This document shows positions 1-64,000 of a stretch of DNA of 64,000 bases, in pieces; the first letter of the stretch is position 1; each line of letters opens with the position of its first letter. The position numbers and the translations under genes are program-made. Below the pieces are notes generated by a model. It saw only the letters and a program-made list of their open reading frames with translations, made no database searches and was not told where the DNA came from. Source of the DNA: Methanomassiliicoccales archaeon LGM-DZ1 (lineage in GTDB: Archaea > Thermoplasmatota > Thermoplasmata > Methanomassiliicoccales > Methanomethylophilaceae); assembly GCA_030168595.1 (NCBI GenBank), contig CP115556.1, forward strand, positions 1-64,000, written 5' to 3'.

Positions 1-774
1 GGTCTTGATCCTCTCGGCGGCGTCGTACCTGGCGGTGGCGACGGTCTCGAGGCCGTCGGTCCCGGATTTCCGGCAGAGCTCGTCGACGAACGGCTTGCAC
101 TGAGCGACGGTCTCCTCGCCGAGGTCGTCCACGATCATCCTGTCGTTCTCGATGACCTTGATGGCGGTCCATCTCTCGAACCCTTCCTTGACGACGGGCT
201 TCAGGACCTCCGATATCTTCTCTACCGCGTCCTCGATGTCGGTGCCGTAGGCGATCTTCCTGGGCACCTTGTTCTCCTCGTGGGCGCGCTTGATGGCTGC
301 CCCGATGGCGGTGATGCCCTCGCCCTTGACTCCGACGGTCTCGAGGACCTCGATGCCGAGGATCTCCTCGAGCTTGTCCTTGTTGATGTGCATCCCGTTC
401 TTCTCGGCGACATCGACCATGTTGAGGACGATGACCATCGGCATGCCGAGGTCGACGACCTGCATCATCAGGTAGATGGCGCGCTCGATGTTCGAGGCGT
501 CTATGATGTTGATCGCGACGTCCGGCTTGGCCTCGTTGTTGCCGAGCAGGTAATCCCTGGAGACGATCTCCTCGGGAGAATACGGCGAAAGGGAGTAGAT
601 CCCCGGGAGGTCCACGACGAGGATGCTCTCCTCGTTGAAGTTCCTCACGAACCCCTGCTTCCTGTCGACCGTGACGCCGGGCCAGTTCCCGACGTGCTGA
701 ACGCTTCCCGTCAGTTTGTTGAAGACCGTGGTCTTCCCGCTGTTCGGGTTCCCTATCAATGCCGCCGTGATCAT
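1..774 (-). CDS. feoB: Ferrous iron transporter FeoB, N-terminal part (cut by window edge)
   Basis: FeoB is the membrane Fe(II) permease with an N-terminal GTPase domain. Only the first 258 codons are in the window. Reading the minus strand from 774, the G1 loop GNPNSGKTT appears about residues 8-16, followed by the switch/G3 motif DLPGIYSL and the G4 motif NMVD. The membrane core lies beyond position 1. The ATG overlaps the feoA stop in an ATGA arrangement (TGA at 771-773, ATG at 772-774), so the two genes are translationally coupled. The family assignment is certain from the G motifs and the feoA neighbour. The gene is partial only because of the window edge. Confidence 0.95.
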   Translation of the reverse strand, partial: MITAALIGNPNSGKTTVFNKLTGSVQHVGNWPGVTVDRKQGFVRNFNEESILVVDLPGIYSLSPYSPEEIVSRDYLLGNNEAKPDVAINIIDASNIERAIYLMMQVVDLGMPMVIVLNMVDVAEKNGMHINKDKLEEILGIEVLETVGVKGEGITAIGAAIKRAHEENKVPRKIAYGTDIEDAVEKISEVLKPVVKEGFERWTAIKVIENDRMIVDDLGEETVAQCKPFVDELCRKSGTDGLETVATARYDAAERIKT

Positions 775-1031
775 CTGGCGGCCCCCTCCGAATTGTTATC
801 CGAGCCGTTCTGGCACTTCTCGAGCTCGACGATATGGGCCTCTCCCTGCCTCAGGGTGAGGCGGTATCCCCTCAGCTCGATCTCCACGGGGTCTCCGAGA
901 GGCGCCCTCCTGATGAGGGTGACCTTGGCCCCGCGCGTGAGCCCCAGGTCGAGGACGCGCTTGCGCACCTGTCCTTCCCCGTTCACGCATACGACCGTCG
1001 CGGTCTCGCCGCGTTTCATATCCGATAGCAT
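771..1031 (-). CDS. feoA: FeoA, cytoplasmic partner of FeoB
   Basis: This 86-residue SH3-like protein is the small cytosolic component of Fe(II) uptake and modulates FeoB. It has the family's pattern: LSDMKRGETATVV, then VLDLGLTRGAKVTL, GDPVEIELRGYRLTLRQGEA and a short tail. A GTG at 1043 would add four residues; I prefer the ATG at 1031 because a GGTGG ribosome-binding sequence lies about 9 nt upstream. It overlaps feoB by 4 nt. The leader upstream (1067-1083) forms a 7-bp GC hairpin, and possible DtxR-type sites lie further upstream near a TATA-like CTAAATATC. Confidence 0.93.
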   Translation of the reverse strand: MLSDMKRGETATVVCVNGEGQVRKRVLDLGLTRGAKVTLIRRAPLGDPVEIELRGYRLTLRQGEAHIVELEKCQNGSDNNSEGAAR

Positions 1032-1177
1032 CAAAGCGACCACCGGGACCTGCCCGACGGTTCAACGCTCCCCCTCGGGGAGCATGGACCTGGGCCTTTC
1101 ATTCCCTGGAAGCCGTTGCTTAGGCGGCCTCCTCTGAGTCCTAACATAAGAGTCATTGGTATGGTTCAGAGTGTGGA

Positions 1178-1220
1178 GATATTTAGATATTCCTAATCTG
1201 AAAAAACCGATTTAGACTAA
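1178..1220 (-). promoter_or_regulatory. Putative feoAB promoter with DtxR-like palindromes
   Basis: On the minus strand, CTAAATATC (about 1178-1186) resembles a TATA box for feoAB. Two inverted repeats overlap or adjoin it: TTAG-N6-CTAA at 1183-1196 and TTAG-A-CTAA at 1212-1220. Iron-dependent DtxR/IdeR-type repressors bind sites built on TTAG/CTAA half-sites, so iron repression of feoAB is a reasonable inference. No regulator gene is adjacent. Confidence 0.45.
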
Positions 1221-1323
1221 CTTAATTATGTTCCGCGCAGAATGTACCTGGCTCATTGAAAAAACATGGTTGCCGGCCGGCGGGAAAACGGGGATAACGG
1301 CCCTCCCGGGAATGATGCGGCCC

Positions 1324-1950
1324 TCAGATCCCGGGAAGATCCAGCAGGGAAGAGATGACGTGCGTCGGGGAGCAGCTCCCGGGCACCGATGTGCCGTCCC
1401 TGTCGAGCAGGACGGTGTCGATCCCGGCGTTCCCGCCGGCCATGATGTCCTTCGGGTCGGAGCTCACGAGGACGGTGTCCCCTTCGCTCCCACCAAGCTC
1501 GCGCATGCAGAGATTGACCGAGTACGGGTGGGGGCGCTCGACCGCCATCCTGTCGATCCCGACGACCGAGGGGATCATCCGGTCCAGGCCGAACTCGGCG
1601 AGTATCTGGTGCACATGCTGCTCGTAGGAGTCGGTGACGATGCCCATCCTGCACCCTTTCGCGTACAGCTTCCTGATGCACGGGGAGACGTCCGGGTACA
1701 CGGAAGAGGTCTGCATGACGTTGCGGTCGTACACGGTGATGAGCTGGGTCATGAAGTCCCTGAACACGCAGGCGCATCCGGTGCGGTATTTGGAGAAGAG
1801 GTCGTAGATGGGGGTGGAGAAGTACTCCTCCTCTTTGGAAGGCTCATAGGGGATCCCGAAGCTGCGGAACGCCTGCGAGTATGCCAGACGGTATCCGCGC
1901 GTCAGGTCCGCCAGCGTCCTCCCGAATCCGAATATATAGTTTTTGTACAT
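1324..1950 (-). CDS. HAD-superfamily protein with degenerate active site
   Basis: A 208-residue protein with the fold pattern of PGPase/PPase-like HAD hydrolases. The usual nucleophile motif DxD appears as FGFGRTLAD near the N-terminus, so both catalytic aspartates are glycines (GGA and GGG codons, which is more than one substitution each). Motif II is VTDS, motif III ERPHP (usually KPxP) and motif IV SSDPKDIMAGGNAG (usually GDxxxD). Phosphatase activity is therefore doubtful, and it may be a binding or regulatory pseudoenzyme. The start at 1950 (MYKNYIF) places the beta-strand of motif I at the N-terminus; an upstream ATG at 1977 would add nine residues. It is divergent from fhs, with a TATA-like sequence around 2010-2019. 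Confidence 0.8.
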   Translation of the reverse strand: MYKNYIFGFGRTLADLTRGYRLAYSQAFRSFGIPYEPSKEEEYFSTPIYDLFSKYRTGCACVFRDFMTQLITVYDRNVMQTSSVYPDVSPCIRKLYAKGCRMGIVTDSYEQHVHQILAEFGLDRMIPSVVGIDRMAVERPHPYSVNLCMRELGGSEGDTVLVSSDPKDIMAGGNAGIDTVLLDRDGTSVPGSCSPTHVISSLLDLPGI

Positions 1951-2059
1951 CAAAAGCGCGCGCCCCGATCGCCCCAAGGCCCGGATTTTCTTACCTCAAT
2001 GCCTACTGCGTTTAAATCGTTTTTCGGCTGCCTGAACCGCCGCAGGACGTCTTAACGGA

Positions 2060-2072
2060 GAGTTTTATAAAC
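2060..2072 (+). promoter_or_regulatory. fhs promoter TATA box
   Basis: GAGTTTTATAAAC about 30 nt before the fhs ATG fits an archaeal TATA box. A start about 25 nt downstream gives a transcript with almost no leader. Confidence 0.5.
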
Positions 2073-2096
2073 GTACATCAAAATCGAAATATCACC

Positions 2097-3779
2097 ATGA
2101 AAACCGACATCGAGATCGCCGAAGGAGCGAAAGTTCAGAATATCGCGGACATTGCGGCGAAGATCGGACTCGGACCGGAGGACCTGGAGCAGTACGGCAA
2201 GTACATCGCCAAGGTGCCCCTGGACGTTCTGGCCAGGAAAGAGAAATCGAAGAAGGGCAAGCTCATCCTCGTCACGGCGGTAACGCCGACCAAGGCGGGC
2301 GAGGGGAAGACCGTCACCACCATCAGCCTCATCCAGGGGCTGGCTAAGATCGGGAAGAAGGTCGTCGGCGCGCTCAGGGAGCCGTCCATGGGCCCGACCT
2401 TCGGGATCAAGGGAGGGGCCACCGGCGGAGGGAACGCCCAGGTATACCCCATGTGGAAGATCGACCTCGAGTTCACCGGCGACATCCACGCGGTCGCGGC
2501 CGCCCACAACCTGCTCTCCGCCGTGCTGGAGAACAACCTGGTCAGGGACAACCCCCTGAACATCGATCCCTCGAGGATCGTGTGGAAGAAGACCGTCGAC
2601 ATGAACATGAGGGAGCTCAGGCACATTGTCGTCGGCCTCGGCGACTCGAAGATCAACGGCGGAGTGACCCACGAGAGCGGGTTCCTCATCACATCCGCCT
2701 CCGAGATCTCCGCGATCCTGGCGCTCGCGACGGACTATGCCGACCTCAGGAAGAGGCTGGAGAGGATCGTCGTCGCCTACACCTACGACGGCAAGCCGGT
2801 CACCGCCGGGCAGCTCGGATGCGTCGGTTCCATGATGGTCCTCCTCAGGGAGGCGCTCATGCCCAACCTCGTGCAGACCCTCGAGGGCCAGCCTGTGTTC
2901 ATCCACGGGTTCCCCTTCGCGAACATCGCCCACGGGAACAACTCCGTCATAGCCACCAAGGCCGCGGTCTCTCTCGGGGACTACGCTGTCACCGAGGGAG
3001 GTTTCGCGGCCGACCTCGGCGGGGAGAAGTTCATGGACATCGTCTGCAGGCAGTCGGGGATCAGGCCCAACTGCGTCGTCGTGGTGGCCTCGATCCGCGC
3101 CCTCATGATGCACGGCGGAGCGGACCTGAAGGACCCGGCCTCCATGACCACCGCGGCCCTCAAAAAGGGGTTCGCCAACCTCGACAAGCACGTCGCCAAC
3201 ATGAAGTCCTACGGCGTCCCGGTGGTCGTCTCGATCAACCACTTCTACACCGATAAGGAAGAGGACATCGAGACCGTCAAGAGGCACTGCCGCGGCATCG
3301 GGGCGTACTGCGCCGTGAACGACGGCTTCCTCAGGGGCGGGGAGGGCGCCGAGGAGCTCGCCAAGAAGGTCGTCGAGGTCATCGCCGACCCGGACAACAG
3401 GCCCAGGTTCAAGTTCTGCTACGCCGACAGGACCTCCGTCAAGGAGAAGATCGAGGCCGTCGCCAAGAAGATCTACGGGGCCAAGGATGTAGAGTACAGC
3501 CCTGCCGCCGAGAAGTCCATCCAGGCCATAATCGACCAGGGATACGGGGAGCTCCCGGTGTGCATCGCGAAGACCCAGTACTCCCTGTCCGACAAGGCCG
3601 AGCTGCTCGGGGCGCCTACCGGATGGACCCTGAACGTGAGGGAGGTCAACCTCTCCGCCGGCGCCGGGTTCATCGTCCCCGTCTGCGGATCGATCATGCT
3701 CATGCCGGGCCTGTCGAAGGACCCTGCGGCGCTTCACATCGACCTGACGGACGAAGGGAAGATCGTAGGGCTCCACTGA
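2097..3779 (+). CDS. fhs: Formate--tetrahydrofolate ligase
   Basis: This 560-residue enzyme makes 10-formyl-THF (or the pterin equivalent) from formate and ATP, feeding purine and C1 biosynthesis. Landmarks in order: the P-loop TPTKAGEGKT (about residues 63-72), REPSMGPTFGIKGGATGGG, FTGDIHAV, and the later region INHFYTDKEEDIE (usually INRFPTD), all in the expected order. Length matches the family (about 555-560). It stands alone between a divergent pseudo-HAD and a convergent Sel1 gene. Known context: methanogens that lack a complete methyl branch of Wood-Ljungdahl need another one-carbon source, which fits this gene. The long minus-strand frame through it is a shadow. Confidence 0.97.
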   Translation: MKTDIEIAEGAKVQNIADIAAKIGLGPEDLEQYGKYIAKVPLDVLARKEKSKKGKLILVTAVTPTKAGEGKTVTTISLIQGLAKIGKKVVGALREPSMGPTFGIKGGATGGGNAQVYPMWKIDLEFTGDIHAVAAAHNLLSAVLENNLVRDNPLNIDPSRIVWKKTVDMNMRELRHIVVGLGDSKINGGVTHESGFLITSASEISAILALATDYADLRKRLERIVVAYTYDGKPVTAGQLGCVGSMMVLLREALMPNLVQTLEGQPVFIHGFPFANIAHGNNSVIATKAAVSLGDYAVTEGGFAADLGGEKFMDIVCRQSGIRPNCVVVVASIRALMMHGGADLKDPASMTTAALKKGFANLDKHVANMKSYGVPVVVSINHFYTDKEEDIETVKRHCRGIGAYCAVNDGFLRGGEGAEELAKKVVEVIADPDNRPRFKFCYADRTSVKEKIEAVAKKIYGAKDVEYSPAAEKSIQAIIDQGYGELPVCIAKTQYSLSDKAELLGAPTGWTLNVREVNLSAGAGFIVPVCGSIMLMPGLSKDPAALHIDLTDEGKIVGLH

Positions 3780-3837
3780 ACCGAGCGGGGCGGGCGGGGG
3801 CCTTTGCCCCTGTCTCTGCCTTCTTTTCTTCAAAACC

Positions 3838-4509
3838 TCACAGAAAAACTCGGGCCTGCCCTTTCCCTCGGCGGGCCCCGTCGGCCATATCGTACCAGCG
3901 TTTCGCTTCGTCATGGTCGGTATCGACGCCGTCGCCGGTCTCGTACATGTCCCCGAGGAGGACCTGCGCCCCCTTGTGGCCGTTGACCGCGGCCGAGGCC
4001 AGCCACCTCACGCATTCCCTGAGGCTTTTATCCGTCCCCGCTCCGTTCTTGTAAAGCTGCCCGAGGACGAACATGGCCTCCACATCTCCGCCCCTGGCGG
4101 AGGACATCATCAGCGAGAACGTATGTGCCAGATCGCGTTTGACGCCGTTCCCGTCGAGGTACATCAGCCCCAGTTCGTACTGGGCCCTGGGGTCGCCGTT
4201 CTCCGACGGGATCCTGAGAAGGTCGGCCGCCTTCGCCGGGTCCGGTTCCGTCCCGTAGCCGCGGAGGTAGATCTTCGCCAGGAAGTACATGGCGTTGGGG
4301 TTGCCGCCCTCGGAAGATTCGGTGAGCCAGTAGCGCGCTTTCTTGAAATCCCGGGGGACCCCCTGCCCGCGGGCGTACATCAATCCGACGTACAGCTCGC
4401 ACGCTGCATCCCCTTTCCCAGCGCCGGACGACAGGATGTCCACTGCCGACGCGTAATTGCGTTCGTCGCAGGTGCGGACGACCGTCTTCGCCCATTCGCA
4501 GGCATCCAT
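3838..4509 (-). CDS. Sel1-repeat protein
   Basis: About 223 residues of tandem Sel1-like repeats: ACELYVGLMYARGQGVPRD, AMYFLAKIYLRGYGTEPD, AQYELGLMYLDGNGVKRD, AMFVLGQLYKNGAGTDKS and AQVLLGDMYETGDGVDTD. Sel1 repeats form alpha-solenoids for protein-protein binding. There is no signal peptide, so it is probably cytosolic. I chose ATG 4509 because a GAGGGGG ribosome-binding stretch precedes it; a TTG at 4551 would extend the frame by 14 residues. It is convergent with fhs and divergent from a cluster of three further Sel1 genes. The partner is unknown. Confidence 0.85.
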   Translation of the reverse strand: MDACEWAKTVVRTCDERNYASAVDILSSGAGKGDAACELYVGLMYARGQGVPRDFKKARYWLTESSEGGNPNAMYFLAKIYLRGYGTEPDPAKAADLLRIPSENGDPRAQYELGLMYLDGNGVKRDLAHTFSLMMSSARGGDVEAMFVLGQLYKNGAGTDKSLRECVRWLASAAVNGHKGAQVLLGDMYETGDGVDTDHDEAKRWYDMADGARRGKGQARVFL

Positions 4510-4628
4510 GCTGACCCCCTCTGCGGCCATCTTGCCCATACCCAGAGCCAAAACCTCTTAAAAAGTTGTTGCATGGGTCAGCCTAAATGTTCGTGCGCAC
4601 GCACATTTTATAGGTGCGTCGCTATGGG

Positions 4629-6125
4629 ATGAGCATAATGAGTGAAGAGGTTCCATCCAATTCCGAAGGCCAGGCGGCGGCCGTCCGCGCCGCCATGGAT
4701 GCCGTTTCCGGCAGGGACATGCAGAAAGCATGCGCCCTCGCCGAGGCAGGGGAGTCCGACCCTGAGTGCGCCTATCTCCTGGGCCTGTTCAAATACACCG
4801 GGAAGGGGACCGCGGAGGACAGGAGGTCCGCCGCGGAGCTGTTCTCCGAAGCGGCCGCGAAGGGGTACGGCCCTGCCGCCATCGTGTCGTCCGAGATATC
4901 CGCGAACCCGGAGGAGGCCGAGTCCCAGATCATGGACCTGAGGCTCCGCGCCGAGTGCAGGGACACCGTCGCCTGCAGGAAGATCTTCGGGCTGTACGAC
5001 ACGGGGAAGAACCCCGACGGGACGAAGGCCATTGTGAAGAAGGACCATGCGGAGGCCGTGAGGCTCTACATGCCCTGCGCCGATGCGGGGGACACCGAGG
5101 CCCAGAACATCATCGGCTACATGTACCTAATGGGGAAGGGGGTCCAGAAGGACAGGGACCTGGCGCTGAAGCTCCTGAAGGAGGCGGCGGACCACGGGTG
5201 CGCCCAGGCGGCGCACAGGATCGCCGTCATGTACGACACGGGGCAGAACTTCTCGGACCCCGATCTCGACAAGGCCGTCGAGTGGTACACGAAGGCGGCG
5301 GACATGGGCTACGCCGATTCGCAGTACGCCCTCGCGGGCATACTGTTCATGGAGGACAGCCCCTACTACGACGCGCAGAGGGCCGAGAAGCTGCTGGTCA
5401 AGGCCGCCGACCAGGGGCAGCACGATGCCGAGCATCAGCTGGGCCTCCGCCTCGCCTACGGCGGGAAGGGGGTCAGGCGCGACCCCGCGAAAGCCGAGGC
5501 CTATCTCGAGAAGGCCTGCGAGGGCGGTGTCCTGCAGGCCATGACCGACTATGCGAATATGCTCTTCGAAGGGCAGGCGGTGCCCCAGGACCTCGCCAAG
5601 TCCGCGAAATGGTTCACCAAGGCCGCCGAGCAGTACGACGGCATCGCCCAGTACGCCCTCGGATGCTTCTACGGCAACGGCATCTACTTCAAGAAGGACG
5701 ATGCGGAGGCCGCCAAGTGGTTCAGGGAGGCCGCCGAGGGCGGGGAGCCCAACTCGCAGTACGCCCTCGGCTGCTTCTACTACGAGGGCCGCGGGGTGGA
5801 GAAGAACGCCAAGAAGGCGGCGGAATGGTTCTCCGAGGCCGCGGGCCAGGGGCATCCCGGCGCCATGTCGTTCCTGGCGATGTTCAAGATCACCGGGAAA
5901 GAGGTGGAGCAGGACATCCAGGGAGGCCTCGACATGCTGTCCGAGGCCGCCAAGTCCGGCTACTACGAGGCGCAGTTCTACCTTGGCAAGCTGTACATGG
6001 AAGGGGAGTACGTGGAGCAGGACCTGCCCTACGCGAAGAGGATGCTCTCCCTGGCCGCCCGCCAGGGGGACCCCGATGCGGAGAAGCTGCTGGAGAAGCT
6101 CAAGGGCATGATGAAGAAGCGCTGA
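4629..6125 (+). CDS. Large Sel1-repeat protein
   Basis: About 498 residues, almost entirely Sel1 repeats of about 36 residues (for example AQNIIGYMYLMGKGVQKD, AQYALGCFYGNGIYFKKDD, SQYALGCFYYEGRGVEKN). No signal peptide or membrane segment is visible. A TATA-like ACATTTTATAGG (4601-4612) lies about 25 nt before the chosen ATG, giving an almost leaderless transcript; ATG 4638 is an alternative and a GTG at 4614 is less likely. It leads a run of three same-strand Sel1 genes. The family role is scaffold-like binding; the specific function is unknown. Confidence 0.9.
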   Translation: MSIMSEEVPSNSEGQAAAVRAAMDAVSGRDMQKACALAEAGESDPECAYLLGLFKYTGKGTAEDRRSAAELFSEAAAKGYGPAAIVSSEISANPEEAESQIMDLRLRAECRDTVACRKIFGLYDTGKNPDGTKAIVKKDHAEAVRLYMPCADAGDTEAQNIIGYMYLMGKGVQKDRDLALKLLKEAADHGCAQAAHRIAVMYDTGQNFSDPDLDKAVEWYTKAADMGYADSQYALAGILFMEDSPYYDAQRAEKLLVKAADQGQHDAEHQLGLRLAYGGKGVRRDPAKAEAYLEKACEGGVLQAMTDYANMLFEGQAVPQDLAKSAKWFTKAAEQYDGIAQYALGCFYGNGIYFKKDDAEAAKWFREAAEGGEPNSQYALGCFYYEGRGVEKNAKKAAEWFSEAAGQGHPGAMSFLAMFKITGKEVEQDIQGGLDMLSEAAKSGYYEAQFYLGKLYMEGEYVEQDLPYAKRMLSLAARQGDPDAEKLLEKLKGMMKKR

Positions 6126-6219
6126 GGCCCGCCGGGCCCGGCCGGAGTTTGGACGAAGGAGGCAGAAGGTCACGGATCCGAGGTTCCTGAGGGGGGCGAG
6201 AGGCGGCAACATATACGCC

Positions 6220-7269
6220 ATGCTCGGCGTGGCCTACATGTACCAGACCGGCAAAGGCTCGGACCCCGACCCCGTCAAGGCCGCGGATTGGTACGAGCGC
6301 TCGGCCTCCGCCGGGTGCCCCCGCGCGAAATGGGAACTCGCCAAGATGTATCGCAACGGCGAGCTTCCCGACGATGCCCAGCGCACGCAGTACGTCAAAT
6401 GGCTGCGGGCGGCCGCCGAATCCGGCATACCGGAGGCGATGAGGGACCTGTCGTCCGCGTACTTCTATGGCAGGCTCGTCCCCAGGAACGACCGGCTGGC
6501 GGTGCAGTGGATCAAGAAGGCGGCGGAGACCGGCGACCCGCTCTCCGAGTTCCGCTACGCAGCATCCCTGGAGTCCGGACTCGGCTGCCGGCGCGACCTC
6601 GACGCAGCGAACGCATATTACCGCAAGTTCGAGACGGAGGCCGACGCCGACCTGTTCTTCAAGGTCGGCAAGGATCTCGAGTTCGGCCTCGAGGGCTGCC
6701 CTCCCAGGCCCGACAGGGCCTGCGAGTACTACCGCCTGGGGGCCAGGATGGGCCATGACCGCTGCTATGTCAGCCTCAAGCGCTGCAAGGCGGCCATGGC
6801 CGGCGGCCACAAGGACAGCTTCATGGAGCGCAGGAGGATCCTCTCCATGACGCCCTCGGCCGCCGAGGAGGACAGGAGGAAGAGGAGCCTGAAGGAGGCC
6901 GACCAGTTCATGGAGATCGGCGAGACCGACCTCGCCATCTCGAAGTACCAGGAATCCGCGGACCTGGGGAACGCCGAGGCCATGTTCATGCTGGCGATGC
7001 TCTACCACGAGGGGACGGCGGTCCGCAGGGACGACGCCCTCGCTTTCGATTATCTCATGAGGGCGTCGCTCAGCGGGTCCCCGGACGCGCAGCTGTTCCT
7101 GGGCAGGAGCTACGAGTCCGGGAAGGGCCGCGAGGCCGACCGCAACGAGGCCATCAAATGCTTCGCGGCCGCGGCCGCTGGAGGCAACCTGCTGGGATAC
7201 TACTATCTCAGCCCCTACATGGACCACCCGGAGAGGTACGTGCATATGACCCAGAGGGTGGTGCGCTAA
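6220..7269 (+). CDS. Sel1-repeat protein (start uncertain)
   Basis: A 349-residue Sel1-repeat protein. Repeats begin immediately at the first ATG (MLGVAYMYQTGKGSDPD), with a central non-repeat stretch (about residues 205-225) followed by AMFMLAMLYHEGTAVRRD and AQLFLGRSYESGKGREAD. The frame stays open upstream and reads as a plausible extra half repeat. A strong AGGAGG at 6157-6162 sits 6 nt ahead of an in-frame GTC (6169) rather than a normal start codon, so the true N-terminus may be 17 residues earlier. The stop overlaps the next gene's start (TAATG). Confidence 0.85.
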   Translation: MLGVAYMYQTGKGSDPDPVKAADWYERSASAGCPRAKWELAKMYRNGELPDDAQRTQYVKWLRAAAESGIPEAMRDLSSAYFYGRLVPRNDRLAVQWIKKAAETGDPLSEFRYAASLESGLGCRRDLDAANAYYRKFETEADADLFFKVGKDLEFGLEGCPPRPDRACEYYRLGARMGHDRCYVSLKRCKAAMAGGHKDSFMERRRILSMTPSAAEEDRRKRSLKEADQFMEIGETDLAISKYQESADLGNAEAMFMLAMLYHEGTAVRRDDALAFDYLMRASLSGSPDAQLFLGRSYESGKGREADRNEAIKCFAAAAAGGNLLGYYYLSPYMDHPERYVHMTQRVVR

Positions 7270-7991
7270 TGGGGCTGAGGGAGGTCATGGACAGGGCGTC
7301 CTCGGGGGACCCGAGGGCCCAGTGCGCCATGGGCTATTATTACTACAAGGGCGACGGGGTCAACCGCGACCTCGACCGCGCCTTCCAATGGTTCGACATG
7401 GCCGCGGGGCTGGGGGATCCCGAGGGCGAATGCAACGCGGCCTACATGCTGGTGCACGCCGAGGGCACCAACGCCAATCTCGACGAGGCGGTGCGCATGT
7501 ACACCCATTCCGCCGAGAGCGGATGGGTCCAATCGATGTTCAACCTTGCCCACATGTACTCCGACGGGCTCGGCGTGGAGCAGGACTGGGGGAAGGCGAT
7601 CCTCTGGTATACGAAAGCGTACGAGGGCGGGAGCGTCCCGGCGGCGTACCGGCTCGGAGTGATCTACGAGGAAGGGAGAGGGACGGAGCAGAACCTCCCC
7701 AAGGCGCTGGAACTGTACGAGAAATGCGCTGGCAAGGATTATGATCCGGCCCTGGTCAGGCTGGGGATCATGGCCTACGAAGGGCGGGGGATGCCGAAGA
7801 ACCCGGACAGGGCGGCCAAGCTGTTCTTCCGGGCCTCCAAGGACAACGACGACAAGGCCCTCCTGTGGCTCGGCAAGCTGTCCCTCTCGGGAGAGGGGAT
7901 GGTGAAGAGCCAGAACAACGCCAGGAAATGGCTGAAGAAGGCCTCCATGCGCGGGAACGCCGAGGCCAAGGAACTTCTCGAGAAGATCTGA
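7269..7991 (+). CDS. Sel1-repeat protein
   Basis: A 240-residue Sel1-repeat protein whose ATG overlaps the preceding stop (TAATG), so it is translated with the upstream Sel1 gene. Repeats include AQCAMGYYYYKGDGVNRD, SMFNLAHMYSDGLGVEQD and AAYRLGVIYEEGRGTEQN. The frame extends upstream to 7158, but that part overlaps the previous gene and lacks repeats, so it is excluded. No targeting signal is seen. Probably a binding scaffold; the partner is unknown. Confidence 0.88.
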   Translation: MGLREVMDRASSGDPRAQCAMGYYYYKGDGVNRDLDRAFQWFDMAAGLGDPEGECNAAYMLVHAEGTNANLDEAVRMYTHSAESGWVQSMFNLAHMYSDGLGVEQDWGKAILWYTKAYEGGSVPAAYRLGVIYEEGRGTEQNLPKALELYEKCAGKDYDPALVRLGIMAYEGRGMPKNPDRAAKLFFRASKDNDDKALLWLGKLSLSGEGMVKSQNNARKWLKKASMRGNAEAKELLEKI

Positions 7992-8246
7992 TCCGCGCTC
8001 CAGGATGCGCCGGGCATAGATATTTTCTTGATGTGCCAGGCAGCGGTTTGCAGAGGATCTTGCCCTATTTTGAGAACTGCTACGCTATGAGTGTGCTGTT
8101 TTCTGCACTCGGTGGGGATCTCGGTCCGCAGCAGGTGCCGGAGCATCGGTTCTGTTTTTCCTATGTGCTAAAAAATTCATTCTTGCTTGTTTTTGCTTAA
8201 ACATATATATGTCGTGAGCCTCACTGGCATATAGGAACGTGCTGTC
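7992..8246. other. Intergenic region with probable promoter
   Basis: No coding pattern is seen. The 3' part is AT-rich, and AAACATATATATG around 8198-8210 is a likely TATA box for the PaaK-like gene, predicting a transcript start near 8225-8235. Confidence 0.4.
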
Positions 8247-9482
8247 ATGAGGATGACTGATTATCAGGCCGAGGTGATCTCCCGCGAGCTCTCCACCATC
8301 AAAGAGAAGAGCCCCTTCTACGCCCGCAAGTTCAAGGACATCGACCTGACCAAAATCAAGACCCAGGAGGATTTCGAGACCCTCCCGTTCACTGACAAGG
8401 GGGATCTGCGCGAGGCCTACCCGCTCGGCCTTATGGCCGTTCCGGAGAAGGAAATCGTCAGGATCCATTCCTCATCCGGCACCACCGGGACCCCGGTGAT
8501 CATACCCTACACCAGGAAGGACGTCGAGGACTGGGCGACCATGTTCGAGCGCTGCTACCGCATGGCCGGGGTCACAGAGATGGACAGGGTGCAGATCACC
8601 CCAGGGTACGGCCTGTGGACCGCAGGCATCGGATTCCAGGCGGGAGCCGAGAGGCTCGGGGCCATGGTCGTCCCCATGGGGCCCGGGAACACCGAGAAGC
8701 AGCTCCGCATGATGCAGGACCTGAAGACTACCGTCCTCTGCGCCACCTCGTCCTATGCGCTTCTCCTCGCCGAGCAGGTCGCCCAGAGGAACCTGAAGAA
8801 CAAGATATGCCTCAGGAAGGGCATCATCGGGTCCGAGCGCTGGGGTGACAAGATGCGCGACCGCATCGCCGACACCCTCGGCCTGGAGCTCTACGACGTC
8901 TACGGCCTGACCGAGATCTACGGCCCCGGGATAGGCATCAGCTGCTCCTACAAGAACGGCATTCACATGTGGGACGATTACCTCTACTTCGAGGTCATCG
9001 ACCCGAAGACGCTGAAGAACGTACCGGACGGAACCGTGGGGGAACTGGTCATAACCACCCTCAGGAAGGAAGGGGCGCCGCTCATACGCTACCGCACCCA
9101 TGACCTTACCCGGATCCTTACCGGGCCCTGCCCCTGCGGCTCCCGCTACCCGAGGATCGACATCATCACCGGCAGGACGGACGACATGATCAAGGTCAAG
9201 GGCGTCAACATGTTCCCCGCGCAGTTCGAGGAGGTCCTCGCCTCGGTGCCCGATGCGAGCTCGGAGTACCAGGTCATGATCGACCATCTGAACGGCAAGG
9301 ACATCCTCACGCTGTTCTTCGAGACGCCCCTGCCCCAGGAGAAATGGCCTGAGGTCGAGAAGCAGGTCCTGGAGAGGTTCAAGGCGGTGGTGGGCCCGAC
9401 CATCACGCCCAAGGCGGTGAGGATCGGGGACCTGCCGAGGAGCGAGAAGAAGACCCACAGGATCTTCGATAACAGGTACTGA
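8247..9482 (+). CDS. Phenylacetate-CoA ligase family (PaaK-like)
   Basis: An adenylate-forming enzyme of 411 residues that activates an aryl acid to its CoA thioester. Visible motifs: the phosphate loop SSGTTGTPVIIPYT (about residues 75-88), the core DVYGLTEIYGPG and the C-terminal GRTDDMIKVKGVNMFPAQFEE. In methanogens such ligases are thought to supply aryl-CoA for indolepyruvate oxidoreductase in aromatic amino acid synthesis; the substrate here is inferred. ATG 8253 (MTDYQAE) is an equally good start. It is monocistronic behind an AT-rich promoter region. Confidence 0.9.
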   Translation: MRMTDYQAEVISRELSTIKEKSPFYARKFKDIDLTKIKTQEDFETLPFTDKGDLREAYPLGLMAVPEKEIVRIHSSSGTTGTPVIIPYTRKDVEDWATMFERCYRMAGVTEMDRVQITPGYGLWTAGIGFQAGAERLGAMVVPMGPGNTEKQLRMMQDLKTTVLCATSSYALLLAEQVAQRNLKNKICLRKGIIGSERWGDKMRDRIADTLGLELYDVYGLTEIYGPGIGISCSYKNGIHMWDDYLYFEVIDPKTLKNVPDGTVGELVITTLRKEGAPLIRYRTHDLTRILTGPCPCGSRYPRIDIITGRTDDMIKVKGVNMFPAQFEEVLASVPDASSEYQVMIDHLNGKDILTLFFETPLPQEKWPEVEKQVLERFKAVVGPTITPKAVRIGDLPRSEKKTHRIFDNRY

Positions 9483-9603
9483 ACCGCTGCCGCAGACGGA
9501 TCTGAGACCGCCAGCAGCAGGGATTCACAAACCGATCGGTCTGTCGGATTTATCATCTGCATTATAGAAAAATTATTATAGAAGTTTTAATGGTATAAAC
9601 TTC

Positions 9604-10281
9604 ATGCCAGTCTTCGACGACGCACAGCTCAAAGCTATGGTGTCCGAGCGCCACTCGGTCAGGAAATACTCCTCCGGCCTCAATGAAGAGGACAAGAAGA
9701 AGATCGGGGACGCGATCGCGGAGATCAACTCCGAAACCGGTCTCGCCTTTGCCCTGGTCGCCGGCGACCCTGCCGGGATACAGAAGTTCGGCATGAAAGG
9801 CCATTTCGGCGGCGCGACGGATTACATCATGCTCGCCGGGAAGGAAAGCGGGACGCTGGAAGCGGACTGCGGCTACTGGGGCGAGAGGCTGGTCCTCTAT
9901 GCCCAGTCCATCGGCCTCAGCACCTGCTGGGCGGCCATGGTCAACAAGAAGGAGGTGCTGAAGCACGTCCCTGAGGGCATGAAGTACTGCATCGTTGTCG
10001 TCATCGGCCACGGGGCGGAGAGCGGGGAGGCCCATAAGTCGAAACCGGCCGAGAAGGCCTCCAACCTTTCCGCGGATTCCCCTCAGTGGTTCAGGGACGG
10101 GGTGGAGGCGGCCATGAAAGCGCCCACCGCCATGAACAAGCAGAACTTCTTCTTCGAGCTGAAAGAGGACGGTAAGGTCCTCGCCAAGCCTTCCGGCGGC
10201 ATGTTCACCGAGATAGACACCGGCATCGCCAAGGCCGATTTCGAGCTCGGGGCCGGCAAAGGGAACTTCAGCTGGGCCTGA
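9604..10281 (+). CDS. Nitroreductase family flavoprotein
   Basis: 225 residues. The N-terminus SERHSVRKY is the FMN phosphate-binding signature of the nitroreductase fold, and the middle GYWGERLVLYAQSIGLSTCW matches the family's second helix pair. The extended C-terminal half (KAPTAMNKQNFFFEL) resembles the TM1586-type internal duplication. It likely reduces a small electrophile with NAD(P)H and FMN; the substrate is unknown. AT-rich sequence just upstream (about 9567-9600) may hold its promoter. Confidence 0.85.
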   Translation: MPVFDDAQLKAMVSERHSVRKYSSGLNEEDKKKIGDAIAEINSETGLAFALVAGDPAGIQKFGMKGHFGGATDYIMLAGKESGTLEADCGYWGERLVLYAQSIGLSTCWAAMVNKKEVLKHVPEGMKYCIVVVIGHGAESGEAHKSKPAEKASNLSADSPQWFRDGVEAAMKAPTAMNKQNFFFELKEDGKVLAKPSGGMFTEIDTGIAKADFELGAGKGNFSWA

Positions 10282-10323
10282 GGGCCCGAAGCGGGGATCG
10301 CATCCCCGCACATTCTATGCCGT

Positions 10324-11124
10324 TCAGCGTTTCCGAGGCCTTCCGCGCGAGCAGGGGACGCCTGCCTGGCACTTTCCGCATCCGACTTCCGAGGGGCTTC
10401 CGCAGGCCTCCTGCGCCTCCCTGAGGCGGGCGCTGCAGACGGCATCGTTCTTGTTCTTCCCCGGCGGGGCCCTCGGGTCGATGGCCGACACGGGGCAGGC
10501 GCGGGCGCACGCCCCGCACCATATGCACCAATCGTACAATCCGGAATAGCGGCGGGGCGTCGGCGGGATCTCCGCATCTGTCAGGACGCTGCACAGGCGG
10601 CCGGCGCATCCTGCCTCGGTGATGAGGCTTTTGGACATCCCGAAGGTGCCCAGGCCGCAGATGTACGCGCAGTGCCTCAGGGACCAGTTGGCCACTGTCG
10701 GCGCGGTCCACCTGAATCTCGGGTCCTGCTCGGGGGATATGGCTTTGTAACCCGCTCCCCGGATGTCTGATACCAGGCAGGCGGCGGCCTTCGATATGAA
10801 CGCCTGCCCCTCCCGGCGGGCGCATCCCCATTCGCGCGACGGGAAATCCCCGGAAGCGTTGCTCTCCCTTACCTTGTCGGACATGGGGAAGAACATGACG
10901 ATGACCGTCCTCGCCTCCGGCATCCATTCCTTCGGGGACATATGCTCCGGCCCGACGCACTTCGGGTCCTTCAGCGCGTCGAAAAGGGGATCGTCCGCGC
11001 TTCCGAAGGCGAAGATGGGGCGCTCGAACATCCGCTCCCACGATCCGGGGATGCGGTTCTCCTCTGATCTCTCCGCGCGGTCCGCGGCGGCCGATAGCAG
11101 CCCGTAGGCCTCCTCCCGGTCCAT
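10324..11124 (-). CDS. 4Fe-4S protein related to epoxyqueuosine reductase
   Basis: 266 residues. The C-terminal part has a ferredoxin-type motif CIWCGACARACP and then CGKCQAGVPC, enough for one 4Fe-4S cluster plus a partial second. The N-terminal domain with RTVIVMFFPM resembles the QueG/reductive dehalogenase-like family. Archaea use archaeosine rather than queuosine, so a true QueG role is doubtful. It may be a corrinoid- or Fe-S-dependent reductase of unknown substrate. It is convergent with the nitroreductase. Confidence 0.75.
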   Translation of the reverse strand: MDREEAYGLLSAAADRAERSEENRIPGSWERMFERPIFAFGSADDPLFDALKDPKCVGPEHMSPKEWMPEARTVIVMFFPMSDKVRESNASGDFPSREWGCARREGQAFISKAAACLVSDIRGAGYKAISPEQDPRFRWTAPTVANWSLRHCAYICGLGTFGMSKSLITEAGCAGRLCSVLTDAEIPPTPRRYSGLYDWCIWCGACARACPVSAIDPRAPPGKNKNDAVCSARLREAQEACGSPSEVGCGKCQAGVPCSRGRPRKR

Positions 11125-11189
11125 AGGGAACGAATCGCAGAGCGAACGGATAATCCTTGCCTACGGGAATCGCCGTTCCGGAGCGCCCG

Positions 11190-11972
11190 TCACGCCGTCC
11201 GGACCGGAGCCCCGTCCTGGCCCCTGCCCCTGCAGGGCCCGGAGGCCTTTCGCGGCCTCCCGGTCCCCCACAACGGCTCGTAGCGCACCATCTCGAACCC
11301 CGCCCAGCTGTTGAAGTCCTTGATCTCCCGCCGGCATTCCTTCATCTTGGGCCTGACCGCTTCGGCCAGGGCCGCGCCGAACTCAGAGTACACGCATTCC
11401 ATCTGCTCTTCGTACGCTTCGATGAGCTCTGCCGGGTCCGCCTTCTTCAGGATCCTCCTCTCCTTGGCGCTCCAGATGGGGTTCTTCCGGCATCTGTCGG
11501 TGAACGCCGGCCTCCCGCCGGGTCCGATCGCGAGCGGGGCCATGTCCACGTGGACCGTGTAGTTGCGCAGGCCGATGACTATGGCCGCCTCCTCGCCGAA
11601 GTACCTTTTCCTGATGGCGCGGTACTCGTCCTCCAGCCCGTAGCGGGCGGCGCAGGACGAGGCATGGTTCTTGCAGAAGTACATGCGGGACAGGAAGTCC
11701 GTCAGGGCTTGGGAGAGCTCGAGGGACTCCTCCTCCACGATCTCGTAGCTCCGCCACCAGCCGGAAGGGCGGGAGGAGATATCGTCGAGCTCGCGGATGA
11801 GCACGCGGCATTTCTCCTGGGTCATTCTGAAGTACGATTCCACGGCCCGGATGTCGGAGTAGGCGCGGAACCCCTCCGACCCCCTGAGCCTGCCGATCTC
11901 AGAGAGGACGTCCCTCATCGTGTGATATGTATGTCCGCCATCGTCTATAAGCGGTTCCGAAGTAGAATACAT
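11190..11972 (-). CDS. Hypothetical protein
   Basis: 260 residues, soluble, largely helical and charged, with no motif I recognise. The middle has FCKNHASSCAARYGLEDEYR and a conserved-looking RNYTVHVDMAPLAIGP segment; the C-terminus is low complexity and basic (RPRKASGPCRGRGQ). There is no signal peptide or membrane segment. The start near 11972 is AT-rich with several alternatives. It sits just beside the first IS element, at the edge of the accessory island. Confidence 0.65.
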   Translation of the reverse strand: MYSTSEPLIDDGGHTYHTMRDVLSEIGRLRGSEGFRAYSDIRAVESYFRMTQEKCRVLIRELDDISSRPSGWWRSYEIVEEESLELSQALTDFLSRMYFCKNHASSCAARYGLEDEYRAIRKRYFGEEAAIVIGLRNYTVHVDMAPLAIGPGGRPAFTDRCRKNPIWSAKERRILKKADPAELIEAYEEQMECVYSEFGAALAEAVRPKMKECRREIKDFNSWAGFEMVRYEPLWGTGRPRKASGPCRGRGQDGAPVRTA

Positions 11973-12024
11973 ATGGATATGTATGGAAACCGCGCCCTAC
12001 GTAGGATGGGACGATATATTTGAT

Positions 12025-13862
12025 ACCTAAATCTGCGGATTGTATAGGTTACATCAGGCCAGCACGATCTTGCCGCTCTTCGGTTCTTCCAGCCCGAAGA
12101 GTCTGAAGATCTCCCTCACGTTCTTCGATACCGCGGTGAGTCTCCAATCACCCGTGTTGCCTATGGCGAACACGGTGTTCAGTGAAAGCAGGACCTCGTT
12201 CACCGTCATGCCGCAGACGGTGTCCTTCTTCACCGTACCCTTCTTGGCATCCTTGTCATGCATCCTGAGGATGTTCTGTATCCTTATCCTGAGCATCAGG
12301 GCTATGAACTTCAGGAACAGCCTTCCTCTCGCCCTTTCCACGTTCCCGGTGCGGGAACGTCCTCCGTCCAGGTCGTTCTTGTACACGTCGAAGGCCTTCT
12401 CCACCCAATCCCTCACATCGTAGGAGGTCATCATCTCATCGAACGTCGTATCCGCGGAAGTGAGCATCACGAACATCCCCGATCTGTTGTCGGCGAAGGT
12501 GAACGCGTTGTCCTTCCTCACTATGTGCATCACGCCTCCGTCATCAACGGAGTAATCCAGATATCTGCGGACGAATGCCGGGAGATCCCTGTACACCTTC
12601 TCCGGATCCCTCGGTCTGGTCCCTTCCAGTCTCAGCTCCATGTCATGGACCATGGACATCATCTGATTCTTGTCATCCGCGGCCTTCTTCGGATCGTACA
12701 CCACGAAGGCCTTCAGCTTCCTGGCCTTCTCGAATCTTTCATTGTTCTCCCCGGAATCCTTCTGGTTGGCCGGTATCCTGACAACGTATTCGTATCCGGA
12801 GTCCAGGTCGGCGATGCCGACCTCGAACTCCGCATATTGGTATGCACTGCCTTCATGGAATGCGTGCGATGCCGCTTTCCTCATCTCGGATACCGCCATG
12901 GTCATGAGCTTCTTGATGGGCTCCGCCTTTGCGTTGGAAGGAACGGTGAACTCCGTACCGAGGTCCAATAACGCGGAGATGTTCTCCGCACTCTCGAAAC
13001 CCCTGTCCATCACCAGTCTTCCTCTGCATCCCATCCCCTGCATGTCCTCCACTACGGATTTCATGACGGCCATGTCGGCTATGCTCCCGGGAAGCATCCT
13101 GAACATCACCGGGATGCCTTCGGCATCCGTCACCATGGCGATGTTCGTCTGTTTCAGATCCTCGTTATCGCGGTTGTGCCCCCACTGTGCCCACCCCTCC
13201 ATCCTGGAATATGTGGATACCGATGTCAGGTCGAGGGAATAGAAGGAAGCCGGATTCCTCGCTATGCGTCTGCCGAAGAACCTGTCCATGGTGACCATCA
13301 TCCCGCCGATCTCCTCGGAGAGATCGCCGATCGCCGAAGGCGACAGCATGCCCCTCATCCTGCAGGTCTCCTTTATGACGCTTCCCTCCACGGTATAGTG
13401 GAGGGAATCCATCGCGGACGGGTTCATGGCCAGGGCCATGGCCGCACCCATCATGTTGGGCGCCATCGTGGTGAATACGGCATCCAGGTCCTCGAAGATA
13501 CCCATCTGCTTCTGTATACCGTCCAATGCCTTCACGGCACCGTAGTACTTCGCATACTCCTCTTTCGGACGGGAACGGGACTCTTTGGGGATGATCTCCC
13601 CGGTCTCGGGATCAACCTTTCCGAGATATGTCTTCACAGTTTTCGGATTTTTCCTACCAGGCACCCTGACCGACGTGCTTTCATAGGCGTACTTCTGGCC
13701 GTTGCGTTCGATGTAGAATATGCTTCCCATTATGTAACCTATATGTAAGGTTACATATTTAATACCTTCCCGGAATGTGCTGGCTCATTACCCCGTATAT
13801 AAAGAAAAACGTAAGATCCGTATGGTTACATCACTGTAGTACTACAATCCGCAGATTAAGGT
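12025..13862 (-). mobile_element. IS1634-like insertion sequence (copy 1)
   Basis: An intact element of about 1.84 kb. Imperfect terminal inverted repeats begin ACCTAAATCTGCGG at 12025 and end with the complement at 13862 (core AATCTGCGGATTGTA). A 5-bp direct repeat TTGAT flanks it at 12020-12024 and 13863-13867. An inner inverted repeat, TATAGGTTACAT, brackets the transposase (12043-12054 and 13732-13743). The single gene is on the minus strand. The insertion lies between the hypothetical gene and the SIR2 region. Confidence 0.8.
12054..13730 (-). CDS. IS1634/IS4-group DDE transposase (copy 1)
   Basis: 558 residues. The N-terminus MGSIFYIERNGQKYAYESTS is shared in pattern with copy 2 (MPEIYYVQRGNRKYAYRSTS). 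Catalytic landmarks: DLTSVSTYSRMEGWAQWGHN with the first Asp, LVMDRGFESAENI with the second Asp, and the later glutamate in VRDWVEKAFDVYKNDLDGGR. The frame is complete, so the element could be active. Identity with copies 3 and 4 is lower, indicating separate arrivals. Confidence 0.9.
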   Translation of the reverse strand: MGSIFYIERNGQKYAYESTSVRVPGRKNPKTVKTYLGKVDPETGEIIPKESRSRPKEEYAKYYGAVKALDGIQKQMGIFEDLDAVFTTMAPNMMGAAMALAMNPSAMDSLHYTVEGSVIKETCRMRGMLSPSAIGDLSEEIGGMMVTMDRFFGRRIARNPASFYSLDLTSVSTYSRMEGWAQWGHNRDNEDLKQTNIAMVTDAEGIPVMFRMLPGSIADMAVMKSVVEDMQGMGCRGRLVMDRGFESAENISALLDLGTEFTVPSNAKAEPIKKLMTMAVSEMRKAASHAFHEGSAYQYAEFEVGIADLDSGYEYVVRIPANQKDSGENNERFEKARKLKAFVVYDPKKAADDKNQMMSMVHDMELRLEGTRPRDPEKVYRDLPAFVRRYLDYSVDDGGVMHIVRKDNAFTFADNRSGMFVMLTSADTTFDEMMTSYDVRDWVEKAFDVYKNDLDGGRSRTGNVERARGRLFLKFIALMLRIRIQNILRMHDKDAKKGTVKKDTVCGMTVNEVLLSLNTVFAIGNTGDWRLTAVSKNVREIFRLFGLEEPKSGKIVLA

Positions 13863-13949
13863 TTGATACAGTTCTGACATCTATTGATTCCTTTTTTCAG
13901 GGCATCATCTGTTGAAACTATGTTTCTTAAATCTTCCAGACCAAGGCGC

Positions 13950-14116
13950 AGCAATCGGGGATGCCTGTTTCGGATATTCTCAGAAGTTCGATGGGGATCC
14001 AGGTGCAGTCAGTGCTTCAATCCCTGGACATGGTTATGGCCGCGGGAAACGGCAGGAAATGGAGGATAACGAAATAATGACTAAGAGGCGCAGGCTTCTT
14101 GAAACTCTGAATGTGT
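13950..14116 (+). pseudogene. Transposase C-terminal remnant, frameshifted
   Basis: The plus strand reads VQSVLQSLDMVMAAGNG then KWRITK and a stop, then in another frame MTKRRRLLETLNV. This lines up with the C-terminus of the copy 2 transposase (VRTVLQSMDNILAIGKKG, EWR, ITKRNRRFMDDLKV). It is the decayed tail of an older IS1634-like copy, broken by a frameshift. No start, N-terminal part or terminal repeats are visible. Confidence 0.65.
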
Positions 14117-14240
14117 TTCTGCTGGGGAGAATTTCAGGTCGGATCCTTTGCCTTCAGGCATCATCAACTTGTCCTTTAAAGTTGATTTTTGCCATAAGGT
14201 TTTATATATCAGTGCGACAATTCTTTATTTGACCCGCATG

Positions 14241-14270
14241 CCTGCAGAATGTTCCAGCAACATCTGCAGG
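14241..14270 (-). terminator. Hairpin downstream of the SIR2-like gene
   Basis: CCTGCAGA (14241-14248) pairs perfectly with TCTGCAGG (14263-14270) across a 14-nt loop, 16 nt past the SIR2 stop on the minus strand. A terminator role is inferred. Confidence 0.35.
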
Positions 14271-14285
14271 CCACTGCACTTTTGT

Positions 14286-14490
14286 TTATTGATGAGTTCT
14301 CAAACCTAATAACTTGAACGACACATAGGTGAGAGCACACATAAAATTTGATTTTGCAATTGAATTAAATTTATTTGATTCGTGCAGCTTTGAATAAATT
14401 TCTTTCAAAAATTTATTCGTTTTATCTACTGATAATTTGCCTTTATCATAAAGCAGCATTACGGCCATGGGCCAAAGATCTTCTCTTAAA
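14286..14490 (-). pseudogene. SIR2-like protein, C-terminal fragment (3 of 3)
   Basis: Last part of the split SIR2-like gene, ending in TAA at 14286. It begins within the 7-bp duplication TCTTAAA (14484-14490), where IS copy 2 entered. From there it reads SLREDLWPMAVMLLYDKG and ends KLLGLRTHQ, continuing directly from EFIYSLR of fragment 2 once the IS is removed. The piece is AT-rich and helical, with no recognised motif. An isolated GTG at 14519 lies inside the IS end and is unlikely to start a real protein. Confidence 0.75.
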
Positions 14491-16348
14491 CTGAAATTCT
14501 CGGATCTTTGTAGGTACACCTGTAAGGGTACATTTTTCTTTATAAACTGATTTTGTTTCTTTAAATACGCTTTATATATCGATGAGTTTTTATAATATAC
14601 CTACAATATAGGTATATGCCCGAAATATATTACGTTCAGAGGGGTAACAGGAAATATGCTTACAGAAGCACCTCTGTGTACGAGCCAGGAAGCAAGTATC
14701 CGAAGACCGTGAATGAATATATCGGGATTCTTGACGAAGAGAGCGGAAAAATAATTCCCAAGAAAAATCGTGCTCGGACGGATTCTTTCCTGTCGGATGA
14801 GGACATAACCGGGAAGAGATTCGGGGGTTCGCATATGCTCAAGAGCATATCTGAACGCATCGGGCTGAGGGAGGATCTCTTCTATTGTTTCGGTCCTGAA
14901 GGGGACCGGATACTCGCCTGTGCCGTGGCACAGGCATTATCCGGAGGACCGTTCTCGTCCGTGGAGGATACCGTCGACGGCTGCCTGATCGGGGAGATGC
15001 TGGGGCTGGAAGGGAGATTCTCCTCTCCCAGATTGTCGGAATTCACAAAGTTCCTGGGAGAGAGCCTGGGCAGCCTCGAGAACCTGTTCGAAAGGAGACT
15101 GGCAAGGGCCGAAGGCACTCTGACATTCGATCTAACATCGGTTTCCAGCCACAGCAGGATGAGGGAATGGGCGGAATGGGGATACAACCGCGATAAAGAG
15201 AAGATGAAACAGCTGAACTTCGGACTTGTCACCGACAAGTCCGGCATACCGGTGATGTTCGAACTGTATCCGGGGTCGATTCCCGATCTAAGGACACTGG
15301 AAAGGACGGTGGAACGTGTGGGGGAACTGAAGGAAGGCGATTGTTCTCTCATCATGGACAGGGGATTCGGTTCCGCATCCAATCTGAAGTATCTGCTGGA
15401 GAAGGAGGTATCCTTCGTGATCCCCGGGAAGAAGGCAACCAGGTGTGTTAAGGCCCTCCTTTCCAGACTCGTGAAGGAGAAGCACCATGCCGATTCGCTG
15501 AGGCTGCATGATGAACATACATATTCCGTGCTGGAATCGGAAGTGGCCATAGTCCCCAGAGCGGAACCCGAAACGGAGGATGAGGACTCCAATGATACTG
15601 CGGAATACGAACTCATCCTGCCGGAGGATCCGCGTTTCGCGGATGCTCCGGAGAACATGAGGATGAAGGCGTATGCCTGCTACGACAGGCAGAAGGCGGC
15701 AGAGGATGCGGATACGGTGTACAAAGCGATCCTGGACATAGAGAAGAGATTGTCCGAGACCAATCCGTACACGGCGGTGAAGGAAGCGAAGAGACTCGCG
15801 GGACCGTATGCGAAATACTTCGACCTGAGCGTGGATGGGGAAGGGAAACTCAGGATAGAGCGCAGGAAGAATGCCATGTCGTTCTCCATGAACCGCAACG
15901 GCATGTTCGTGATGTTCTGCAAAGGGATAGAGGATTGGGAGGACATGATGTCCTGCTACGACTGCAGGACATATGTGGAACAAGCATTCGATGTGATGAA
16001 GAACGAATTGGACGGGAACAGGTTCAGGACTAAGGATCCGCAGACGGCCAAGGGCCGTCTGCTGATCAAGTTCGTTGCTCTGATATTATGGTGCACCATG
16101 GCGAAAGAGCTTCGGGACAGCAGGCACGGGGAACCCGTGCGGACCGTCCTCCAGTCCATGGACAACATACTGGCAATCGGAAAGAAGGGGGAATGGAGGG
16201 TATTGGAGATCACCAAACGGAACCGCAGGTTCATGGATGATCTCAAGGTGCCGCATCCGCCAAAGACCCTGGTCCTGAAACCGTACACTTACATTCCGGA
16301 ATCAGCTTTGGCGGATTCCTGATGTACCTACAAATCCGAGAATTTCAG
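14491..16348 (+). mobile_element. IS1634-like insertion sequence (copy 2), inside the SIR2 gene
   Basis: About 1.86 kb. The terminal inverted repeat reads CTGAAATTCTCGGAT, then TTGTAGGTACA, from 14491, with its complement ending at 16348. The 7-bp direct repeat TCTTAAA flanks it at 14484-14490 and 16349-16355. Short AT-rich non-coding arms enclose one complete transposase. Excision at the repeats restores the SIR2 frame, so the insertion is simple and probably recent. Confidence 0.88.
14616..16322 (+). CDS. IS1634/IS4-group DDE transposase (copy 2)
   Basis: 568 residues, complete. Catalytic landmarks are DLTSVSSHSRMREWAEWGYN, LIMDRGFGSASNL and the late glutamate in CRTYVEQAFDVMKNELDGNR. An acidic insertion (EPETEDEDSNDTAEYE) lies before the last catalytic region. 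An ATAGGT repeat upstream of the ATG resembles the inner repeat of copy 1. Related to copy 1 along its full length but clearly diverged. Confidence 0.9.
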   Translation: MPEIYYVQRGNRKYAYRSTSVYEPGSKYPKTVNEYIGILDEESGKIIPKKNRARTDSFLSDEDITGKRFGGSHMLKSISERIGLREDLFYCFGPEGDRILACAVAQALSGGPFSSVEDTVDGCLIGEMLGLEGRFSSPRLSEFTKFLGESLGSLENLFERRLARAEGTLTFDLTSVSSHSRMREWAEWGYNRDKEKMKQLNFGLVTDKSGIPVMFELYPGSIPDLRTLERTVERVGELKEGDCSLIMDRGFGSASNLKYLLEKEVSFVIPGKKATRCVKALLSRLVKEKHHADSLRLHDEHTYSVLESEVAIVPRAEPETEDEDSNDTAEYELILPEDPRFADAPENMRMKAYACYDRQKAAEDADTVYKAILDIEKRLSETNPYTAVKEAKRLAGPYAKYFDLSVDGEGKLRIERRKNAMSFSMNRNGMFVMFCKGIEDWEDMMSCYDCRTYVEQAFDVMKNELDGNRFRTKDPQTAKGRLLIKFVALILWCTMAKELRDSRHGEPVRTVLQSMDNILAIGKKGEWRVLEITKRNRRFMDDLKVPHPPKTLVLKPYTYIPESALADS

Positions 16349-17169
16349 TCTTAAAGAATAGATGAATTCCGGTATTTTATTTTCAGAATCAGGTAAATGG
16401 ATCTGCCGGGACATCGCGTTTATCTTTTTATCGAATTGACCGTTCTTGGTATAGTTGTATTTGGTCCAAAACGCACTTTCCCAATCGATTTTCCTTTTAG
16501 ATTTTCTAATGAAATAATAGATGGGCACATACTGATTATTTGAATATGCCTGTTTGTTCCATTTCTCGAAAAAATCAATAACATTTTCCGGATTGTATTG
16601 GGAAGATCCTTCGATGATATCTTTCACCATATAATCGGCTGGATATAGAGTCATTTTATTGATGGTATTGATGATTCCAACGGGCCCTACGGCAATTGCC
16701 ATCTTATCAAGATCGCTGTCCTGGATATTATCGATGCCTACAGTAATCAGCCGTCTTCCACCAGTGTTAGATAAGGCAATTTGCTTTACGAGTTTGCGCA
16801 GACCCCTTATCGTACTCGGACTGGCACTTGGTTCAATTTCTGAAATCTCCTTGAAAATCCTTTCAAAATTATCCGTTCTGATACCTTTCAAAATGATTTT
16901 CTGATTGCCGTTTTCGAATGTTTCGTTACATTCTTCAATGTCATTCTTCCCTTTTTCGAATGCTACATACACTACATTCTTCTCGATTTCCGGCAATTTG
17001 TCATCATCTAAAGAAGATATCAGATCGCTGATGATTCTTCTGATGTCGTCATCTTTCATAGACTGCCCCATGATGACGACAGGGTAATCGCAGAGAATCG
17101 AGAGGATTTTTGATGTTATGATTTTTGATTTTCTTAAGAGCGAAATGTAATCCTGCTCATCAAATACAA
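16349..17169 (-). pseudogene. SIR2-like protein, middle fragment (2 of 3)
   Basis: Middle part of the split gene, between IS copies 2 and 3. It reads VFDEQDYISLLRKSKIITSK, the segment that follows the catalytic His region in SIR2-like defence proteins, then CDYPVVIMGQSMKDDDIRRI, typical of SIR2_2-type domains (usually GYSLxDxxI), then a long C-terminal domain of unknown function ending EFIYSLR. The apparent longer frame 16328-17329 is an artefact: its first ~50 and last few residues are read from IS ends. Base composition is much more AT-rich than the surrounding core genes, suggesting transfer. Confidence 0.8.
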
Positions 17170-18874
17170 CCTCACTTATGCAGATAATTGATAACGAGGT
17201 CACAGCAGCGGAAGACCCAGTTTGGATATGAGTTCCCTCTGTTTCCTCGTGACCTCGTTGAGGCGCCACTCGTCGCCCACCAGGGTTATCCTCAGTTTCC
17301 TCATGATCTTCATGAACTTGGGGATCCACATCTCGTCCGTTATCCCTGCGGTCTTCATCCTGTCCAGAAGAGTTAGTCTCAGTCTCAGGGAAAGGAAGTT
17401 CACCAGGAGCCCTCCTTCGGCGGACTTCTGATCAGATTTCCCTTTGATCCCCATGAACAGGTCCGACTGCAATTGGGAGAAATCGTATTCCACATCGTTC
17501 CTCTGCCTGTATTCTATCATGAGTTCCTTCCACGGCAGATCGGATGTCGTAAGAACAGCGAACCTTCCGCATCCGTTCTCCTTGGCCGTTATGGCGTTGC
17601 GTTTCCTCCGGATATCGTATCTCCCGTTTGCATCGGATACCTCCAGCAGATTGTATATCTCGATCTGATTCGCAGACAGTTTCTTCGGCAGGAATGCGTC
17701 GTACTTCCTATCCGCCAGGAAACTCTCCATCTCGCCGATCCTCCTGTATAAGGTAGAGACCTCCGTCTGCCTGCGGGCGTCGTCCTGGAATACCACGGCC
17801 CTTATCGTCCCTTTGTCGGGATCTATGGAGAACTCCCCCTCCTCCAATACAACCCTGGTCTCGTAACCGCGTACAGAACTGCCCGCCAGATAGTCGGTGT
17901 TCAGAGGGGATTCGATATCCTTCACACTATCGGATATCAGGAGTTTCAGGATGGAGTTCCTGGCCGGTACGGGGACGGTAAATCCCGCACTGCGTTCCAT
18001 CATCAGTTCCACGTTGCCCGCGCTGAAGAACCCCCTGTCCATCACCATCTCGAAACCGTCGCAACCCATCCTCTTCAGATCGGCAACGATTATGTCCAGG
18101 GTGACCACGTCGGCCACCGAACCGGGATAGGTGCGGTAGCAGAAGGGCAGCCCGTCCTCCATCGAATGCACCATACCGAGATTGAACTGCTTCGAACCTG
18201 TGAAACGTGCCTTGCGTCCGGCTTCGGAATACTCCAGACCGTCGGAGTCGGTGCCCATGCACACTATGTCGAAGATCATGCATCCCTTCCCGGGACACAG
18301 TTCCGCGAAGAGGTCCTCCCTCCTGCCGGCATCCTCGCCCACGGTCTGCAGGAACCTGCAGACCTCCGACTGTTCGAAGGACCAATCCATGTCCATCAGT
18401 TCGCGCAGGTAGGTGTCCTCCACCGTCTCCTCCAGGAGGTCCCCGCTGCCCGGGTCGGTGATTCCCAGTATGGCAAGAGCCAGGAGTCTCTTCGCGTTCC
18501 TCGCACCGTAGATCTTGGTCAGCACCTCATCCAGATGCGATTCCCTGGCGAGGTTCCACATGATGTAGTACGGCCCGTAGGACGGACTGCGCACTATGGT
18601 CTGCTTCTTCGCGGGCTTCTTCAGCAGATTGCCTTTCTCGTCGCATGGACCGAGATATCTGCGTTTCTGCTTCGAACATTTCTTCACGGGATCCCATTCC
18701 GCAGTGACCTCGTAGAGATAGTACCTCGTCCCGGTCTTGGTCTTTTGCTGCTGGATCACGTTGTATGACATCGTTAATAGTGATAACGATGTTTATATAA
18801 ATACCCTTTGCCGGAATCACATGAGCCAGACAATCAGGATCCTGCCTCGTTATCAAAACTCAGCATAGGTGAGG
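17170..18874 (-). mobile_element. IS1634-like insertion sequence (copy 3), inside the SIR2 gene
   Basis: 1705 bp. The termini are inverted: CCTCACTTATGC at 17170 and GCATAGGTGAGG ending at 18874, extending inward through TTGATAACGAGG. The 6-bp direct repeat ATACAA flanks it at 17164-17169 and 18875-18880. Its ends match those of copy 4, so the two belong to one IS type. It carries one complete transposase. Confidence 0.9.
17200..18771 (-). CDS. IS1634-group DDE transposase (copy 3)
   Basis: 523 residues, complete. N-terminus MSYNVIQQQKTKTGTRYYLY; catalytic landmarks IFDIVCMGTDSDGLEYSEAG, MVMDRGFFSAGNV and the late acidic region RQRNDVEYDFSQLQSDLF. It is colinear with the copy 4 transposase (MSYKVVQKQS..., with the same EYDFSQLQSDLF), roughly half identical by eye. 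The ATG lies 103 bp inside the right terminus. Confidence 0.9.
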   Translation of the reverse strand: MSYNVIQQQKTKTGTRYYLYEVTAEWDPVKKCSKQKRRYLGPCDEKGNLLKKPAKKQTIVRSPSYGPYYIMWNLARESHLDEVLTKIYGARNAKRLLALAILGITDPGSGDLLEETVEDTYLRELMDMDWSFEQSEVCRFLQTVGEDAGRREDLFAELCPGKGCMIFDIVCMGTDSDGLEYSEAGRKARFTGSKQFNLGMVHSMEDGLPFCYRTYPGSVADVVTLDIIVADLKRMGCDGFEMVMDRGFFSAGNVELMMERSAGFTVPVPARNSILKLLISDSVKDIESPLNTDYLAGSSVRGYETRVVLEEGEFSIDPDKGTIRAVVFQDDARRQTEVSTLYRRIGEMESFLADRKYDAFLPKKLSANQIEIYNLLEVSDANGRYDIRRKRNAITAKENGCGRFAVLTTSDLPWKELMIEYRQRNDVEYDFSQLQSDLFMGIKGKSDQKSAEGGLLVNFLSLRLRLTLLDRMKTAGITDEMWIPKFMKIMRKLRITLVGDEWRLNEVTRKQRELISKLGLPLL

Positions 18875-19505
18875 ATACAAGTGATTTCGGATCGGTGCAA
18901 CTTCCATGAATTTTGTAAATTTCTCCGATTCCCTGAGAGCCAGACAAATAATAATCTGATATACGTTGATACACGCTGAGTTTATTTTCAAAAATCTGAT
19001 CTTCAAGCACAGTATCGTAATTGGTTGTGATGATGCATGGGACGTTATCACGTAATGAACGAAGATATGACAGTTCTTTTGTCTTTGATGAATCGTTATC
19101 CAGTTCAATATTCTTCAGTTCTGAAGCAACCATTATTCTCACAGGATTCAAGTGGGTCTCCAGAAAATAACTGTGTTCTTCCTTGGTAAGAATATCCTCG
19201 ACACGAAAGTATCCTTTTCTGGCTCTTTCATTAAATTCTTTTTCCATCTCTGTGGCAAGTCTGGGCATGAAATTTTCAATTTCATTCGGATGTTCTTTCA
19301 CATAATTTTTCGCGGAACTTTCAAGAATAATCATCATGGATTCATCAATACCGAATCTTTTTCCGACTCTGCTCAGCAATTCTTCCCATCCAGGCGCATT
19401 CTTGACATATCTTGTCGTTATTCCTGAACCCAATATCAGTGCCGGAGGTTTTGTAAATTTGAAAATGCGCTCTCCATTATCATTGTTTGAATCCATATCA
19501 CTCAC
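18875..19505 (-). pseudogene. SIR2-like (sirtuin-fold) defence-type protein, N-terminal fragment (1 of 3)
   Basis: N-terminal part of a SIR2-like protein. It shows ALILGSGITTRY (nucleotide loop), IITTNYDTVLED (the TTNYD motif) and IYKIHGSCTDPKSLV, where IHG carries the catalytic His position. Copy 3 entered just after SLV. Joining 19505-18875, 17163-16349 and 14483-14286 gives 1644 nt, exactly 548 codons with one terminal stop, so the ancestral protein was 547 residues. SIR2-like proteins of this type usually degrade NAD in antiviral abortive defence; that role is inference. The truncated fragment could still be made but lacks half the protein. ATG 19496 is an alternative start. Confidence 0.8.
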
Positions 19506-20201
19506 CTATTATTTTTGCAAATGAATCATCCTTGCTCATTAAGGAAATACTGCGGTTATCAAGGATCTTGATCAAACTTCCACCTGATACCCAATTTCCC
19601 AAGATGCTTTTTCGAAACTATAGTAGTTTATAATGGCAATTTTCATTGTGTGAGAAGTAACCATAACTTCTCTTCTTAGCATAGTGGCTGCATATTCTGG
19701 ATGATAGAGTTCCGTCTTACTCTATTTCCTTGGATGCGGATTCATACAATGCTTACGGAAGGTATACGATCCATCGGAGACATCCGGAAGCGAGACTGAA
19801 TACAAGAAAAGCATCTTCTGAATCTTCTGTTTAGTCTTGGCCTGTTCTTCCTGGGTCACAAAGCAGTGGGACATCAATCTTTCTAAACTCTCCATGTATT
19901 CATCCTGCCGTCGAGTTTGCGTGCGTTGTAGAATGATTTCCATGTTCTATTGATAAACAATTTCATTACATTCAGCGTACATTTCTTCTGAACCAAAATG
20001 GACAGTTTCTCGAGGAGATTAGGCAGGTTCACTGACTGAAATCACACAATCTTTGTCTGAATTGATATATCATTCATTTTAATTCAGTAATAAGTTTCAC
20101 TGGTTCAAGGAGATCCGGTGGAACTTATGAACGAATAAGGAAACACGGCTGTCTGCCAGCAATGATTTTACATCCGTTCCTCCCTCTGAGAGCCGATTCC
20201 C
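19506..20201. other. AT-rich intergenic stretch
   Basis: Apart from the doubtful small frame at 19722-19943, no gene is evident. AGAAGT...ACTTCT around 19651-19670 forms a short inverted repeat. The composition matches the SIR2 gene rather than the core genome, so this is probably part of the acquired island. Confidence 0.35.
19722..19943 (-). CDS. Hypothetical small protein (doubtful)
   Basis: A 73-residue frame, basic and helical at the N-terminus (ILQRTQTRRQDEYMESLERL), with no recognised motif. It lies in the AT-rich region upstream of the SIR2 gene and on the same strand. It may be a real small partner or a fragment of a lost gene; I cannot tell. Confidence 0.3.
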   Translation of the reverse strand: MEIILQRTQTRRQDEYMESLERLMSHCFVTQEEQAKTKQKIQKMLFLYSVSLPDVSDGSYTFRKHCMNPHPRK

Positions 20202-21599
20202 ATGGAATGGATTCTGATCATCTCGGTGCTCAACGTGCTCTTCATCGTCTCCGCGATGTACGCCGAGCGCTACAACCCGCAGGCCCTCGTCCTCTGGGCG
20301 GTCCTGATGGCCGCCGTGCCGCTGGCCGGTTTCCTCCTGTACCTCCTCTTCGGGCAGACGTTCTATTCCCGCTGGGCCTTCCGGCGCAAGAGGGATTTCG
20401 AGGCCAAGGAATGGGAGGATACCGCCGACTACGGCGGCGGCCTGGAAGGCGAGGCGCTCCGGATATCGGATGCGCTCCGCCGGTCCTGCGGAGGCCCGGC
20501 GGTCGGCGGCAACGATGTGCATTACTACTCCGAGTCGGAGGAGTTCTTCGGCGACCTCTTCAGCAGCATGGAGCGCGCGGAGAAGAGCATCCTCGCCGAG
20601 TACTACATCGTGAGGAAGGACGACACTGGGAGGAAGCTCATGAACATCCTCATCGGCCGCGCCAAGGCTGGCCTGACCGTCCGCCTGCTGGTCGACGAGA
20701 TCGGCACCCGCAACCTCCCGCGCGACCTGGTCAGGGAGCTCAGGAAGGCCGGCGGGAAGGTCACGACCTTCCACCGGACGATAACCCTCCTGCTGAGCGC
20801 CAAGAAGAACAACCGCAACCATCGGAAGATCGCCGTGATCGACGGGCAGACCGTGTTCGTGAGCGGGTACAACATCGGCGACGAGTACCTGGGGAAGGGG
20901 AAGTTCGGATACTGGAGGGACGCTGCCGTCAGGATCCGGGGCCCGGCGGCCGATTTCTACACGCGCACCGTACTCCAGGACTGGAGGTACGCTTCGCGCG
21001 AGGACATGGTGTGCAACGAGTCACTCTACCGCGGGGAGAAGGCGGGGGATGTCACCGTGCAGCTCACCTGCGGGGGGCCCGATATGCCCGGGACCAATTC
21101 TATCCATATGCAGTACGTCTCGATCGCGGACGCCTGCCGCCGGAGGATATGGATCACCACGCCCTACCTCGGGCCGACCGAGCCCCTCGTGTACCTGCTG
21201 CGCCTGAGGGCGCTGGAAGGAGCGGATGTCAGGATCATAATCCCGGACATCGGCGACCATGCGTTCGTCTATTGGGGGAACCGTTTCTCGGCCAGCAGGC
21301 TGATGGATGCCGGCGTCAGGGTGTACGAGTACCATGACGGCTTCATCCATGCGAAGACCGCCGTTGGCGACGGATGCTACTGCTCTGTGGGCTCGGCCAA
21401 CATGGACCCCCGGAGCATGAACCTGAACTTCGAATGCAATGCCATGGTCTACTCGGAGGAGATGGCCGCCGACATGGAGAAGGCGTTCGAGAAGGACTTG
21501 GAGAGATGCACCCCGTACACGATGGAGATGTACAGGAGGAGGAACATGGTCCAGAGGTTCAAGACGTTCCTGTCGAGGTTCCTGGCAGACCTCCTGTGA
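20202..21599 (+). CDS. Cardiolipin synthase-like phospholipase D family protein
   Basis: 465 residues. Two N-terminal membrane segments (about residues 3-19 and 27-46) are followed by two PLD domains, each with an HKD motif: HRKIAVIDG near residue 207 and HAKTAVGDGCYCSVGSANMD near residue 382. This matches bacterial-type Cls, which condenses phospholipid head groups at the membrane; archaeal homologs make glycerol archaeal cardiolipins. Length is normal for the family. It is monocistronic. Confidence 0.93.
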   Translation: MEWILIISVLNVLFIVSAMYAERYNPQALVLWAVLMAAVPLAGFLLYLLFGQTFYSRWAFRRKRDFEAKEWEDTADYGGGLEGEALRISDALRRSCGGPAVGGNDVHYYSESEEFFGDLFSSMERAEKSILAEYYIVRKDDTGRKLMNILIGRAKAGLTVRLLVDEIGTRNLPRDLVRELRKAGGKVTTFHRTITLLLSAKKNNRNHRKIAVIDGQTVFVSGYNIGDEYLGKGKFGYWRDAAVRIRGPAADFYTRTVLQDWRYASREDMVCNESLYRGEKAGDVTVQLTCGGPDMPGTNSIHMQYVSIADACRRRIWITTPYLGPTEPLVYLLRLRALEGADVRIIIPDIGDHAFVYWGNRFSASRLMDAGVRVYEYHDGFIHAKTAVGDGCYCSVGSANMDPRSMNLNFECNAMVYSEEMAADMEKAFEKDLERCTPYTMEMYRRRNMVQRFKTFLSRFLADLL

Positions 21600-21624
21600 G
21601 GGACGGACGGCAGACAGGGTCGTG

Positions 21625-21661
21625 TTTTGATAAATCAGGAATTTTTCCTATTTTATCAAAG
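21625..21661. repeat. Palindromic repeat, copy A
   Basis: A 37-bp imperfect palindrome starting TTTTGATAAATCAGG and ending ATTTTATCAAAG. It matches copy B (21892-21928) at 34 of 37 positions. The arms can form a hairpin of about 15 bp, or serve as a dimeric protein-binding site. Confidence 0.7.
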
Positions 21662-21891
21662 CAAGTCACGGCGCCGATCTCCCCTCTATCCCGCAGAGAA
21701 GGGACTGTATCGGAATCTCGGCCGGCCTGCTGCAAAGGAAGGTGTCTGCCTCCCGGCCTGCGAAAGTGCCAGATTCAGATAATGCTCATCAGGAGCGATC
21801 CTCCCAGATATTTTCGATCGTAGTCTGAGTCCCTGTTCTGCAGTTCATCCTCAGGCGACACTTTGTTTCCGAGGCACCGGGAAAATTATAA

Positions 21892-21928
21892 CTTTGATAA
21901 ATCAGAATTTTTTCCGATTTTATCAAAG
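21892..21928. repeat. Palindromic repeat, copy B
   Basis: Second copy, starting CTTTGATAAATCAGA and ending GATTTTATCAAAG, 10 bp before the GTG and 30 bp before the ATG of the DUF4143 ATPase. Its position overlaps where a promoter or leader would lie, so autoregulation is a possible role. Confidence 0.7.
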
Positions 21929-21958
21929 TATATCTAAGTGCAAACCATATGTCCTTTC

Positions 21959-23176
21959 ATGGAGGAGAAACTGGTCCGGAGGGAGAGATACCTCGAGATG
22001 ATACGTCCGGTGTACGATGTCGATATCATCAAGGTGCTCATGGGGCCGAGGCGTTCCGGCAAATCCGTGATCCTCTCCATGATAGCGGAAGAGGTAAAGG
22101 CGGACGCTGAGCACAAGATCTTCATCAATTTCGAAGACCTGAAGTACAAGCCCCTCACGGACGCCGAGGCCCTGAACGGGTATGTCGTCAGCCGCATGAA
22201 GGAAGGGAAGTACTACCTTTTCTTCGATGAGATCCAGAACGTGAAGGGGTTCGCCGAGGCCCTCGCCTCTCTGAAATCCACGGGCAGATGTTCCATCTTC
22301 GTGACGGGAAGCAACAGCAGGCTGCTCTCGGGAGAGCTTGCGACACTCCTCACAGGAAGGACGATCCAGTTCGAGATCCTGCCTTTCTCCTATTCCGAAG
22401 CGGAGGAATACATGAGGCTGACAAGGGGTTCGGTTCCGGACAGCTTCCTTTCGGACTACATAAGGCTCGGAGGGTATCCTCAGAGGTTCCAGATGGGGAA
22501 CGAGACCCTTGCGCGGAAGTTCCTCGAGGAGTTATACAGGTCTGTCATCGAGAGGGACATCCATGCGAGGCATCCGGACCTGGACATGGACAAGTTCGGT
22601 AGGGTGGCATCCTATGCTCTTGCCAACTGCGGCAACTATTTCTCTGCCAAGACAGTCTCTGATTATCTGAAGAAGAAAGAAGGGTTCGATGTCTCAGTTC
22701 AATCCGTGCACAGTTACCTCGATCTCATGGAGGAAGCCTATCTCCTGAAGAGGGTCAGCATCTACGACATAAGCAGGAAGACTGTGATGCCCTCGAAACC
22801 CAAGAACTACGCATTGGACAACGGGCTCAGATACATCATGACCGGTGCCGCGGACATGCAGAACGGGCATCTGCTCGAGAATCTGGTGTACCTGGAGCTT
22901 CTTGGAAGGGGGTACAAGGTCTATGTCGGTAAGAAATACAATGGGGAGATCGATTTCGTGGCGGTCAAAGACGGGAAGAAATGCTTCATTCAAGTGGCGT
23001 ATCTCTTGGCCGATAAGGCGACTGTGGAAAGGGAATTCGGTGCATTCTCCTCGGTGAGGGATGCATCGCCCAAGTACGTGATCTCCATGGACCCGTTCGA
23101 TATGTCCAGGGACGGGATAACCCACATCGGCCTCCGGGATTTCCTGGAAGGGAAGAAGGAACTTTACCTATCGTGA
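21959..23176 (+). CDS. AAA ATPase of the DUF4143 family
   Basis: 405 residues from ATG 21959 (GTG 21938 is an alternative). Walker A is GPRRSGKS near residue 29, Walker B is YYLFFDEIQNV near residue 85, and the sensor region is VTGSNSRLLSGELATLLTGR. The C-terminal DUF4143 domain has GEIDFVAVKDGKKCFIQVAY, similar to the PD-(D/E)XK-like core of the family but with Gln for the usual Glu. Such ATPases are widespread in methanogens, variable between strains and of unknown function. The paired palindromes upstream are the notable context. Confidence 0.88.
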   Translation: MEEKLVRRERYLEMIRPVYDVDIIKVLMGPRRSGKSVILSMIAEEVKADAEHKIFINFEDLKYKPLTDAEALNGYVVSRMKEGKYYLFFDEIQNVKGFAEALASLKSTGRCSIFVTGSNSRLLSGELATLLTGRTIQFEILPFSYSEAEEYMRLTRGSVPDSFLSDYIRLGGYPQRFQMGNETLARKFLEELYRSVIERDIHARHPDLDMDKFGRVASYALANCGNYFSAKTVSDYLKKKEGFDVSVQSVHSYLDLMEEAYLLKRVSIYDISRKTVMPSKPKNYALDNGLRYIMTGAADMQNGHLLENLVYLELLGRGYKVYVGKKYNGEIDFVAVKDGKKCFIQVAYLLADKATVEREFGAFSSVRDASPKYVISMDPFDMSRDGITHIGLRDFLEGKKELYLS

Positions 23177-23266
23177 AAGGCTTTCGAAAGAGAGTCTATC
23201 GGACACTTCCGCAGGCAGCGGGGGCAACGGGACAGATAATATATGCTTCGAAGCGGTCGGGATGGC

Positions 23267-23461
23267 ATGGCTTCTTACATCGAGGTCTCTGGGAAGGTCA
23301 CCGAGATCCCGCCTGGGACATTGATCTCGGATGCGGCCCGCACGGCCGGCATACTGCCCGATGCGTACCTTTTCCTGGTCTCGGGCGTGCCTGTACCTAT
23401 GGACGCTCCAATCGAGGACGGGCAGACCGTCAAAGCGATGAAGGTCGCCTCGGGTGGATGA
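23267..23461 (+). CDS. Ubiquitin-like small protein (MoaD/ThiS/SAMP type)
   Basis: 64 residues with a beta-grasp pattern (MASYIEVSGKVTEIPPGT, then VSGVPVPMDAPIEDGQTVKAM) and a C-terminal Gly-Gly, the hallmark of sulfur carriers and archaeal protein modifiers. The start at 23267 is chosen because the frame upstream (23243) adds residues unlike the family. No E1-like activating gene is adjacent. It could serve sulfur transfer for molybdopterin, thiamine or tRNA, or protein conjugation. Confidence 0.8.
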   Translation: MASYIEVSGKVTEIPPGTLISDAARTAGILPDAYLFLVSGVPVPMDAPIEDGQTVKAMKVASGG

Positions 23462-23553
23462 GCACTTGTCTTCCATGACGACGGAAATCCTTCTGCACAT
23501 GTGTTTTCGGAGAACCGATATATTCTGACATCGACTGACTCTCTCGATCGGAT

Positions 23554-23628
23554 ATGGCGGCATTGATATTCACAGACAGGACGATCGAGGGCCAGTGTAA
23601 GCTTCTATGTTATCCCGTATATGTTTGA
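23554..23628 (+). pseudogene. Remnant of the unknown paralogous family (N-terminal stub)
   Basis: A 24-residue frame, AALIFTDRTIEGQCKLL near its start, almost the same as the start of the gene at 33417 (AALIFTDRKIEGHCELL), then unrelated sequence and a stop. It is the leftover 5' end of another family member, next to the intact copy at 23661. Recombination between copies may have removed the rest. Confidence 0.6.
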
Positions 23629-23660
23629 ACCAGTGAATATAGAAGAACACGCGAGAAACA

Positions 23661-24494
23661 ATGTCGACGTTCATCATAACCGACCGGAAAATGGAGAGTC
23701 TCTGTGAATCATCATATATGACGGAGCCTCCCAAATCGCCCATTGTCTCCCCCATAGGGAGATTATGGCTGTCATCAGAAGGATTCAAACCGTCCGAAGT
23801 CTATCTTCTCGGCCCTCTTGCTTTCAAAAAGTACGGCTCCAGCAAAGAAAAGCTACTGTCGGAAACCTATGACAGGACCGATTTCGGGACCGACCCGGAT
23901 AAACTGAACTTCTACCAGTGCGGTTCTGTCGATACCGTTGACGGCAGACTTGAGGGCAATTTCATGTCTAGTATGCAGAGAAGCAACCTGTTGGTCCCGT
24001 TCGCCTGCTGGTACCTTCGGAAAGGAGGGTTCATAGCGGTTCACCAGTGGGGCGGCGGCTGGCATCCCCATTACCATCCATCCATCAGACCGATTGTGAC
24101 CCCGGAGGGGATCGGAGAGCTCCAGTACTGCACCCTGGACATGGACGGGATATTCATGTTCCGGTCCCATGGGGGCACTTATGAACCTCTGGCACATATT
24201 TTCGATGAGCTCCGCAGCGATCGCCCGGGAATGAAAGGGCATGATGTTTGGATGGTCCCAAAGGAAAGGACTGACGTGAGGGGCCTGATAGAGAGGTTCG
24301 AACCGGTTTATGATTATGTGACGGTGGAGAACAGATACCCGTCAGAGGACGGCGGCAAATGGCGCACCGTACCTCTCAGCGAGACCATGGAACTTGGAGA
24401 GGTAGAGAAATATCAACTGCGGTTGGTCGACAGACATCCAAGCGACGGCGGCCTCAACAGGCCGGTACCGGAACTGTGCGTCGTACTGAAATGA
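23661..24494 (+). CDS. Unrecognised paralogous family, member 1
   Basis: 277 residues. I do not recognise the family. It shares an N-terminal pattern (TDRK-x-E-x2-CE), FGTDPDKLNFYQCG, HQWGGGWHPHYHP and a block MDGIFMFRSHGGTYEPLAHIFDELRSDRP with the genes at 33417 and 43666. The motif H-x5-W-x2-H-[YF]-H-P is common to all three and could bind a metal; that is inference. There is no signal peptide or membrane segment. It lies between the UBL gene and a nuclease-helicase gene. Confidence 0.75.
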   Translation: MSTFIITDRKMESLCESSYMTEPPKSPIVSPIGRLWLSSEGFKPSEVYLLGPLAFKKYGSSKEKLLSETYDRTDFGTDPDKLNFYQCGSVDTVDGRLEGNFMSSMQRSNLLVPFACWYLRKGGFIAVHQWGGGWHPHYHPSIRPIVTPEGIGELQYCTLDMDGIFMFRSHGGTYEPLAHIFDELRSDRPGMKGHDVWMVPKERTDVRGLIERFEPVYDYVTVENRYPSEDGGKWRTVPLSETMELGEVEKYQLRLVDRHPSDGGLNRPVPELCVVLK

Positions 24495-24812
24495 ACAATA
24501 CTGTAAACTGAGGAATATATGTCGGCAGGCCATCGATATTCTATCAATATGGCCTGAGTTTGACACTTACGGCTGACCGAGGCCCGGCTTCCGCCGGGTC
24601 TGCTCATTGTCTCCCGCCCGCGCCCTGTTCTCATTTACGGCGAACGGACGCTCGGAAGGCCTCTTTTATCATTGCCGGCCGTCCGCAGGATGAAAAACCG
24701 CCTCGGTCCCGTCTGCCCGCCATCTGTCAAACTCGGGCCGTAATCGAAACCGGCATTCATCGTGCCGGTTGCCATAATCAATTTATCTTCTCATCATATC
24801 AAAATCTCGAAT
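24495..24812. other. Intergenic region ahead of the nuclease-helicase gene
   Basis: No gene is seen. CCTGAGTTTGACACTTAC at 24553-24570 resembles the 3' end of the broken nuclease-helicase gene (reverse strand at 26742-26759), possibly a leftover of an earlier copy. The last 40 bp are AT-rich and probably hold the promoter of the next gene. Confidence 0.35.
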
Positions 24813-26687
24813 ATGATCGCTTATCGGAAGACCTATAGCGAATTCGAACAGGATATAATTCACAATAGAATCGAAGATGAAGTGACGAAAAGCCTGCCCT
24901 TCGAAGTAGGTGAATCTGAGAGAAGGTCATTCCGCAATTCTCTTCCGGCGATCCATACCGCTCTCCAGAACTGCAATATCCCCGGAGATGTGGAGGTTGC
25001 TCTGGAATACAGGATCCCCCTTACCAACAGAAGGGTAGATTTCATCATCGCTGGCTCCGACGATGAAGGGAAAGACCATCTGGTGATCTGCGAGCTCAAA
25101 CAGTGGGAATCCGTGATCCATACGGATATGCCGGATATCGTGCGGGTCGGCAAAGAAGATAAGGTCCACCCGTCCTGGCAGGCCTACAGTTACGCTTCCA
25201 CGATCTCCAATTTCAATGAGTACGTGGAAAGTTCCGGACTGGAAGTGGACACCTGCACATTCCTGCACAATTATGAACGCCAGTATGCCGAGGAACTTCT
25301 GGATCCCGTTTACACCGAAGGGATAGAACTGGCAAAGCCCTTCATCTCCGACCAGTACGATGAACTTGCCGAATTCATTTCCAGATACATCACGAAACCT
25401 TCCAAGAACAAGATCCTGTTTGAGATCGATAACGGGCGCATCCGCCCCTCCAAGATGCTGGCCGACTGCATAGGCAGCCTCCTCAACAATGTCTATGAGT
25501 ACAACCTGATCGACGAGCAGCGGATCGTGTACTCCAACCTCTACAGGGAGATCCGGCAGTCGTTCAAGTACGGGGGGCGCAAGCAGGTCTTCATCGTCCG
25601 CGGAGGAGCGGGCACCGGGAAGAGCGTCATCGCCATTCAGCTGATGGCCAATCTCATCGGGGAAAAGAGGAACGGGAAGACAACCTTCTACGTAGCCAAG
25701 AGCAGCTACGTCAAAGAAGCTTATTTCAACAAACTCACCAGGGGCGTTCCCCAATATAGTTTCCTCAGGACCCTTTTCAAGGGGTCCAGCAGCTTCATCG
25801 ATTCTCCGCTCAACGAGATCGACGTGCTTCTTGTGGATGAGGCGCACAGGCTTACCGAGAAAAGCAAGATGTCATGGTTCTACAAAGGCGAGAACCAGAT
25901 CAGGGAGATCATCCATGCTGCCAGGGTCTCGGTGTTCTTCATAGATGAGACCCAGAGCATCGACATCAAGGACTTCGGTACCGTCGATCACATCAGGGAA
26001 GCGGCGGAAGCCGAGAATGCGGAGTTCCATTGCGAGGACAAATACGTCCTCAGATCCCAGTTCAGATGCAACGGGAGCGACGAGTACGTCGCATGGTTGG
26101 ATGCCGTCCTCTACAATGAAACGTACGAACCATCCGGGGAGAAGGTCGATTACGACATCAGGATAATCGATGACGTGAATGAGATGAAAGAGCTCATCAA
26201 AGAGAAGAACAGCAGTTCGAAGACGCCGTCCAGGATGCTCAGCGGAGATGTTTTCGAATGGAAGTCCCGGACAGATAAGAACGCCGTCGATATAACGATC
26301 GGGGATTTCCAGGCTCAATGGAACAAGACCAAGTCTTTCGCGACCGACCCCAAATCGATCGACGAGGTTGGCTGCATCCATACCTCCCAGGGCATGGAAT
26401 TCGAATATGCGGGAGTGATCATCGGCGATGACCTCTTGTATCGCGATGGGAAAATCCTGACCGATTACACCAAGCATCCGAAAGGCGCAGGGGAGTTCAA
26501 AAGGCCCCACAGGAACAAACCCCTGCCGGAAGATGCAGGGACGATCGATAAGCTGATCCGCAACACCTACAAGGTGCTTCTGACCCGCGGGCAGAAAGGC
26601 TGCTACATCTATGTCATGGATGCCGAACTGAGGGAATATCTGAAAGATGCCGTCAATATGCTTCTCGGCAGAAGGATAGATGGCTGA
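24813..26687 (+). CDS. Nuclease-helicase fusion (PD-(D/E)XK plus DUF2075-type helicase), copy 1
   Basis: 624 residues. The N-terminal part has E65, then VDFIIAG (D76) and ICELKQW (E94, K96), the order of a PD-(D/E)XK nuclease. The C-terminal part is a superfamily 1 helicase of the DUF2075/COG3410 type: Walker A GGAGTGKS near residue 265, Walker B LLVDEAHRL near residue 340, HTSQGMEFEYAGVII, and motif VI VLLTRG. The start at 24813 matches the paralog start. It is probably a nucleic acid-processing or defence enzyme; the role is inferred. It is convergent with the paralog broken by IS copy 4. Confidence 0.85.
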   Translation: MIAYRKTYSEFEQDIIHNRIEDEVTKSLPFEVGESERRSFRNSLPAIHTALQNCNIPGDVEVALEYRIPLTNRRVDFIIAGSDDEGKDHLVICELKQWESVIHTDMPDIVRVGKEDKVHPSWQAYSYASTISNFNEYVESSGLEVDTCTFLHNYERQYAEELLDPVYTEGIELAKPFISDQYDELAEFISRYITKPSKNKILFEIDNGRIRPSKMLADCIGSLLNNVYEYNLIDEQRIVYSNLYREIRQSFKYGGRKQVFIVRGGAGTGKSVIAIQLMANLIGEKRNGKTTFYVAKSSYVKEAYFNKLTRGVPQYSFLRTLFKGSSSFIDSPLNEIDVLLVDEAHRLTEKSKMSWFYKGENQIREIIHAARVSVFFIDETQSIDIKDFGTVDHIREAAEAENAEFHCEDKYVLRSQFRCNGSDEYVAWLDAVLYNETYEPSGEKVDYDIRIIDDVNEMKELIKEKNSSSKTPSRMLSGDVFEWKSRTDKNAVDITIGDFQAQWNKTKSFATDPKSIDEVGCIHTSQGMEFEYAGVIIGDDLLYRDGKILTDYTKHPKGAGEFKRPHRNKPLPEDAGTIDKLIRNTYKVLLTRGQKGCYIYVMDAELREYLKDAVNMLLGRRIDG

Positions 26688-26729
26688 ATCATCTGACAGG
26701 GCCTCGCAGAGTGCGGCCCCTCCGTTATG

Positions 26730-26853
26730 TCAGCGGCTCGGCCGGTAAGTGCCAGACTCGGGATCTATAAGCGACCTGAGATATTCTCCGAGCGCCCTGT
26801 CCTCGCAGTAAACGTACGTCCCCTTCATCCCGCGGGTCAGGAGAACGTTGTAC
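26730..26853 (-). pseudogene. Nuclease-helicase copy 2, severed C-terminal tail
   Basis: Reading the minus strand from the duplication at 26848-26853: YNVLLTRGMKGTYVY, CEDRALGEYLRSLIDPES, GTYRPSR and TGA at 26730-26732. It matches the copy 1 tail (YKVLLTRGQKGCYIYVMD) and continues exactly in frame from RNTYN at 28578 once the IS is removed. It contains motif VI. It is cut off from its start, so it is probably not translated. Confidence 0.75.
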
Positions 26854-28571
26854 CCTCACTCATGCAATGACTTGATAACAAGGTCATCGTAACAAGGACT
26901 TTTGATATGCTGGCTAATCCGAAATGAACGAGGGTTTTTATACAATCATTGTTATCATTCTTAACAATGAGTTACAAGGTCGTCCAGAAGCAGAGCAACG
27001 GCAGATACTACCTGTACGAGGTCACGGGAGTCTGGGATCCAGTCAAGAAGAACTCGAAACAGACCAGGACGTATCTGGGCGTGTGCGATGCCGAAGGCAA
27101 TCTGCTGAAGGAACCGGCCAGGAACAGGACGGTCAGCTGCAGTCCGGTGTACGGGCCGTACCAGCTGTTCGTACAGCTGGCGGAGAGGAGCGGACTCACG
27201 TCCGCTCTGGACGACGTGTACGGGGTGAGGGACGGAAGGAGGCTGCTGGCCATGGCCATACTGGGCATCGTGGATCCCGTGACCGTGAACCAGATGGAGA
27301 ATGCCATAGACGACACCTACCTGCGGGAACTTCTCGGTGTCGACTGGGGTTTCGAACAATCGTCGGTCTGCCGGTTCCTGCAGACCGTGGGCCACGCTTC
27401 GGAGCAGAGGGAACTCCTGTTCAACGAACTCGCCCCGAAGAGCGGATGCGTAATCTTCGACATAGTGTGCCTGGGCACGGATTCCGAGGACCTCGAATAT
27501 GCGGAGGTAGGAAGGAAGACCCACCTCACCGGATCCAGACAGTTCAATCTAGGCATGGTGCATTCGATGGAGGACAACCTCCCGTTCTGCTACCGCACCT
27601 ATCCGGGTTCGGTGGCGGACGTATCCACACTGGACAACATCGTCTCGGACCTCCGGACCATGGACTGTTCCCCCGTAGAACTGGAGATGGACAGGGGGTT
27701 CTTCAGCATAGGCAACGTGCAGATGATGCTGGAACGCGGAATGGGGTTCACCGTGCCGATACCTGCACGTGTCGGCATATCCAAACTGCTGCTGTCGGAG
27801 AGCGTCAGGGAGATAGACTCGCCCCTGAACACGGACTATCTGGCACGGTCGGTGGTGAGGGGATACGAGACATTCGTGAGACTTGAGGACGAGGAGCTGG
27901 TGAAAGCCTCCGAGGGGGACGCGGGGGCGATCAGGGCGTTGGTGTTCCAGGACGATTCGAAGCGTACAAAGGAGATCGCCACGCTGTATTCGAGGATCGG
28001 GGAGCTCGAGAACAGGCTGTCCGGTACGGAATACGACCGTTTCGCCAGGAAGAAGCTCACACGCACGGAACAGCAGACCGCGGATCTGCTGGAATTCGCC
28101 GCGGACGGCAACGGGAAGACCGTGGTGACGAGGAAACGCAATGCGATATCCGCCAAGGAGAACGCTTGCGGAAGGTTCGCGGTGATAACGACGTCGGACA
28201 AGCATTGGCTGGACCTGTTGATGCAGTACCGTCTCAGGAACGGGGTGGAATATGATTTCTCGCAGCTTCAGTCGGATCTGTTCGTGGGCATAACAGGTAA
28301 ATCGGACCAGGATTCCGCCGAAGGCGGACTCCTGGTGAACTTCCTGTCACTAAGGCTCAGGCTGACGCTGATAAACCTGCTGAAGGAAAAGGGATTGGCG
28401 GGCGATTACTGGGTCCCGGACGTGCTGAACACCCTGAAGAAGCTGAAGATCTCGTGCATCGGCGGGAAATGGAGACTGAACGAGGTCACCAAGGCCCAGA
28501 GGGAACTCTTCGAAGCTCTCGGGGTAAAAATCCAATGAACCCCTTGTTATCAAATCGATGCATAAGTGAGG
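26854..28571 (+). mobile_element. IS1634-like insertion sequence (copy 4)
   Basis: 1718 bp. The ends are CCTCACTCATGC at 26854 and GCATAAGTGAGG ending at 28571, with TTGATAACAAGG further in, closely matching copy 3. The 6-bp direct repeat TTGTAC flanks it at 26848-26853 and 28572-28577. It splits nuclease-helicase copy 2 near its 3' end. Confidence 0.9.
26967..28538 (+). CDS. IS1634-group DDE transposase (copy 4)
   Basis: 523 residues from ATG 26967 (MSYKVVQKQSNGRYYLYEVT), the start equivalent to copy 3. Catalytic landmarks are IFDIVCLGTDSEDLEYAEVG, LEMDRGFFSIGNVQ and RLRNGVEYDFSQLQSDLF. The frame is complete, so the element may be active. The frame could extend to 26949, but that part lies over an AT-rich inner repeat. 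Confidence 0.9.
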   Translation: MSYKVVQKQSNGRYYLYEVTGVWDPVKKNSKQTRTYLGVCDAEGNLLKEPARNRTVSCSPVYGPYQLFVQLAERSGLTSALDDVYGVRDGRRLLAMAILGIVDPVTVNQMENAIDDTYLRELLGVDWGFEQSSVCRFLQTVGHASEQRELLFNELAPKSGCVIFDIVCLGTDSEDLEYAEVGRKTHLTGSRQFNLGMVHSMEDNLPFCYRTYPGSVADVSTLDNIVSDLRTMDCSPVELEMDRGFFSIGNVQMMLERGMGFTVPIPARVGISKLLLSESVREIDSPLNTDYLARSVVRGYETFVRLEDEELVKASEGDAGAIRALVFQDDSKRTKEIATLYSRIGELENRLSGTEYDRFARKKLTRTEQQTADLLEFAADGNGKTVVTRKRNAISAKENACGRFAVITTSDKHWLDLLMQYRLRNGVEYDFSQLQSDLFVGITGKSDQDSAEGGLLVNFLSLRLRLTLINLLKEKGLAGDYWVPDVLNTLKKLKISCIGGKWRLNEVTKAQRELFEALGVKIQ

Positions 28572-30454
28572 TTGTACGTGTTGCGGATGAGCCTCACGGC
28601 TGTTGCGTCATCGACCGACTTCATGTGGATCCCGCTGTTGCGGTCCGATCTGGCGTTCTTCGTACGGTCGTAAACAATATGGCCGTTCTCATAGCGCATA
28701 TCCTTTCCGATGATGACCCCGCAGTAGTTCATGTCCAGCCCTTGGCAGGTGTGGATGCATCCGACCTCGTCGACGGAAGATTCGTCGTTGAGCCACGAAT
28801 AATCGCTGCCTGTCGACGCATTGCGAAGGTTCCATTTCGCTTTGAACTTCCCGCCGTCGAGGACGATGTCCCAGACATCCTCGCTGCGATCCTTCCCCTT
28901 GGACGCCCACTCGTAGGTGTAGCCCGCAACGAGGCGGCATTTCCCCGATACGGGCGCCGCCCCCGGCAGGAGATGCTTTTCGGCGGCGATCCTCTCCCTT
29001 TCCTCCTCATCCTTCTCCCTGATGAGGCTGCGCATCTCCGAGGCGCTGTCGAACACGCGGAAATCGTACTGGAAGTCTCTTCTGTAGCGAATTGGCCGCG
29101 AGTATCCCAGGAACCCGCGGATGAACTCCATATAATCCCAACCTCCGAGCACGCGGAACTGGTTCGTGAGTTCCAGATCCTTCCCCTCAACGATCAGATA
29201 ATCATTGTCTTTGGAGATCGCCCTGATGCGTTCGACCGTTGCGAAATCGTCTTTGGTGACGGCTTGGTCCTCATCTATGAAGAACACGGCGACGCGCGTG
29301 CTTCTGATGCATCTCTCGAGCACGTGCGCATCTTTTCCGATGCCGATACCGCCTTTGAAGTCGAATAAGCGGTGGGCCTCGTCGAAGAGGACGCAGTCAT
29401 ATTCCAGCGCCCTTCCTTTGGCGAGCGAGGTCGGATACAGGAATAGGTTCTTCAGAGCAGAACGGGTGTACTCGCGTTCCTTCCCGATCAATTCCTGGTA
29501 CATCATGACCCTGGGCGCCGCATTGGCCGTCACATAGGCCGCATTGATGATCGGATGGCCATCCTTCGGGTGGATGAGCTCTCCCAGTGCATTCATCGCG
29601 ACTATCGACTTCCCCGTTCTCGGCCCGCCTTTGATGATGATCGTCCGGCAGGAACTGTTCTTCTGAGCCTCACGGGCCATGCTGACTATGGTCGCCACCG
29701 ATTTTGCCTGCGAATCATCATAGCTGAAGAACCCGTTCCCGTCCAGAGAATCCCTCAGCATATTCGATAACTGGGGGCTCGGAAGGATGCGGCTGTTCTC
29801 TATCCGGTACAGTAGTTCCGGATCCTTGTATCTGACATGGGCTTTCAGGAAAGCGATGAGCTTCTCGACATCTTCGCTCAGGAATGCGGGGCTGCTTTTC
29901 ACCAGCGGGAAGATGTCCTCATTCTGAAGGAAGACCGAACGCCTCTCCGGCATGTTGTGCAAATAGGAACAGGCGGAGATCTTTACCCCCTTGTCCTGGA
30001 TGTAGAAGTTGAAATATTGCAGAAGGTTCGCATAATTCTGCGCCTGATAGGAAGGGTGCCAGCAGTCCTGGTCTTCGCTGCTGCCTCCGGGATTGGTCAC
30101 TACGTGGTCAGGCAGCTTGCTCTCGGTTGCCTCGCTCCACTGTTTGAGTTCGACGATGACGGCTGATTCCTTTTCATCAGCATCGAGGCCGTAGATGATG
30201 AAGTCTATCTGATTGCGGCGGCCTTTGATCCTGTATTCTATGGCTATGCCGCATTCAGGGTCGAGTCCGGAGCGCTGGACAGCGTCTGCGATCACCGGAA
30301 GGGAATTCTCCCAGCTCCGTTCGATGCCGATTTCGCCGGCAAGGCCGCGATTAAGGCAGCAGTCAAGGATTTCCTGGCCGAATTTCTTGTTGGGCTGGCT
30401 GTTGGGAGGGCAATCCCTCAGGAAATTGGAGACGCTGTCGTTGTAGATGATCAT
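28572..30454 (-). pseudogene. Nuclease-helicase fusion, copy 2, truncated by IS copy 4
   Basis: Paralog of the gene at 24813. It has the nuclease residues E73, D84, E102 and K104 (IDFIIYG ... IVELKQW), Walker A GGPRTGKS, Walker B CVLFDEAHRLF and HTCQGLDMNYCGVII. After RNTYN the frame enters the IS and stops at 28550 after LTYASI. The lost tail lies at 26730-26853. Joining 30454-28572 and 26847-26730 gives 2001 nt (667 codons) in frame, confirming a simple insertion. The remaining protein lacks motif VI, which carries a catalytic arginine in SF1 helicases, so helicase function is probably lost while the nuclease domain is intact. The ATG at 30454 is chosen by alignment with copy 1. Confidence 0.8.
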
Positions 30455-30499
30455 CGAATCGCCCAAGGATGTTAATGCCGGGGTATGCTCCAATCGGAA

Positions 30500-31333
30500 T
30501 TAAATCGAATGCCAGATCCCTTCGAAGTCCACTCCTGCCTCGATCGCCTCATCGAGCAGGGAATCGAGGTTCCGCAGGAACTCCTGATGGACGTCGCCCC
30601 TGCCGATGGTCCCCTTGGCCTTCGACAGGCTGTCCTCCTCGGGGAACCTCAGCGGCGCATACGGCACCGTGCCCAGGAACTTCATACCCGTGAGTTCCTC
30701 GATCTTATCGATCCCGGGGCCCAGCAGGGACCCGTCCCCGCGGAAGCGGTTGATGAGGAACCCTTTCATCAGGGGCTTCAGTTCCTCGGGCATCAGCAGC
30801 CATGTTCCGTAGATGGCGGCGAACACGCCTCCCCTGTCGATGTCGCCTACAAGCACCGACGGGATCCTCCGCGCCCTCATCATCCCCGTATTGGCGATGT
30901 CCCTGCTCATGAGGTTGATCTCCGCCGGGGAACCGGAGCCCTCGCACACCACCGCTTCGTACTCGGACATCAGCCTGTCGTAGGACTCGCATGCTTTCGG
31001 CATGAGCTCTTTGTGAAGGTCGTCGCTCCAGCTAACGTCCCTGTAGGGCTCTCCCTTGAGCATGATCTGCATCCTGCCGTTCCCGGCCGGCTTCAGGAGC
31101 AACGGGTTCATGTCGGCCGAGGGCTCGATCCCGCACGCCCATGCCTGGAATGCCTGCCCCATGCCGATCTCCTTCCCGTCCTCGGTGACGCAGCTGTTCA
31201 GCGAGAGGTTGGACGCTTTGAACGGCGCAACCTTCACGCTTTTCCGGACCAGCCACCGGCAGAACAGGGCGTCGGAGGTGGTCTTCCCGCAGTCGGAAGA
31301 GGTGCCGATGAAAAGGACCGACTTCGCCGCCAT
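30500..31333 (-). CDS. CbiP/CobQ-like cobyric acid synthase, N-terminal domain only
   Basis: 277 residues covering only the ATP-binding (dethiobiotin synthetase-like) half of cobyric acid synthase: VLFIGTSSDCGKTT (P-loop), FKASNLSLNS, EGSGSPAEINL and VLVGDIDRGGVFA. The glutaminase domain that normally follows (total about 490-500 residues) is absent and the protein ends at a TAA. Its start overlaps the upstream full-length homolog by 100 nt in another frame. It may amidate a different corrinoid or tetrapyrrole with ammonia from a partner. Specific function unknown. Confidence 0.85.
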   Translation of the reverse strand: MAAKSVLFIGTSSDCGKTTSDALFCRWLVRKSVKVAPFKASNLSLNSCVTEDGKEIGMGQAFQAWACGIEPSADMNPLLLKPAGNGRMQIMLKGEPYRDVSWSDDLHKELMPKACESYDRLMSEYEAVVCEGSGSPAEINLMSRDIANTGMMRARRIPSVLVGDIDRGGVFAAIYGTWLLMPEELKPLMKGFLINRFRGDGSLLGPGIDKIEELTGMKFLGTVPYAPLRFPEEDSLSKAKGTIGRGDVHQEFLRNLDSLLDEAIEAGVDFEGIWHSI

Positions 31334-33153
31334 CGCCTCTTCGCCCCCGCGAACTCCAGGAACCTGTCCATGTCCATGTTCGCTTCGAAACCGTCGGCCA
31401 GCTTCTCGATGCTCTGCTCGATGATATCGTCATATTCCACGGCGGGCTCGTCGGCAGGCTTCTTCCCGTCATGCCTGATGAGCGACATGAACATCCTCCG
31501 GAAGGCCGGGCGGTCGAGGACGCCGTGCAGGTACGTCCCGAACAGCATCTCGTCCTTCTTGACCGAGCCTTCTGTCTCGCCTTCGCGGCCGCGCGAGGTA
31601 ATCCTGAACAGCGGCTGCTCCTTCACGTCGGTAAGGCCCATGTGGATCTCGTATCCTTCCACGTCCCCTCCGCCATCGATGATCTCGGCGCGGTCCCTGC
31701 GCACGACCTTGGCGTAATCCTTCCAATAGGATTCGTTGCCGAAGAACCCGAGGCCCTCCCAATCGCCGGTCTTCTTCCCCTCGATGCCGTTGGGGTCGTG
31801 CAGCATCCTGCCCATCATCTGGTAGCCGCCGCAGATGCCCAGGATGGGGATTTTCCCTTTGACCTGCTTCAGGGCATCGCAGATCCCGGTGTCCTTCATC
31901 CACTGCAGGTCGTCCACGGTGTTCTTCGTTCCCGGGAGGATGACCGCATCCGCTGAGAGCACTTCTGCGGGGGTTTCCGCGAAGATGACGGTCGCATCCT
32001 CGGCGCACAGGGGATCGATATCGGTGAAGTTGGCGATCCTGGGGAACTTGATGACCGCGATCACGGCGCTCCCGTGCCCGCGGGACCCGCCGGAACGGAA
32101 CGCCTCGGAATCCTCGGAGGGCAGGGCGACGTCCAGGTGCGGGATTATGCCGATGACGGGTATCCCGCACAGCTCCTCCAGTTGCTCCGCGCCCTTGCGG
32201 AAGCTGTCGGTCTTCCCCTCGATGTTGTTCAGGATGATCCCTTTGATCCTCTTCCTGTCCTCCTCGGGGATCAGCTTCACCGTGCCGAGCGCGTATGCGA
32301 AGGACCCGCCCCACTTCACGTTGACCACCAGGAGGCAGTCGGCATCGGCGATCTCCGCCGCCTTCATGTTGGCGATCTCGCGGTCGTAGATGTTGATCTC
32401 TGCGGGGGAGCCGGCGCCTTCCATGACCACGTAGTCGCAGCGCTTCTTCAGGAACTCGACGTTCCTCCTGACGGCCTCTTTCCCCTCGCCGGGGATGAAC
32501 TTCGAATAATACTCCGACGCGGTGAAGTCGCCGACGGGCTTCCCTTCGACGATCACCTGGGAGATCGAGTTCCCCTTGGGCTTCATCAATATCGGGTTCA
32601 TGTGCTCGTTGGCGTTCTTCAGGCCGGCCGCCTGCGCCTGCAGGACCTGGATCATGGCGATCTCCGCGCCCTTGGGAGTGACCTTGGAGTTCAGGCTCAT
32701 GTTCTGCGACTTGAACGGGGCGACGATGTACCCTCTCCGGTGCAGGATCCGGCAGATGGCGGCCACGGTCACCGACTTGCCGGCATCGGATGTCGCGCCC
32801 ACCACCATGATCGCCCTGCCCATCCGGAAGAACCTCTTCTTGGCCTCCGGGAGGATCTCGGTGCGGAAGCGGGGGTCCCCGGCCTCCAGGCCGAGCTCCT
32901 TGGCCTTCTGCATCGTGAAGGCGGCGACGACGTTCCGGTGGATGAAGAGGCAGTCCTCACAGGACCATACGTCGCGCCCGCGGCGGTCCTTCACGGAATA
33001 GCCGAGGTCGGGGTCCTCGCATGGATAGAAGGGGCAGTAGCAGAAGGAGCAGTTCTGTCCGGTGAAATGGCACGGGTGATAAGGGCACTCCCTGTTGGAG
33101 CCGATGTTCCCGGCCGCCAGCTCCTTCGCGATCTGAGCCTTGATGCAATCCAT
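31234..33153 (-). CDS. cbiP: Cobyric acid synthase with N-terminal cysteine-rich domain
   Basis: 639 residues. The N-terminus (about 1-80) is cysteine-rich (CPYHPCHFTGQNCSFCYCPF, then WSCEDCL) and resembles a small metal-binding domain associated with cobalamin genes. Next comes the ATP-binding domain (VVGATSDAGKSV, FKSQNMSLNS, EGAGSPAEINIYD, VVNVKWGGSFA) and then a glutaminase domain with ILGICGGYQMMG and GTYLHGVLDRP. It amidates cobyrinic acid diamide side chains during corrinoid synthesis, needed for methanogenesis from methyl compounds. The last 33 codons run into the next gene in another frame, so the natural stop may have been lost. ATG 33153 preferred over TTG 33156. Confidence 0.9.
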   Translation of the reverse strand: MDCIKAQIAKELAAGNIGSNRECPYHPCHFTGQNCSFCYCPFYPCEDPDLGYSVKDRRGRDVWSCEDCLFIHRNVVAAFTMQKAKELGLEAGDPRFRTEILPEAKKRFFRMGRAIMVVGATSDAGKSVTVAAICRILHRRGYIVAPFKSQNMSLNSKVTPKGAEIAMIQVLQAQAAGLKNANEHMNPILMKPKGNSISQVIVEGKPVGDFTASEYYSKFIPGEGKEAVRRNVEFLKKRCDYVVMEGAGSPAEINIYDREIANMKAAEIADADCLLVVNVKWGGSFAYALGTVKLIPEEDRKRIKGIILNNIEGKTDSFRKGAEQLEELCGIPVIGIIPHLDVALPSEDSEAFRSGGSRGHGSAVIAVIKFPRIANFTDIDPLCAEDATVIFAETPAEVLSADAVILPGTKNTVDDLQWMKDTGICDALKQVKGKIPILGICGGYQMMGRMLHDPNGIEGKKTGDWEGLGFFGNESYWKDYAKVVRRDRAEIIDGGGDVEGYEIHMGLTDVKEQPLFRITSRGREGETEGSVKKDEMLFGTYLHGVLDRPAFRRMFMSLIRHDGKKPADEPAVEYDDIIEQSIEKLADGFEANMDMDRFLEFAGAKRRWRRSRSFSSAPLPTAGRPPPTPCSAGGWSGKA

Positions 33154-33416
33154 CAAGGAACAGGAATGGATGAAGAATATTAGTGTTATCTGAACATCTA
33201 ATCATTGGATTGATTATCCGCACCGTTGCAGACAGCGGAAAAATCCTATGAACTGCCTGTTCTGCTGATCTTCGGCGGAGGTTTCCGCAGGCCCGATCCT
33301 CTCATCATTCAGCGGTTTCAAGAAGATCCGGGAGGCCTTTCAGCAGAATCAAGGCGAGCAGTTTCGACGTAAAAATAGTTTTATCCTGTCAAATTCTAAA
33401 CAAATTGTGTCATAAC
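33154..33416. other. Divergent intergenic region
   Basis: No gene is seen. AGTTTTATCC around 33377-33386 is a likely TATA box for the gene at 33417. Confidence 0.35.
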
Positions 33417-34262
33417 ATGGCTGCGCTGATATTCACAGACAGGAAGATCGAGGGCCACTGTGAACTCCTCCCTTTGAAATTCGCTCAGAAGGGGGATAAT
33501 CCGTTATATCGCTGGGGTCCGCTGATCTTCAGGTGCTACGACAGCATGAAGAACGGCATGCTTGCAAAAGAGTTCGATAAGGTAGACTTCGGCATCGACA
33601 CGGCGGATCTTCATGTCTACATGTGTGCCGCGACAGAGTACGATAGAACGGGCCGGGCCGTTTCCACCATCTATGACAGCATGCACAGATGCTGTTTCCT
33701 GCTGCCGTTCATCTGCAGGTACCTGAGAGATGGGAGATACATCGCGATACACATGGACGACGACGGATGGGATTCGCATTACCATCCCACAATCGATATC
33801 TCTGTGTCCCCGAATGGCATCAGGAACCTCCAGTCCGGCCTGATGAACATGGACGCGATGTTCATATTCAGGCGCGAAGGCGGGACGTATGAGTTCCTCG
33901 CCCGCATCTTCGACGAGATGTGCCGCGGCACTCCCGTAAAGAGCGGATGGGATCTCTGGACGGTCCCGAAGGAGAAGATGACCGCCGGCGATCTCCTGGA
34001 GAGGATCGGTTCGGATTTCCGTGCTATAGTGGCTGTAAGGCCGTTCGATCCGGAAAGGGACGGCGAACCTGTGGCCGGTCAGACCGAAGTGGGGGAAACC
34101 ATAACCGCCGACGAGGCGAGGAATCTGGGGCAGATCGAGGGGTATCATCTATGGTTCTTCATGTACCCTTATGATCCTGATACATACCGCAAAATGAATC
34201 CGGAACTGTATATCCGTTTATCAGAATACGGAACCCTGCTTGATCGCTCCCCATCAAAATAA
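33417..34262 (+). CDS. Unrecognised paralogous family, member 2
   Basis: 281 residues. Same family as the genes at 23661 and 43666: AALIFTDRKIEGHCELL, FGIDTADLHVYMC, HMDDDGWDSHYHPTI, MDAMFIFRREGGTYEFLARIFDEMC and WTVPKEKMTAGDLLERIG. The H-x5-W-x2-H-Y-H-P motif is kept. ATG 33417 is chosen because the same residues begin the remnant at 23554; 33405 would add four. No function can be assigned. Confidence 0.75.
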   Translation: MAALIFTDRKIEGHCELLPLKFAQKGDNPLYRWGPLIFRCYDSMKNGMLAKEFDKVDFGIDTADLHVYMCAATEYDRTGRAVSTIYDSMHRCCFLLPFICRYLRDGRYIAIHMDDDGWDSHYHPTIDISVSPNGIRNLQSGLMNMDAMFIFRREGGTYEFLARIFDEMCRGTPVKSGWDLWTVPKEKMTAGDLLERIGSDFRAIVAVRPFDPERDGEPVAGQTEVGETITADEARNLGQIEGYHLWFFMYPYDPDTYRKMNPELYIRLSEYGTLLDRSPSK

Positions 34263-34439
34263 TGAGGCGGCCTCACTGGGCACTGCCATGAAATTCCAGG
34301 GGGATCGGATCGAATTCCAGATTCTGGAAGTTCACTCCTCCTGGGCAGCGGCAGGATCATCGAACAGGTTTCAAAACATAACATTAAAAAGTTATGCAAA
34401 ATCGCATGTTTTTTATGATGCGACCTCGAATGTTCCGCC

Positions 34440-35627
34440 ATGGGATGCGACTTCACTTTCGTGCACTGCGCCGACCTGCACCTGGGGAGCAGGTTCGATG
34501 CGCTCACCTCGGCCTCGCCGGAGCTCGGCGGAAGGCTGTACGAGGCGGTGTTCTCCTCGTTCCGGAGGATCGTCGACCTCGCCGCCGGCAGGGCGGACTT
34601 CATGGTCATCGCCGGCGACGTCTACGACGACGTCTGCGAGACCCTCCGCACGAGGCTGTTCTTCGCCTCCGAGATGGAGAGGCTCGGGAAGCCCTGCTTC
34701 GTCGTCCGCGGGAACCATGATTTCGCCTCGACATGGGATTCGAGCATCGCCTATCCTCCGAACGTGCACGTCCTCGGCCCGAACGGGAGCAGGTTCAGGA
34801 TGAGCATCCGCGGGCACGATGTCGAGGTCGTCGGCGCCAGCTACTCGGAGCAGCACGAGTCCCGCAACCTCGCCACGGCCGTCCGCGGGACGCCCGAGAT
34901 GTTCACCATCGGCATCGTTCATTGCTCAGTGGACGGTTTCGCCGAGGATTATTCGTACGCTCCGTGCTCGTCCGCGGACCTCGCGGGCAGGAACGTCGAC
35001 TACTGGGCCCTGGGGCACATCCATAAGCGCCAGGTCGTCAGGGCCTCCTCCCCCATGGCCGTCTACCCGGGGAACATACAGGGAAGGAACCCGAGGGAGA
35101 CGGGGGAGAAAGGATGCTACCTCGTTTCCGTCAGCGCCGGGACGCCGTCGGCCGAGTTCGTCCCGACGCAGGAGGTGCTCTGGAAAGATGTCACTGCCGA
35201 CATCACCGGGAAGACCGACCTCAGGCAGCTCCTGGACTCCGCCGTCCCGCAGTGCCCCCGCGGCGGGATCGCCTGCCTGCACCTCACCGGGCGCGGGCCT
35301 CTGTTCAGGGCGGTGCGCTCCGATCCGGAGGGGATCGCGAAGATGCTCTCGGAGCGTGCCGGCTGCGGGACCGACCTCAGGGAGGTCTCCGTCATGCCGG
35401 ACGTCGACCTCAGCAGCGGATCGGGAGGCACCATGCTCTCCGAGGCGGTCCGCGCGAAGAACGACCTCTCCTCCCTCTTGGACGACGACCTGATGGGCAT
35501 CCTCTGCGGCTCGGGCCCGGCGGCCGACGCCGCAGGGAGGATGGCGTACTTCCGGGACAAGGGGGAGCTGAGGAGCATGCTCGACGAGGCCCTGGCCGAG
35601 CTCGCCGGCCGTCTGGAGGGAGCCTGA
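34440..35627 (+). CDS. Mre11/SbcD/YhaO-like DNA repair nuclease
   Basis: 395 residues. All calcineurin-type metallophosphoesterase motifs are present in order: CADLHLG, AGDVYDD, VRGNHD, GIVHCSVDG and LGHIHKRQ. The C-terminal part is variable. It most resembles the YhaO type. The stop overlaps the next ATG (TGATG), so it is translated with its ATPase partner. It probably forms a nuclease-ATPase complex for DNA end processing. Confidence 0.9.
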   Translation: MGCDFTFVHCADLHLGSRFDALTSASPELGGRLYEAVFSSFRRIVDLAAGRADFMVIAGDVYDDVCETLRTRLFFASEMERLGKPCFVVRGNHDFASTWDSSIAYPPNVHVLGPNGSRFRMSIRGHDVEVVGASYSEQHESRNLATAVRGTPEMFTIGIVHCSVDGFAEDYSYAPCSSADLAGRNVDYWALGHIHKRQVVRASSPMAVYPGNIQGRNPRETGEKGCYLVSVSAGTPSAEFVPTQEVLWKDVTADITGKTDLRQLLDSAVPQCPRGGIACLHLTGRGPLFRAVRSDPEGIAKMLSERAGCGTDLREVSVMPDVDLSSGSGGTMLSEAVRAKNDLSSLLDDDLMGILCGSGPAADAAGRMAYFRDKGELRSMLDEALAELAGRLEGA

Positions 35628-37720
35628 TGAGGATCGACCGCGTGCTCATCCGCTCCTACGGGTCGCTGAAGGACGAGGACATATCGTTCGGCCCGCTGAC
35701 GGTCGTGACCGGGCCCAACGAGGCCGGGAAGTCCACCCTCCGCTCGTTCATCACCGACTGCCTGTTCGATAAGAACCCAATGAAGTATCCGGAGAAGAAG
35801 GCCTCCGATTCCGGGAAACTGCTGGTCACACTGTCGGACGGCACCGGAAGGACGGCGGAGCGCGACGGGAAGAAGACCGCGGGGACGTTCGACAGCGTCT
35901 TCGGGATCTCCGGGAAGGATTACGTCTCGGTCTACTCGGTGGACAGCGAGAGCCTGAGGGACGACCGCCCCCTGCTGGACGGCGGGATCAGGGACAGGTT
36001 CCTGACCGTCCCCGGCGGCAGGGCCCTCCCCGAGGTGCGCTCCGCCCTGGAGGAGGAGAGGACGGAGTACATCCCGGACCTCCGGCGGAGCAGGAACTCC
36101 AAGATCGCGGTCCTGGAGGCCGATCTCGCCGAGAAGGCCGCCCGCGCCGAGGCCCTGAAGAACGCGGCGGACGGCGACGGGGCGTACAACGGCCTCATAG
36201 CCCGCAGGAAGGAGCTCGAGAAGGAGATTTCAGAGGCCGAGACCGCCGCCGATGCAGAGAAGAAAGCGTCGGAGGCCGCCGCCGTGGAGAAGTCCAAGGC
36301 CGATTCCCGCGCGAAGCTCGCCGAGCTCAGGAAGAGGGAGTCTGAGCTCGCATATGCGGAGAGGTGCCGCGGGAAGGACGACAGCGTGCTCAGGAGCGAC
36401 CTGGAAAGGGCCCGCGCGGCCTCGGAGGAGGCCGGCAGGAAGCTTGATTCCTGCCGGAGGAGCATGGGAGCCGTCGATCCGGACGCTGTCCTCGCCAGGG
36501 CCAGGGACATAGAGAACCTGGCGGCGTACCGCCCTCCCGAGCCCGCTCCCGCCGCCCGCAGTGCCGGGAAGAAGACGGGGACGGCGCTCATGGCCCTCGG
36601 CGCCGTCCTGATGGCCGCCGGGGCCCTGCTGGCGGCCGTTACGGGGGAGATCTATCCGGCGGGCGCCGCCGCCGTCGGTGCGGTCCTCCTCCTCATCGGC
36701 CTCAGGAAAAGGCCCTTGCGCCCCGCGTACAGTTCCGCATCGGGTCCCCGCCCCGGGGCCGATCCCCTCCTCGACTCGGTCGCGTCCGGCATCGGCATGG
36801 TCAGGACGTCCGACCGCCGGGCGGACATCGCCCGCCTGAGGTCCCTGCTCTCGGACGCCGAGGCGTTCTCGGCCGCCCGCACCGCCGCCGCGGGATGCTC
36901 CAAAGGCCTGAAGGAGGCGGAGATGTCCGCCGAGCTGTTCTACTCCGGGTTCGGCGGGGAGGAAGGCTATGCGAAGGCCCGGAAGGACCTGGCGGAGCTG
37001 GATTCTGTGAGGCAGCAGGCATCCGCCCTCGAGGCGGCCGTCGGGCCGGAGGCCGCTCCCGCAGAGGTATCCGCCCCTGCCTCGGGCTCCGCCGCGGAGG
37101 ACCTGGTCAGGCTCAGCCGGGAGCGCGGGCAGGTCGAGCAGGCAATCAGGGACATCGAGGGCGCCGTCCGCACCGAGGACGCCATCACCGCCCGCTCCGA
37201 GGCCGAGAACAGGCTCTACGAGGCGGTCCGCCGCTGGGGCGTCCTGAGGTTCGAGCAGGAGATCCTCGACCGCGCCTCCGAGAGGATGTTCTCGGAGCAC
37301 CGTCCCGCGGTGCTCTCCGAGGCAGACAGGCTCATGTCGCTGATGACCGGCGGCCGCTACCGCCTGCACGGGGACATCGGGAACGGGAAGATAACGATAG
37401 AGGACACCCGGACCGGGGCCGTGAAGGATTCGACGATGTGGAGCTCCGGCCTCAGGGACCAAGTCCTCCTCTCGCTGAAGGCCGCCGTCGCCCTCGGGAT
37501 GTGCTCCGAGCGCCCCCCGCTCCTGCTCGACGACGTGATGGCCACCTTCGATCCCGACAGGCGCCGCGGGGCCTGCAGGGCCCTCGCCTCCCTGGCGGAC
37601 CGCATGCAGGTGATCTACTTCACCTGCGACCCTTCGGCGGCCGCCGACCTGGCCGCCGCTGGGGCCTCCAAGGTCGTCCTCGGGGGCCCCGGGAAGGCCC
37701 CTGCAGGGCCCTCCGATTAA
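35627..37720 (+). CDS. YhaN/SbcC-like ABC-type ATPase
   Basis: 697 residues. It has an N-terminal Walker A GPNEAGKST, alanine- and glutamate-rich coiled coils (about 150-300 and 400-560), a pair of hydrophobic segments in the middle (about 313-364, TALMALGAVLMAAGALLAAV and then AAAVGAVLLLIGL), and a C-terminal half with the signature SSGLRDQVLLSLKAAVALG and Walker B LLLDDVMATFD. This is the layout of YhaN. The membrane segments suggest membrane attachment of the YhaO/YhaN complex. It is coupled to the nuclease gene by a 1-nt overlap. Confidence 0.9.
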   Translation: MRIDRVLIRSYGSLKDEDISFGPLTVVTGPNEAGKSTLRSFITDCLFDKNPMKYPEKKASDSGKLLVTLSDGTGRTAERDGKKTAGTFDSVFGISGKDYVSVYSVDSESLRDDRPLLDGGIRDRFLTVPGGRALPEVRSALEEERTEYIPDLRRSRNSKIAVLEADLAEKAARAEALKNAADGDGAYNGLIARRKELEKEISEAETAADAEKKASEAAAVEKSKADSRAKLAELRKRESELAYAERCRGKDDSVLRSDLERARAASEEAGRKLDSCRRSMGAVDPDAVLARARDIENLAAYRPPEPAPAARSAGKKTGTALMALGAVLMAAGALLAAVTGEIYPAGAAAVGAVLLLIGLRKRPLRPAYSSASGPRPGADPLLDSVASGIGMVRTSDRRADIARLRSLLSDAEAFSAARTAAAGCSKGLKEAEMSAELFYSGFGGEEGYAKARKDLAELDSVRQQASALEAAVGPEAAPAEVSAPASGSAAEDLVRLSRERGQVEQAIRDIEGAVRTEDAITARSEAENRLYEAVRRWGVLRFEQEILDRASERMFSEHRPAVLSEADRLMSLMTGGRYRLHGDIGNGKITIEDTRTGAVKDSTMWSSGLRDQVLLSLKAAVALGMCSERPPLLLDDVMATFDPDRRRGACRALASLADRMQVIYFTCDPSAAADLAAAGASKVVLGGPGKAPAGPSD

Positions 37721-38013
37721 ATATAAATGGGCTGACAGCGTTCCCCCTCACAACCGAGGGAACCCTGTTCCCCGCTCACTGTCACTGTCACTAGAACCGC
37801 ACGGAGATACGCTCCCGTGCAGCCGCCCCTTACCCGAGCCGAGCGCCGGGAAGAGGGGCATAATCCACAATCCGAACGGGATTGAATCAGGCGCCCGAAG
37901 GCCCGGTATCGGCCGAATGAGGGCGCGCGCGGACGCCGCAAGGCCGCATGAGGCAGGCGTACCGCCGGTAAGGAGGGGATCCGGGGTTTTGCATCGGTAC
38001 CGGAGCGGTTTCA
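37721..38013 (+). ncRNA. Candidate structured RNA or long dnaG leader
   Basis: A TATA box (AATATAAAT, about 37720-37728) lies nearly 290 nt ahead of dnaG, with no ORF between. The sequence is rich in perfect local hairpins: GTTCCC/GGGAAC near 37740-37763, GCACGG/CCGTGC near 37799-37822, GCCCCTT/GAGGGGC further on, CAATCC/GGATTG near 37870, and GCGCCC/GGGCGC enclosing GGCC/GGCC. I found neither the SRP RNA GGAAGGGAGCA pattern nor RNase P core sequences. It could be an independent RNA or a regulatory leader. Confidence 0.45.
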
Positions 38014-39771
38014 ATGTACGGATTGGACCCCAATGCAACTAAATACATGGTGAAGGCGAAGGTGAACGCCGACGGCATCGTCGACAAGCCCGACGTGGTC
38101 GGCGCCATCTTCGGCCAGACGGAGGGCCTGCTGGGCGACGACCTCGACCTCAGGGACCTCCAGAAATCGGGAAGGATAGGCAGGATAGAAGTGGAGGTGG
38201 CCTCCAAAGGCGGCAAGTCCGAGGGAGTGCTCACCATGTCCACCAGCCTCGACCAGGTGGAGACCGCGCTCCTTGCGGCCGCGCTCGAGACCATCGAGCG
38301 CGTCGGCCCCTGCAAGGCGAACGTGAAGGTCCTCAGCATAGAGGACGTCCGCGTCACCAAGAGGGAGCAGATCGTCGAGAGGGCCAAGGAGCTGCTGGCG
38401 GACCTGGTCGAGCAGGCCAAGGGCACCAGCGACGACCTCACCAAGAGCATCCGCGAGAGCGTGCAGATGCAGGACATCACCACCTTCGGCAAGGAGCGCC
38501 TGCCCGCAGGCCCCTCTCTGAAGGATTCCGATGCCATAATCATCGTCGAGGGCAGGTCGGACGTCCTCAACCTGCTCAGGGCAGGCATCAAGAACACCGT
38601 GGCCGTCGAGGGCACCAACATCCCGAAATCGGTGCAGGACCTCTCCAGGGAGAGGGTCACCACCGCCTTCGTGGACGGGGACAGGGGAGGGGAGCTCATC
38701 CTCCGCGAGCTCTTCCAGACCTCGGAGATTGATTATGTCGCCAGGGCCCCCAGGGCCCACGAGGTCGAGGAGCTGTCCCCCAAGCAGCTCGTCAAGTGCC
38801 TGCGCAACAAGGTGCCCGGCGACGAGTACATGGAGATCAACGGCCTCAACTACGAGGAGAAGGAGCTCTCCGAGGAGGCCGAGAAGGAGATCGAGTCCTC
38901 GGAGGAGCCCGATGAGCCCGCCCAGCAGGACGAGGACGACGGCCGCAGGAAAGGGCGCCGCGACCGCAGGCACCGCGGCTACGAGGACGACGGCCGCTCC
39001 CGCCGCGCGAGGAACGGCGACAGGTTCGATGCCGACGCCGCCGACAGGTACAGGAAGAGGAGGGACGAGGAGGAGCAGGTCGCCGGCATGACCGTCGACA
39101 CCCTCCCCGCCAAGAGGAAGCTGACCGAGGAGGCCCCCGACACCGAGCCCTACGTCCCCGAGAAGGAGATCCCCGTGGAGATCGTTTCCGCCGAGAACGG
39201 TGAGACCGTCGGCGCGACCGATGCGTCCGACGCGGACGCGGCGGCCCCCGCTGCGGAAGAGGTCCCGAAAGAGGAGCCTGCTCCCGCAGAGGACAAAGAA
39301 GACAGCATCGAGGAAGCATCCGAAGCGGAGGCGGAGAAGCCTGCCGGAGAGACAGAGGAGGCCCCTGCGGAGGCGCCCGAGGCCGAACCCGAGCCCGCCG
39401 CCGAGCCTGAGCCGGAGGAGCCCAGAAAACTCCGCCCGAGGAAGAGCTCCAGGAAGGCGGAGAAGGTCCTCACTCCTGAGCAGGAGAAGCTCAGGGACAT
39501 ACTGACCGACATCACCGGCACCAAGAACTCCGTCCTCCTCGACGCCGAGGGCAACGAGGTCAAGAAGGTCACGGTGAAGGAGCTCGCGGACTATCTCAAA
39601 GGGAACGACGTCGCCGGCGTGGCCTCGATAGTCTACGACGGAGTGGTCTCGCAGAACCTCATCGACATCGCCTCCGGCAAGGGCATCCCCGTGCTGGTCT
39701 GCAAGCGCAAGGGCAGGATCTCCAAGCTCCCGACAGACGTCACCGTCTGGACCAGGGAGGACCTCGTCTGA
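38014..39771 (+). CDS. dnaG: Archaeal DnaG-like primase
   Basis: 585 residues. The Toprim domain shows IIIVEGRSDVLNLL and FVDGDRGGELIL, and the N-terminus YGLDPNATKYMVKAKVNADG is typical of archaeal DnaG, which synthesises primers and also associates with the exosome. The family is usually about 400-450 residues. Here a long acidic, low-complexity region (residues about 300-480, rich in Glu, Ala and Pro with several Arg-rich runs) separates the core from a conserved C-terminal piece. No TATA box lies directly upstream; the nearest is at 37720. Confidence 0.93.
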   Translation: MYGLDPNATKYMVKAKVNADGIVDKPDVVGAIFGQTEGLLGDDLDLRDLQKSGRIGRIEVEVASKGGKSEGVLTMSTSLDQVETALLAAALETIERVGPCKANVKVLSIEDVRVTKREQIVERAKELLADLVEQAKGTSDDLTKSIRESVQMQDITTFGKERLPAGPSLKDSDAIIIVEGRSDVLNLLRAGIKNTVAVEGTNIPKSVQDLSRERVTTAFVDGDRGGELILRELFQTSEIDYVARAPRAHEVEELSPKQLVKCLRNKVPGDEYMEINGLNYEEKELSEEAEKEIESSEEPDEPAQQDEDDGRRKGRRDRRHRGYEDDGRSRRARNGDRFDADAADRYRKRRDEEEQVAGMTVDTLPAKRKLTEEAPDTEPYVPEKEIPVEIVSAENGETVGATDASDADAAAPAAEEVPKEEPAPAEDKEDSIEEASEAEAEKPAGETEEAPAEAPEAEPEPAAEPEPEEPRKLRPRKSSRKAEKVLTPEQEKLRDILTDITGTKNSVLLDAEGNEVKKVTVKELADYLKGNDVAGVASIVYDGVVSQNLIDIASGKGIPVLVCKRKGRISKLPTDVTVWTREDLV

Positions 39772-39780
39772 GGTTTGGCG

Positions 39781-41316
39781 ATGACGTCATCAGCAGTCGC
39801 CAAGACCAAACGTCCCGTCGAGGTATGGGAGGACGTCGAGAGCATGGAGAGCACCGCCGAGGTGCTCATTCCCTCCGATCCCCTGGACAGGGTCCTGGGG
39901 CAGGAGGAGGCCATATCCCTCGCCAAGATCGCCGCGGTCCAGAGGAGGAACCTCCTCCTCGTCGGGCCTCCGGGCACCGGGAAATCGATGATCGCCCATG
40001 CGATTGCCCTCAACCTTCCCAAGCCCACCCAGGAGATCCGCGTGGCGCAGAACCCCGAGAACCCGGAGAGGCCGTTCCTGAACGTCCTCGATGAGAAGAC
40101 CGTCAGGGCGGAGGAGAAGACCAGGAAGGAGTCCGTGGGGAGGCTCATCGCGCGCGAGGACGCCCCCAAGAACGTCGCCCAGAGGCTCGGTTACTACTGC
40201 CAGGCCTGCGGATCGTACTCTTCCCCGAGCGAGATCAACTGCCCCAACTGCGGCAGGACCAAGATCGAGCATACCGGGAACAACATGTTCGGAGGCATCT
40301 TCGACATGCTGGGGTCCGCCATGCCGGAGATGACCGCCGGGAAGGAGCGGGTGAACACCACCCGTCAGCTGGCCGACGGCTCCGAGGAGACCGTCGTGTT
40401 CGAGAGGGCGGGCGACGACCAGATCCGCATCCTCGACCAGAAGGCGCTCGAGAAGAGGAAGAACCTCCAGAGCAAGTCCAAGACCAAGGTCCTGGTCAAG
40501 CTCGACAGGGACCCGTTCGTCCTCGCCACCGGCGCATCAGAGACCGAGCTCCTCGGCGATGTCCGCCACGATCCTTACGGCGGGAACGCCAAGATCGGCG
40601 AGCCCGCTTACCAGAGGGTGATCCCCGGGGCCATACATGAAGCCCACGAGGGAGTCCTGTTCGTCGATGAGATCTCCCATCTCGGGCCTCTGCAGCATTT
40701 CATCCTCACCGCCATGCAGGACAAGAAGTTCCCCATCACCGGCAGGAACCCCCAGTCGTCCGGAGCGAGCGTCAAGGTCGACGCCGTCCCCTGCGACTTC
40801 ATCCTGGTGGCGGCCTGCAACATGCAGGACCTACAGAACATCCTCTCCCCGCTCAGGTCGAGGATCATCGGCAACGGCTACGAGGTCCTGGTGGACACCA
40901 CCATGCCTTACACCAGCCACAACCGCGCCAAGTACGCCCAGTTCGTGGCCCAGGAGATCGCCATGGACGGCCACATACCCGATGCCTCCATCGGTGCGGT
41001 CGAGGAGATCATCGCCGAAGGCAAGAGGAGGGCGGCCAAGGACGGGAAGCAGAACGCCCTGACGCTGAGGCTGAGGGAGCTCGGAGGGCTCATCCGCGCG
41101 GCGGGCGACATCGCCGTCATGGAGAAGACCGACCTCATCACCGCCGACCAGGTCAAGCGCGCCCTCGCCCGCTCCAAGCCCATCGAGGACCAGATCAAGG
41201 AGAGGTACGGCTCGTTCCAGCAGGGGATCAAGAGCGACATCTCCGAGGCCCAGAAGCAGCAGTCCTCTGACTACTACTTCCAGAACGAGAGCGTCGACGA
41301 TTCGATGTTCCAGTGA
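39781..41316 (+). CDS. Lon-like AAA+ ATPase with zinc ribbon, no protease domain
   Basis: 511 residues. Walker A VGPPGTGKS and Walker B LFVDEISHLG match the ATPase half of archaeal LonB. A zinc ribbon (YYCQACG, then CPNCG; C-x2-C-x12-C-x2-C) is inserted near residues 140-160. The C-terminal Ser-Lys protease domain and the LonB membrane segments are both absent; the protein ends after the AAA+ lid with a Gln/Ser-rich tail. It may be an unfoldase or remodelling factor. It starts 9 nt after dnaG and is probably cotranscribed. ATG 39781 preferred over TTG 39775. Confidence 0.85.
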   Translation: MTSSAVAKTKRPVEVWEDVESMESTAEVLIPSDPLDRVLGQEEAISLAKIAAVQRRNLLLVGPPGTGKSMIAHAIALNLPKPTQEIRVAQNPENPERPFLNVLDEKTVRAEEKTRKESVGRLIAREDAPKNVAQRLGYYCQACGSYSSPSEINCPNCGRTKIEHTGNNMFGGIFDMLGSAMPEMTAGKERVNTTRQLADGSEETVVFERAGDDQIRILDQKALEKRKNLQSKSKTKVLVKLDRDPFVLATGASETELLGDVRHDPYGGNAKIGEPAYQRVIPGAIHEAHEGVLFVDEISHLGPLQHFILTAMQDKKFPITGRNPQSSGASVKVDAVPCDFILVAACNMQDLQNILSPLRSRIIGNGYEVLVDTTMPYTSHNRAKYAQFVAQEIAMDGHIPDASIGAVEEIIAEGKRRAAKDGKQNALTLRLRELGGLIRAAGDIAVMEKTDLITADQVKRALARSKPIEDQIKERYGSFQQGIKSDISEAQKQQSSDYYFQNESVDDSMFQ

Positions 41317-41371
41317 AAGGGGCGGAGGGCCTCAGGCCCTCCGTCTTCTTTCAAAACTTTACAAGCAGGGC

Positions 41372-42412
41372 TCAGCTGAGGCCTATGCTGATGATCTTGT
41401 GCTGATTGCGGAGGATCTTCACCATGTTCTCGCTTTTGGTGTGGCCCAGTTCCGCGCCCTTCATGAACCACTTCATGGCCTCGGAATCGCTCTGAGGAAC
41501 GCCCTGGCCGCGGTAGTATGACAGGCCGACATTGAAGATGCCCTTGGTCATGCCGAGTTCTGCTGCTTTCATGAACCATCTGAACGCCTCTGCATCATCC
41601 TTCTCCACGCCCTTGCCGGTCCTGTAAAGCATCCCGAGGTTGTAGTCCGCCTTGTCATAGCCGAGTTCCGACGACCTCGTATAGCAGTCGATCGCTTTCC
41701 GGATGTCCGAATCCGTCCCGAGCCCCTGCTCGTACATGACTCCGGCATTGAACCATCCTTTGGCGTTCCCCATCTCGGCCGCTTTCATGAACCACCTAAG
41801 CGCCTCCCGATAGCTCTGTGGCACATGATGGCCGTAGTAGTGCTGGAGGCCGATAGAGAAGACCGCATCGGAGTCGCCGGCATCCGCGGCCTTTGAATAG
41901 CATTCGAACGCTTTATCGAAGTCCTGTTCGGTGCCCTGGGCTTTTTCATACATCTGTCCCAGATAGTAGTCCGCCTTAGCGTTCCCTTCGGCCGAGGCCT
42001 GCTCGAACAATTTCAGGGCCTCTGAGTCCTTGGCATAATCTTCTCCCGCAGTATATATGGCGAGGGCTTTTCCAAGGGCCCCTCTGCTCGTGGATTCCAT
42101 GGCGGCCCTTACGGTCTGCTCGTAAAAGAAGGCTCCTACGGGGGAGATCCCACTGAGGTTCCGATCGCGGCCCGTCTGCACGATCCCTGCTTTATCGCCA
42201 CATTCATGCATAATCCGATGGCCATGAGGTAGGCTGAATCTACGTGCGGTCCCGATGTTTATTGTCCCTGTTTGCCCCGGTGCTCTCTGCTTATACTGCA
42301 TGCGATCCTTTCTGCCGCTGCTCAACAGCTTTCGGACGGCCGTATCGAACGTTTCTGGATTGCAGAGGCGCTTTCTCTTTTCCAGTGTCTGGGACTTCAC
42401 TTTGTGAACCAT
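41372..42412 (-). CDS. Sel1-repeat protein
   Basis: 346 residues. The C-terminal two-thirds are clean Sel1 repeats (ADYYLGQMYEKAQGTEQD, AVFSIGLQHYYGHHVPQS, GWFNAGVMYEQGLGTDSD, ADYNLGMLYRTGKGVEKD, GIFNVGLSYYRGQGVPQS). The first ~105 residues are basic and unlike the other Sel1 proteins here. CTTATAAAAAACC (about 42430-42443) is a TATA box about 25 nt upstream of ATG 42412, supporting this start with a leaderless transcript; a later ATG (MESTSRG) is an alternative. Binding scaffold of unknown partner. Confidence 0.8.
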   Translation of the reverse strand: MVHKVKSQTLEKRKRLCNPETFDTAVRKLLSSGRKDRMQYKQRAPGQTGTINIGTARRFSLPHGHRIMHECGDKAGIVQTGRDRNLSGISPVGAFFYEQTVRAAMESTSRGALGKALAIYTAGEDYAKDSEALKLFEQASAEGNAKADYYLGQMYEKAQGTEQDFDKAFECYSKAADAGDSDAVFSIGLQHYYGHHVPQSYREALRWFMKAAEMGNAKGWFNAGVMYEQGLGTDSDIRKAIDCYTRSSELGYDKADYNLGMLYRTGKGVEKDDAEAFRWFMKAAELGMTKGIFNVGLSYYRGQGVPQSDSEAMKWFMKGAELGHTKSENMVKILRNQHKIISIGLS

Positions 42413-42506
42413 GTGGCTCGTATGGTTTTTTATAAGAGGAAGAATGTTTAAATTATTTGTATATGTTCATTTAATATATATTACATAGATTATTATTGTT
42501 AGATTA
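42413..42506. promoter_or_regulatory. Divergent promoter region
   Basis: Two TATA-like elements face outward: CTTATAAAAAACC on the minus strand for the Sel1 gene, and TTTAATATATATTAC (about 42471-42485) on the plus strand for the gene at 42507. Both predict transcripts starting at or near the ATG. Confidence 0.5.
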
Positions 42507-43652
42507 ATGACGCATAAAAACGCCATATTCGCAGTCATTGCAATCATTCTGTTGGTATCTTCCTCCGTATTGTTCATGCTGGACGACAGGAGGAACGACG
42601 CCGGAGCGCCTGAACAGACCCTTGCTTCGGCGGATTTCGAGTTCGACTCCATGAAGCGTTCCGACGGCGACAGGTTCTTCGAATTCGAGAGAACGATCCT
42701 CTCTTCAGAACTCGGTATCGACCTTCTGTTCGAAGACTGCGGCGAGTATGCGTACATCTACGCGACCGCGGCAGTCGATGACAGCCGGCGTTCGGTCTCC
42801 ATAGATGCCCATATCTACAGCGGCGGGAAAGAGGTCATGAGCTTCTCCGACAACATCTCCGAAGAGGAGTTCGACAGGGATTCCGCCTACTATTATGACG
42901 GCATCTTCGTTTCGGATGCCGACGGGCCCGTCCTCATCGGCAATGCCACCGTGGACGCGGTCAAGAACATCAACAGCAACGTGAAGTATCTGAAGAAAGT
43001 GGTCGACAAGATCTCCTCCTCGGTGCTCAAGGAGAAGATCAAGAAGGCCCTGGCCAATGAGATCGTGAAGAAGGTCCTCAAGGCGGCCGCCCTCAGCGCC
43101 ATTCCGTTCATAGGGTGGGCCACCGCCATCATACGCGTGGGCCTTCTGGCATACGACATCATGGAGTTCGCCAAGCTCCTGCAGGAGCTGCGCGATGAGG
43201 CCGAGGACGATCTGTCGACACCGCACATAATCCGGGATGACGGGACCGAAATGATCCTCCGCCTGCCGGTCGACGGGTACGGCGGTCAGGAGATAAAACT
43301 CATCAACATGAGCGATGTTAATTACAAGGACAAAGAAAACGGAAGATACTATTTCGCATGCATGCCAGTTGAAAACGAGATATACATTTCAATATCGCCG
43401 ATCGATTACAATCTTGCTAAGATGATCGTTTCAAATCCTTATGAGAAATTGAGCATGATGAATGTTTATACAAAGTTAGAATCTTCTGCAAGAGGCATAT
43501 GTGTAGATGTGTCTGGCGGATTCATTCGGCATGACAGTCATGACAGCATCGGATTTTCGCATTGCCATCATGTACTTCACACAAAGACACAATATCCCGC
43601 CCATGTGTTCTACGGCGACCCTGTATTCTCGGGCCCGGCCATACATGTATGA
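42507..43652 (+). CDS. Membrane-anchored hypothetical protein
   Basis: 381 residues, not recognised. An N-terminal hydrophobic segment (AIFAVIAIILLVSSSVLFML, about residues 6-25) looks like a signal anchor, placing the rest outside the cell. A second hydrophobic stretch (about 190-220, ALSAIPFIGWATAIIRVGLL) might insert in the membrane. The start agrees with the leaderless promoter. The last ~100 codons are more AT-rich than the rest, as if joined from another source. Possible surface protein; function unknown. Confidence 0.65.
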   Translation: MTHKNAIFAVIAIILLVSSSVLFMLDDRRNDAGAPEQTLASADFEFDSMKRSDGDRFFEFERTILSSELGIDLLFEDCGEYAYIYATAAVDDSRRSVSIDAHIYSGGKEVMSFSDNISEEEFDRDSAYYYDGIFVSDADGPVLIGNATVDAVKNINSNVKYLKKVVDKISSSVLKEKIKKALANEIVKKVLKAAALSAIPFIGWATAIIRVGLLAYDIMEFAKLLQELRDEAEDDLSTPHIIRDDGTEMILRLPVDGYGGQEIKLINMSDVNYKDKENGRYYFACMPVENEIYISISPIDYNLAKMIVSNPYEKLSMMNVYTKLESSARGICVDVSGGFIRHDSHDSIGFSHCHHVLHTKTQYPAHVFYGDPVFSGPAIHV

Positions 43653-43665
43653 ATCGTGAGATGCC

Positions 43666-44445
43666 ATGCCGACCTACATCATCACCGATCTGAAGATCGA
43701 GGACATCTGCGAGTAGTCATGCAGGATGGAGCATAAGCCTTTCAAGGAGTTTTACCGCATCGGGCCGCTTGTGTTCATGCATCGTTCCTTCACCAAAGAA
43801 GACCTGTTGTCAAGATCCTACGACAGGGTCGATTTCGGCGCGGACCCTGAGGGGCTCAACTTCTACCAGTGCGGCATCGTGACCACGATAGAAGGCAGGC
43901 TCCGCAGCGATTTCCTCACATGTATGTACGACAGCCCTTTCCTGGTCCCGTTCGTCTGCTGGTATCTCCGTCACGGAAGCTTCATCGCCGTCCATCAATA
44001 CGAGACGGGCTGGCATCCCCATTTCCATCCGGTCATCAGGACTGCCGTCTCCCCCGCCGGGACGAAGGAGATCTCGTACTGGTCCCTGGACATGGACGGC
44101 ATCTTCATGTTCCGCTCCCAGGGAGGCACCTACGAACCGATGGCGCATCTGTTCGACGAGCTGCGCAGCGACCGCCCCGAGTACATCGAAGGGCATGTCT
44201 GGATGTTCCCGAGGGAGAAGACCGATGTGAAGGGCCTCATAGGGAGGATCGGGCCTGTGGACGATCCGATACTGATAGAGAGCATCCCTCCTTCGGATGA
44301 TAGTCTGAACCGGCGCGTGCGGCATCCCGATAACATAGATGACCTCGGCGAAGTGGTGAAATACAGGCTGGCATTCTCGGACAGGCTGCCGGACGGAGAT
44401 AGGTTCGGCCATATACTGCCGTTCCTGAGCGTCTGGCTGAGATGA
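43666..44445 (+). CDS. Unrecognised paralogous family, member 3, with in-frame amber codon
   Basis: 260 codons counting an in-frame TAG at codon 17 (43714-43716). The 5' part reads MPTYIITDLKIEDICE, then TAG, SCRMEHKPFKEFYR, and lines up with member 1 (MSTFIITDRKMESLCE, SSYM), so the amber sits at a Ser position. The remainder keeps FGADPEGLNFYQCG, HQYETGWHPHFHP and MDGIFMFRSQGGTYEPMAHLFDEL. If TAG is read as pyrrolysine the protein is full length. Otherwise translation would begin at 43726 and lose the conserved N-terminus. A sequencing error or recent mutation is also possible. Confidence 0.65.
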
Positions 44446-44537
44446 TGCGGTGCCGATCGGCCGGCACAAAAGCTCATGTCCTCCGCCGAACCGGAGATGG
44501 CCTGAAAACGGACGGGCCCTACGGGAGACGTTATGCA

Positions 44538-45074
44538 TCAGTTGTTGCCGCCGTATACCGATGCGATCATCCTGATCCCTGTGCCGCCGTCATCATAGAA
44601 ATGTTCCATGCGCTCAATCGGCATGAACCCGCGGCGGCTGTAGAAGCGGATGGCGGCGGGATTCGTCTCGCGGACGTCCAGCTGGATGGAGGTCGCCCCG
44701 TCCATCCTCGCCTCGGTCCTGAATCTTTCAAGGAGTTCGGAGCCTATCCCTCTGCCGCGGCAGGAAGAATCGACGCAGAACAGGGCGATGTTCGCTCTCC
44801 CCTCCCCGAGACGGGCTCCTGCCAGATATCCGACGATCCTTCCGAGCGGGTCGACGGCGACCAACTGGCCGAACGGCCATTGGAGCATGAAGTAATCCAC
44901 GACCGAAGGCAGGAAGTACTGGTCGAGGGAGGAGTTCACCAGCGCGTATATGCGTTCAGATTCCCCGGGCCTTGCCCTCCGTATCTCCGTCCCCTGTTCC
45001 CCCTGCGGCCGTGCAGGAATGCAGCGGCCGTTCCGACGAGGATGACTGATGCCGCGGTTAAATAGATGATGCAC
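44538..45074 (-). CDS. GNAT family N-acetyltransferase
   Basis: 178 residues. The acetyl-CoA loop SCRGRGIGSELLERF and the following SIQLDVRETNPAAIRFYSRRGF match RimI-like acetyltransferases. The conserved domain begins at EIRRARPGESERI, so about 30 N-terminal residues are extra and overlap the upstream PLD gene by 139 nt in another frame. No ATG, GTG or TTG closer to the domain is evident, so the start is uncertain. Substrate unknown. Confidence 0.8.
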   Translation of the reverse strand: MHHLFNRGISHPRRNGRCIPARPQGEQGTEIRRARPGESERIYALVNSSLDQYFLPSVVDYFMLQWPFGQLVAVDPLGRIVGYLAGARLGEGRANIALFCVDSSCRGRGIGSELLERFRTEARMDGATSIQLDVRETNPAAIRFYSRRGFMPIERMEHFYDDGGTGIRMIASVYGGNN

Positions 45075-46948
45075 CCGGACAGGCCGTCCTCTGACGGGAC
45101 GTCGAATTCCGCCGTCTGGGATACCTCCGTCCCTTCCAGCGTCACCGAGGCGGTGTGATGCCCCGGGGAGACGCTGAACATCGCGGACGGATGCTCAGAC
45201 CTCCTGATGTCGCCGTCGATGTTCCAGATGTAAGAGGAGCCCTCGGGGCCTGACGTCCGCAGGACCACGGAGCGCCTGCCTCCGCCTGTGTCCACGACAT
45301 CCGCCGTCAGTTCCAGGCCGTTCTCCTCCAGGTCCTCGGAATCCATGCCGTAGTCGGACATGAACAGGCCGGCGAAGAAGTCGGACACGCTTTCCGAGAC
45401 GATGAAGGCGGCCGTTTCGCGGTTCCTCAGGAACGAGTTCTCGGTCCAGTTCACAGACCCCACCCAAACCCCTCCGTCGATGACGACGCCCTTGTTGTGG
45501 ATCAGGGAGAACCCCTGCCCGCCGTCGACCGCCTTCGCGCGGACCTTCGTCGTCTGGTTCATCAGGTTGGCGAAGGTCTCCGCATCTCCGGAGGAGGTTG
45601 ATGCGTCGAGTATGAGCCTAGTCTCGACCCCTCTGACGGCGGCCGCCGCCATCCAGGACACGGGGGAATCCCCCGATACGGTCCTCAGGGAGCTTCCGAG
45701 GTCCATCTCCTCCGCGTAGATCCTCTCCTCGGCGGATCCCATCAGTTCCTTCATAGCGGAGAACGAATCGTCCGGGGAGAATATCGGGTAGACGAGGGAC
45801 CTGAAGCTCTCCCTTTGTACATCATCGGGAGGCTCGTACGAGAGGTCTCCGCGGTAAGGCTTCGCATCCGGATACGCAGATGCCAGGGTGACGGTGTCTC
45901 CGAATCCGGCGGAGAAATCGTTCTCGAAGACCTCCTCCATGCACGAAGCGTACTCCGCGCTGTCGATCACCGCTCCCCAGCCCCTGTTGCCGTTCCCGAA
46001 CCCCATGTTGCCGGAGGTCCAGTTCTCCGACGTTATGACCGTCCTCTCGCCGTCGATCACGGCGTATTTGCTGTGGACGTACATGTAGCGCTGGGCGGCG
46101 TCGCCGTGGTTTATCAGCCGGACATCGGCTCCTGTCCGGCGCAGGGACTCCAGGAGGGAGATCTCGGTGCTGATGTCGGTCCCTAACGGTTCGGCCTCCG
46201 CGAGGACGCGGACGCTCACCCCCCTGCTCTGAAGCTGTACCAGCAGCGCGACCGTGTTGGGGCAGGATATAAGGTAGATGCAGATGTCCGCGGTGCGCGA
46301 GGCGGATTCCAGCAGACGGTAGACGGGCTCTCCGCCGCTCTCAGGGAAGGAGAACGGGGTCACGTCGGCCTCGTACGGGCCGTCCCCCGGGAACGTGAAC
46401 TCGGTCCATCCCGGCTTCGCAGATTTCCAATCCGATGATGTGCCAGTATCTTCTCCGGGGATGCGTTTCAGATAATGCCCGGAAGGGCACGTCGCCGGAG
46501 TCCCAGACCATCCGGACGCCCCTTTGGAGGAGCCCCAGCAGACGCTGTCTGCGACGGCATCTCCATGCATGAGGATGAGCTCGTCGCCGCCGTCCGCCAG
46601 GACGAGGGACCCCTTCCTGGTGCCTGCTTCTGAATATGAGATGCAGTTGTCCCCGGACCCCAGCCTGCAGCCGTCTGGGTCCTTGCAGAATACCGCCGAT
46701 GAACCGGGAGCGACCTTTATGCCGGAGAACGAGAGCGTGCCCTCGCCGTCCGTGATGCTCCAGCCGGACAGCGATGCTTCGGAGCCGCCGATGTTGGCAA
46801 TCGCGAACCCCTCTCCGGAAGGATCAGCCGCCTCGATACGGAACGTCTCCCCTCCTGCGCCCGATGAGCCATCGGCGGACAGCGCCGAAGGGAACAGCAG
46901 CAGCGCTGCCAGGAACGCAGTTAGCACGACGGATCTCCGCATGTGCAT
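44936..46948 (-). CDS. Secreted lamin-tail/phospholipase D-like protein
   Basis: 670 residues. A signal peptide (RRSVVLTAFLAALLLFPSAL) leads. A lamin-tail-like domain (about 35-140: FAIANIGGSEASLSGWSITD, then SSAVFCKD) precedes two PLD domains with HSKYAVIDGERTVITSENW and HNKGVVIDGGVWVGSVNW. Then comes an Ig-like/PKD-type segment (GHHTASVTLEGTEV) and a C-terminal membrane helix (about 632-652) followed by a basic tail. The layout is an exported, membrane-anchored nuclease or phospholipase. Lamin-tail plus PLD is known in secreted bacterial nucleases; extracellular DNA as substrate is inference. Confidence 0.85.
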   Translation of the reverse strand: MHMRRSVVLTAFLAALLLFPSALSADGSSGAGGETFRIEAADPSGEGFAIANIGGSEASLSGWSITDGEGTLSFSGIKVAPGSSAVFCKDPDGCRLGSGDNCISYSEAGTRKGSLVLADGGDELILMHGDAVADSVCWGSSKGASGWSGTPATCPSGHYLKRIPGEDTGTSSDWKSAKPGWTEFTFPGDGPYEADVTPFSFPESGGEPVYRLLESASRTADICIYLISCPNTVALLVQLQSRGVSVRVLAEAEPLGTDISTEISLLESLRRTGADVRLINHGDAAQRYMYVHSKYAVIDGERTVITSENWTSGNMGFGNGNRGWGAVIDSAEYASCMEEVFENDFSAGFGDTVTLASAYPDAKPYRGDLSYEPPDDVQRESFRSLVYPIFSPDDSFSAMKELMGSAEERIYAEEMDLGSSLRTVSGDSPVSWMAAAAVRGVETRLILDASTSSGDAETFANLMNQTTKVRAKAVDGGQGFSLIHNKGVVIDGGVWVGSVNWTENSFLRNRETAAFIVSESVSDFFAGLFMSDYGMDSEDLEENGLELTADVVDTGGGRRSVVLRTSGPEGSSYIWNIDGDIRRSEHPSAMFSVSPGHHTASVTLEGTEVSQTAEFDVPSEDGLSGCIIYLTAASVILVGTAAAFLHGRRGNRGRRYGGQGPGNLNAYTRW

Positions 46949-47053
46949 ACGGAGGATATCAGGAACTTAATGGGAGCATGCGGCAGTCAGCGGTGCACCG
47001 CGGACGCATCAATCGAAGAGAAAAGAAAGCCGCGGCATTGCCGCGGAGAGGTT

Positions 47054-47731
47054 TCAGAGGCCCGACGCGAGGTCGGAGAGGGCGGCATGCCAATCGGCCG
47101 CTTTGACGACGCCGCTGGCGATGAGGACGCCGTCGGCGCCCAGCTCGATCGCTTTCGAGACATCCTTTCCGTTCTTGACGCCGGCCCCGCAGAGGACGCG
47201 CACCCCGCGTCCTGCGTCAGCGACGGCCTCGACGGTGCCGGAGACTATCGCCGGGTCCGCCGTGGTGACGCTGATGTCCCCGCCGATGAGCTCGGGCGGC
47301 TCGACAGCGACGTAGTCGGGGGAGAGGGCGGCCATGGCGGCCGCTTCCCTGACGTCGGCGGCGCATACACAGGTCATGAGGCCTGCCTGCTTGGCCGCGG
47401 AGACGATCCTCCCGGCGGCGTCCGCCGGCACCCTGTGCTCCGAATGGTTGATCAGGGTCCCGGCCGCTCCGGCCGCCTTCACCATGGGGGCGGTGACCCA
47501 ACCGGTCGCCGACCCGGGTGCGCGGTCGTCGAGGCTCTGGGAGAACACGGGTATGTCCACCGAGCGGGCCACGGCCTGCAGAGAGACCATCGGAGGGCAG
47601 ACGGCGATGAGGGCGCCGGTCTCCTCGGAGACCTGCTGGCACATCTGCGCCAGCCGGACAGCGCCCTCCCCGTCGACCTGCGGGTAGGCCTTGAAGTTGA
47701 CTGCTATGACGTGCTTGCCCGTCTCAGTCAA
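47054..47731 (-). CDS. tpiA: Triosephosphate isomerase
   Basis: 225 residues, the shorter archaeal form. Interconverts glyceraldehyde-3-phosphate and DHAP. Catalytic landmarks are NFKAY (Asn, Lys), INHSEHR (His) and VEPPELIG (Glu), with the phosphate loop CGAGVKNGKDV. The start is a TTG at 47731 that overlaps the fbp stop (TTGA), so it is coupled to fbp, the next step in gluconeogenesis. The sequence near 47713-47731 offers no closer ATG. Confidence 0.93.
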   Translation of the reverse strand: MTETGKHVIAVNFKAYPQVDGEGAVRLAQMCQQVSEETGALIAVCPPMVSLQAVARSVDIPVFSQSLDDRAPGSATGWVTAPMVKAAGAAGTLINHSEHRVPADAAGRIVSAAKQAGLMTCVCAADVREAAAMAALSPDYVAVEPPELIGGDISVTTADPAIVSGTVEAVADAGRGVRVLCGAGVKNGKDVSKAIELGADGVLIASGVVKAADWHAALSDLASGL

Positions 47732-48863
47732 GAGGCTCGAACCTCTTCTTGAGGTCCTCGAGGACCTGGGGCCTGGAGGTGTACTCCATCTCCTCGGCTC
47801 CGAGGATCGAGGGCTGGAAGGGTCCCTGGCTCCTGATGAGCTTGCAGGCGCGCATGGCGTCGGCTCTGACGGTGTCCCAGGTGGAGTTGCCGAAGAAGTC
47901 GACGGGCTTGTGCTCGCCGCCCTTGGCTCCCTCGGGCTCGAGGCCCTGGAGGTGGCCGTTGTTCAGCTGGAACCCGAGAGCGCAGATTCTCGGAGGCCCG
48001 TCGAAGTAGACGGGGTTGCTCTCCTCGGGAGAGCAGGGGTAGAACGCACCGATGTGCGATCCCCTCATCCATCCGGCGACCAGCCAGGTGTTGTTGAAGA
48101 CCTGGGTGTACTCACCGACGGAGGGGAACCCGCTCTGGCACCTGCAGATGCAGACGGGGTCGTCCTTGCCGACGTACCTGCCGGCGGTCATGTTGAGCTT
48201 GTCGGTGGAGACGACGCAGGCGGGGCCGAGGCCGGCCCTGCTGCAGATCCTCTTGATGGCGTACCTGGAGGTGTCGCCCAGGAGGCTCAGGATGCTGAGG
48301 GTCTCCTCGGGGGAGGACATGACGACCTTCTTGTGGTCCATGACGTCCTGGATTTCCACATCGAATCCCATCTTGGCCCTCTTGTCGATGACGAGGCCGG
48401 TGGTGGTGAAAGGGTCGAGGAAGATCCTCGAGAGTATGGGAGAATAGGCGGAGGGCTCGGTCTTGTCCGCCATGAAGAACAGGAGGGGCTCGGAGGGCCT
48501 CTCCTCGAAGGTCATCTCGGCGGATCCGGGTCCGGCGCCCTTGACATTGCCGGAGAAAGCATCGGTGAGGATATCCTGACCGGCGGCGTAGAGGTGCATG
48601 CGCTTGGAGATCTTGGTCGCTTCCTGGAAGCACTCCCAGGCCGCGGTGTGGACCTCTTTGTTGCCCTCGCCCTTATAGTGGGTCATGTAGAGGTTGATGT
48701 CGTCGCCGACGCGGGTGACGTAGAAGTCCTCGATGATGCCCTGCTTCTGTTTGTCTGTCAGGATGTCTTTGGCGGCCTGCTACATCGCCGGGTGCGGGGC
48801 CATGTGGCCGCAGACGGATCCGATGTCGGCTTTGATAATGGATACAGTGACTTTGTCAGTCAT
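47724..48863 (-). CDS. fbp: Fructose-1,6-bisphosphate aldolase/phosphatase with in-frame amber codon
   Basis: 380 codons, including an in-frame TAG at codon 28 (48780-48782). This bifunctional archaeal enzyme condenses triose phosphates and removes phosphate in gluconeogenesis. Before the amber: VSIIKADIGSVCGH and PHPAM. After it: QAAKDIL, YVTRVGDDINLYMTH, AAGQDILTDAFSGNVKGAGP, ERPSEPLLFFMADKTEP, KYVGKDDPV, WMRGSHIG and FDGPPRICALGFQ. Known homologs align without a gap; the amber falls where they have a residue after HPDT (Met in Sulfolobus). An internal start at the later Met would lose the metal-binding Asp13, His20 and Asp54/55. GGTGA lies 5 nt before ATG 48863, with a TATA-like CTATTTAATG further up. 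Pyrrolysine insertion is inferred; mutation or sequencing error cannot be excluded. Confidence 0.88.
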
Positions 48864-48949
48864 GGATTCACCGATTGGTTCGGTGTTAGGGGCACGACAT
48901 TAAATAGATTTGCGGTTCGTCCTTATTTAAGTTAAAGAAGAGAAGAACC

Positions 48950-49618
48950 TCAGAGTAGCCTGCGGTCGGTATCGGGCCCGCTGCCCAGCAGGGTCGTCCT
49001 CCTGGGGCTGAGGCTCTGGAGGATCACTTTCCCGGGCCCCTTGAAATCGACGAGGGTCACTCCCTCCCAGCCGTCCGCATCGTAGACCTTGGCCCTGACC
49101 GAAGCCTGCCATCCAGCCGTGTGCGCCACGGACGCGGTGTAATGCTGCTCGGGGCGGAGCTCGAGGGAGAAGGCGTTGCCGACGGTGCTGATGAAGGCGG
49201 TCCCCGTGCCCGAGAGCTCGGCCAGGACCAGGCCGTCCGTCCCGAGGCGGGGGTCGTCGACGTGCTCCTCCGAGTGCTTGGTGATCTCCACCCCGTCCCC
49301 GGCGCCGAGGACCGAGTCCTTCTGGACGATCCATTTGGATTCCCCTATGTCTAGGTCGCAGACCTCTCCCGGGAAAGCGGGGCCGACGGTCACGGTGCAG
49401 GGGTCTCCCTCGGTGGAATAGACCACCATGGGGATGAACGAGTCCGAGATGAGCCGCCTCAGGCCGGAGAGCCTGCCGGTCTCCGGGACCGCGCGGGTGT
49501 TCCCGGACATGTATATCAGTCGGGGCGCAGGAGATCTGAATGTCTCGTCCCTGCTGAGCATGACGCTCAGCATCCCGCTCAGCATGCCGGTCCCGGTGAA
49601 CTTCATGTCCGACGCCAT
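48950..49618 (-). CDS. AIM24/TIGR00266 family protein
   Basis: 222 residues with the beta-rich AIM24 pattern: FIPMVVYSTEGDPCTVTVGP, GEVCDLDIGESKWIVQKDSVLG, GTGTAFISTVGNAFSLEL and ILQSLSPRR. The family is widespread in bacteria and archaea without a defined biochemical role. The N-terminus (GMLSGMLSVMLSRDETF) is unusually hydrophobic. It is followed by fbp on the same strand, though fbp has its own promoter signals in the gap. Confidence 0.8.
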   Translation of the reverse strand: MASDMKFTGTGMLSGMLSVMLSRDETFRSPAPRLIYMSGNTRAVPETGRLSGLRRLISDSFIPMVVYSTEGDPCTVTVGPAFPGEVCDLDIGESKWIVQKDSVLGAGDGVEITKHSEEHVDDPRLGTDGLVLAELSGTGTAFISTVGNAFSLELRPEQHYTASVAHTAGWQASVRAKVYDADGWEGVTLVDFKGPGKVILQSLSPRRTTLLGSGPDTDRRLL

Positions 49619-49806
49619 CCGCTCCGCCGTTATAAGGTTAATGCCGTATGCACGGATGTCATATGTGCCAGATGCGTGGATGCGTGCACGGGGCCCGTCC
49701 GAACGTTCCGTTCTGCGCGTCCTGTTCCCCGCATAAATCCCGTCCTGCCGCGCCGCGCCCTGCTGAAGCGGTTTTATAACTGTGCGCGATAGCGGGATAT
49801 GTTAAC

Positions 49807-51111
49807 ATGGCAGAAGTCAGGAATTCCTCAAGCATAGCCGGAACCGAGGGCCAGGCCACCGTGAACGGCTGGATCCAGGACACCAGGAACATGGGCGGTA
49901 TCTCGTTCATCATCCTCAGGGACCGCTACGGGACCCTGCAGATCACCCTTCCCAAGAAGAAGATCGAGCCTGGGCTTTTCGATCTCATGACCAAGCTCCC
50001 CAGGGAGTCCGTGGTCTCGGTCACCGGAGAGGTCAAGCCCAGCAAGCAGACCGCCCTCGGCGTGGAGCTCATCCCGTCGGAGTGCATCGTGCACAGCAGG
50101 GCGGCCGCCCCGCTCCCCCTGGGAGTCGTGGACAAGGTCAACGTCGAAATGGATACCCGCCTGAACAGCAGGTTCATGGACCTCAGGAAGCCCGAGGTCA
50201 GGGCGGTCTTCGAGATCAGGTCCGTCCTCACCGCGGCAGTCCGCGAGGCGATGGAGTCGAGGGCGTTCCTCAACGTCGTCACCCCCAAGATCGCGGCCGC
50301 GGGGGCCGAGGGCGGCGCGACCCTGTTCAAGGTCGACTACTTCGGGAGGCCCGCCTTCCTGGCACAGAGCCCCCAGCTGTACAAGCAGATGCTCATGTCC
50401 ACCGGGATGGACCGCATCTACGAGATCGGCCCCGCGTTCAGGGCGGAGGAGTCCAACACCACCAGGCACGTCACCGAGTTCACATCATTCGACGCGGAAT
50501 ACTGCTGGATAAAGAACGAGGAGGAGGTCATGAGCCTCATCTCCGAGATCGTCAGCAGCGTCCTGGCCGCCGTCAGGGACAGGTGCGCCCCGCAGCTGGC
50601 GCTCCTCGGGAAGGAGATCAAAGTGCAGCAGGCGCCGTTCCCCATCCTCACCTATTCCGAGTGCCTCAAGATGGTCCAGGACGCCGGCCTCCCCCTGAAG
50701 GACGGGGACGACCTCGGGACCGAGGGCGAGAAGATCGTCGGCGAGAAGATGGCGGAGAAGGGCATCGACCTGTACTTCATCGCCGAGTACCCGGAGGAGG
50801 CCAAGCCGTTCTACATCATGGAGAAGGACGGGACCCCCTACTCCTACTCCTTCGATCTCGATTACAAGGGCCAGGAGATCGTCTCCGGAGGGCAGAGGGA
50901 GCACAGGTACGATGTGCTCGTCGCCAGGATGAAGAAGAAGGGCCTGAACCCCGACGACTTCGTGGACTACCTAGCGGCCTTCAAGTACGGCATGCCTCCC
51001 CACGGCGGATGGGGAATGGGGATCGACAGGCTCGTCGAGAAGATGCTCGACCTCCCCAACGTCCGCGAGGCCATCCTGTTCCCGAGGGACCTGAGCAGGC
51101 TCACCCCGTGA
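49807..51111 (+). CDS. aspS: Aspartyl-tRNA synthetase (archaeal type)
   Basis: 434 residues. The N-terminal OB-fold (VNGWIQDTRNMGGISFIILR) binds the anticodon. Class II motif 2 is GPAFRAEESNTTRHVTEF and motif 3 is HGGWGMGIDRLVEKML. The length fits the archaeal AspRS, which is often non-discriminating and also charges tRNA-Asn. TTTTATAAC about 30 nt upstream is a likely TATA box. The overlapping minus-strand frames are shadows. Confidence 0.97.
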   Translation: MAEVRNSSSIAGTEGQATVNGWIQDTRNMGGISFIILRDRYGTLQITLPKKKIEPGLFDLMTKLPRESVVSVTGEVKPSKQTALGVELIPSECIVHSRAAAPLPLGVVDKVNVEMDTRLNSRFMDLRKPEVRAVFEIRSVLTAAVREAMESRAFLNVVTPKIAAAGAEGGATLFKVDYFGRPAFLAQSPQLYKQMLMSTGMDRIYEIGPAFRAEESNTTRHVTEFTSFDAEYCWIKNEEEVMSLISEIVSSVLAAVRDRCAPQLALLGKEIKVQQAPFPILTYSECLKMVQDAGLPLKDGDDLGTEGEKIVGEKMAEKGIDLYFIAEYPEEAKPFYIMEKDGTPYSYSFDLDYKGQEIVSGGQREHRYDVLVARMKKKGLNPDDFVDYLAAFKYGMPPHGGWGMGIDRLVEKMLDLPNVREAILFPRDLSRLTP

Positions 51112-51200
51112 TGCCCGCGGCGGCAGGGGCCAGATTCGGTCAGAATCGGCCACCCCTGCCGCTTCTGTTTTAATATCCGTAAAACTCTGGCACATTTATC

Positions 51201-51773
51201 ATGGCAGCACCGGGCGATGTTTACGAGCGCGAACTGAAGTACCTCCTCACGGGGGACCCCGGTACGGTGACCAAGATGGTCAAGACCTGCGACGATGAGG
51301 AGACATCGGCGTACTGCTCCACCATGGACCATCCTTTCATGGTCATACGCGCGGCCGGCTCCCTCGGGGTGGACCTCGTCGCGCTCCGCTGGGACTTCTC
51401 TTTCCCGGTGGAGGTCAAGAGCTCGGAGAACGACATCCTGTACCTGAGCAAGAGCGAGCGCCTCCGCGACCAGGCCGTCCGCATGCTCGATGAGTGCGAC
51501 AGGTGCCATGTCATCCCGATCTACGCCTACCGCCTCAAAGGCGTACGCGGGGACCCGTGGAGGATCTTCACGCTGCCGTCCGAGTCCAAGCTCATCGGCA
51601 GGATACAGATGCTCAGGGACCGCATCCCGAAGGTGGAGATCACCAAAGGTGGGAACTTCGTCCTGCGCTGGTCGGACGGCATGAAGCTGTCCGACCTCCT
51701 CGCATTCGTGGGGCAGGCATCGGACCCCGGCGAGGGGACCATCGCGGACACCGCCGCGTACGAAGAGGACTGA
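51201..51773 (+). CDS. hjc: Hjc-like Holliday junction resolvase
   Basis: 190 residues. The nuclease core has E9/E11 in YERELKYLL, AAGSLGVDLVAL (Asp58) and FPVEVKSS (Glu71, Lys73), the pattern of archaeal Hjc, which cuts four-way DNA junctions in recombination. The usual family length is about 130-150, so this one carries a C-terminal extension. TTTAATATCC upstream is a possible TATA box. Assignment rests on motif order rather than full alignment. Confidence 0.75.
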   Translation: MAAPGDVYERELKYLLTGDPGTVTKMVKTCDDEETSAYCSTMDHPFMVIRAAGSLGVDLVALRWDFSFPVEVKSSENDILYLSKSERLRDQAVRMLDECDRCHVIPIYAYRLKGVRGDPWRIFTLPSESKLIGRIQMLRDRIPKVEITKGGNFVLRWSDGMKLSDLLAFVGQASDPGEGTIADTAAYEED

Positions 51774-51889
51774 ACCCGCTGGGACGCCGTCGGCACTCAT
51801 AGGGCTCATCACGGATCAGCTCGGAATCTCTTCATCCGGCATCCCGCCCCTTGATAGCGGGGCGGGGTTAAAAGGAAGATGTCCGGACG

Positions 51890-52792
51890 TCAGCCGAGGA
51901 TATCGGTCATTCTCTTCACCGGGACGTACGCCTTTCTGGCAGCATCCTCGGACAGGACGACCTCGTTGCTCTCCTTCTCCAGGCACTCGAGCACGGATTC
52001 GGGGGAGATCATCTTCATCGTCATGCACAGCGACTGCTCGGTGAAGTAGAACTTCTTCCCGGGGCACGCTTTCTCGAGCCTGTGCCCCATGCCCATCTCG
52101 GTGAGGACGATGAACTCCTCCGCCTCCGAATCCCGGCAGTGGTTCAGGATCGCCTCCGTGGAACCGACGAACGACGCCATGTCGAGCACGTCCGGTCTGC
52201 ATTCGGGATGTGCCACGATCTCGGCCTTGGGATGCATCGCCTTCAAGGCCTCCACCTGCCGGCAGGTTATGCACTGGTGGACGGGGCAGAACCCGGACCA
52301 CAGGTGCACGGTCTTGGAGCAGTTCTTCTTCACATAGCGCCCCAGATTCGCATCGGGGACGAAGATGACCTCGTCCTCGGGCACGGCCTTCACCACGTTC
52401 AGGGCATTGGCCGAGGTGCAGCAGTAATCCGCCTCCGTCTTGGTGTCGGCGGAGGTGTTGACGTAGGCCACCACTGCGGCCTTGGGGAACATCTTCCTCG
52501 CCTGGCGGATCTGGTCCGCGGAGCACATGGCGGCCATGGCGCACTTGGCCTCGGGCTCGGGGAGGAGCACCTTCTTGCCGGGGCTGAGGATCTTGGCGGT
52601 CTCGCCCATGAAGGACACGCCGCAGAACACGATGATGCCGGCGTCCGTCTCCGCGGCCTTCTTCGAAAGGCCGAGGCTGTCGCCCACGAAGTCCGCGATG
52701 TCCTGCACCTCGGGCAGCGTGTAGTTATGGGCCAGAATGACCGCGTTCTTCTCTTTCTTCAGCTGCGCGATTCTCTCAGCTACGGTTTCCAT
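51890..52792 (-). CDS. nadA: Quinolinate synthase
   Basis: 300 residues. Makes quinolinate from iminoaspartate and DHAP in NAD synthesis, using a 4Fe-4S cluster. LAHNYTLPEVQDIADFVGDS is the family's opening signature. The three cluster cysteines lie in AAMCSADQIRQ, HLWSGFCPVHQC and TEQSLCMTMKMI. No nadB or nadC is adjacent. Length is normal for the archaeal form. It is convergent with the Hjc-like gene. Confidence 0.95.
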   Translation of the reverse strand: METVAERIAQLKKEKNAVILAHNYTLPEVQDIADFVGDSLGLSKKAAETDAGIIVFCGVSFMGETAKILSPGKKVLLPEPEAKCAMAAMCSADQIRQARKMFPKAAVVAYVNTSADTKTEADYCCTSANALNVVKAVPEDEVIFVPDANLGRYVKKNCSKTVHLWSGFCPVHQCITCRQVEALKAMHPKAEIVAHPECRPDVLDMASFVGSTEAILNHCRDSEAEEFIVLTEMGMGHRLEKACPGKKFYFTEQSLCMTMKMISPESVLECLEKESNEVVLSEDAARKAYVPVKRMTDILG

Positions 52793-52898
52793 CTGGGCAA
52801 CTCCACTGCAGGTCTACGTTAAAAGCTTCGCCCTCCCGCGCCCTCCTGCGGAACAGGGTCGCGAAAGATTAACAACGGTGCACGGTCTTCCGCATCCC

Positions 52899-53285
52899 AT
52901 GGACCGTGAGGCTCTGGCATCGTCCAGGTTCGGATGCGGCGATGCGGAGAGGGCGTGCTTTGAGGCGGGGATAAAGCTCGCCACCGTCTACCATCAGTTC
53001 GTCGGCACCCCGTTCAGAGGATCCACCAAGGACGATCTGGCACGTTCGATCGAGGAATGCATTTGCGTCCAGCCGTACGTGGAGTCCGCGAAGGTGTCCA
53101 TCCGCGCCGAACCCGGGGACAAGGAGGACCAGTACTCGTACGCCTCCCTCGCCGGGGACATGATCGAGGCCGAGGTCATCATCCGCATCGGGAACGAGAG
53201 GGCGGTCGCCCGGATGGGGTACGATGCGGAATTGGGCTATCCCCTGATGTACATCGTCTCCGTCGAGCATGCCGGGAAAGAGTGA
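52899..53285 (+). CDS. mptD: Archaeal dihydroneopterin aldolase MptD
   Basis: 128 residues. EAGIKLATVYHQFVGTPF is the family's characteristic segment, and the rest (SIEECICVQPYVESAKVSI, then MIEAEVIIRIGNERAVARM) follows the MJ1585 type. MptD cleaves dihydroneopterin to 6-hydroxymethyl-dihydropterin on the way to methanopterin or a similar carrier. ATG 52899 is chosen; the open frame upstream overlaps the nadA promoter region and has no family similarity. Confidence 0.88.
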   Translation: MDREALASSRFGCGDAERACFEAGIKLATVYHQFVGTPFRGSTKDDLARSIEECICVQPYVESAKVSIRAEPGDKEDQYSYASLAGDMIEAEVIIRIGNERAVARMGYDAELGYPLMYIVSVEHAGKE

Positions 53286-53439
53286 GGGTTTTAAAACACA
53301 TCTGAGCCGGAGGCCGGGAACGGGCCGAATGTCCTGTCAGCGCCTGCTATCCGCGGAAAACGGCCAGTATCTGTCAGTTAGGAAGGGCCGGAAACGGCGC
53401 ATATCGACTACAGTATTTATACTTTAAATCCTATTCCCT

Positions 53440-53997
53440 ATGGGGAATAATCGCATGGTGAACGACATCAAAATAGGTCTTACTGGCCTGCCCGGATCCG
53501 GGAAGACCTACACTTTGAAGCGTGTCATCGAGATGCTAGGCAAGAACGTGACCGTCGGCGGCATGATCGACGAGAAGATCACCGACGGCAGGCATGAGAT
53601 AGGCATCAGCGTTTGCAACCTCGGAAACGGGGAGAAAGTCACATTCGCCAAACCTGACATCGAGAGCAGGATCACGGTCGGCAACTTAGGTGTGGACCTG
53701 GCGAGCTTCGAATCCGTGGCAGTGGAAGCTATAAAAAGCGCCTGCGAGAACGCGGACGTCATCGTCATCGACGAAGTGGGCAAAGTCGAGGTCGAGAGCG
53801 AGGGCTTCGTGGACGCCGTCAAAGAAGCGCTCGACGTGGACAAGCCCATGATCATCACGCTCCACAAGAAATCCAGGAACCCTCTCCTGCAGGACATCAG
53901 GAGGCGGGACGACATCCGTATCTTCGAGGTCACTCCGATCAACAGGAACCTGCTCCCTCACAAGATCATGAGCCTCATGAACGGTGAAATGCTTTGA
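53440..53997 (+). CDS. THEP1-type nucleoside-triphosphatase
   Basis: 185 residues. Walker A GLPGSGKT and Walker B VIVIDEVGKVEVES identify the NTPase THEP1 family, which hydrolyses NTPs in vitro with an unsettled cell role. TTTATACTTTAAATCC (53413-53428) predicts a transcript start at or near ATG 53440; ATG 53455 (MVNDIKIGLTG) is also possible. The stop overlaps the trm1 start (TGATG), so the two are coupled. Confidence 0.9.
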   Translation: MGNNRMVNDIKIGLTGLPGSGKTYTLKRVIEMLGKNVTVGGMIDEKITDGRHEIGISVCNLGNGEKVTFAKPDIESRITVGNLGVDLASFESVAVEAIKSACENADVIVIDEVGKVEVESEGFVDAVKEALDVDKPMIITLHKKSRNPLLQDIRRRDDIRIFEVTPINRNLLPHKIMSLMNGEML

Positions 53998-55118
53998 TGC
54001 CGCCGGGCACGGTGATCACCGAGGGCTCCACCAAGATACTGGTCCCGGAGATCCATTCCGTCCACGGCCCCGGCAGGATCGTAGCCGGGACGGTGTTCTT
54101 CAACGAGCAGATGAGCTTCAACCGCGACGTGAGCGTCATGCTCCTCCGCGCGCTCGGCAAGCCGTCCATGACCGTCTGCGACGCCATGACCGCGTCCGGC
54201 TCCAGGGCGGTGAGGATCGCCAACGAGGTGCCGGGGACCGAGGTCGTCGCCAACGACTTCGATGAGAACGCTATACCTTACATAAACGCGAACATAGAGC
54301 TGAACGGCCTATCCAACTGCCGCTCCAGCCATGCGGACATGCGCGTCCTGCTGGCGCAGGAATCGTTCGACTACGTCGACCTGGACCCATTCGGGTCCCC
54401 GTCCCTCTACATACAGCCTGCCATCGGGGGATGCAGGAAGCATGCCGTGCTGGCGGTCACCGCCACCGACACGGCCCCCCTGGCCGGCGCCCAGCTCGGC
54501 AAATGCCGCCGCCGCTACCAGTGCGAGCCGGTCCGCGGGTACATGTGCCACGAGGGCGGGCTCCGCATCCTGATGTGCAGCATAGCCAGGGAGCTCGGGA
54601 AGTTCGATATGGGCATGCGCCCGCTGCTGTCCTTCTACGCCGACCACTACTACCGCACCTACGTGCAGCTGGTCCCGGGCGCCGATGCCTGCGACGAGAT
54701 GCTCTCCCATCTGGGATATATGAAATACGACCGCTCGACCCTGGAGAGGGGGACATCGCGCACCCGCGACCCCGAGCATCCTCTCGGCCCGTTCTGGCTG
54801 GGGCCCCTGTTCGATAAGGCGCTGATCTCCCGCATGGACCCGGCCGGGACCGCCTCCGAGAGGAAATGCGGGAAGATGCTGGCACTGTGGAAAGGCGAGG
54901 TGGATTCCACGCCCTTCCTGTACGACATGAGCGAGCTGTCATCGTTCACCAAGCTCTCGCCGCCCAACCTCGACGAGTTCGTGGAGAGGCTGAACGGGTA
55001 CGCTCCGTCCTCGAAGACGCACTTCTCGCCGACATCGTTCATCACGGAGCTGGACTCCGAGGACGTCATCTCGTTGTACAGGGAGATGGGGCGCCGGCCT
55101 CCTGCGCCGGAGGCCTGA
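53997..55118 (+). CDS. trm1: tRNA (guanine26-N2)-dimethyltransferase Trm1
   Basis: 373 residues. It methylates G26 of tRNA with SAM. VCDAMTASGSRAVRIANEV is the SAM-binding motif, and YVDLDPFGSPSLYI carries the catalytic DPFG. A C-terminal domain with YADHYYRTYVQL follows, as in archaeal Trm1. It starts on the ATG overlapping the THEP1 stop and ends on a TGATG overlap with the next gene. Confidence 0.95.
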   Translation: MPPGTVITEGSTKILVPEIHSVHGPGRIVAGTVFFNEQMSFNRDVSVMLLRALGKPSMTVCDAMTASGSRAVRIANEVPGTEVVANDFDENAIPYINANIELNGLSNCRSSHADMRVLLAQESFDYVDLDPFGSPSLYIQPAIGGCRKHAVLAVTATDTAPLAGAQLGKCRRRYQCEPVRGYMCHEGGLRILMCSIARELGKFDMGMRPLLSFYADHYYRTYVQLVPGADACDEMLSHLGYMKYDRSTLERGTSRTRDPEHPLGPFWLGPLFDKALISRMDPAGTASERKCGKMLALWKGEVDSTPFLYDMSELSSFTKLSPPNLDEFVERLNGYAPSSKTHFSPTSFITELDSEDVISLYREMGRRPPAPEA

Positions 55119-55939
55119 TGGCCGGCATCGCCGAGGGCGTCCGCGGCTTCCCGCAGCCGCCCGGAGGGCTCCTGAAGGCAGGCATCTTCGACCCCGTCCC
55201 CCTGGCGTTCAACGACGGCAGGTACATCGGGCAGGACAACCTCCCCGGGGACATAGTCGAAGGGGCCGTCTGCCTCCTGTCCTGCTTCAGCCTCTTCAGC
55301 GCGATGAGCGGGTACAGCTACGGCGAGCGGGACGCCTGTCTCAAGGAGGCCGAGCGCACCGCCTTCCAGGACTGCGCCCCCGGATGGACGGGGCCCTACG
55401 GCACCGTCTCGAAGGCCGACGCCTTCGAGGACGGTATCGCCTGCGCCTACGGGAAGGAGATCGAGCCGTACACGGCCGACTGCGCCTGCCGCCTGGCCGC
55501 CGGCGCCGCCGGAGGGTACCGTCCGGCGAGGGTCCGCGCCGACGACCGCACCTGCTCGAACATCGCCACCATGGTCCGGCGCACCGTCGGGTTCTTCGGG
55601 AACAACGGCCCGCTCAGGAGGATCGGGTTCTCCTTCGGGGCCGGCTACGGGGAGAGGATCAGCTCCGGATTCGGGCTCTTCCTCACAGATTCGTTCATCT
55701 GGGACATGGCCGTGACGCAGGACCCCCTGCCTCCGGACCGCACCATGAGGCTGCTGGTCCGCCTGGCCATGTGCAGGGAGTCGGGGGACCCCGACCTGGA
55801 GCGCATATCGAACATCGGTCTGGTCAACCCCCGCCTCGGATGCGCCTACGTCACCAGCCTGTCCAGGGTCCCGCCCGAGGCGCTGCAGGCCGCCTGCGAC
55901 GCCGTCGGCCTGCGAAGGCCCCTGCCGTCAGCAGTTTAA
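55118..55939 (+). CDS. Hypothetical protein downstream of trm1
   Basis: 273 residues, not recognised. It is soluble and rich in Cys and Gly, with GRYIGQDNLPGDIVEGAVCL, FGNNGPLRRIGFSFGAGYGE and SGFGLFLTDSFIWDMAV. The start overlaps the trm1 stop, so it is part of the THEP1-trm1 operon. A tRNA- or nucleotide-related role could be guessed from context only. Confidence 0.7.
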   Translation: MAGIAEGVRGFPQPPGGLLKAGIFDPVPLAFNDGRYIGQDNLPGDIVEGAVCLLSCFSLFSAMSGYSYGERDACLKEAERTAFQDCAPGWTGPYGTVSKADAFEDGIACAYGKEIEPYTADCACRLAAGAAGGYRPARVRADDRTCSNIATMVRRTVGFFGNNGPLRRIGFSFGAGYGERISSGFGLFLTDSFIWDMAVTQDPLPPDRTMRLLVRLAMCRESGDPDLERISNIGLVNPRLGCAYVTSLSRVPPEALQAACDAVGLRRPLPSAV

Positions 55940-55948
55940 TTATAAATG
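55936..55948 (+). promoter_or_regulatory. purA promoter TATA box
   Basis: TTTAATTATAAAT lies at the end of the previous gene. A start about 25 nt on (near 55968) falls after the ATG at 55950, so ATG 55977 is the likely purA start. Confidence 0.5.
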
Positions 55949-55976
55949 GATGAAGAGGATAGCGAACGGCGATACC

Positions 55977-57281
55977 ATGCCCAGCCTAGCCGTTCTCGGT
56001 TCCCAGTGGGGGGACGAAGGTAAAGGAAAGATCATCGACTACCTCGACGGGGACGCGGACCTCATCGTTCGTTTCCAGGGAGGCAACAACGCCGGCCACA
56101 CCATCGTGGTCGGCGACAGGGTGTTCAAGCTCCACGGCCTTCCCTCGGGAGTGGTGAGGCCGGGGAAGCTCGCGGTGATCGGGAACGGCACCGTCGTGAA
56201 CATGGAGGAGCTCCTCGAGGAGATCAGCCAGGTGGAAGAGAACGGCGGGAACGTGGACGGCCTGCGCATCTCCGACCGCGCCGCGCTCATCATGAACTAC
56301 CACAAGAAGCTGGACGGGGCCGAGGAGGCGTACCGCGGCAGCAAGGCGGTGGGGACCACCAAGAAAGGCATCGGGCCGGCATACCAGGACAAGATAGCCA
56401 GGATAGGGTTCCGCGCAGGCGACCTCCTCGAAGAGGAGACCCTGAAGGACAAGATCTCGCTCCTCCTGCCCTATAAGAAAGACCTCATGAAGATGATGGG
56501 CACGGAGGTCTGCTGCTGCACTCCCGAATCGCTCCTGGCCAAGATGGAGGGCTGGGGGCAGAAGCTCGGTAAATACATCTGCGACACCTCCGTCCTCGTC
56601 AACGACGCCCTCGACGCCGGCAAGAACGTGATGTTCGAAGGAGCTCAGGGAGCCATGCTCGACATCGACCACGGGACCTATCCGTACGTCACCTCCAGCT
56701 CCACCATGGCCGGGGGCGTCTGCACCGGCGCAGGCATCGCGCCCAAACGCCTCAACAAGGTCATGGGAGTGGTGAAAGCCTACACCACCCGCGTGGGCGA
56801 GGGGCCGTTCGTCACCGAGCTGAAAGGCGAGGATGAGAAGAAGCTGCAGCAGAAGGGCGGCGAATTCGGCGTCACCACCGGAAGGGGCAGGAGGTGCGGC
56901 TGGCTGGACCTGGTGGTTGTCAACCACGCCAACATGCTGTGCGGGTTCGATTCCCTCGCGGTCACCAAGATCGATGTCCTGAACGATGTGGACACCATCC
57001 CCGTATGCTACGAGTACGATATCGGCGGAGAGAGGACCAGGCACTATCCCGCATCGCTGCAGAAGCTGAGCGCGGCGAAGCCCGTCTACAAGGAGTTCAA
57101 AGGCTGGAAAGGCTGGGACGACACCGAGGCGGTCGTGAAAGGCGGTTACGACGAGCTTCCGAAGGAGATGAAGGATTACATCTCGTTCATCGAGGAGCAG
57201 ACCAAGGTTCCGGCGGACATCGTGTCCGTCGGCCCCGAGAGGGACCAGACCATCTGCCGCCGTTCCGATTGGTGGAACTGA
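55977..57281 (+). CDS. purA: Adenylosuccinate synthetase
   Basis: 434 residues. Joins IMP and aspartate with GTP in AMP synthesis. GSQWGDEGKGKIIDYL opens the protein, GGNNAGHTIV binds IMP, and GAMLDIDHGTYPYVTSS and TTGRGRRCGWLDLV follow. ATG 55977 is preferred over 55950 because the TATA box at 55936-55948 would start transcription between them, and GSQWGDEGKGK then lies at the normal distance from the start. The minus-strand frame across it is a shadow. Confidence 0.97.
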   Translation: MPSLAVLGSQWGDEGKGKIIDYLDGDADLIVRFQGGNNAGHTIVVGDRVFKLHGLPSGVVRPGKLAVIGNGTVVNMEELLEEISQVEENGGNVDGLRISDRAALIMNYHKKLDGAEEAYRGSKAVGTTKKGIGPAYQDKIARIGFRAGDLLEEETLKDKISLLLPYKKDLMKMMGTEVCCCTPESLLAKMEGWGQKLGKYICDTSVLVNDALDAGKNVMFEGAQGAMLDIDHGTYPYVTSSSTMAGGVCTGAGIAPKRLNKVMGVVKAYTTRVGEGPFVTELKGEDEKKLQQKGGEFGVTTGRGRRCGWLDLVVVNHANMLCGFDSLAVTKIDVLNDVDTIPVCYEYDIGGERTRHYPASLQKLSAAKPVYKEFKGWKGWDDTEAVVKGGYDELPKEMKDYISFIEEQTKVPADIVSVGPERDQTICRRSDWWN

Positions 57282-57306
57282 AACCATCTTCCAGCGGCCG
57301 GCCTTC

Positions 57307-57987
57307 TCAGGCCGGCATCTCGGACCATACCACGGTCCCTGTCACGGGCCCGCTGTACACGAGATCGAACGCCGGCCATCTGCCTTCGAAGAGATAGGTC
57401 CGAGAGATTTCCGCGCCTTCCGTCTCAAGGCCCAATGTGCAGGCGTACGCGGTCCCTCCCGAGGCAATTGTGCCGGAGAAGGTCCCTGTGCCCTCATCGT
57501 AAGACCATCTGCCGTTTCCCATGGCCAGAAGGGTCGCGCTCCCGTTGTCCGGGAGCGGCACGGAACCGTCCGCCCTGGAATAGGCCTCTTCTGTGCTTCC
57601 CAGGCCTTCGGCGATGTAGAATCTGAGGCCGTTCCTGTCCTCAGCACCCGAGAACTCGGCCGTCACTCCCCATTGCGCATACAGATTGGCCCTGCTGCCT
57701 GCATCTATGCGGTCTCCCGCGTTGAAGAGCTGCCCGGAGCCGTCAGCAGCGGTATTCCAGGAAGCGAACAGCCTGACCCCGTCAGTGAACATGTTGGCTG
57801 ATACCGTATCGCCGCGGAGCACATAGGTATCCGAACCGTCGGCGGTCAGCCCGCCGTTTCCATGATAGACCACGGTTCTTTCGGCCGCATCATCGGAGCT
57901 GTCATCGCTGAATGAGGAGTATGCCCCTGCCGCGAGAACGATGGCGGCTATCGCTATGATCAATGACGATGCCTTTTCGGGGTTCAT
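57307..57987 (-). CDS. Secreted InlB-repeat protein
   Basis: 226 residues. An N-terminal signal anchor (SSLIIAIAAIVLAAGAY) is followed by an InlB B-repeat (Listeria-Bacteroides type: VVYHGNGGLTADGSD, LFASWNTAADGSGQLFNAGD, NLYAQWGV). The remainder is a beta-rich domain without a recognised motif. Such surface proteins are common in gut archaea and bacteria, where they may mediate adhesion. ATG 57987 (MNPEKASS) chosen over 58005. It is convergent with purA. Confidence 0.8.
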   Translation of the reverse strand: MNPEKASSLIIAIAAIVLAAGAYSSFSDDSSDDAAERTVVYHGNGGLTADGSDTYVLRGDTVSANMFTDGVRLFASWNTAADGSGQLFNAGDRIDAGSRANLYAQWGVTAEFSGAEDRNGLRFYIAEGLGSTEEAYSRADGSVPLPDNGSATLLAMGNGRWSYDEGTGTFSGTIASGGTAYACTLGLETEGAEISRTYLFEGRWPAFDLVYSGPVTGTVVWSEMPA

Positions 57988-58036
57988 GCATATTAATTGA
58001 CACAATGTGTTTTATTATTTCCGTTCCTCTGGACAC

Positions 58037-59336
58037 GGTCCCATTGAAACCCTCTTCGCTTTTTCCTCGATCCTGCGGGGCAGATCCTTTCGCAATCATG
58101 GGCTGCGGGCATGCCGGGCACGCGTATTCCGTCTGCCGGACCTCTGTTCCGCTTGGAATTCTATTATTTCTTTTTTTCGATAGACATAAATATATAATAT
58201 TTGAACGGCATGTTGTGCAAGGCGAAGAGCCAGACATCGGAAAAGAGAGGAACGCCCCCCTGTGCGTAGGAAACATGCGGGGGCGGCCACCCGGAAGCGA
58301 TTCGGATGACATGCCAAGATAGCGCTGACAGCATAGTTAAGGGTATTGCGGGGCCCCGCGGGAACCGCGGGGCGAACAGAGGCAAATCGTACTCGAGGAT
58401 GCCGGCGGACGGCGGCGCCTCGGGGCGGTTCGCCGAGGCGCTGACGGCGGCCATGGACGCCGCCGGGGTGCCGCAGTGTTTCTCGAAGTTCAGCAACTGC
58501 ATCTACACGGACCGCCAGAAGCTGGCGGTGCTGGTCCTCATGGCCCGGCACGGCATCAGCTACGGGGCCGTCCGCAGGGACCTGGGCATGTACAGGGGCT
58601 TCACCGACGCGATCGGCCTGAAGCGCATCCCGGACGGCTCGACCCTGTGCAAGTTCCTGAAGCGGATCGGGACGGACGTCCTGGAGAGGGTGGTGATGGC
58701 CTTCGCGGCCGCCGCGGACGGCGGCGCGACGGTGGCCGTCGACAGCACCGGCCTGTCCGACTTCGACAGGTCCGCCCATTACGAGAAGCGCCTGGACGAC
58801 TTCGGTGCCGGGCGCAGCAGGTCGTTCACCAAGCTGTCGCTGGCGGTCGATACCGGCACCAGGATCGTCCTGAGCGCGTCGGCCTCCGCCGACGGGCACA
58901 GGAACGACACGACGTTCATGCCGGGGCACATCTCGGACCTCGCAGGGTCCGGGCTGAAGATTGACTGGCTCATCGCGGACAGGGCCTACGACTCGTCGCT
59001 CAACCACCGGCTCGCCAGGGACGTCCTGGGGGCCAGGGCGGCGATCCCGGTCCGCCGCGGCCGGGGGAACCGCGGGACCGTCATCCACGGGCCGTACAGG
59101 CGCATGATGGACGAGGCCCTGTCCGACCCGGACAGCGCCGAGAGCAGGGCGTACAGGCGCAGAGCTGTCATCGAATCGACGAACTTCATGATCAAGAAGG
59201 CGGCCGGCCCGTCGGTATCGGCCAGGATACCGGCCTGCAGGGAAAGGCAGGCCCTCCTCAAGGCGATCGCCTTCAACGCGCTGAGGGTCATCAGGCTGGG
59301 ACGTATCGATAGGCTGCGGGGAGGGTTTCAATGAGA
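58037..59336 (+). mobile_element. IS5-like insertion sequence
   Basis: About 1.3 kb. The inner end repeats are TCCCATTGAAACCCTC at 58039-58054 and its near complement GAGGGTTTCAATGAGA at 59321-59336. The direct repeat CCTCTGGACAC flanks the element at 58026-58036 and 59337-59347, longer than usual for this IS type. The first 250 bp inside the element are AT-rich and non-coding. The transposase stop lies inside the right repeat. Confidence 0.75.
58306..59334 (+). CDS. IS5-group DDE transposase
   Basis: 342 residues. Catalytic landmarks are VAVDSTGLSDF (Asp), LIADRAYDS (Asp) and RRAVIESTNFMIKK (Glu). The frame is intact. It is very GC-rich, unlike its AT-rich upstream arm. The start is uncertain: ATG 58306 or 58399 (MPADGGASG). 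Unrelated to the IS1634-like copies elsewhere in the window. Confidence 0.88.
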   Translation: MTCQDSADSIVKGIAGPRGNRGANRGKSYSRMPADGGASGRFAEALTAAMDAAGVPQCFSKFSNCIYTDRQKLAVLVLMARHGISYGAVRRDLGMYRGFTDAIGLKRIPDGSTLCKFLKRIGTDVLERVVMAFAAAADGGATVAVDSTGLSDFDRSAHYEKRLDDFGAGRSRSFTKLSLAVDTGTRIVLSASASADGHRNDTTFMPGHISDLAGSGLKIDWLIADRAYDSSLNHRLARDVLGARAAIPVRRGRGNRGTVIHGPYRRMMDEALSDPDSAESRAYRRRAVIESTNFMIKKAAGPSVSARIPACRERQALLKAIAFNALRVIRLGRIDRLRGGFQ

Positions 59337-59382
59337 CCTCTGGACACATCCTGTTTATATGGACCTGCACCGATTGCCGGGC

Positions 59383-59775
59383 ATGCGCATCGCCGTTTCG
59401 ACCGAGAACGGGCTCGTCTTCAGGCATTTCGGGACATCCCCCGAGTTCACCATCTTCGATTTCGACGGCAGCGGTAGTTCTGAGGTCAGCACAGTGGAGA
59501 GGACATGCAGGCCGGGGCATAATCCTGCCATAGATCTGCTTTCTCCGCTGTCGATCGATGCCCTCATCGGCGGGGAGGTCTGCCTCGCCGGGATATCCCG
59601 TCTCGAGAAGATGGGTGTGACCGTCTATTCCGGTCACGGCGGGGAAGATGCGGCGGAGATCGCCGGGAAGGTCTTCCGCGGAGAGGTCGAATCCGACGCC
59701 GACAAGAAGTCGCGCAGCGATATCTCGATGGTCGCAGTCCCCCGGAAAGGGAACCGCGGCGGCCCCCGGCAGTGA
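59383..59775 (+). CDS. NifX/NafY-like iron-molybdenum cofactor-binding family protein
   Basis: 130 residues from ATG 59383 (MRIAVSTENGLV). RHFGTSPEFTIFDFDG, then LIGGEVCLAGISRLEKMGVTVYSG, is the dinitrogenase FeMo-cofactor biosynthesis fold. Methanogens carry many such small proteins without nitrogenase, probably for Fe-S or metal cofactor handling. ATG 59359 would add eight residues unlike the family. It begins just right of the IS5-like element, and TGTTTATATGG at 59351 may be its TATA box. Confidence 0.85.
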   Translation: MRIAVSTENGLVFRHFGTSPEFTIFDFDGSGSSEVSTVERTCRPGHNPAIDLLSPLSIDALIGGEVCLAGISRLEKMGVTVYSGHGGEDAAEIAGKVFRGEVESDADKKSRSDISMVAVPRKGNRGGPRQ

Positions 59776-59871
59776 CCTTCCGCCCCGCGCAGAAAAACCT
59801 GCAGATTGAAGAACTGCGCAGCAGAAAACAGAGAATCATCAAATGATCGGCAAGGAGATAGATTCTCTGCA

Positions 59872-60178
59872 GTGCGAAAGGTGAGCCTGGAAAGCTATTT
59901 CCTGTTCGCTTTTCTGATGATCGTCATCTACTTCTGCATCTCAGCGGGTTATAGGCGTTATCCCGCTGCCTGCCCTGGAAGACTGCCATGGTCTGCACAT
60001 GGGCAGCATCTTTCGCCGTTATGGCGGTTCTGGCCGTCATTTACACGGCCATAAGCCAAGATTCTCAGAGCAGGCCGGTCTGATAATCGCGCTGTCTGCA
60101 TTGATCGCGCATATGATATTGCTGCTGTATATTCTCGCGAAGGTGCCTCGGAACTCGCGTCGGAACAGCGCGGAATGA
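59872..60178 (+). pseudogene. Frameshifted small membrane protein
   Basis: Three hydrophobic helices lie in three frames in order: YFLFAFLMIVIYFCISAGY from about 59872, MVCTWAASFAVMAVLAVIYT from 59989, and AGLIIALSALIAHMILLLYI from about 60073, ending NSRRNSAE and TGA. One or two single-base shifts would join them into a ~100-residue protein with three membrane segments. No homolog recognised. Confidence 0.5.
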
Positions 60179-60247
60179 ACAAGGCACCGGGAGGATCGCT
60201 CTCTCCCGGCACCTTTCCGCCGTCGGCCCGGATGACGATGCAGCGTT

Positions 60248-61546
60248 TCAGTCGGATCTGCCGGAGGCCTTCTCCGCTCCGGGGCCGTCTTCCTCAGGCA
60301 CCGTTGCCTTCACGAACGGGGCCCTGTCGGCGCCCATCGGGAGGGTCGCGTCGAACCCGACCTTCCAGGTGGTCTTCCCGGCCGAGGGGTCGAGGGACGA
60401 GCCTGCCGCGCCGGGGATCTTTATGATCTTATCGGCCTGCATCCTGGTGGCCACCGCCCACTCGACCTCCCTGTCATCGAAGATGTCGATGTCGTCGTCG
60501 ACAACGATGACGTTCTTCATCGAAGTGTGGCCGGTGAAGGCGGCCATGATGGCATTGACCCCGTCGCCCTCCTTGTTCTTGGCGATGGAGACCACGCCGT
60601 CCAGCCAGCAGCAGCCCCCTTCTGTGAGCCTCACGTTCTTCACCCTCGGCACCGCCTGGCGGACGGTGCGGAAGATGACAGGCTCCCTGGGGACTCCCAT
60701 GAGCAGGAAGTGCTCCCAGCCTCCGGGCAGGAGGAGCTGGAACACCGGGTCCTTCTTGGCCCAGATCCTCTCGATCTTCACGATCGGCTGCTCCCTGACG
60801 GAGTCGTAGGTGCCGGCGATGTCTACGAAGGGCCCCTCGGGCGCCGTCTGCGAGGTGATCCTTCCTTCAAGGACATACTCGCAGTCGGCCGGTACCTCGA
60901 TGCCGTTGGAGCATAGCGCGGTCCTGAGCCTCGTTCTGTGGCCCTTCAGGTGCATGGCGGAGGCGATGGTGAGCTCATCGACTCCGTAGTCCACAGAAAG
61001 CGCGGCGGCGACCATCGCCTCGGCGGGCGCCCCGATGCATATGGATATCTTCAGGTCCTGCCCTGCGGCCTTGGCCTCATTGTAAAGCGTGAAGGTGTGC
61101 CTGGGGACCAGCCTGATCCCGATCTCGTCCTTCCCGCGGATGAGCATCCTGTGGTAGGATACGTTCCTCTTCCCGCCGAACTGCGATACGACGATGCCGG
61201 CGGAGATGTACCTGCCGGCGTCCTTCGGGAAGTATTTCACGATCGGGAGCTTGGTGAGGTCCAGCGGAAGCTCTTGGTATTTGAAGGCGGGAGAATCGGT
61301 ATTCTCGGTCGCCTCGGGCTTGGCCATGGCGCCCATGATATGGAACACGAGCCTGTCCTTGGGGATCCCCATGGCCTTGGCGATCTTCTCCCTGGTGGAG
61401 TAGACGTTCCCGGCGGCCATTCCCCCGTTGAGGTTCTCGAACAGGAAGGTGGCGCTCTGGTCTGCCTGCATGTGCCTCGTGGCGCCGTACCCGTCCGGGT
61501 CGATCTTCTCGGAGACCTTCACCGCGCCCTCTAGGTCGATTGTCAT
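60248..61546 (-). CDS. UbiD family decarboxylase (probable anhydromevalonate phosphate decarboxylase)
   Basis: 432 residues. UbiD proteins are prenylated-FMN-dependent decarboxylases. Family stretches include FGGKRNVSYHRMLIRGKDEIGIRL, YVLEGRITSQTAPEGPFVDIAGTY, VFQLLLPGGWEHFLLMGVPRE and EVEWAVATRMQADKIIKI. In most archaea a single UbiD homolog of this length acts in the modified mevalonate pathway, removing CO2 from anhydromevalonate phosphate to give isopentenyl phosphate; that assignment is inferred. ATG 61546 is chosen; the frame further upstream overlaps the tetR gene in another frame. Confidence 0.85.
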   Translation of the reverse strand: MTIDLEGAVKVSEKIDPDGYGATRHMQADQSATFLFENLNGGMAAGNVYSTREKIAKAMGIPKDRLVFHIMGAMAKPEATENTDSPAFKYQELPLDLTKLPIVKYFPKDAGRYISAGIVVSQFGGKRNVSYHRMLIRGKDEIGIRLVPRHTFTLYNEAKAAGQDLKISICIGAPAEAMVAAALSVDYGVDELTIASAMHLKGHRTRLRTALCSNGIEVPADCEYVLEGRITSQTAPEGPFVDIAGTYDSVREQPIVKIERIWAKKDPVFQLLLPGGWEHFLLMGVPREPVIFRTVRQAVPRVKNVRLTEGGCCWLDGVVSIAKNKEGDGVNAIMAAFTGHTSMKNVIVVDDDIDIFDDREVEWAVATRMQADKIIKIPGAAGSSLDPSAGKTTWKVGFDATLPMGADRAPFVKATVPEEDGPGAEKASGRSD

Positions 61547-61569
61547 GCTCAGGCTATCGGGGGCGGCGT

Positions 61570-62301
61570 TTAATCGGTTTTCGGTAGGCCGCTTATGATC
61601 TCGGAGATCTTGCGCCCGCCCAGGTACACATCCCCGGATTCGACGATGTCCGCGATCCTGTCGACCAGCTCGGTGATGTTGAACACCGGGATCTCCACGG
61701 TGGAACTGGCGACCCTTACCATGGTGTTGAGGACATCGCGGTACTCCCCGTCGTACCCGTGCGCGTACTGGGCGCATACGTTCCCGACGGCGCCTATAAT
61801 CGCGGATATCCTCACTCTGAATATCTGCGGGTTCCTGGTCCCGCTCATCATGTCCTTGAAGACGTCGCTGAACCATTTCTCATAAACATCGACGTATTCG
61901 CATACGGCCGCCCAGGAGCGGTGGGCGTTGTAGATGATATCGGCCAATCTCGGGGAGGAGCTCGCGAGATAAAGTTCTATGGCGGCCGGGAGAATTATGG
62001 CGCTCATCGGGTCGTCAAGCCTGCTGAAGACGCTCTTCGAGTCCTCAAGGAAGTCATGGAGGGCGTCGGTGACCGCGCTGAGCAATATGTCCTCCTTGCT
62101 TTTGAAGCGGTTGTAGAGGCTGCCGTTGAGTATACCGGTCTTCAGGACGATGTCGCGGGTGGTGGTGTTCTCATATCCTTTAAGATAGAACAGCTCCACC
62201 GCTGCCATCTTGATCTTATCGCGCGCCTCCTCGCGTTTTTCTTCTGCGGATTTCTTGGCAGTCTTGCCTTCCGCCGTCTCCTGCATATCGGAATTCCCCA
62301 T
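61570..62301 (-). CDS. TetR family transcriptional regulator
   Basis: 243 residues. The HTH is TTRDIVLKTGILNGSLYNRFKSKEDIL near residues 42-68, followed by a helical ligand-binding domain. It is divergent from the MMPL transporter, the usual setting for a repressor of an export pump. A TATA-like TATTTAAAT (62312-62320) would start transcription near 62290, so ATG 62286 (MQETAEG) may be the real start. The perfect palindrome at 62321-62334 beside this promoter is the likely operator. Confidence 0.9.
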   Translation of the reverse strand: MGNSDMQETAEGKTAKKSAEEKREEARDKIKMAAVELFYLKGYENTTTRDIVLKTGILNGSLYNRFKSKEDILLSAVTDALHDFLEDSKSVFSRLDDPMSAIILPAAIELYLASSSPRLADIIYNAHRSWAAVCEYVDVYEKWFSDVFKDMMSGTRNPQIFRVRISAIIGAVGNVCAQYAHGYDGEYRDVLNTMVRVASSTVEIPVFNITELVDRIADIVESGDVYLGGRKISEIISGLPKTD

Positions 62302-62320
62302 GCTCAGACCCTATTTAAAT

Positions 62321-62334
62321 TTGAGCAGGCTCAA
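62321..62334. promoter_or_regulatory. Putative TetR operator
   Basis: TTGAGCAGGCTCAA is a perfect inverted repeat (TTGAGC-AG-GCTCAA) in the 220-bp divergent region, directly beside the tetR TATA box. Its symmetry and place fit a TetR dimer site that would control tetR and possibly the transporter. Confidence 0.5.
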
Positions 62335-62521
62335 AACATTTTTATCAAAATTTCCGTTCTAATCCAGTCTCGATATTTCTAGTATATAAATTTACTAACG
62401 AAAACGAACCGCAGGCAGGGCAGCGGTGAATTATTATCAATCGTTTATCCAATTTGTTTTTTGACTATGTTCAAAATATATTTATAGCGTTAAAAAATAA
62501 CCTCGCCCCATTGGTGAAACC

Positions 62522-64000
62522 ATGTTCTCCAAACTTGCGGACACAGTCATGAAACACTCCAAGGCGATAATCGCGCTTTGGGTCGTGGTTCTCTGCTGTG
62601 CCCTGCCCTTCGGGCTCAAGAGCAACGACGTTCTCGTTTACGACATGAACGAGCTGCCGGGCTCAAGCAATGAGGCGTCCGAAGGCCAGGACATTATCAA
62701 TGAATACTTCACGAACACAATCGATCTCTCAGAGATCCTTGTCATCTCATACGATAACGCCGAGGAGGCAGCGCTTACCAGCGCCGTCTATTCTGAGTTT
62801 GCCTCCCGCATGAGCGCCGAGCTCGGGGACAAGGGCTTCACTGTCTCCGATTACGGATCTTATTCCAAAGGCTCGTCCGGATATCCGGGAATCGAGTTGA
62901 TAGCCATCGGCTGCACCGACAAGGATTATGATGTGGTCGATGAGACAGAAAACATCAGGGACATCGTCAAAGATTCTGTCGATGCTGTTTCGGGAGCCGG
63001 CGCTCTCAAGACCTATGTCACCGGGAACGATGCGCTCACTCATGACACCATGACCTCATCCACCGAAGATGTCTCCAAGATCGACCCCATGTCCATCGTG
63101 CTCATCTTCGTGCTGCTGGGTCTCTTCTTCTATGCCATCGTCACGGCCATCATCCCGCCGGCGGTCGTCGGTATGTCCTACGGGATCGTCCTGCTCCTCC
63201 TGTACGTTATCGGGAACATGGTCGGTATCTTCTACATCACCCAGATCCTCATCCTAGTCGTCATGCTCGGAGCGGGCTGCGACTATGCGATTTTCATCAT
63301 GACCCGCTACCGCGACGAGAGGAAGATCGGAAAGGACCATCAGACCGCCCTCAGGGAGGCAGTCATGTGGGGCGGGGAGTCCGTCTTCACGTCCGGTGTC
63401 TCAGTTGTCATCGGTTTCGCCTGCCTGGCTATCTGCGACTACTCTCTCGTCAGGACCATGGGAATCATACTGGCGCTCTCCATCGTCGTGGCACTGTTCG
63501 CCGCTCTGACCTTCATCCCCTCGCTCGTCAACCTGCTCGGGGAGAAGATCTTCTGGCCCAACGCCATCAAGAAGTACCAGGACAACGAGGCCAACGTCAA
63601 GAAGGGCAAAATTAGGGGGCTCCACGCCCACCTCTCCTCCATGTCCAAGAGGTACTTCACCTGGCTGTCCAGGAACACCCACAAGTACGCGGCGCCCATC
63701 GTCGCCGTGCTCCTCGTCGTCGCCGTTCCCAGTGTCTGGTACTTCTTCGAATCCGAGGACTCAGCCGACCTCATCAGCGTTGAGCCTGACTCTGAATCCA
63801 TGGACGGACTGAATGCCATCATGGACGTTGCCGACGGCGGCATGATCATGCCTACCTATGTGGTCCTCGATCTCAATCAGAGCGCTGTCCAGAGCATAAG
63901 CACGTCCTCGGACGATTATGCGTACGCGGTGCTCGATACAGCCGGACATCTTGCGACAGATGCATATGGAAATCCGATCAGGCTTCCGTATCTGGTCTGG
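62522..64000 (+). CDS. MMPL/RND superfamily transporter (cut by window edge)
   Basis: The first 493 codons are present. TM1 (AIIALWVVVLCCALPFGL) is followed by an outer domain of about 150 residues, a cluster of membrane helices (PMSIVLIFVLLGLFFYAIV, GIVLLLLYVIGNMVGIFYI, ILILVVMLGAGCDYAIFI, SVVIGFACLAICDYSL, IILALSIVVALFAALTFIPS) and the start of the second half (APIVAVLLVVAVPSVWYFF). GAGCDYAIFI is the family's conserved region in the central helices. It probably exports lipids or hydrophobic compounds. AAATATATTTATAG (about 62471-62486) and GGTGA just upstream give promoter and ribosome site. Confidence 0.9.
   Translation, partial: MFSKLADTVMKHSKAIIALWVVVLCCALPFGLKSNDVLVYDMNELPGSSNEASEGQDIINEYFTNTIDLSEILVISYDNAEEAALTSAVYSEFASRMSAELGDKGFTVSDYGSYSKGSSGYPGIELIAIGCTDKDYDVVDETENIRDIVKDSVDAVSGAGALKTYVTGNDALTHDTMTSSTEDVSKIDPMSIVLIFVLLGLFFYAIVTAIIPPAVVGMSYGIVLLLLYVIGNMVGIFYITQILILVVMLGAGCDYAIFIMTRYRDERKIGKDHQTALREAVMWGGESVFTSGVSVVIGFACLAICDYSLVRTMGIILALSIVVALFAALTFIPSLVNLLGEKIFWPNAIKKYQDNEANVKKGKIRGLHAHLSSMSKRYFTWLSRNTHKYAAPIVAVLLVVAVPSVWYFFESEDSADLISVEPDSESMDGLNAIMDVADGGMIMPTYVVLDLNQSAVQSISTSSDDYAYAVLDTAGHLATDAYGNPIRLPYLVW

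Follow-up and report, generated by a model that had tools for sequence, protein, structure and literature searches.

The fbp locus and its in-frame TAG

The window, a stretch of 64,000 nucleotides comprising positions 1 to 64,000 of contig CP115556.1 of Methanomassiliicoccales archaeon LGM-DZ1, contains a gene for a fructose-1,6-bisphosphate aldolase/phosphatase (Fbp) and, next to it, the gene of an archaeal triose-phosphate isomerase (Table 1). The frame of fbp, read from 48863 to 47724, shows a single interruption, a TAG at codon 28 that is preceded by MTDKVTVSIIKADIGSVCGHMAPHPAM; apart from this codon the gene is intact and carries no other lesion. The read-through protein matches the Pfam profile FBPase_3 (PF01950) from position 1 to 361 of 361 with 526 bits, far above the cut-off, and the NCBIfam equivalog NF041126 end to end with 473.9 bits, which is below the cut-off of 520. 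An alignment with the solved Fbp proteins of T. neutrophilus and S. tokodaii passes codon 28 without a gap and lines up Asp54-Asp55 with the crystal-structure proteins. Asp13 and His20 are invariant across 79 distinct relatives and, like Asp54-Asp55, are presumably metal- and substrate-binding residues. The original prediction of an in-frame amber codon in an otherwise full archaeal Fbp agrees with the frame, the PF01950 match and the gap-free alignment. It had also considered a second intact copy; a profile search of the complete genome finds neither a second fbp nor any other member of the Fbp family, which confirms the gene as single copy. The 5' end of tpiA overlaps the 3' end of fbp by 8 bases. 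Because of this overlap, the arrangement suggests one operon of fbp and tpiA, apparently devoted to sugar synthesis and led by fbp.

Table 1. Features of the fbp locus, in window coordinates
Feature	Position	Strand	Basis or remark
fbp, fructose-1,6-bisphosphate aldolase/phosphatase; 379 codons, 1 in-frame TAG	47724..48863	-	Frame reading, Pfam/NCBIfam profiles and alignment
In-frame TAG, fbp codon 28	48780..48782	-	ATG in 1R26
fbp codons 1-27, upstream of the TAG, with invariant Asp13 and His20	48783..48863	-	
Sole sizeable restart ORF after the TAG, from codon 60; 320 aa	47724..48686	-	ORF list
tpiA, archaeal triose-phosphate isomerase; TTG start	47054..47731	-	NF003302 and TIGR00419, above cut-off

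Codon 28 in strain 1R26 and in the family

The genome, a member of the Methanomethylophilaceae, consists of one contig of 1,768,094 bases and is 99.68% complete. Among public genomes, the one closest to it is that of 'Candidatus Methanomethylophilus' sp. 1R26, a bovine-rumen strain of the same species with 99% identity across fbp and its flanks and 96.6% identity across the about 607 kb covered by the genome-wide comparisons. Codon 28 of fbp is ATG in 1R26, and AT in place of TA is the only difference within the first 62 codons. Other members of the genus, including relatives similar to ISO4-H5, carry either ATG or CTG there. Matches to fbp occur in 91 of 102 family genomes, with an internal stop in the present genome only, and none of 110 fbp loci aligned across codon 28 contains a stop. 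Position 28 of the 79 distinct relatives is occupied by Met (41), Leu (33), Ile (4), or Val (1). The earlier statement that the amber replaces one ordinary residue holds insofar as a single residue is replaced without a gap; a position that is always aliphatic is, however, not merely ordinary.

The alignment of fbp from related strains that had been proposed with the original prediction finds the TAG nowhere else. Such a lack of conservation speaks against Pyl28 having a conserved role, and not against decoding. Because 1R26 has ATG and the relatives encode Met, Leu, Ile, or Val, the TAG is, judged from these alignments, a recent and strain-private change that followed the split from 1R26. Downstream of the TAG, the two strains differ at 23 synonymous and 3 nonsynonymous sites (dN, 0.0037; dS, 0.104; Nei-Gojobori). 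Between the strains, fbp is under strongly purifying selection with a dN/dS ratio of about 0.04, a value which reflects both branches and does not separate out the period after the TAG appeared. Mid-gene stops that differ between the strains are TAG in 7 of 7 cases, with an expected TAG share of 0.66 (p about 0.05); this weak bias, drawn from a small count, was rejected as proof of a sense TAG, since TAG is already expected to be the commonest new stop.

The main rival explanation, which is unlikely, holds that the TAG arose from faulty sequencing or assembly and that the true codon is the ATG seen in 1R26. The isolation of the AT/TA difference within the first 62 codons and the absence of the TAG from every relative are compatible with such an error, whereas an AT-to-TA swap outside a homopolymer would be an unusual consensus error, and the assembly is a single contig with a completeness of 99.7%. 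The step from ATG to TAG is a two-base change, and runs of two mismatches are common between the strains, with 1407 runs compared to 16281 single mismatches. Most frame-breaking gaps in coding sequence are bases missing from 1R26 (262, compared to 56 in the other direction), as expected because the 1R26 data are from Ion Torrent sequencing. The apparent frameshifts of 1R26 were not accepted as real, being mostly Ion Torrent deletions.

Pyrrolysine machinery and TAG use across the genome

All of the pyl genes that the original prediction proposed to look for are present. pylS, pylC, and pylD are clustered near genome positions 1703798-1706702, pylB lies apart from them at 663137-664192, and all four exceed curated cut-offs. 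The tRNA gene pylT, 71 nt in length with a CTCTAAA anticodon loop, is located just upstream of pylS at about 1703697-1703767; it was called by sequence inspection, and ARAGORN did not list it. mtmB, mtbB, and mttB contain one TAG apiece within a full-length family match, and full-length MtmB sequences across the family, serving as a positive control, nearly all show exactly one TAG. The products of these genes resemble Fbp in that the TAG would be read as pyrrolysine by the same machinery, but in the methyltransferases pyrrolysine is conserved and catalytic, whereas in Fbp it would be strain-private and replace Met.

A separate observation concerns pylC of 1R26 (L221:11072-12151; G012:C11), the counterpart of genome positions 1704790-1705872. 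Codon 82 of the gene call is an in-frame TAG in this Ion Torrent draft and GAG in the present genome, and the 1R26 copy is the only one with a stop among the matches listed, about 80 full-length pylC copies of the family. Such a gene would mean that a pyrrolysine-making enzyme itself needs pyrrolysine.

Gene calls from a simple dicodon model, used instead of a standard annotator, comprise 1638 genes, of which 1463 terminate with TGA, 139 with TAA, and 36 (about 2%) with TAG. Among well-scored genes, coding sequence continues past the stop in 12 of 21 cases for TAG, compared to 142 of 1234 for TGA and 7 of 99 for TAA. Twenty of the 36 TAG-ended calls continue in coding phase and 16 do not; in about these 16 genes, TAG termination may persist. 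Continuation in coding phase was abandoned as a sole criterion, since TGA also scores at operon junctions, and the spanning of the codon by a domain was used instead. A single Pfam domain crosses the TAG in fbp, TiaS, a sugar epimerase, a helicase, a family 2 glycosyltransferase (GT2), and a PCC protein, whereas none of 10 comparable TGA junctions is crossed in this way. Several calls of a sense TAG, among them those at 4587, 42444, 488521, and 415630, were discarded as probable N-terminal over-extensions, with domains that begin after the TAG.

The TAG at codon 69 of the gene for TiaS, the tRNA-Ile2 agmatidine synthetase (genome 1115726-1117066; L057:15726-17066), is common to the present genome and 1R26 (L255), two independent assemblies, and is absent from other members of the genus among the matches listed. 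Downstream of this TAG, tiaS is under constraint between the strains (dN, 0.0099; dS, 0.0569; dN/dS, about 0.17).

Further frames with TAG were observed elsewhere in the genome. A giant frame of 3984 codons at 148152-160106 (L009-L010) contains two in-frame TAGs and shows a strong coding signal on both sides. Transposase-like genes with an in-frame TAG lie at 419049-420251, 1523959-1525161, 332455-333843, and 548614-549159, two of them with identical segment lengths and scores; a host able to decode TAG may be a requirement of the mobile elements in this genome. A pair of near-identical paralogues of unknown function, at window positions 43666-44445 and genome positions 628382-629161, shares a TAG at codon 17 that may lie upstream of the true start, and the latter has a further TAG at codon 219.

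Kivenson et al. reportedly described in Science in 2025 an archaeal 'Pyl code' in which every TAG is read as pyrrolysine, backed by proteomics; the present genome may differ from such archaea in a few genes for which TAG could still be the terminator. In 'Ca. Methanomethylophilus alvus', in which TAG accounts for 1.6% of terminators, 16 nonmethyltransferase genes with an internal TAG were predicted to encode Pyl proteins, and half of these have TAG-free homologues in relatives (PMC4153887). This organism is similar to the present case in its family, its internal TAGs outside the methyltransferases, and its very low TAG termination; it differs in that Fbp is not in its list and that here a TAG-free strain of the same species dates the change. 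The same comparison of the order from 2014 held that pyrrolysine is essential on account of the amber codons present in major genes (PMC4153887). ISO4-H5, like the present strain a rumen member of the order with amber codons in central metabolism, has them in frame in 46 genes, including those for adenylate kinase and phosphoglucose/phosphomannose isomerase, with no Fbp case in the text of the paper (PMC5011839). The original prediction had described pyrrolysine as known mainly from methylamine methyltransferases, which is not borne out for this order by the two studies (PMC4153887, PMC5011839) and by roughly 15 further candidates in the present genome. A search of the available literature found no published Fbp with an in-frame amber codon. 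The fbp gene is a new and strain-private instance of a phenomenon, in-frame amber codons outside methyltransferases and also in central metabolism, that is already on record.

Probable decoding of the fbp TAG and its significance

The reading of fbp as a functional gene, with the TAG decoded as pyrrolysine and Met28Pyl as a recent and tolerated product of drift, is probably correct. With the pyl machinery complete, the original prediction of pyrrolysine at this codon is well supported and is the best interpretation. PylBCD would make pyrrolysine and PylS would charge tRNA-Pyl (anticodon CUA), which would then decode codon 28 to yield full-length Fbp in which Pyl28 takes the place of Met28, close to where the first helix begins. 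As TAG seems almost unused as a terminator in the lineage, a mutation to TAG would be no knockout and could drift into a single-copy central enzyme, as the change from ATG in fbp would have done after the split from 1R26. The insertion of pyrrolysine, its efficiency, and the activity of the Pyl28 enzyme are what we infer from sequence. The bulky residue could be costly at an always-aliphatic position, and, as TAG may remain the terminator of about 16 genes, termination at codon 28 of fbp is possible as a competing outcome.

Judged from gene content, Fbp is probably needed by the cell, because neither a class II FBP aldolase nor a type I FBPase is found in the genome and the sole DeoC-family protein is the ADH synthase of the shikimate pathway. 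The latter adjoins 3-dehydroquinate synthase II and scores 193.7 against the model for class I FBP aldolase, compared to a cut-off of 430. The genome also encodes three proteins of the inositol-phosphatase family, one of them fused to an NAD kinase. Members of this family in archaea can show FBPase activity, and the three proteins could supply some of it, though not the aldolase step. It is very unlikely that fbp is a young pseudogene or that its loss is tolerated by means of a DeoC-type aldolase combined with inositol-phosphatase-like FBPases, or of imported sugars. The three inositol-phosphatase-family genes would fit such a backup, but the identity of the DeoC protein and the absence of the class II aldolase and the type I FBPase oppose it; the overlap of fbp with tpiA, the lack of any other lesion, and the retention of fbp by all complete genera of the family are likewise at odds with a pseudogene.

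The TAG could also be seen as a regulatory switch by which full Fbp is made only when pyrrolysine is plentiful, as during growth on methylamines, so that sugar synthesis is coupled to methylamine supply. A single-copy enzyme, an early TAG, and a complete pyl machinery would suit this role, which is nevertheless highly improbable, as the TAG is private to the strain, absent even from 1R26, and TAGs are scattered across unrelated genes as drift predicts. A tolerated, near-neutral substitution is likelier than regulation by pyrrolysine supply because of this strain-private and scattered occurrence and the plain Met or Leu of the relatives. Termination at the TAG with a restart at codon 60, the first ATG, GTG, or TTG downstream, to give a shortened but useful protein has next to no probability: an ORF for it exists, but the product would lack the invariant Asp13 and His20 as well as Asp54 and Asp55, and the N-terminal codons are intact and identical to those of 1R26. 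The same loss of residues supports the earlier claim that readthrough would be needed for an active enzyme.

The earlier proposal that sugar synthesis is tied to pyrrolysine supply would follow only if pyrrolysine were ever limiting; the strain-private TAG points to drift. It is unlikely that the sole gluconeogenic aldolase/phosphatase has come to rely on pyrrolysine so far that hexose can be made only when pyrrolysine, and with it lysine and methylamine-linked expression of the pyl genes, is available, and that Pyl28 measurably affects Fbp or methylamine-free growth. Automatic annotation would mis-start fbp at codon 60 or label the gene as broken. On the reading as tolerated drift, fbp would be a clean and dated example of how TAG, where it stands for an amino acid, can drift into a single-copy gene of importance, and the strain pair would offer a natural comparison of Met28 and Pyl28 by which to gauge the fitness cost of placing pyrrolysine in an ordinary enzyme.
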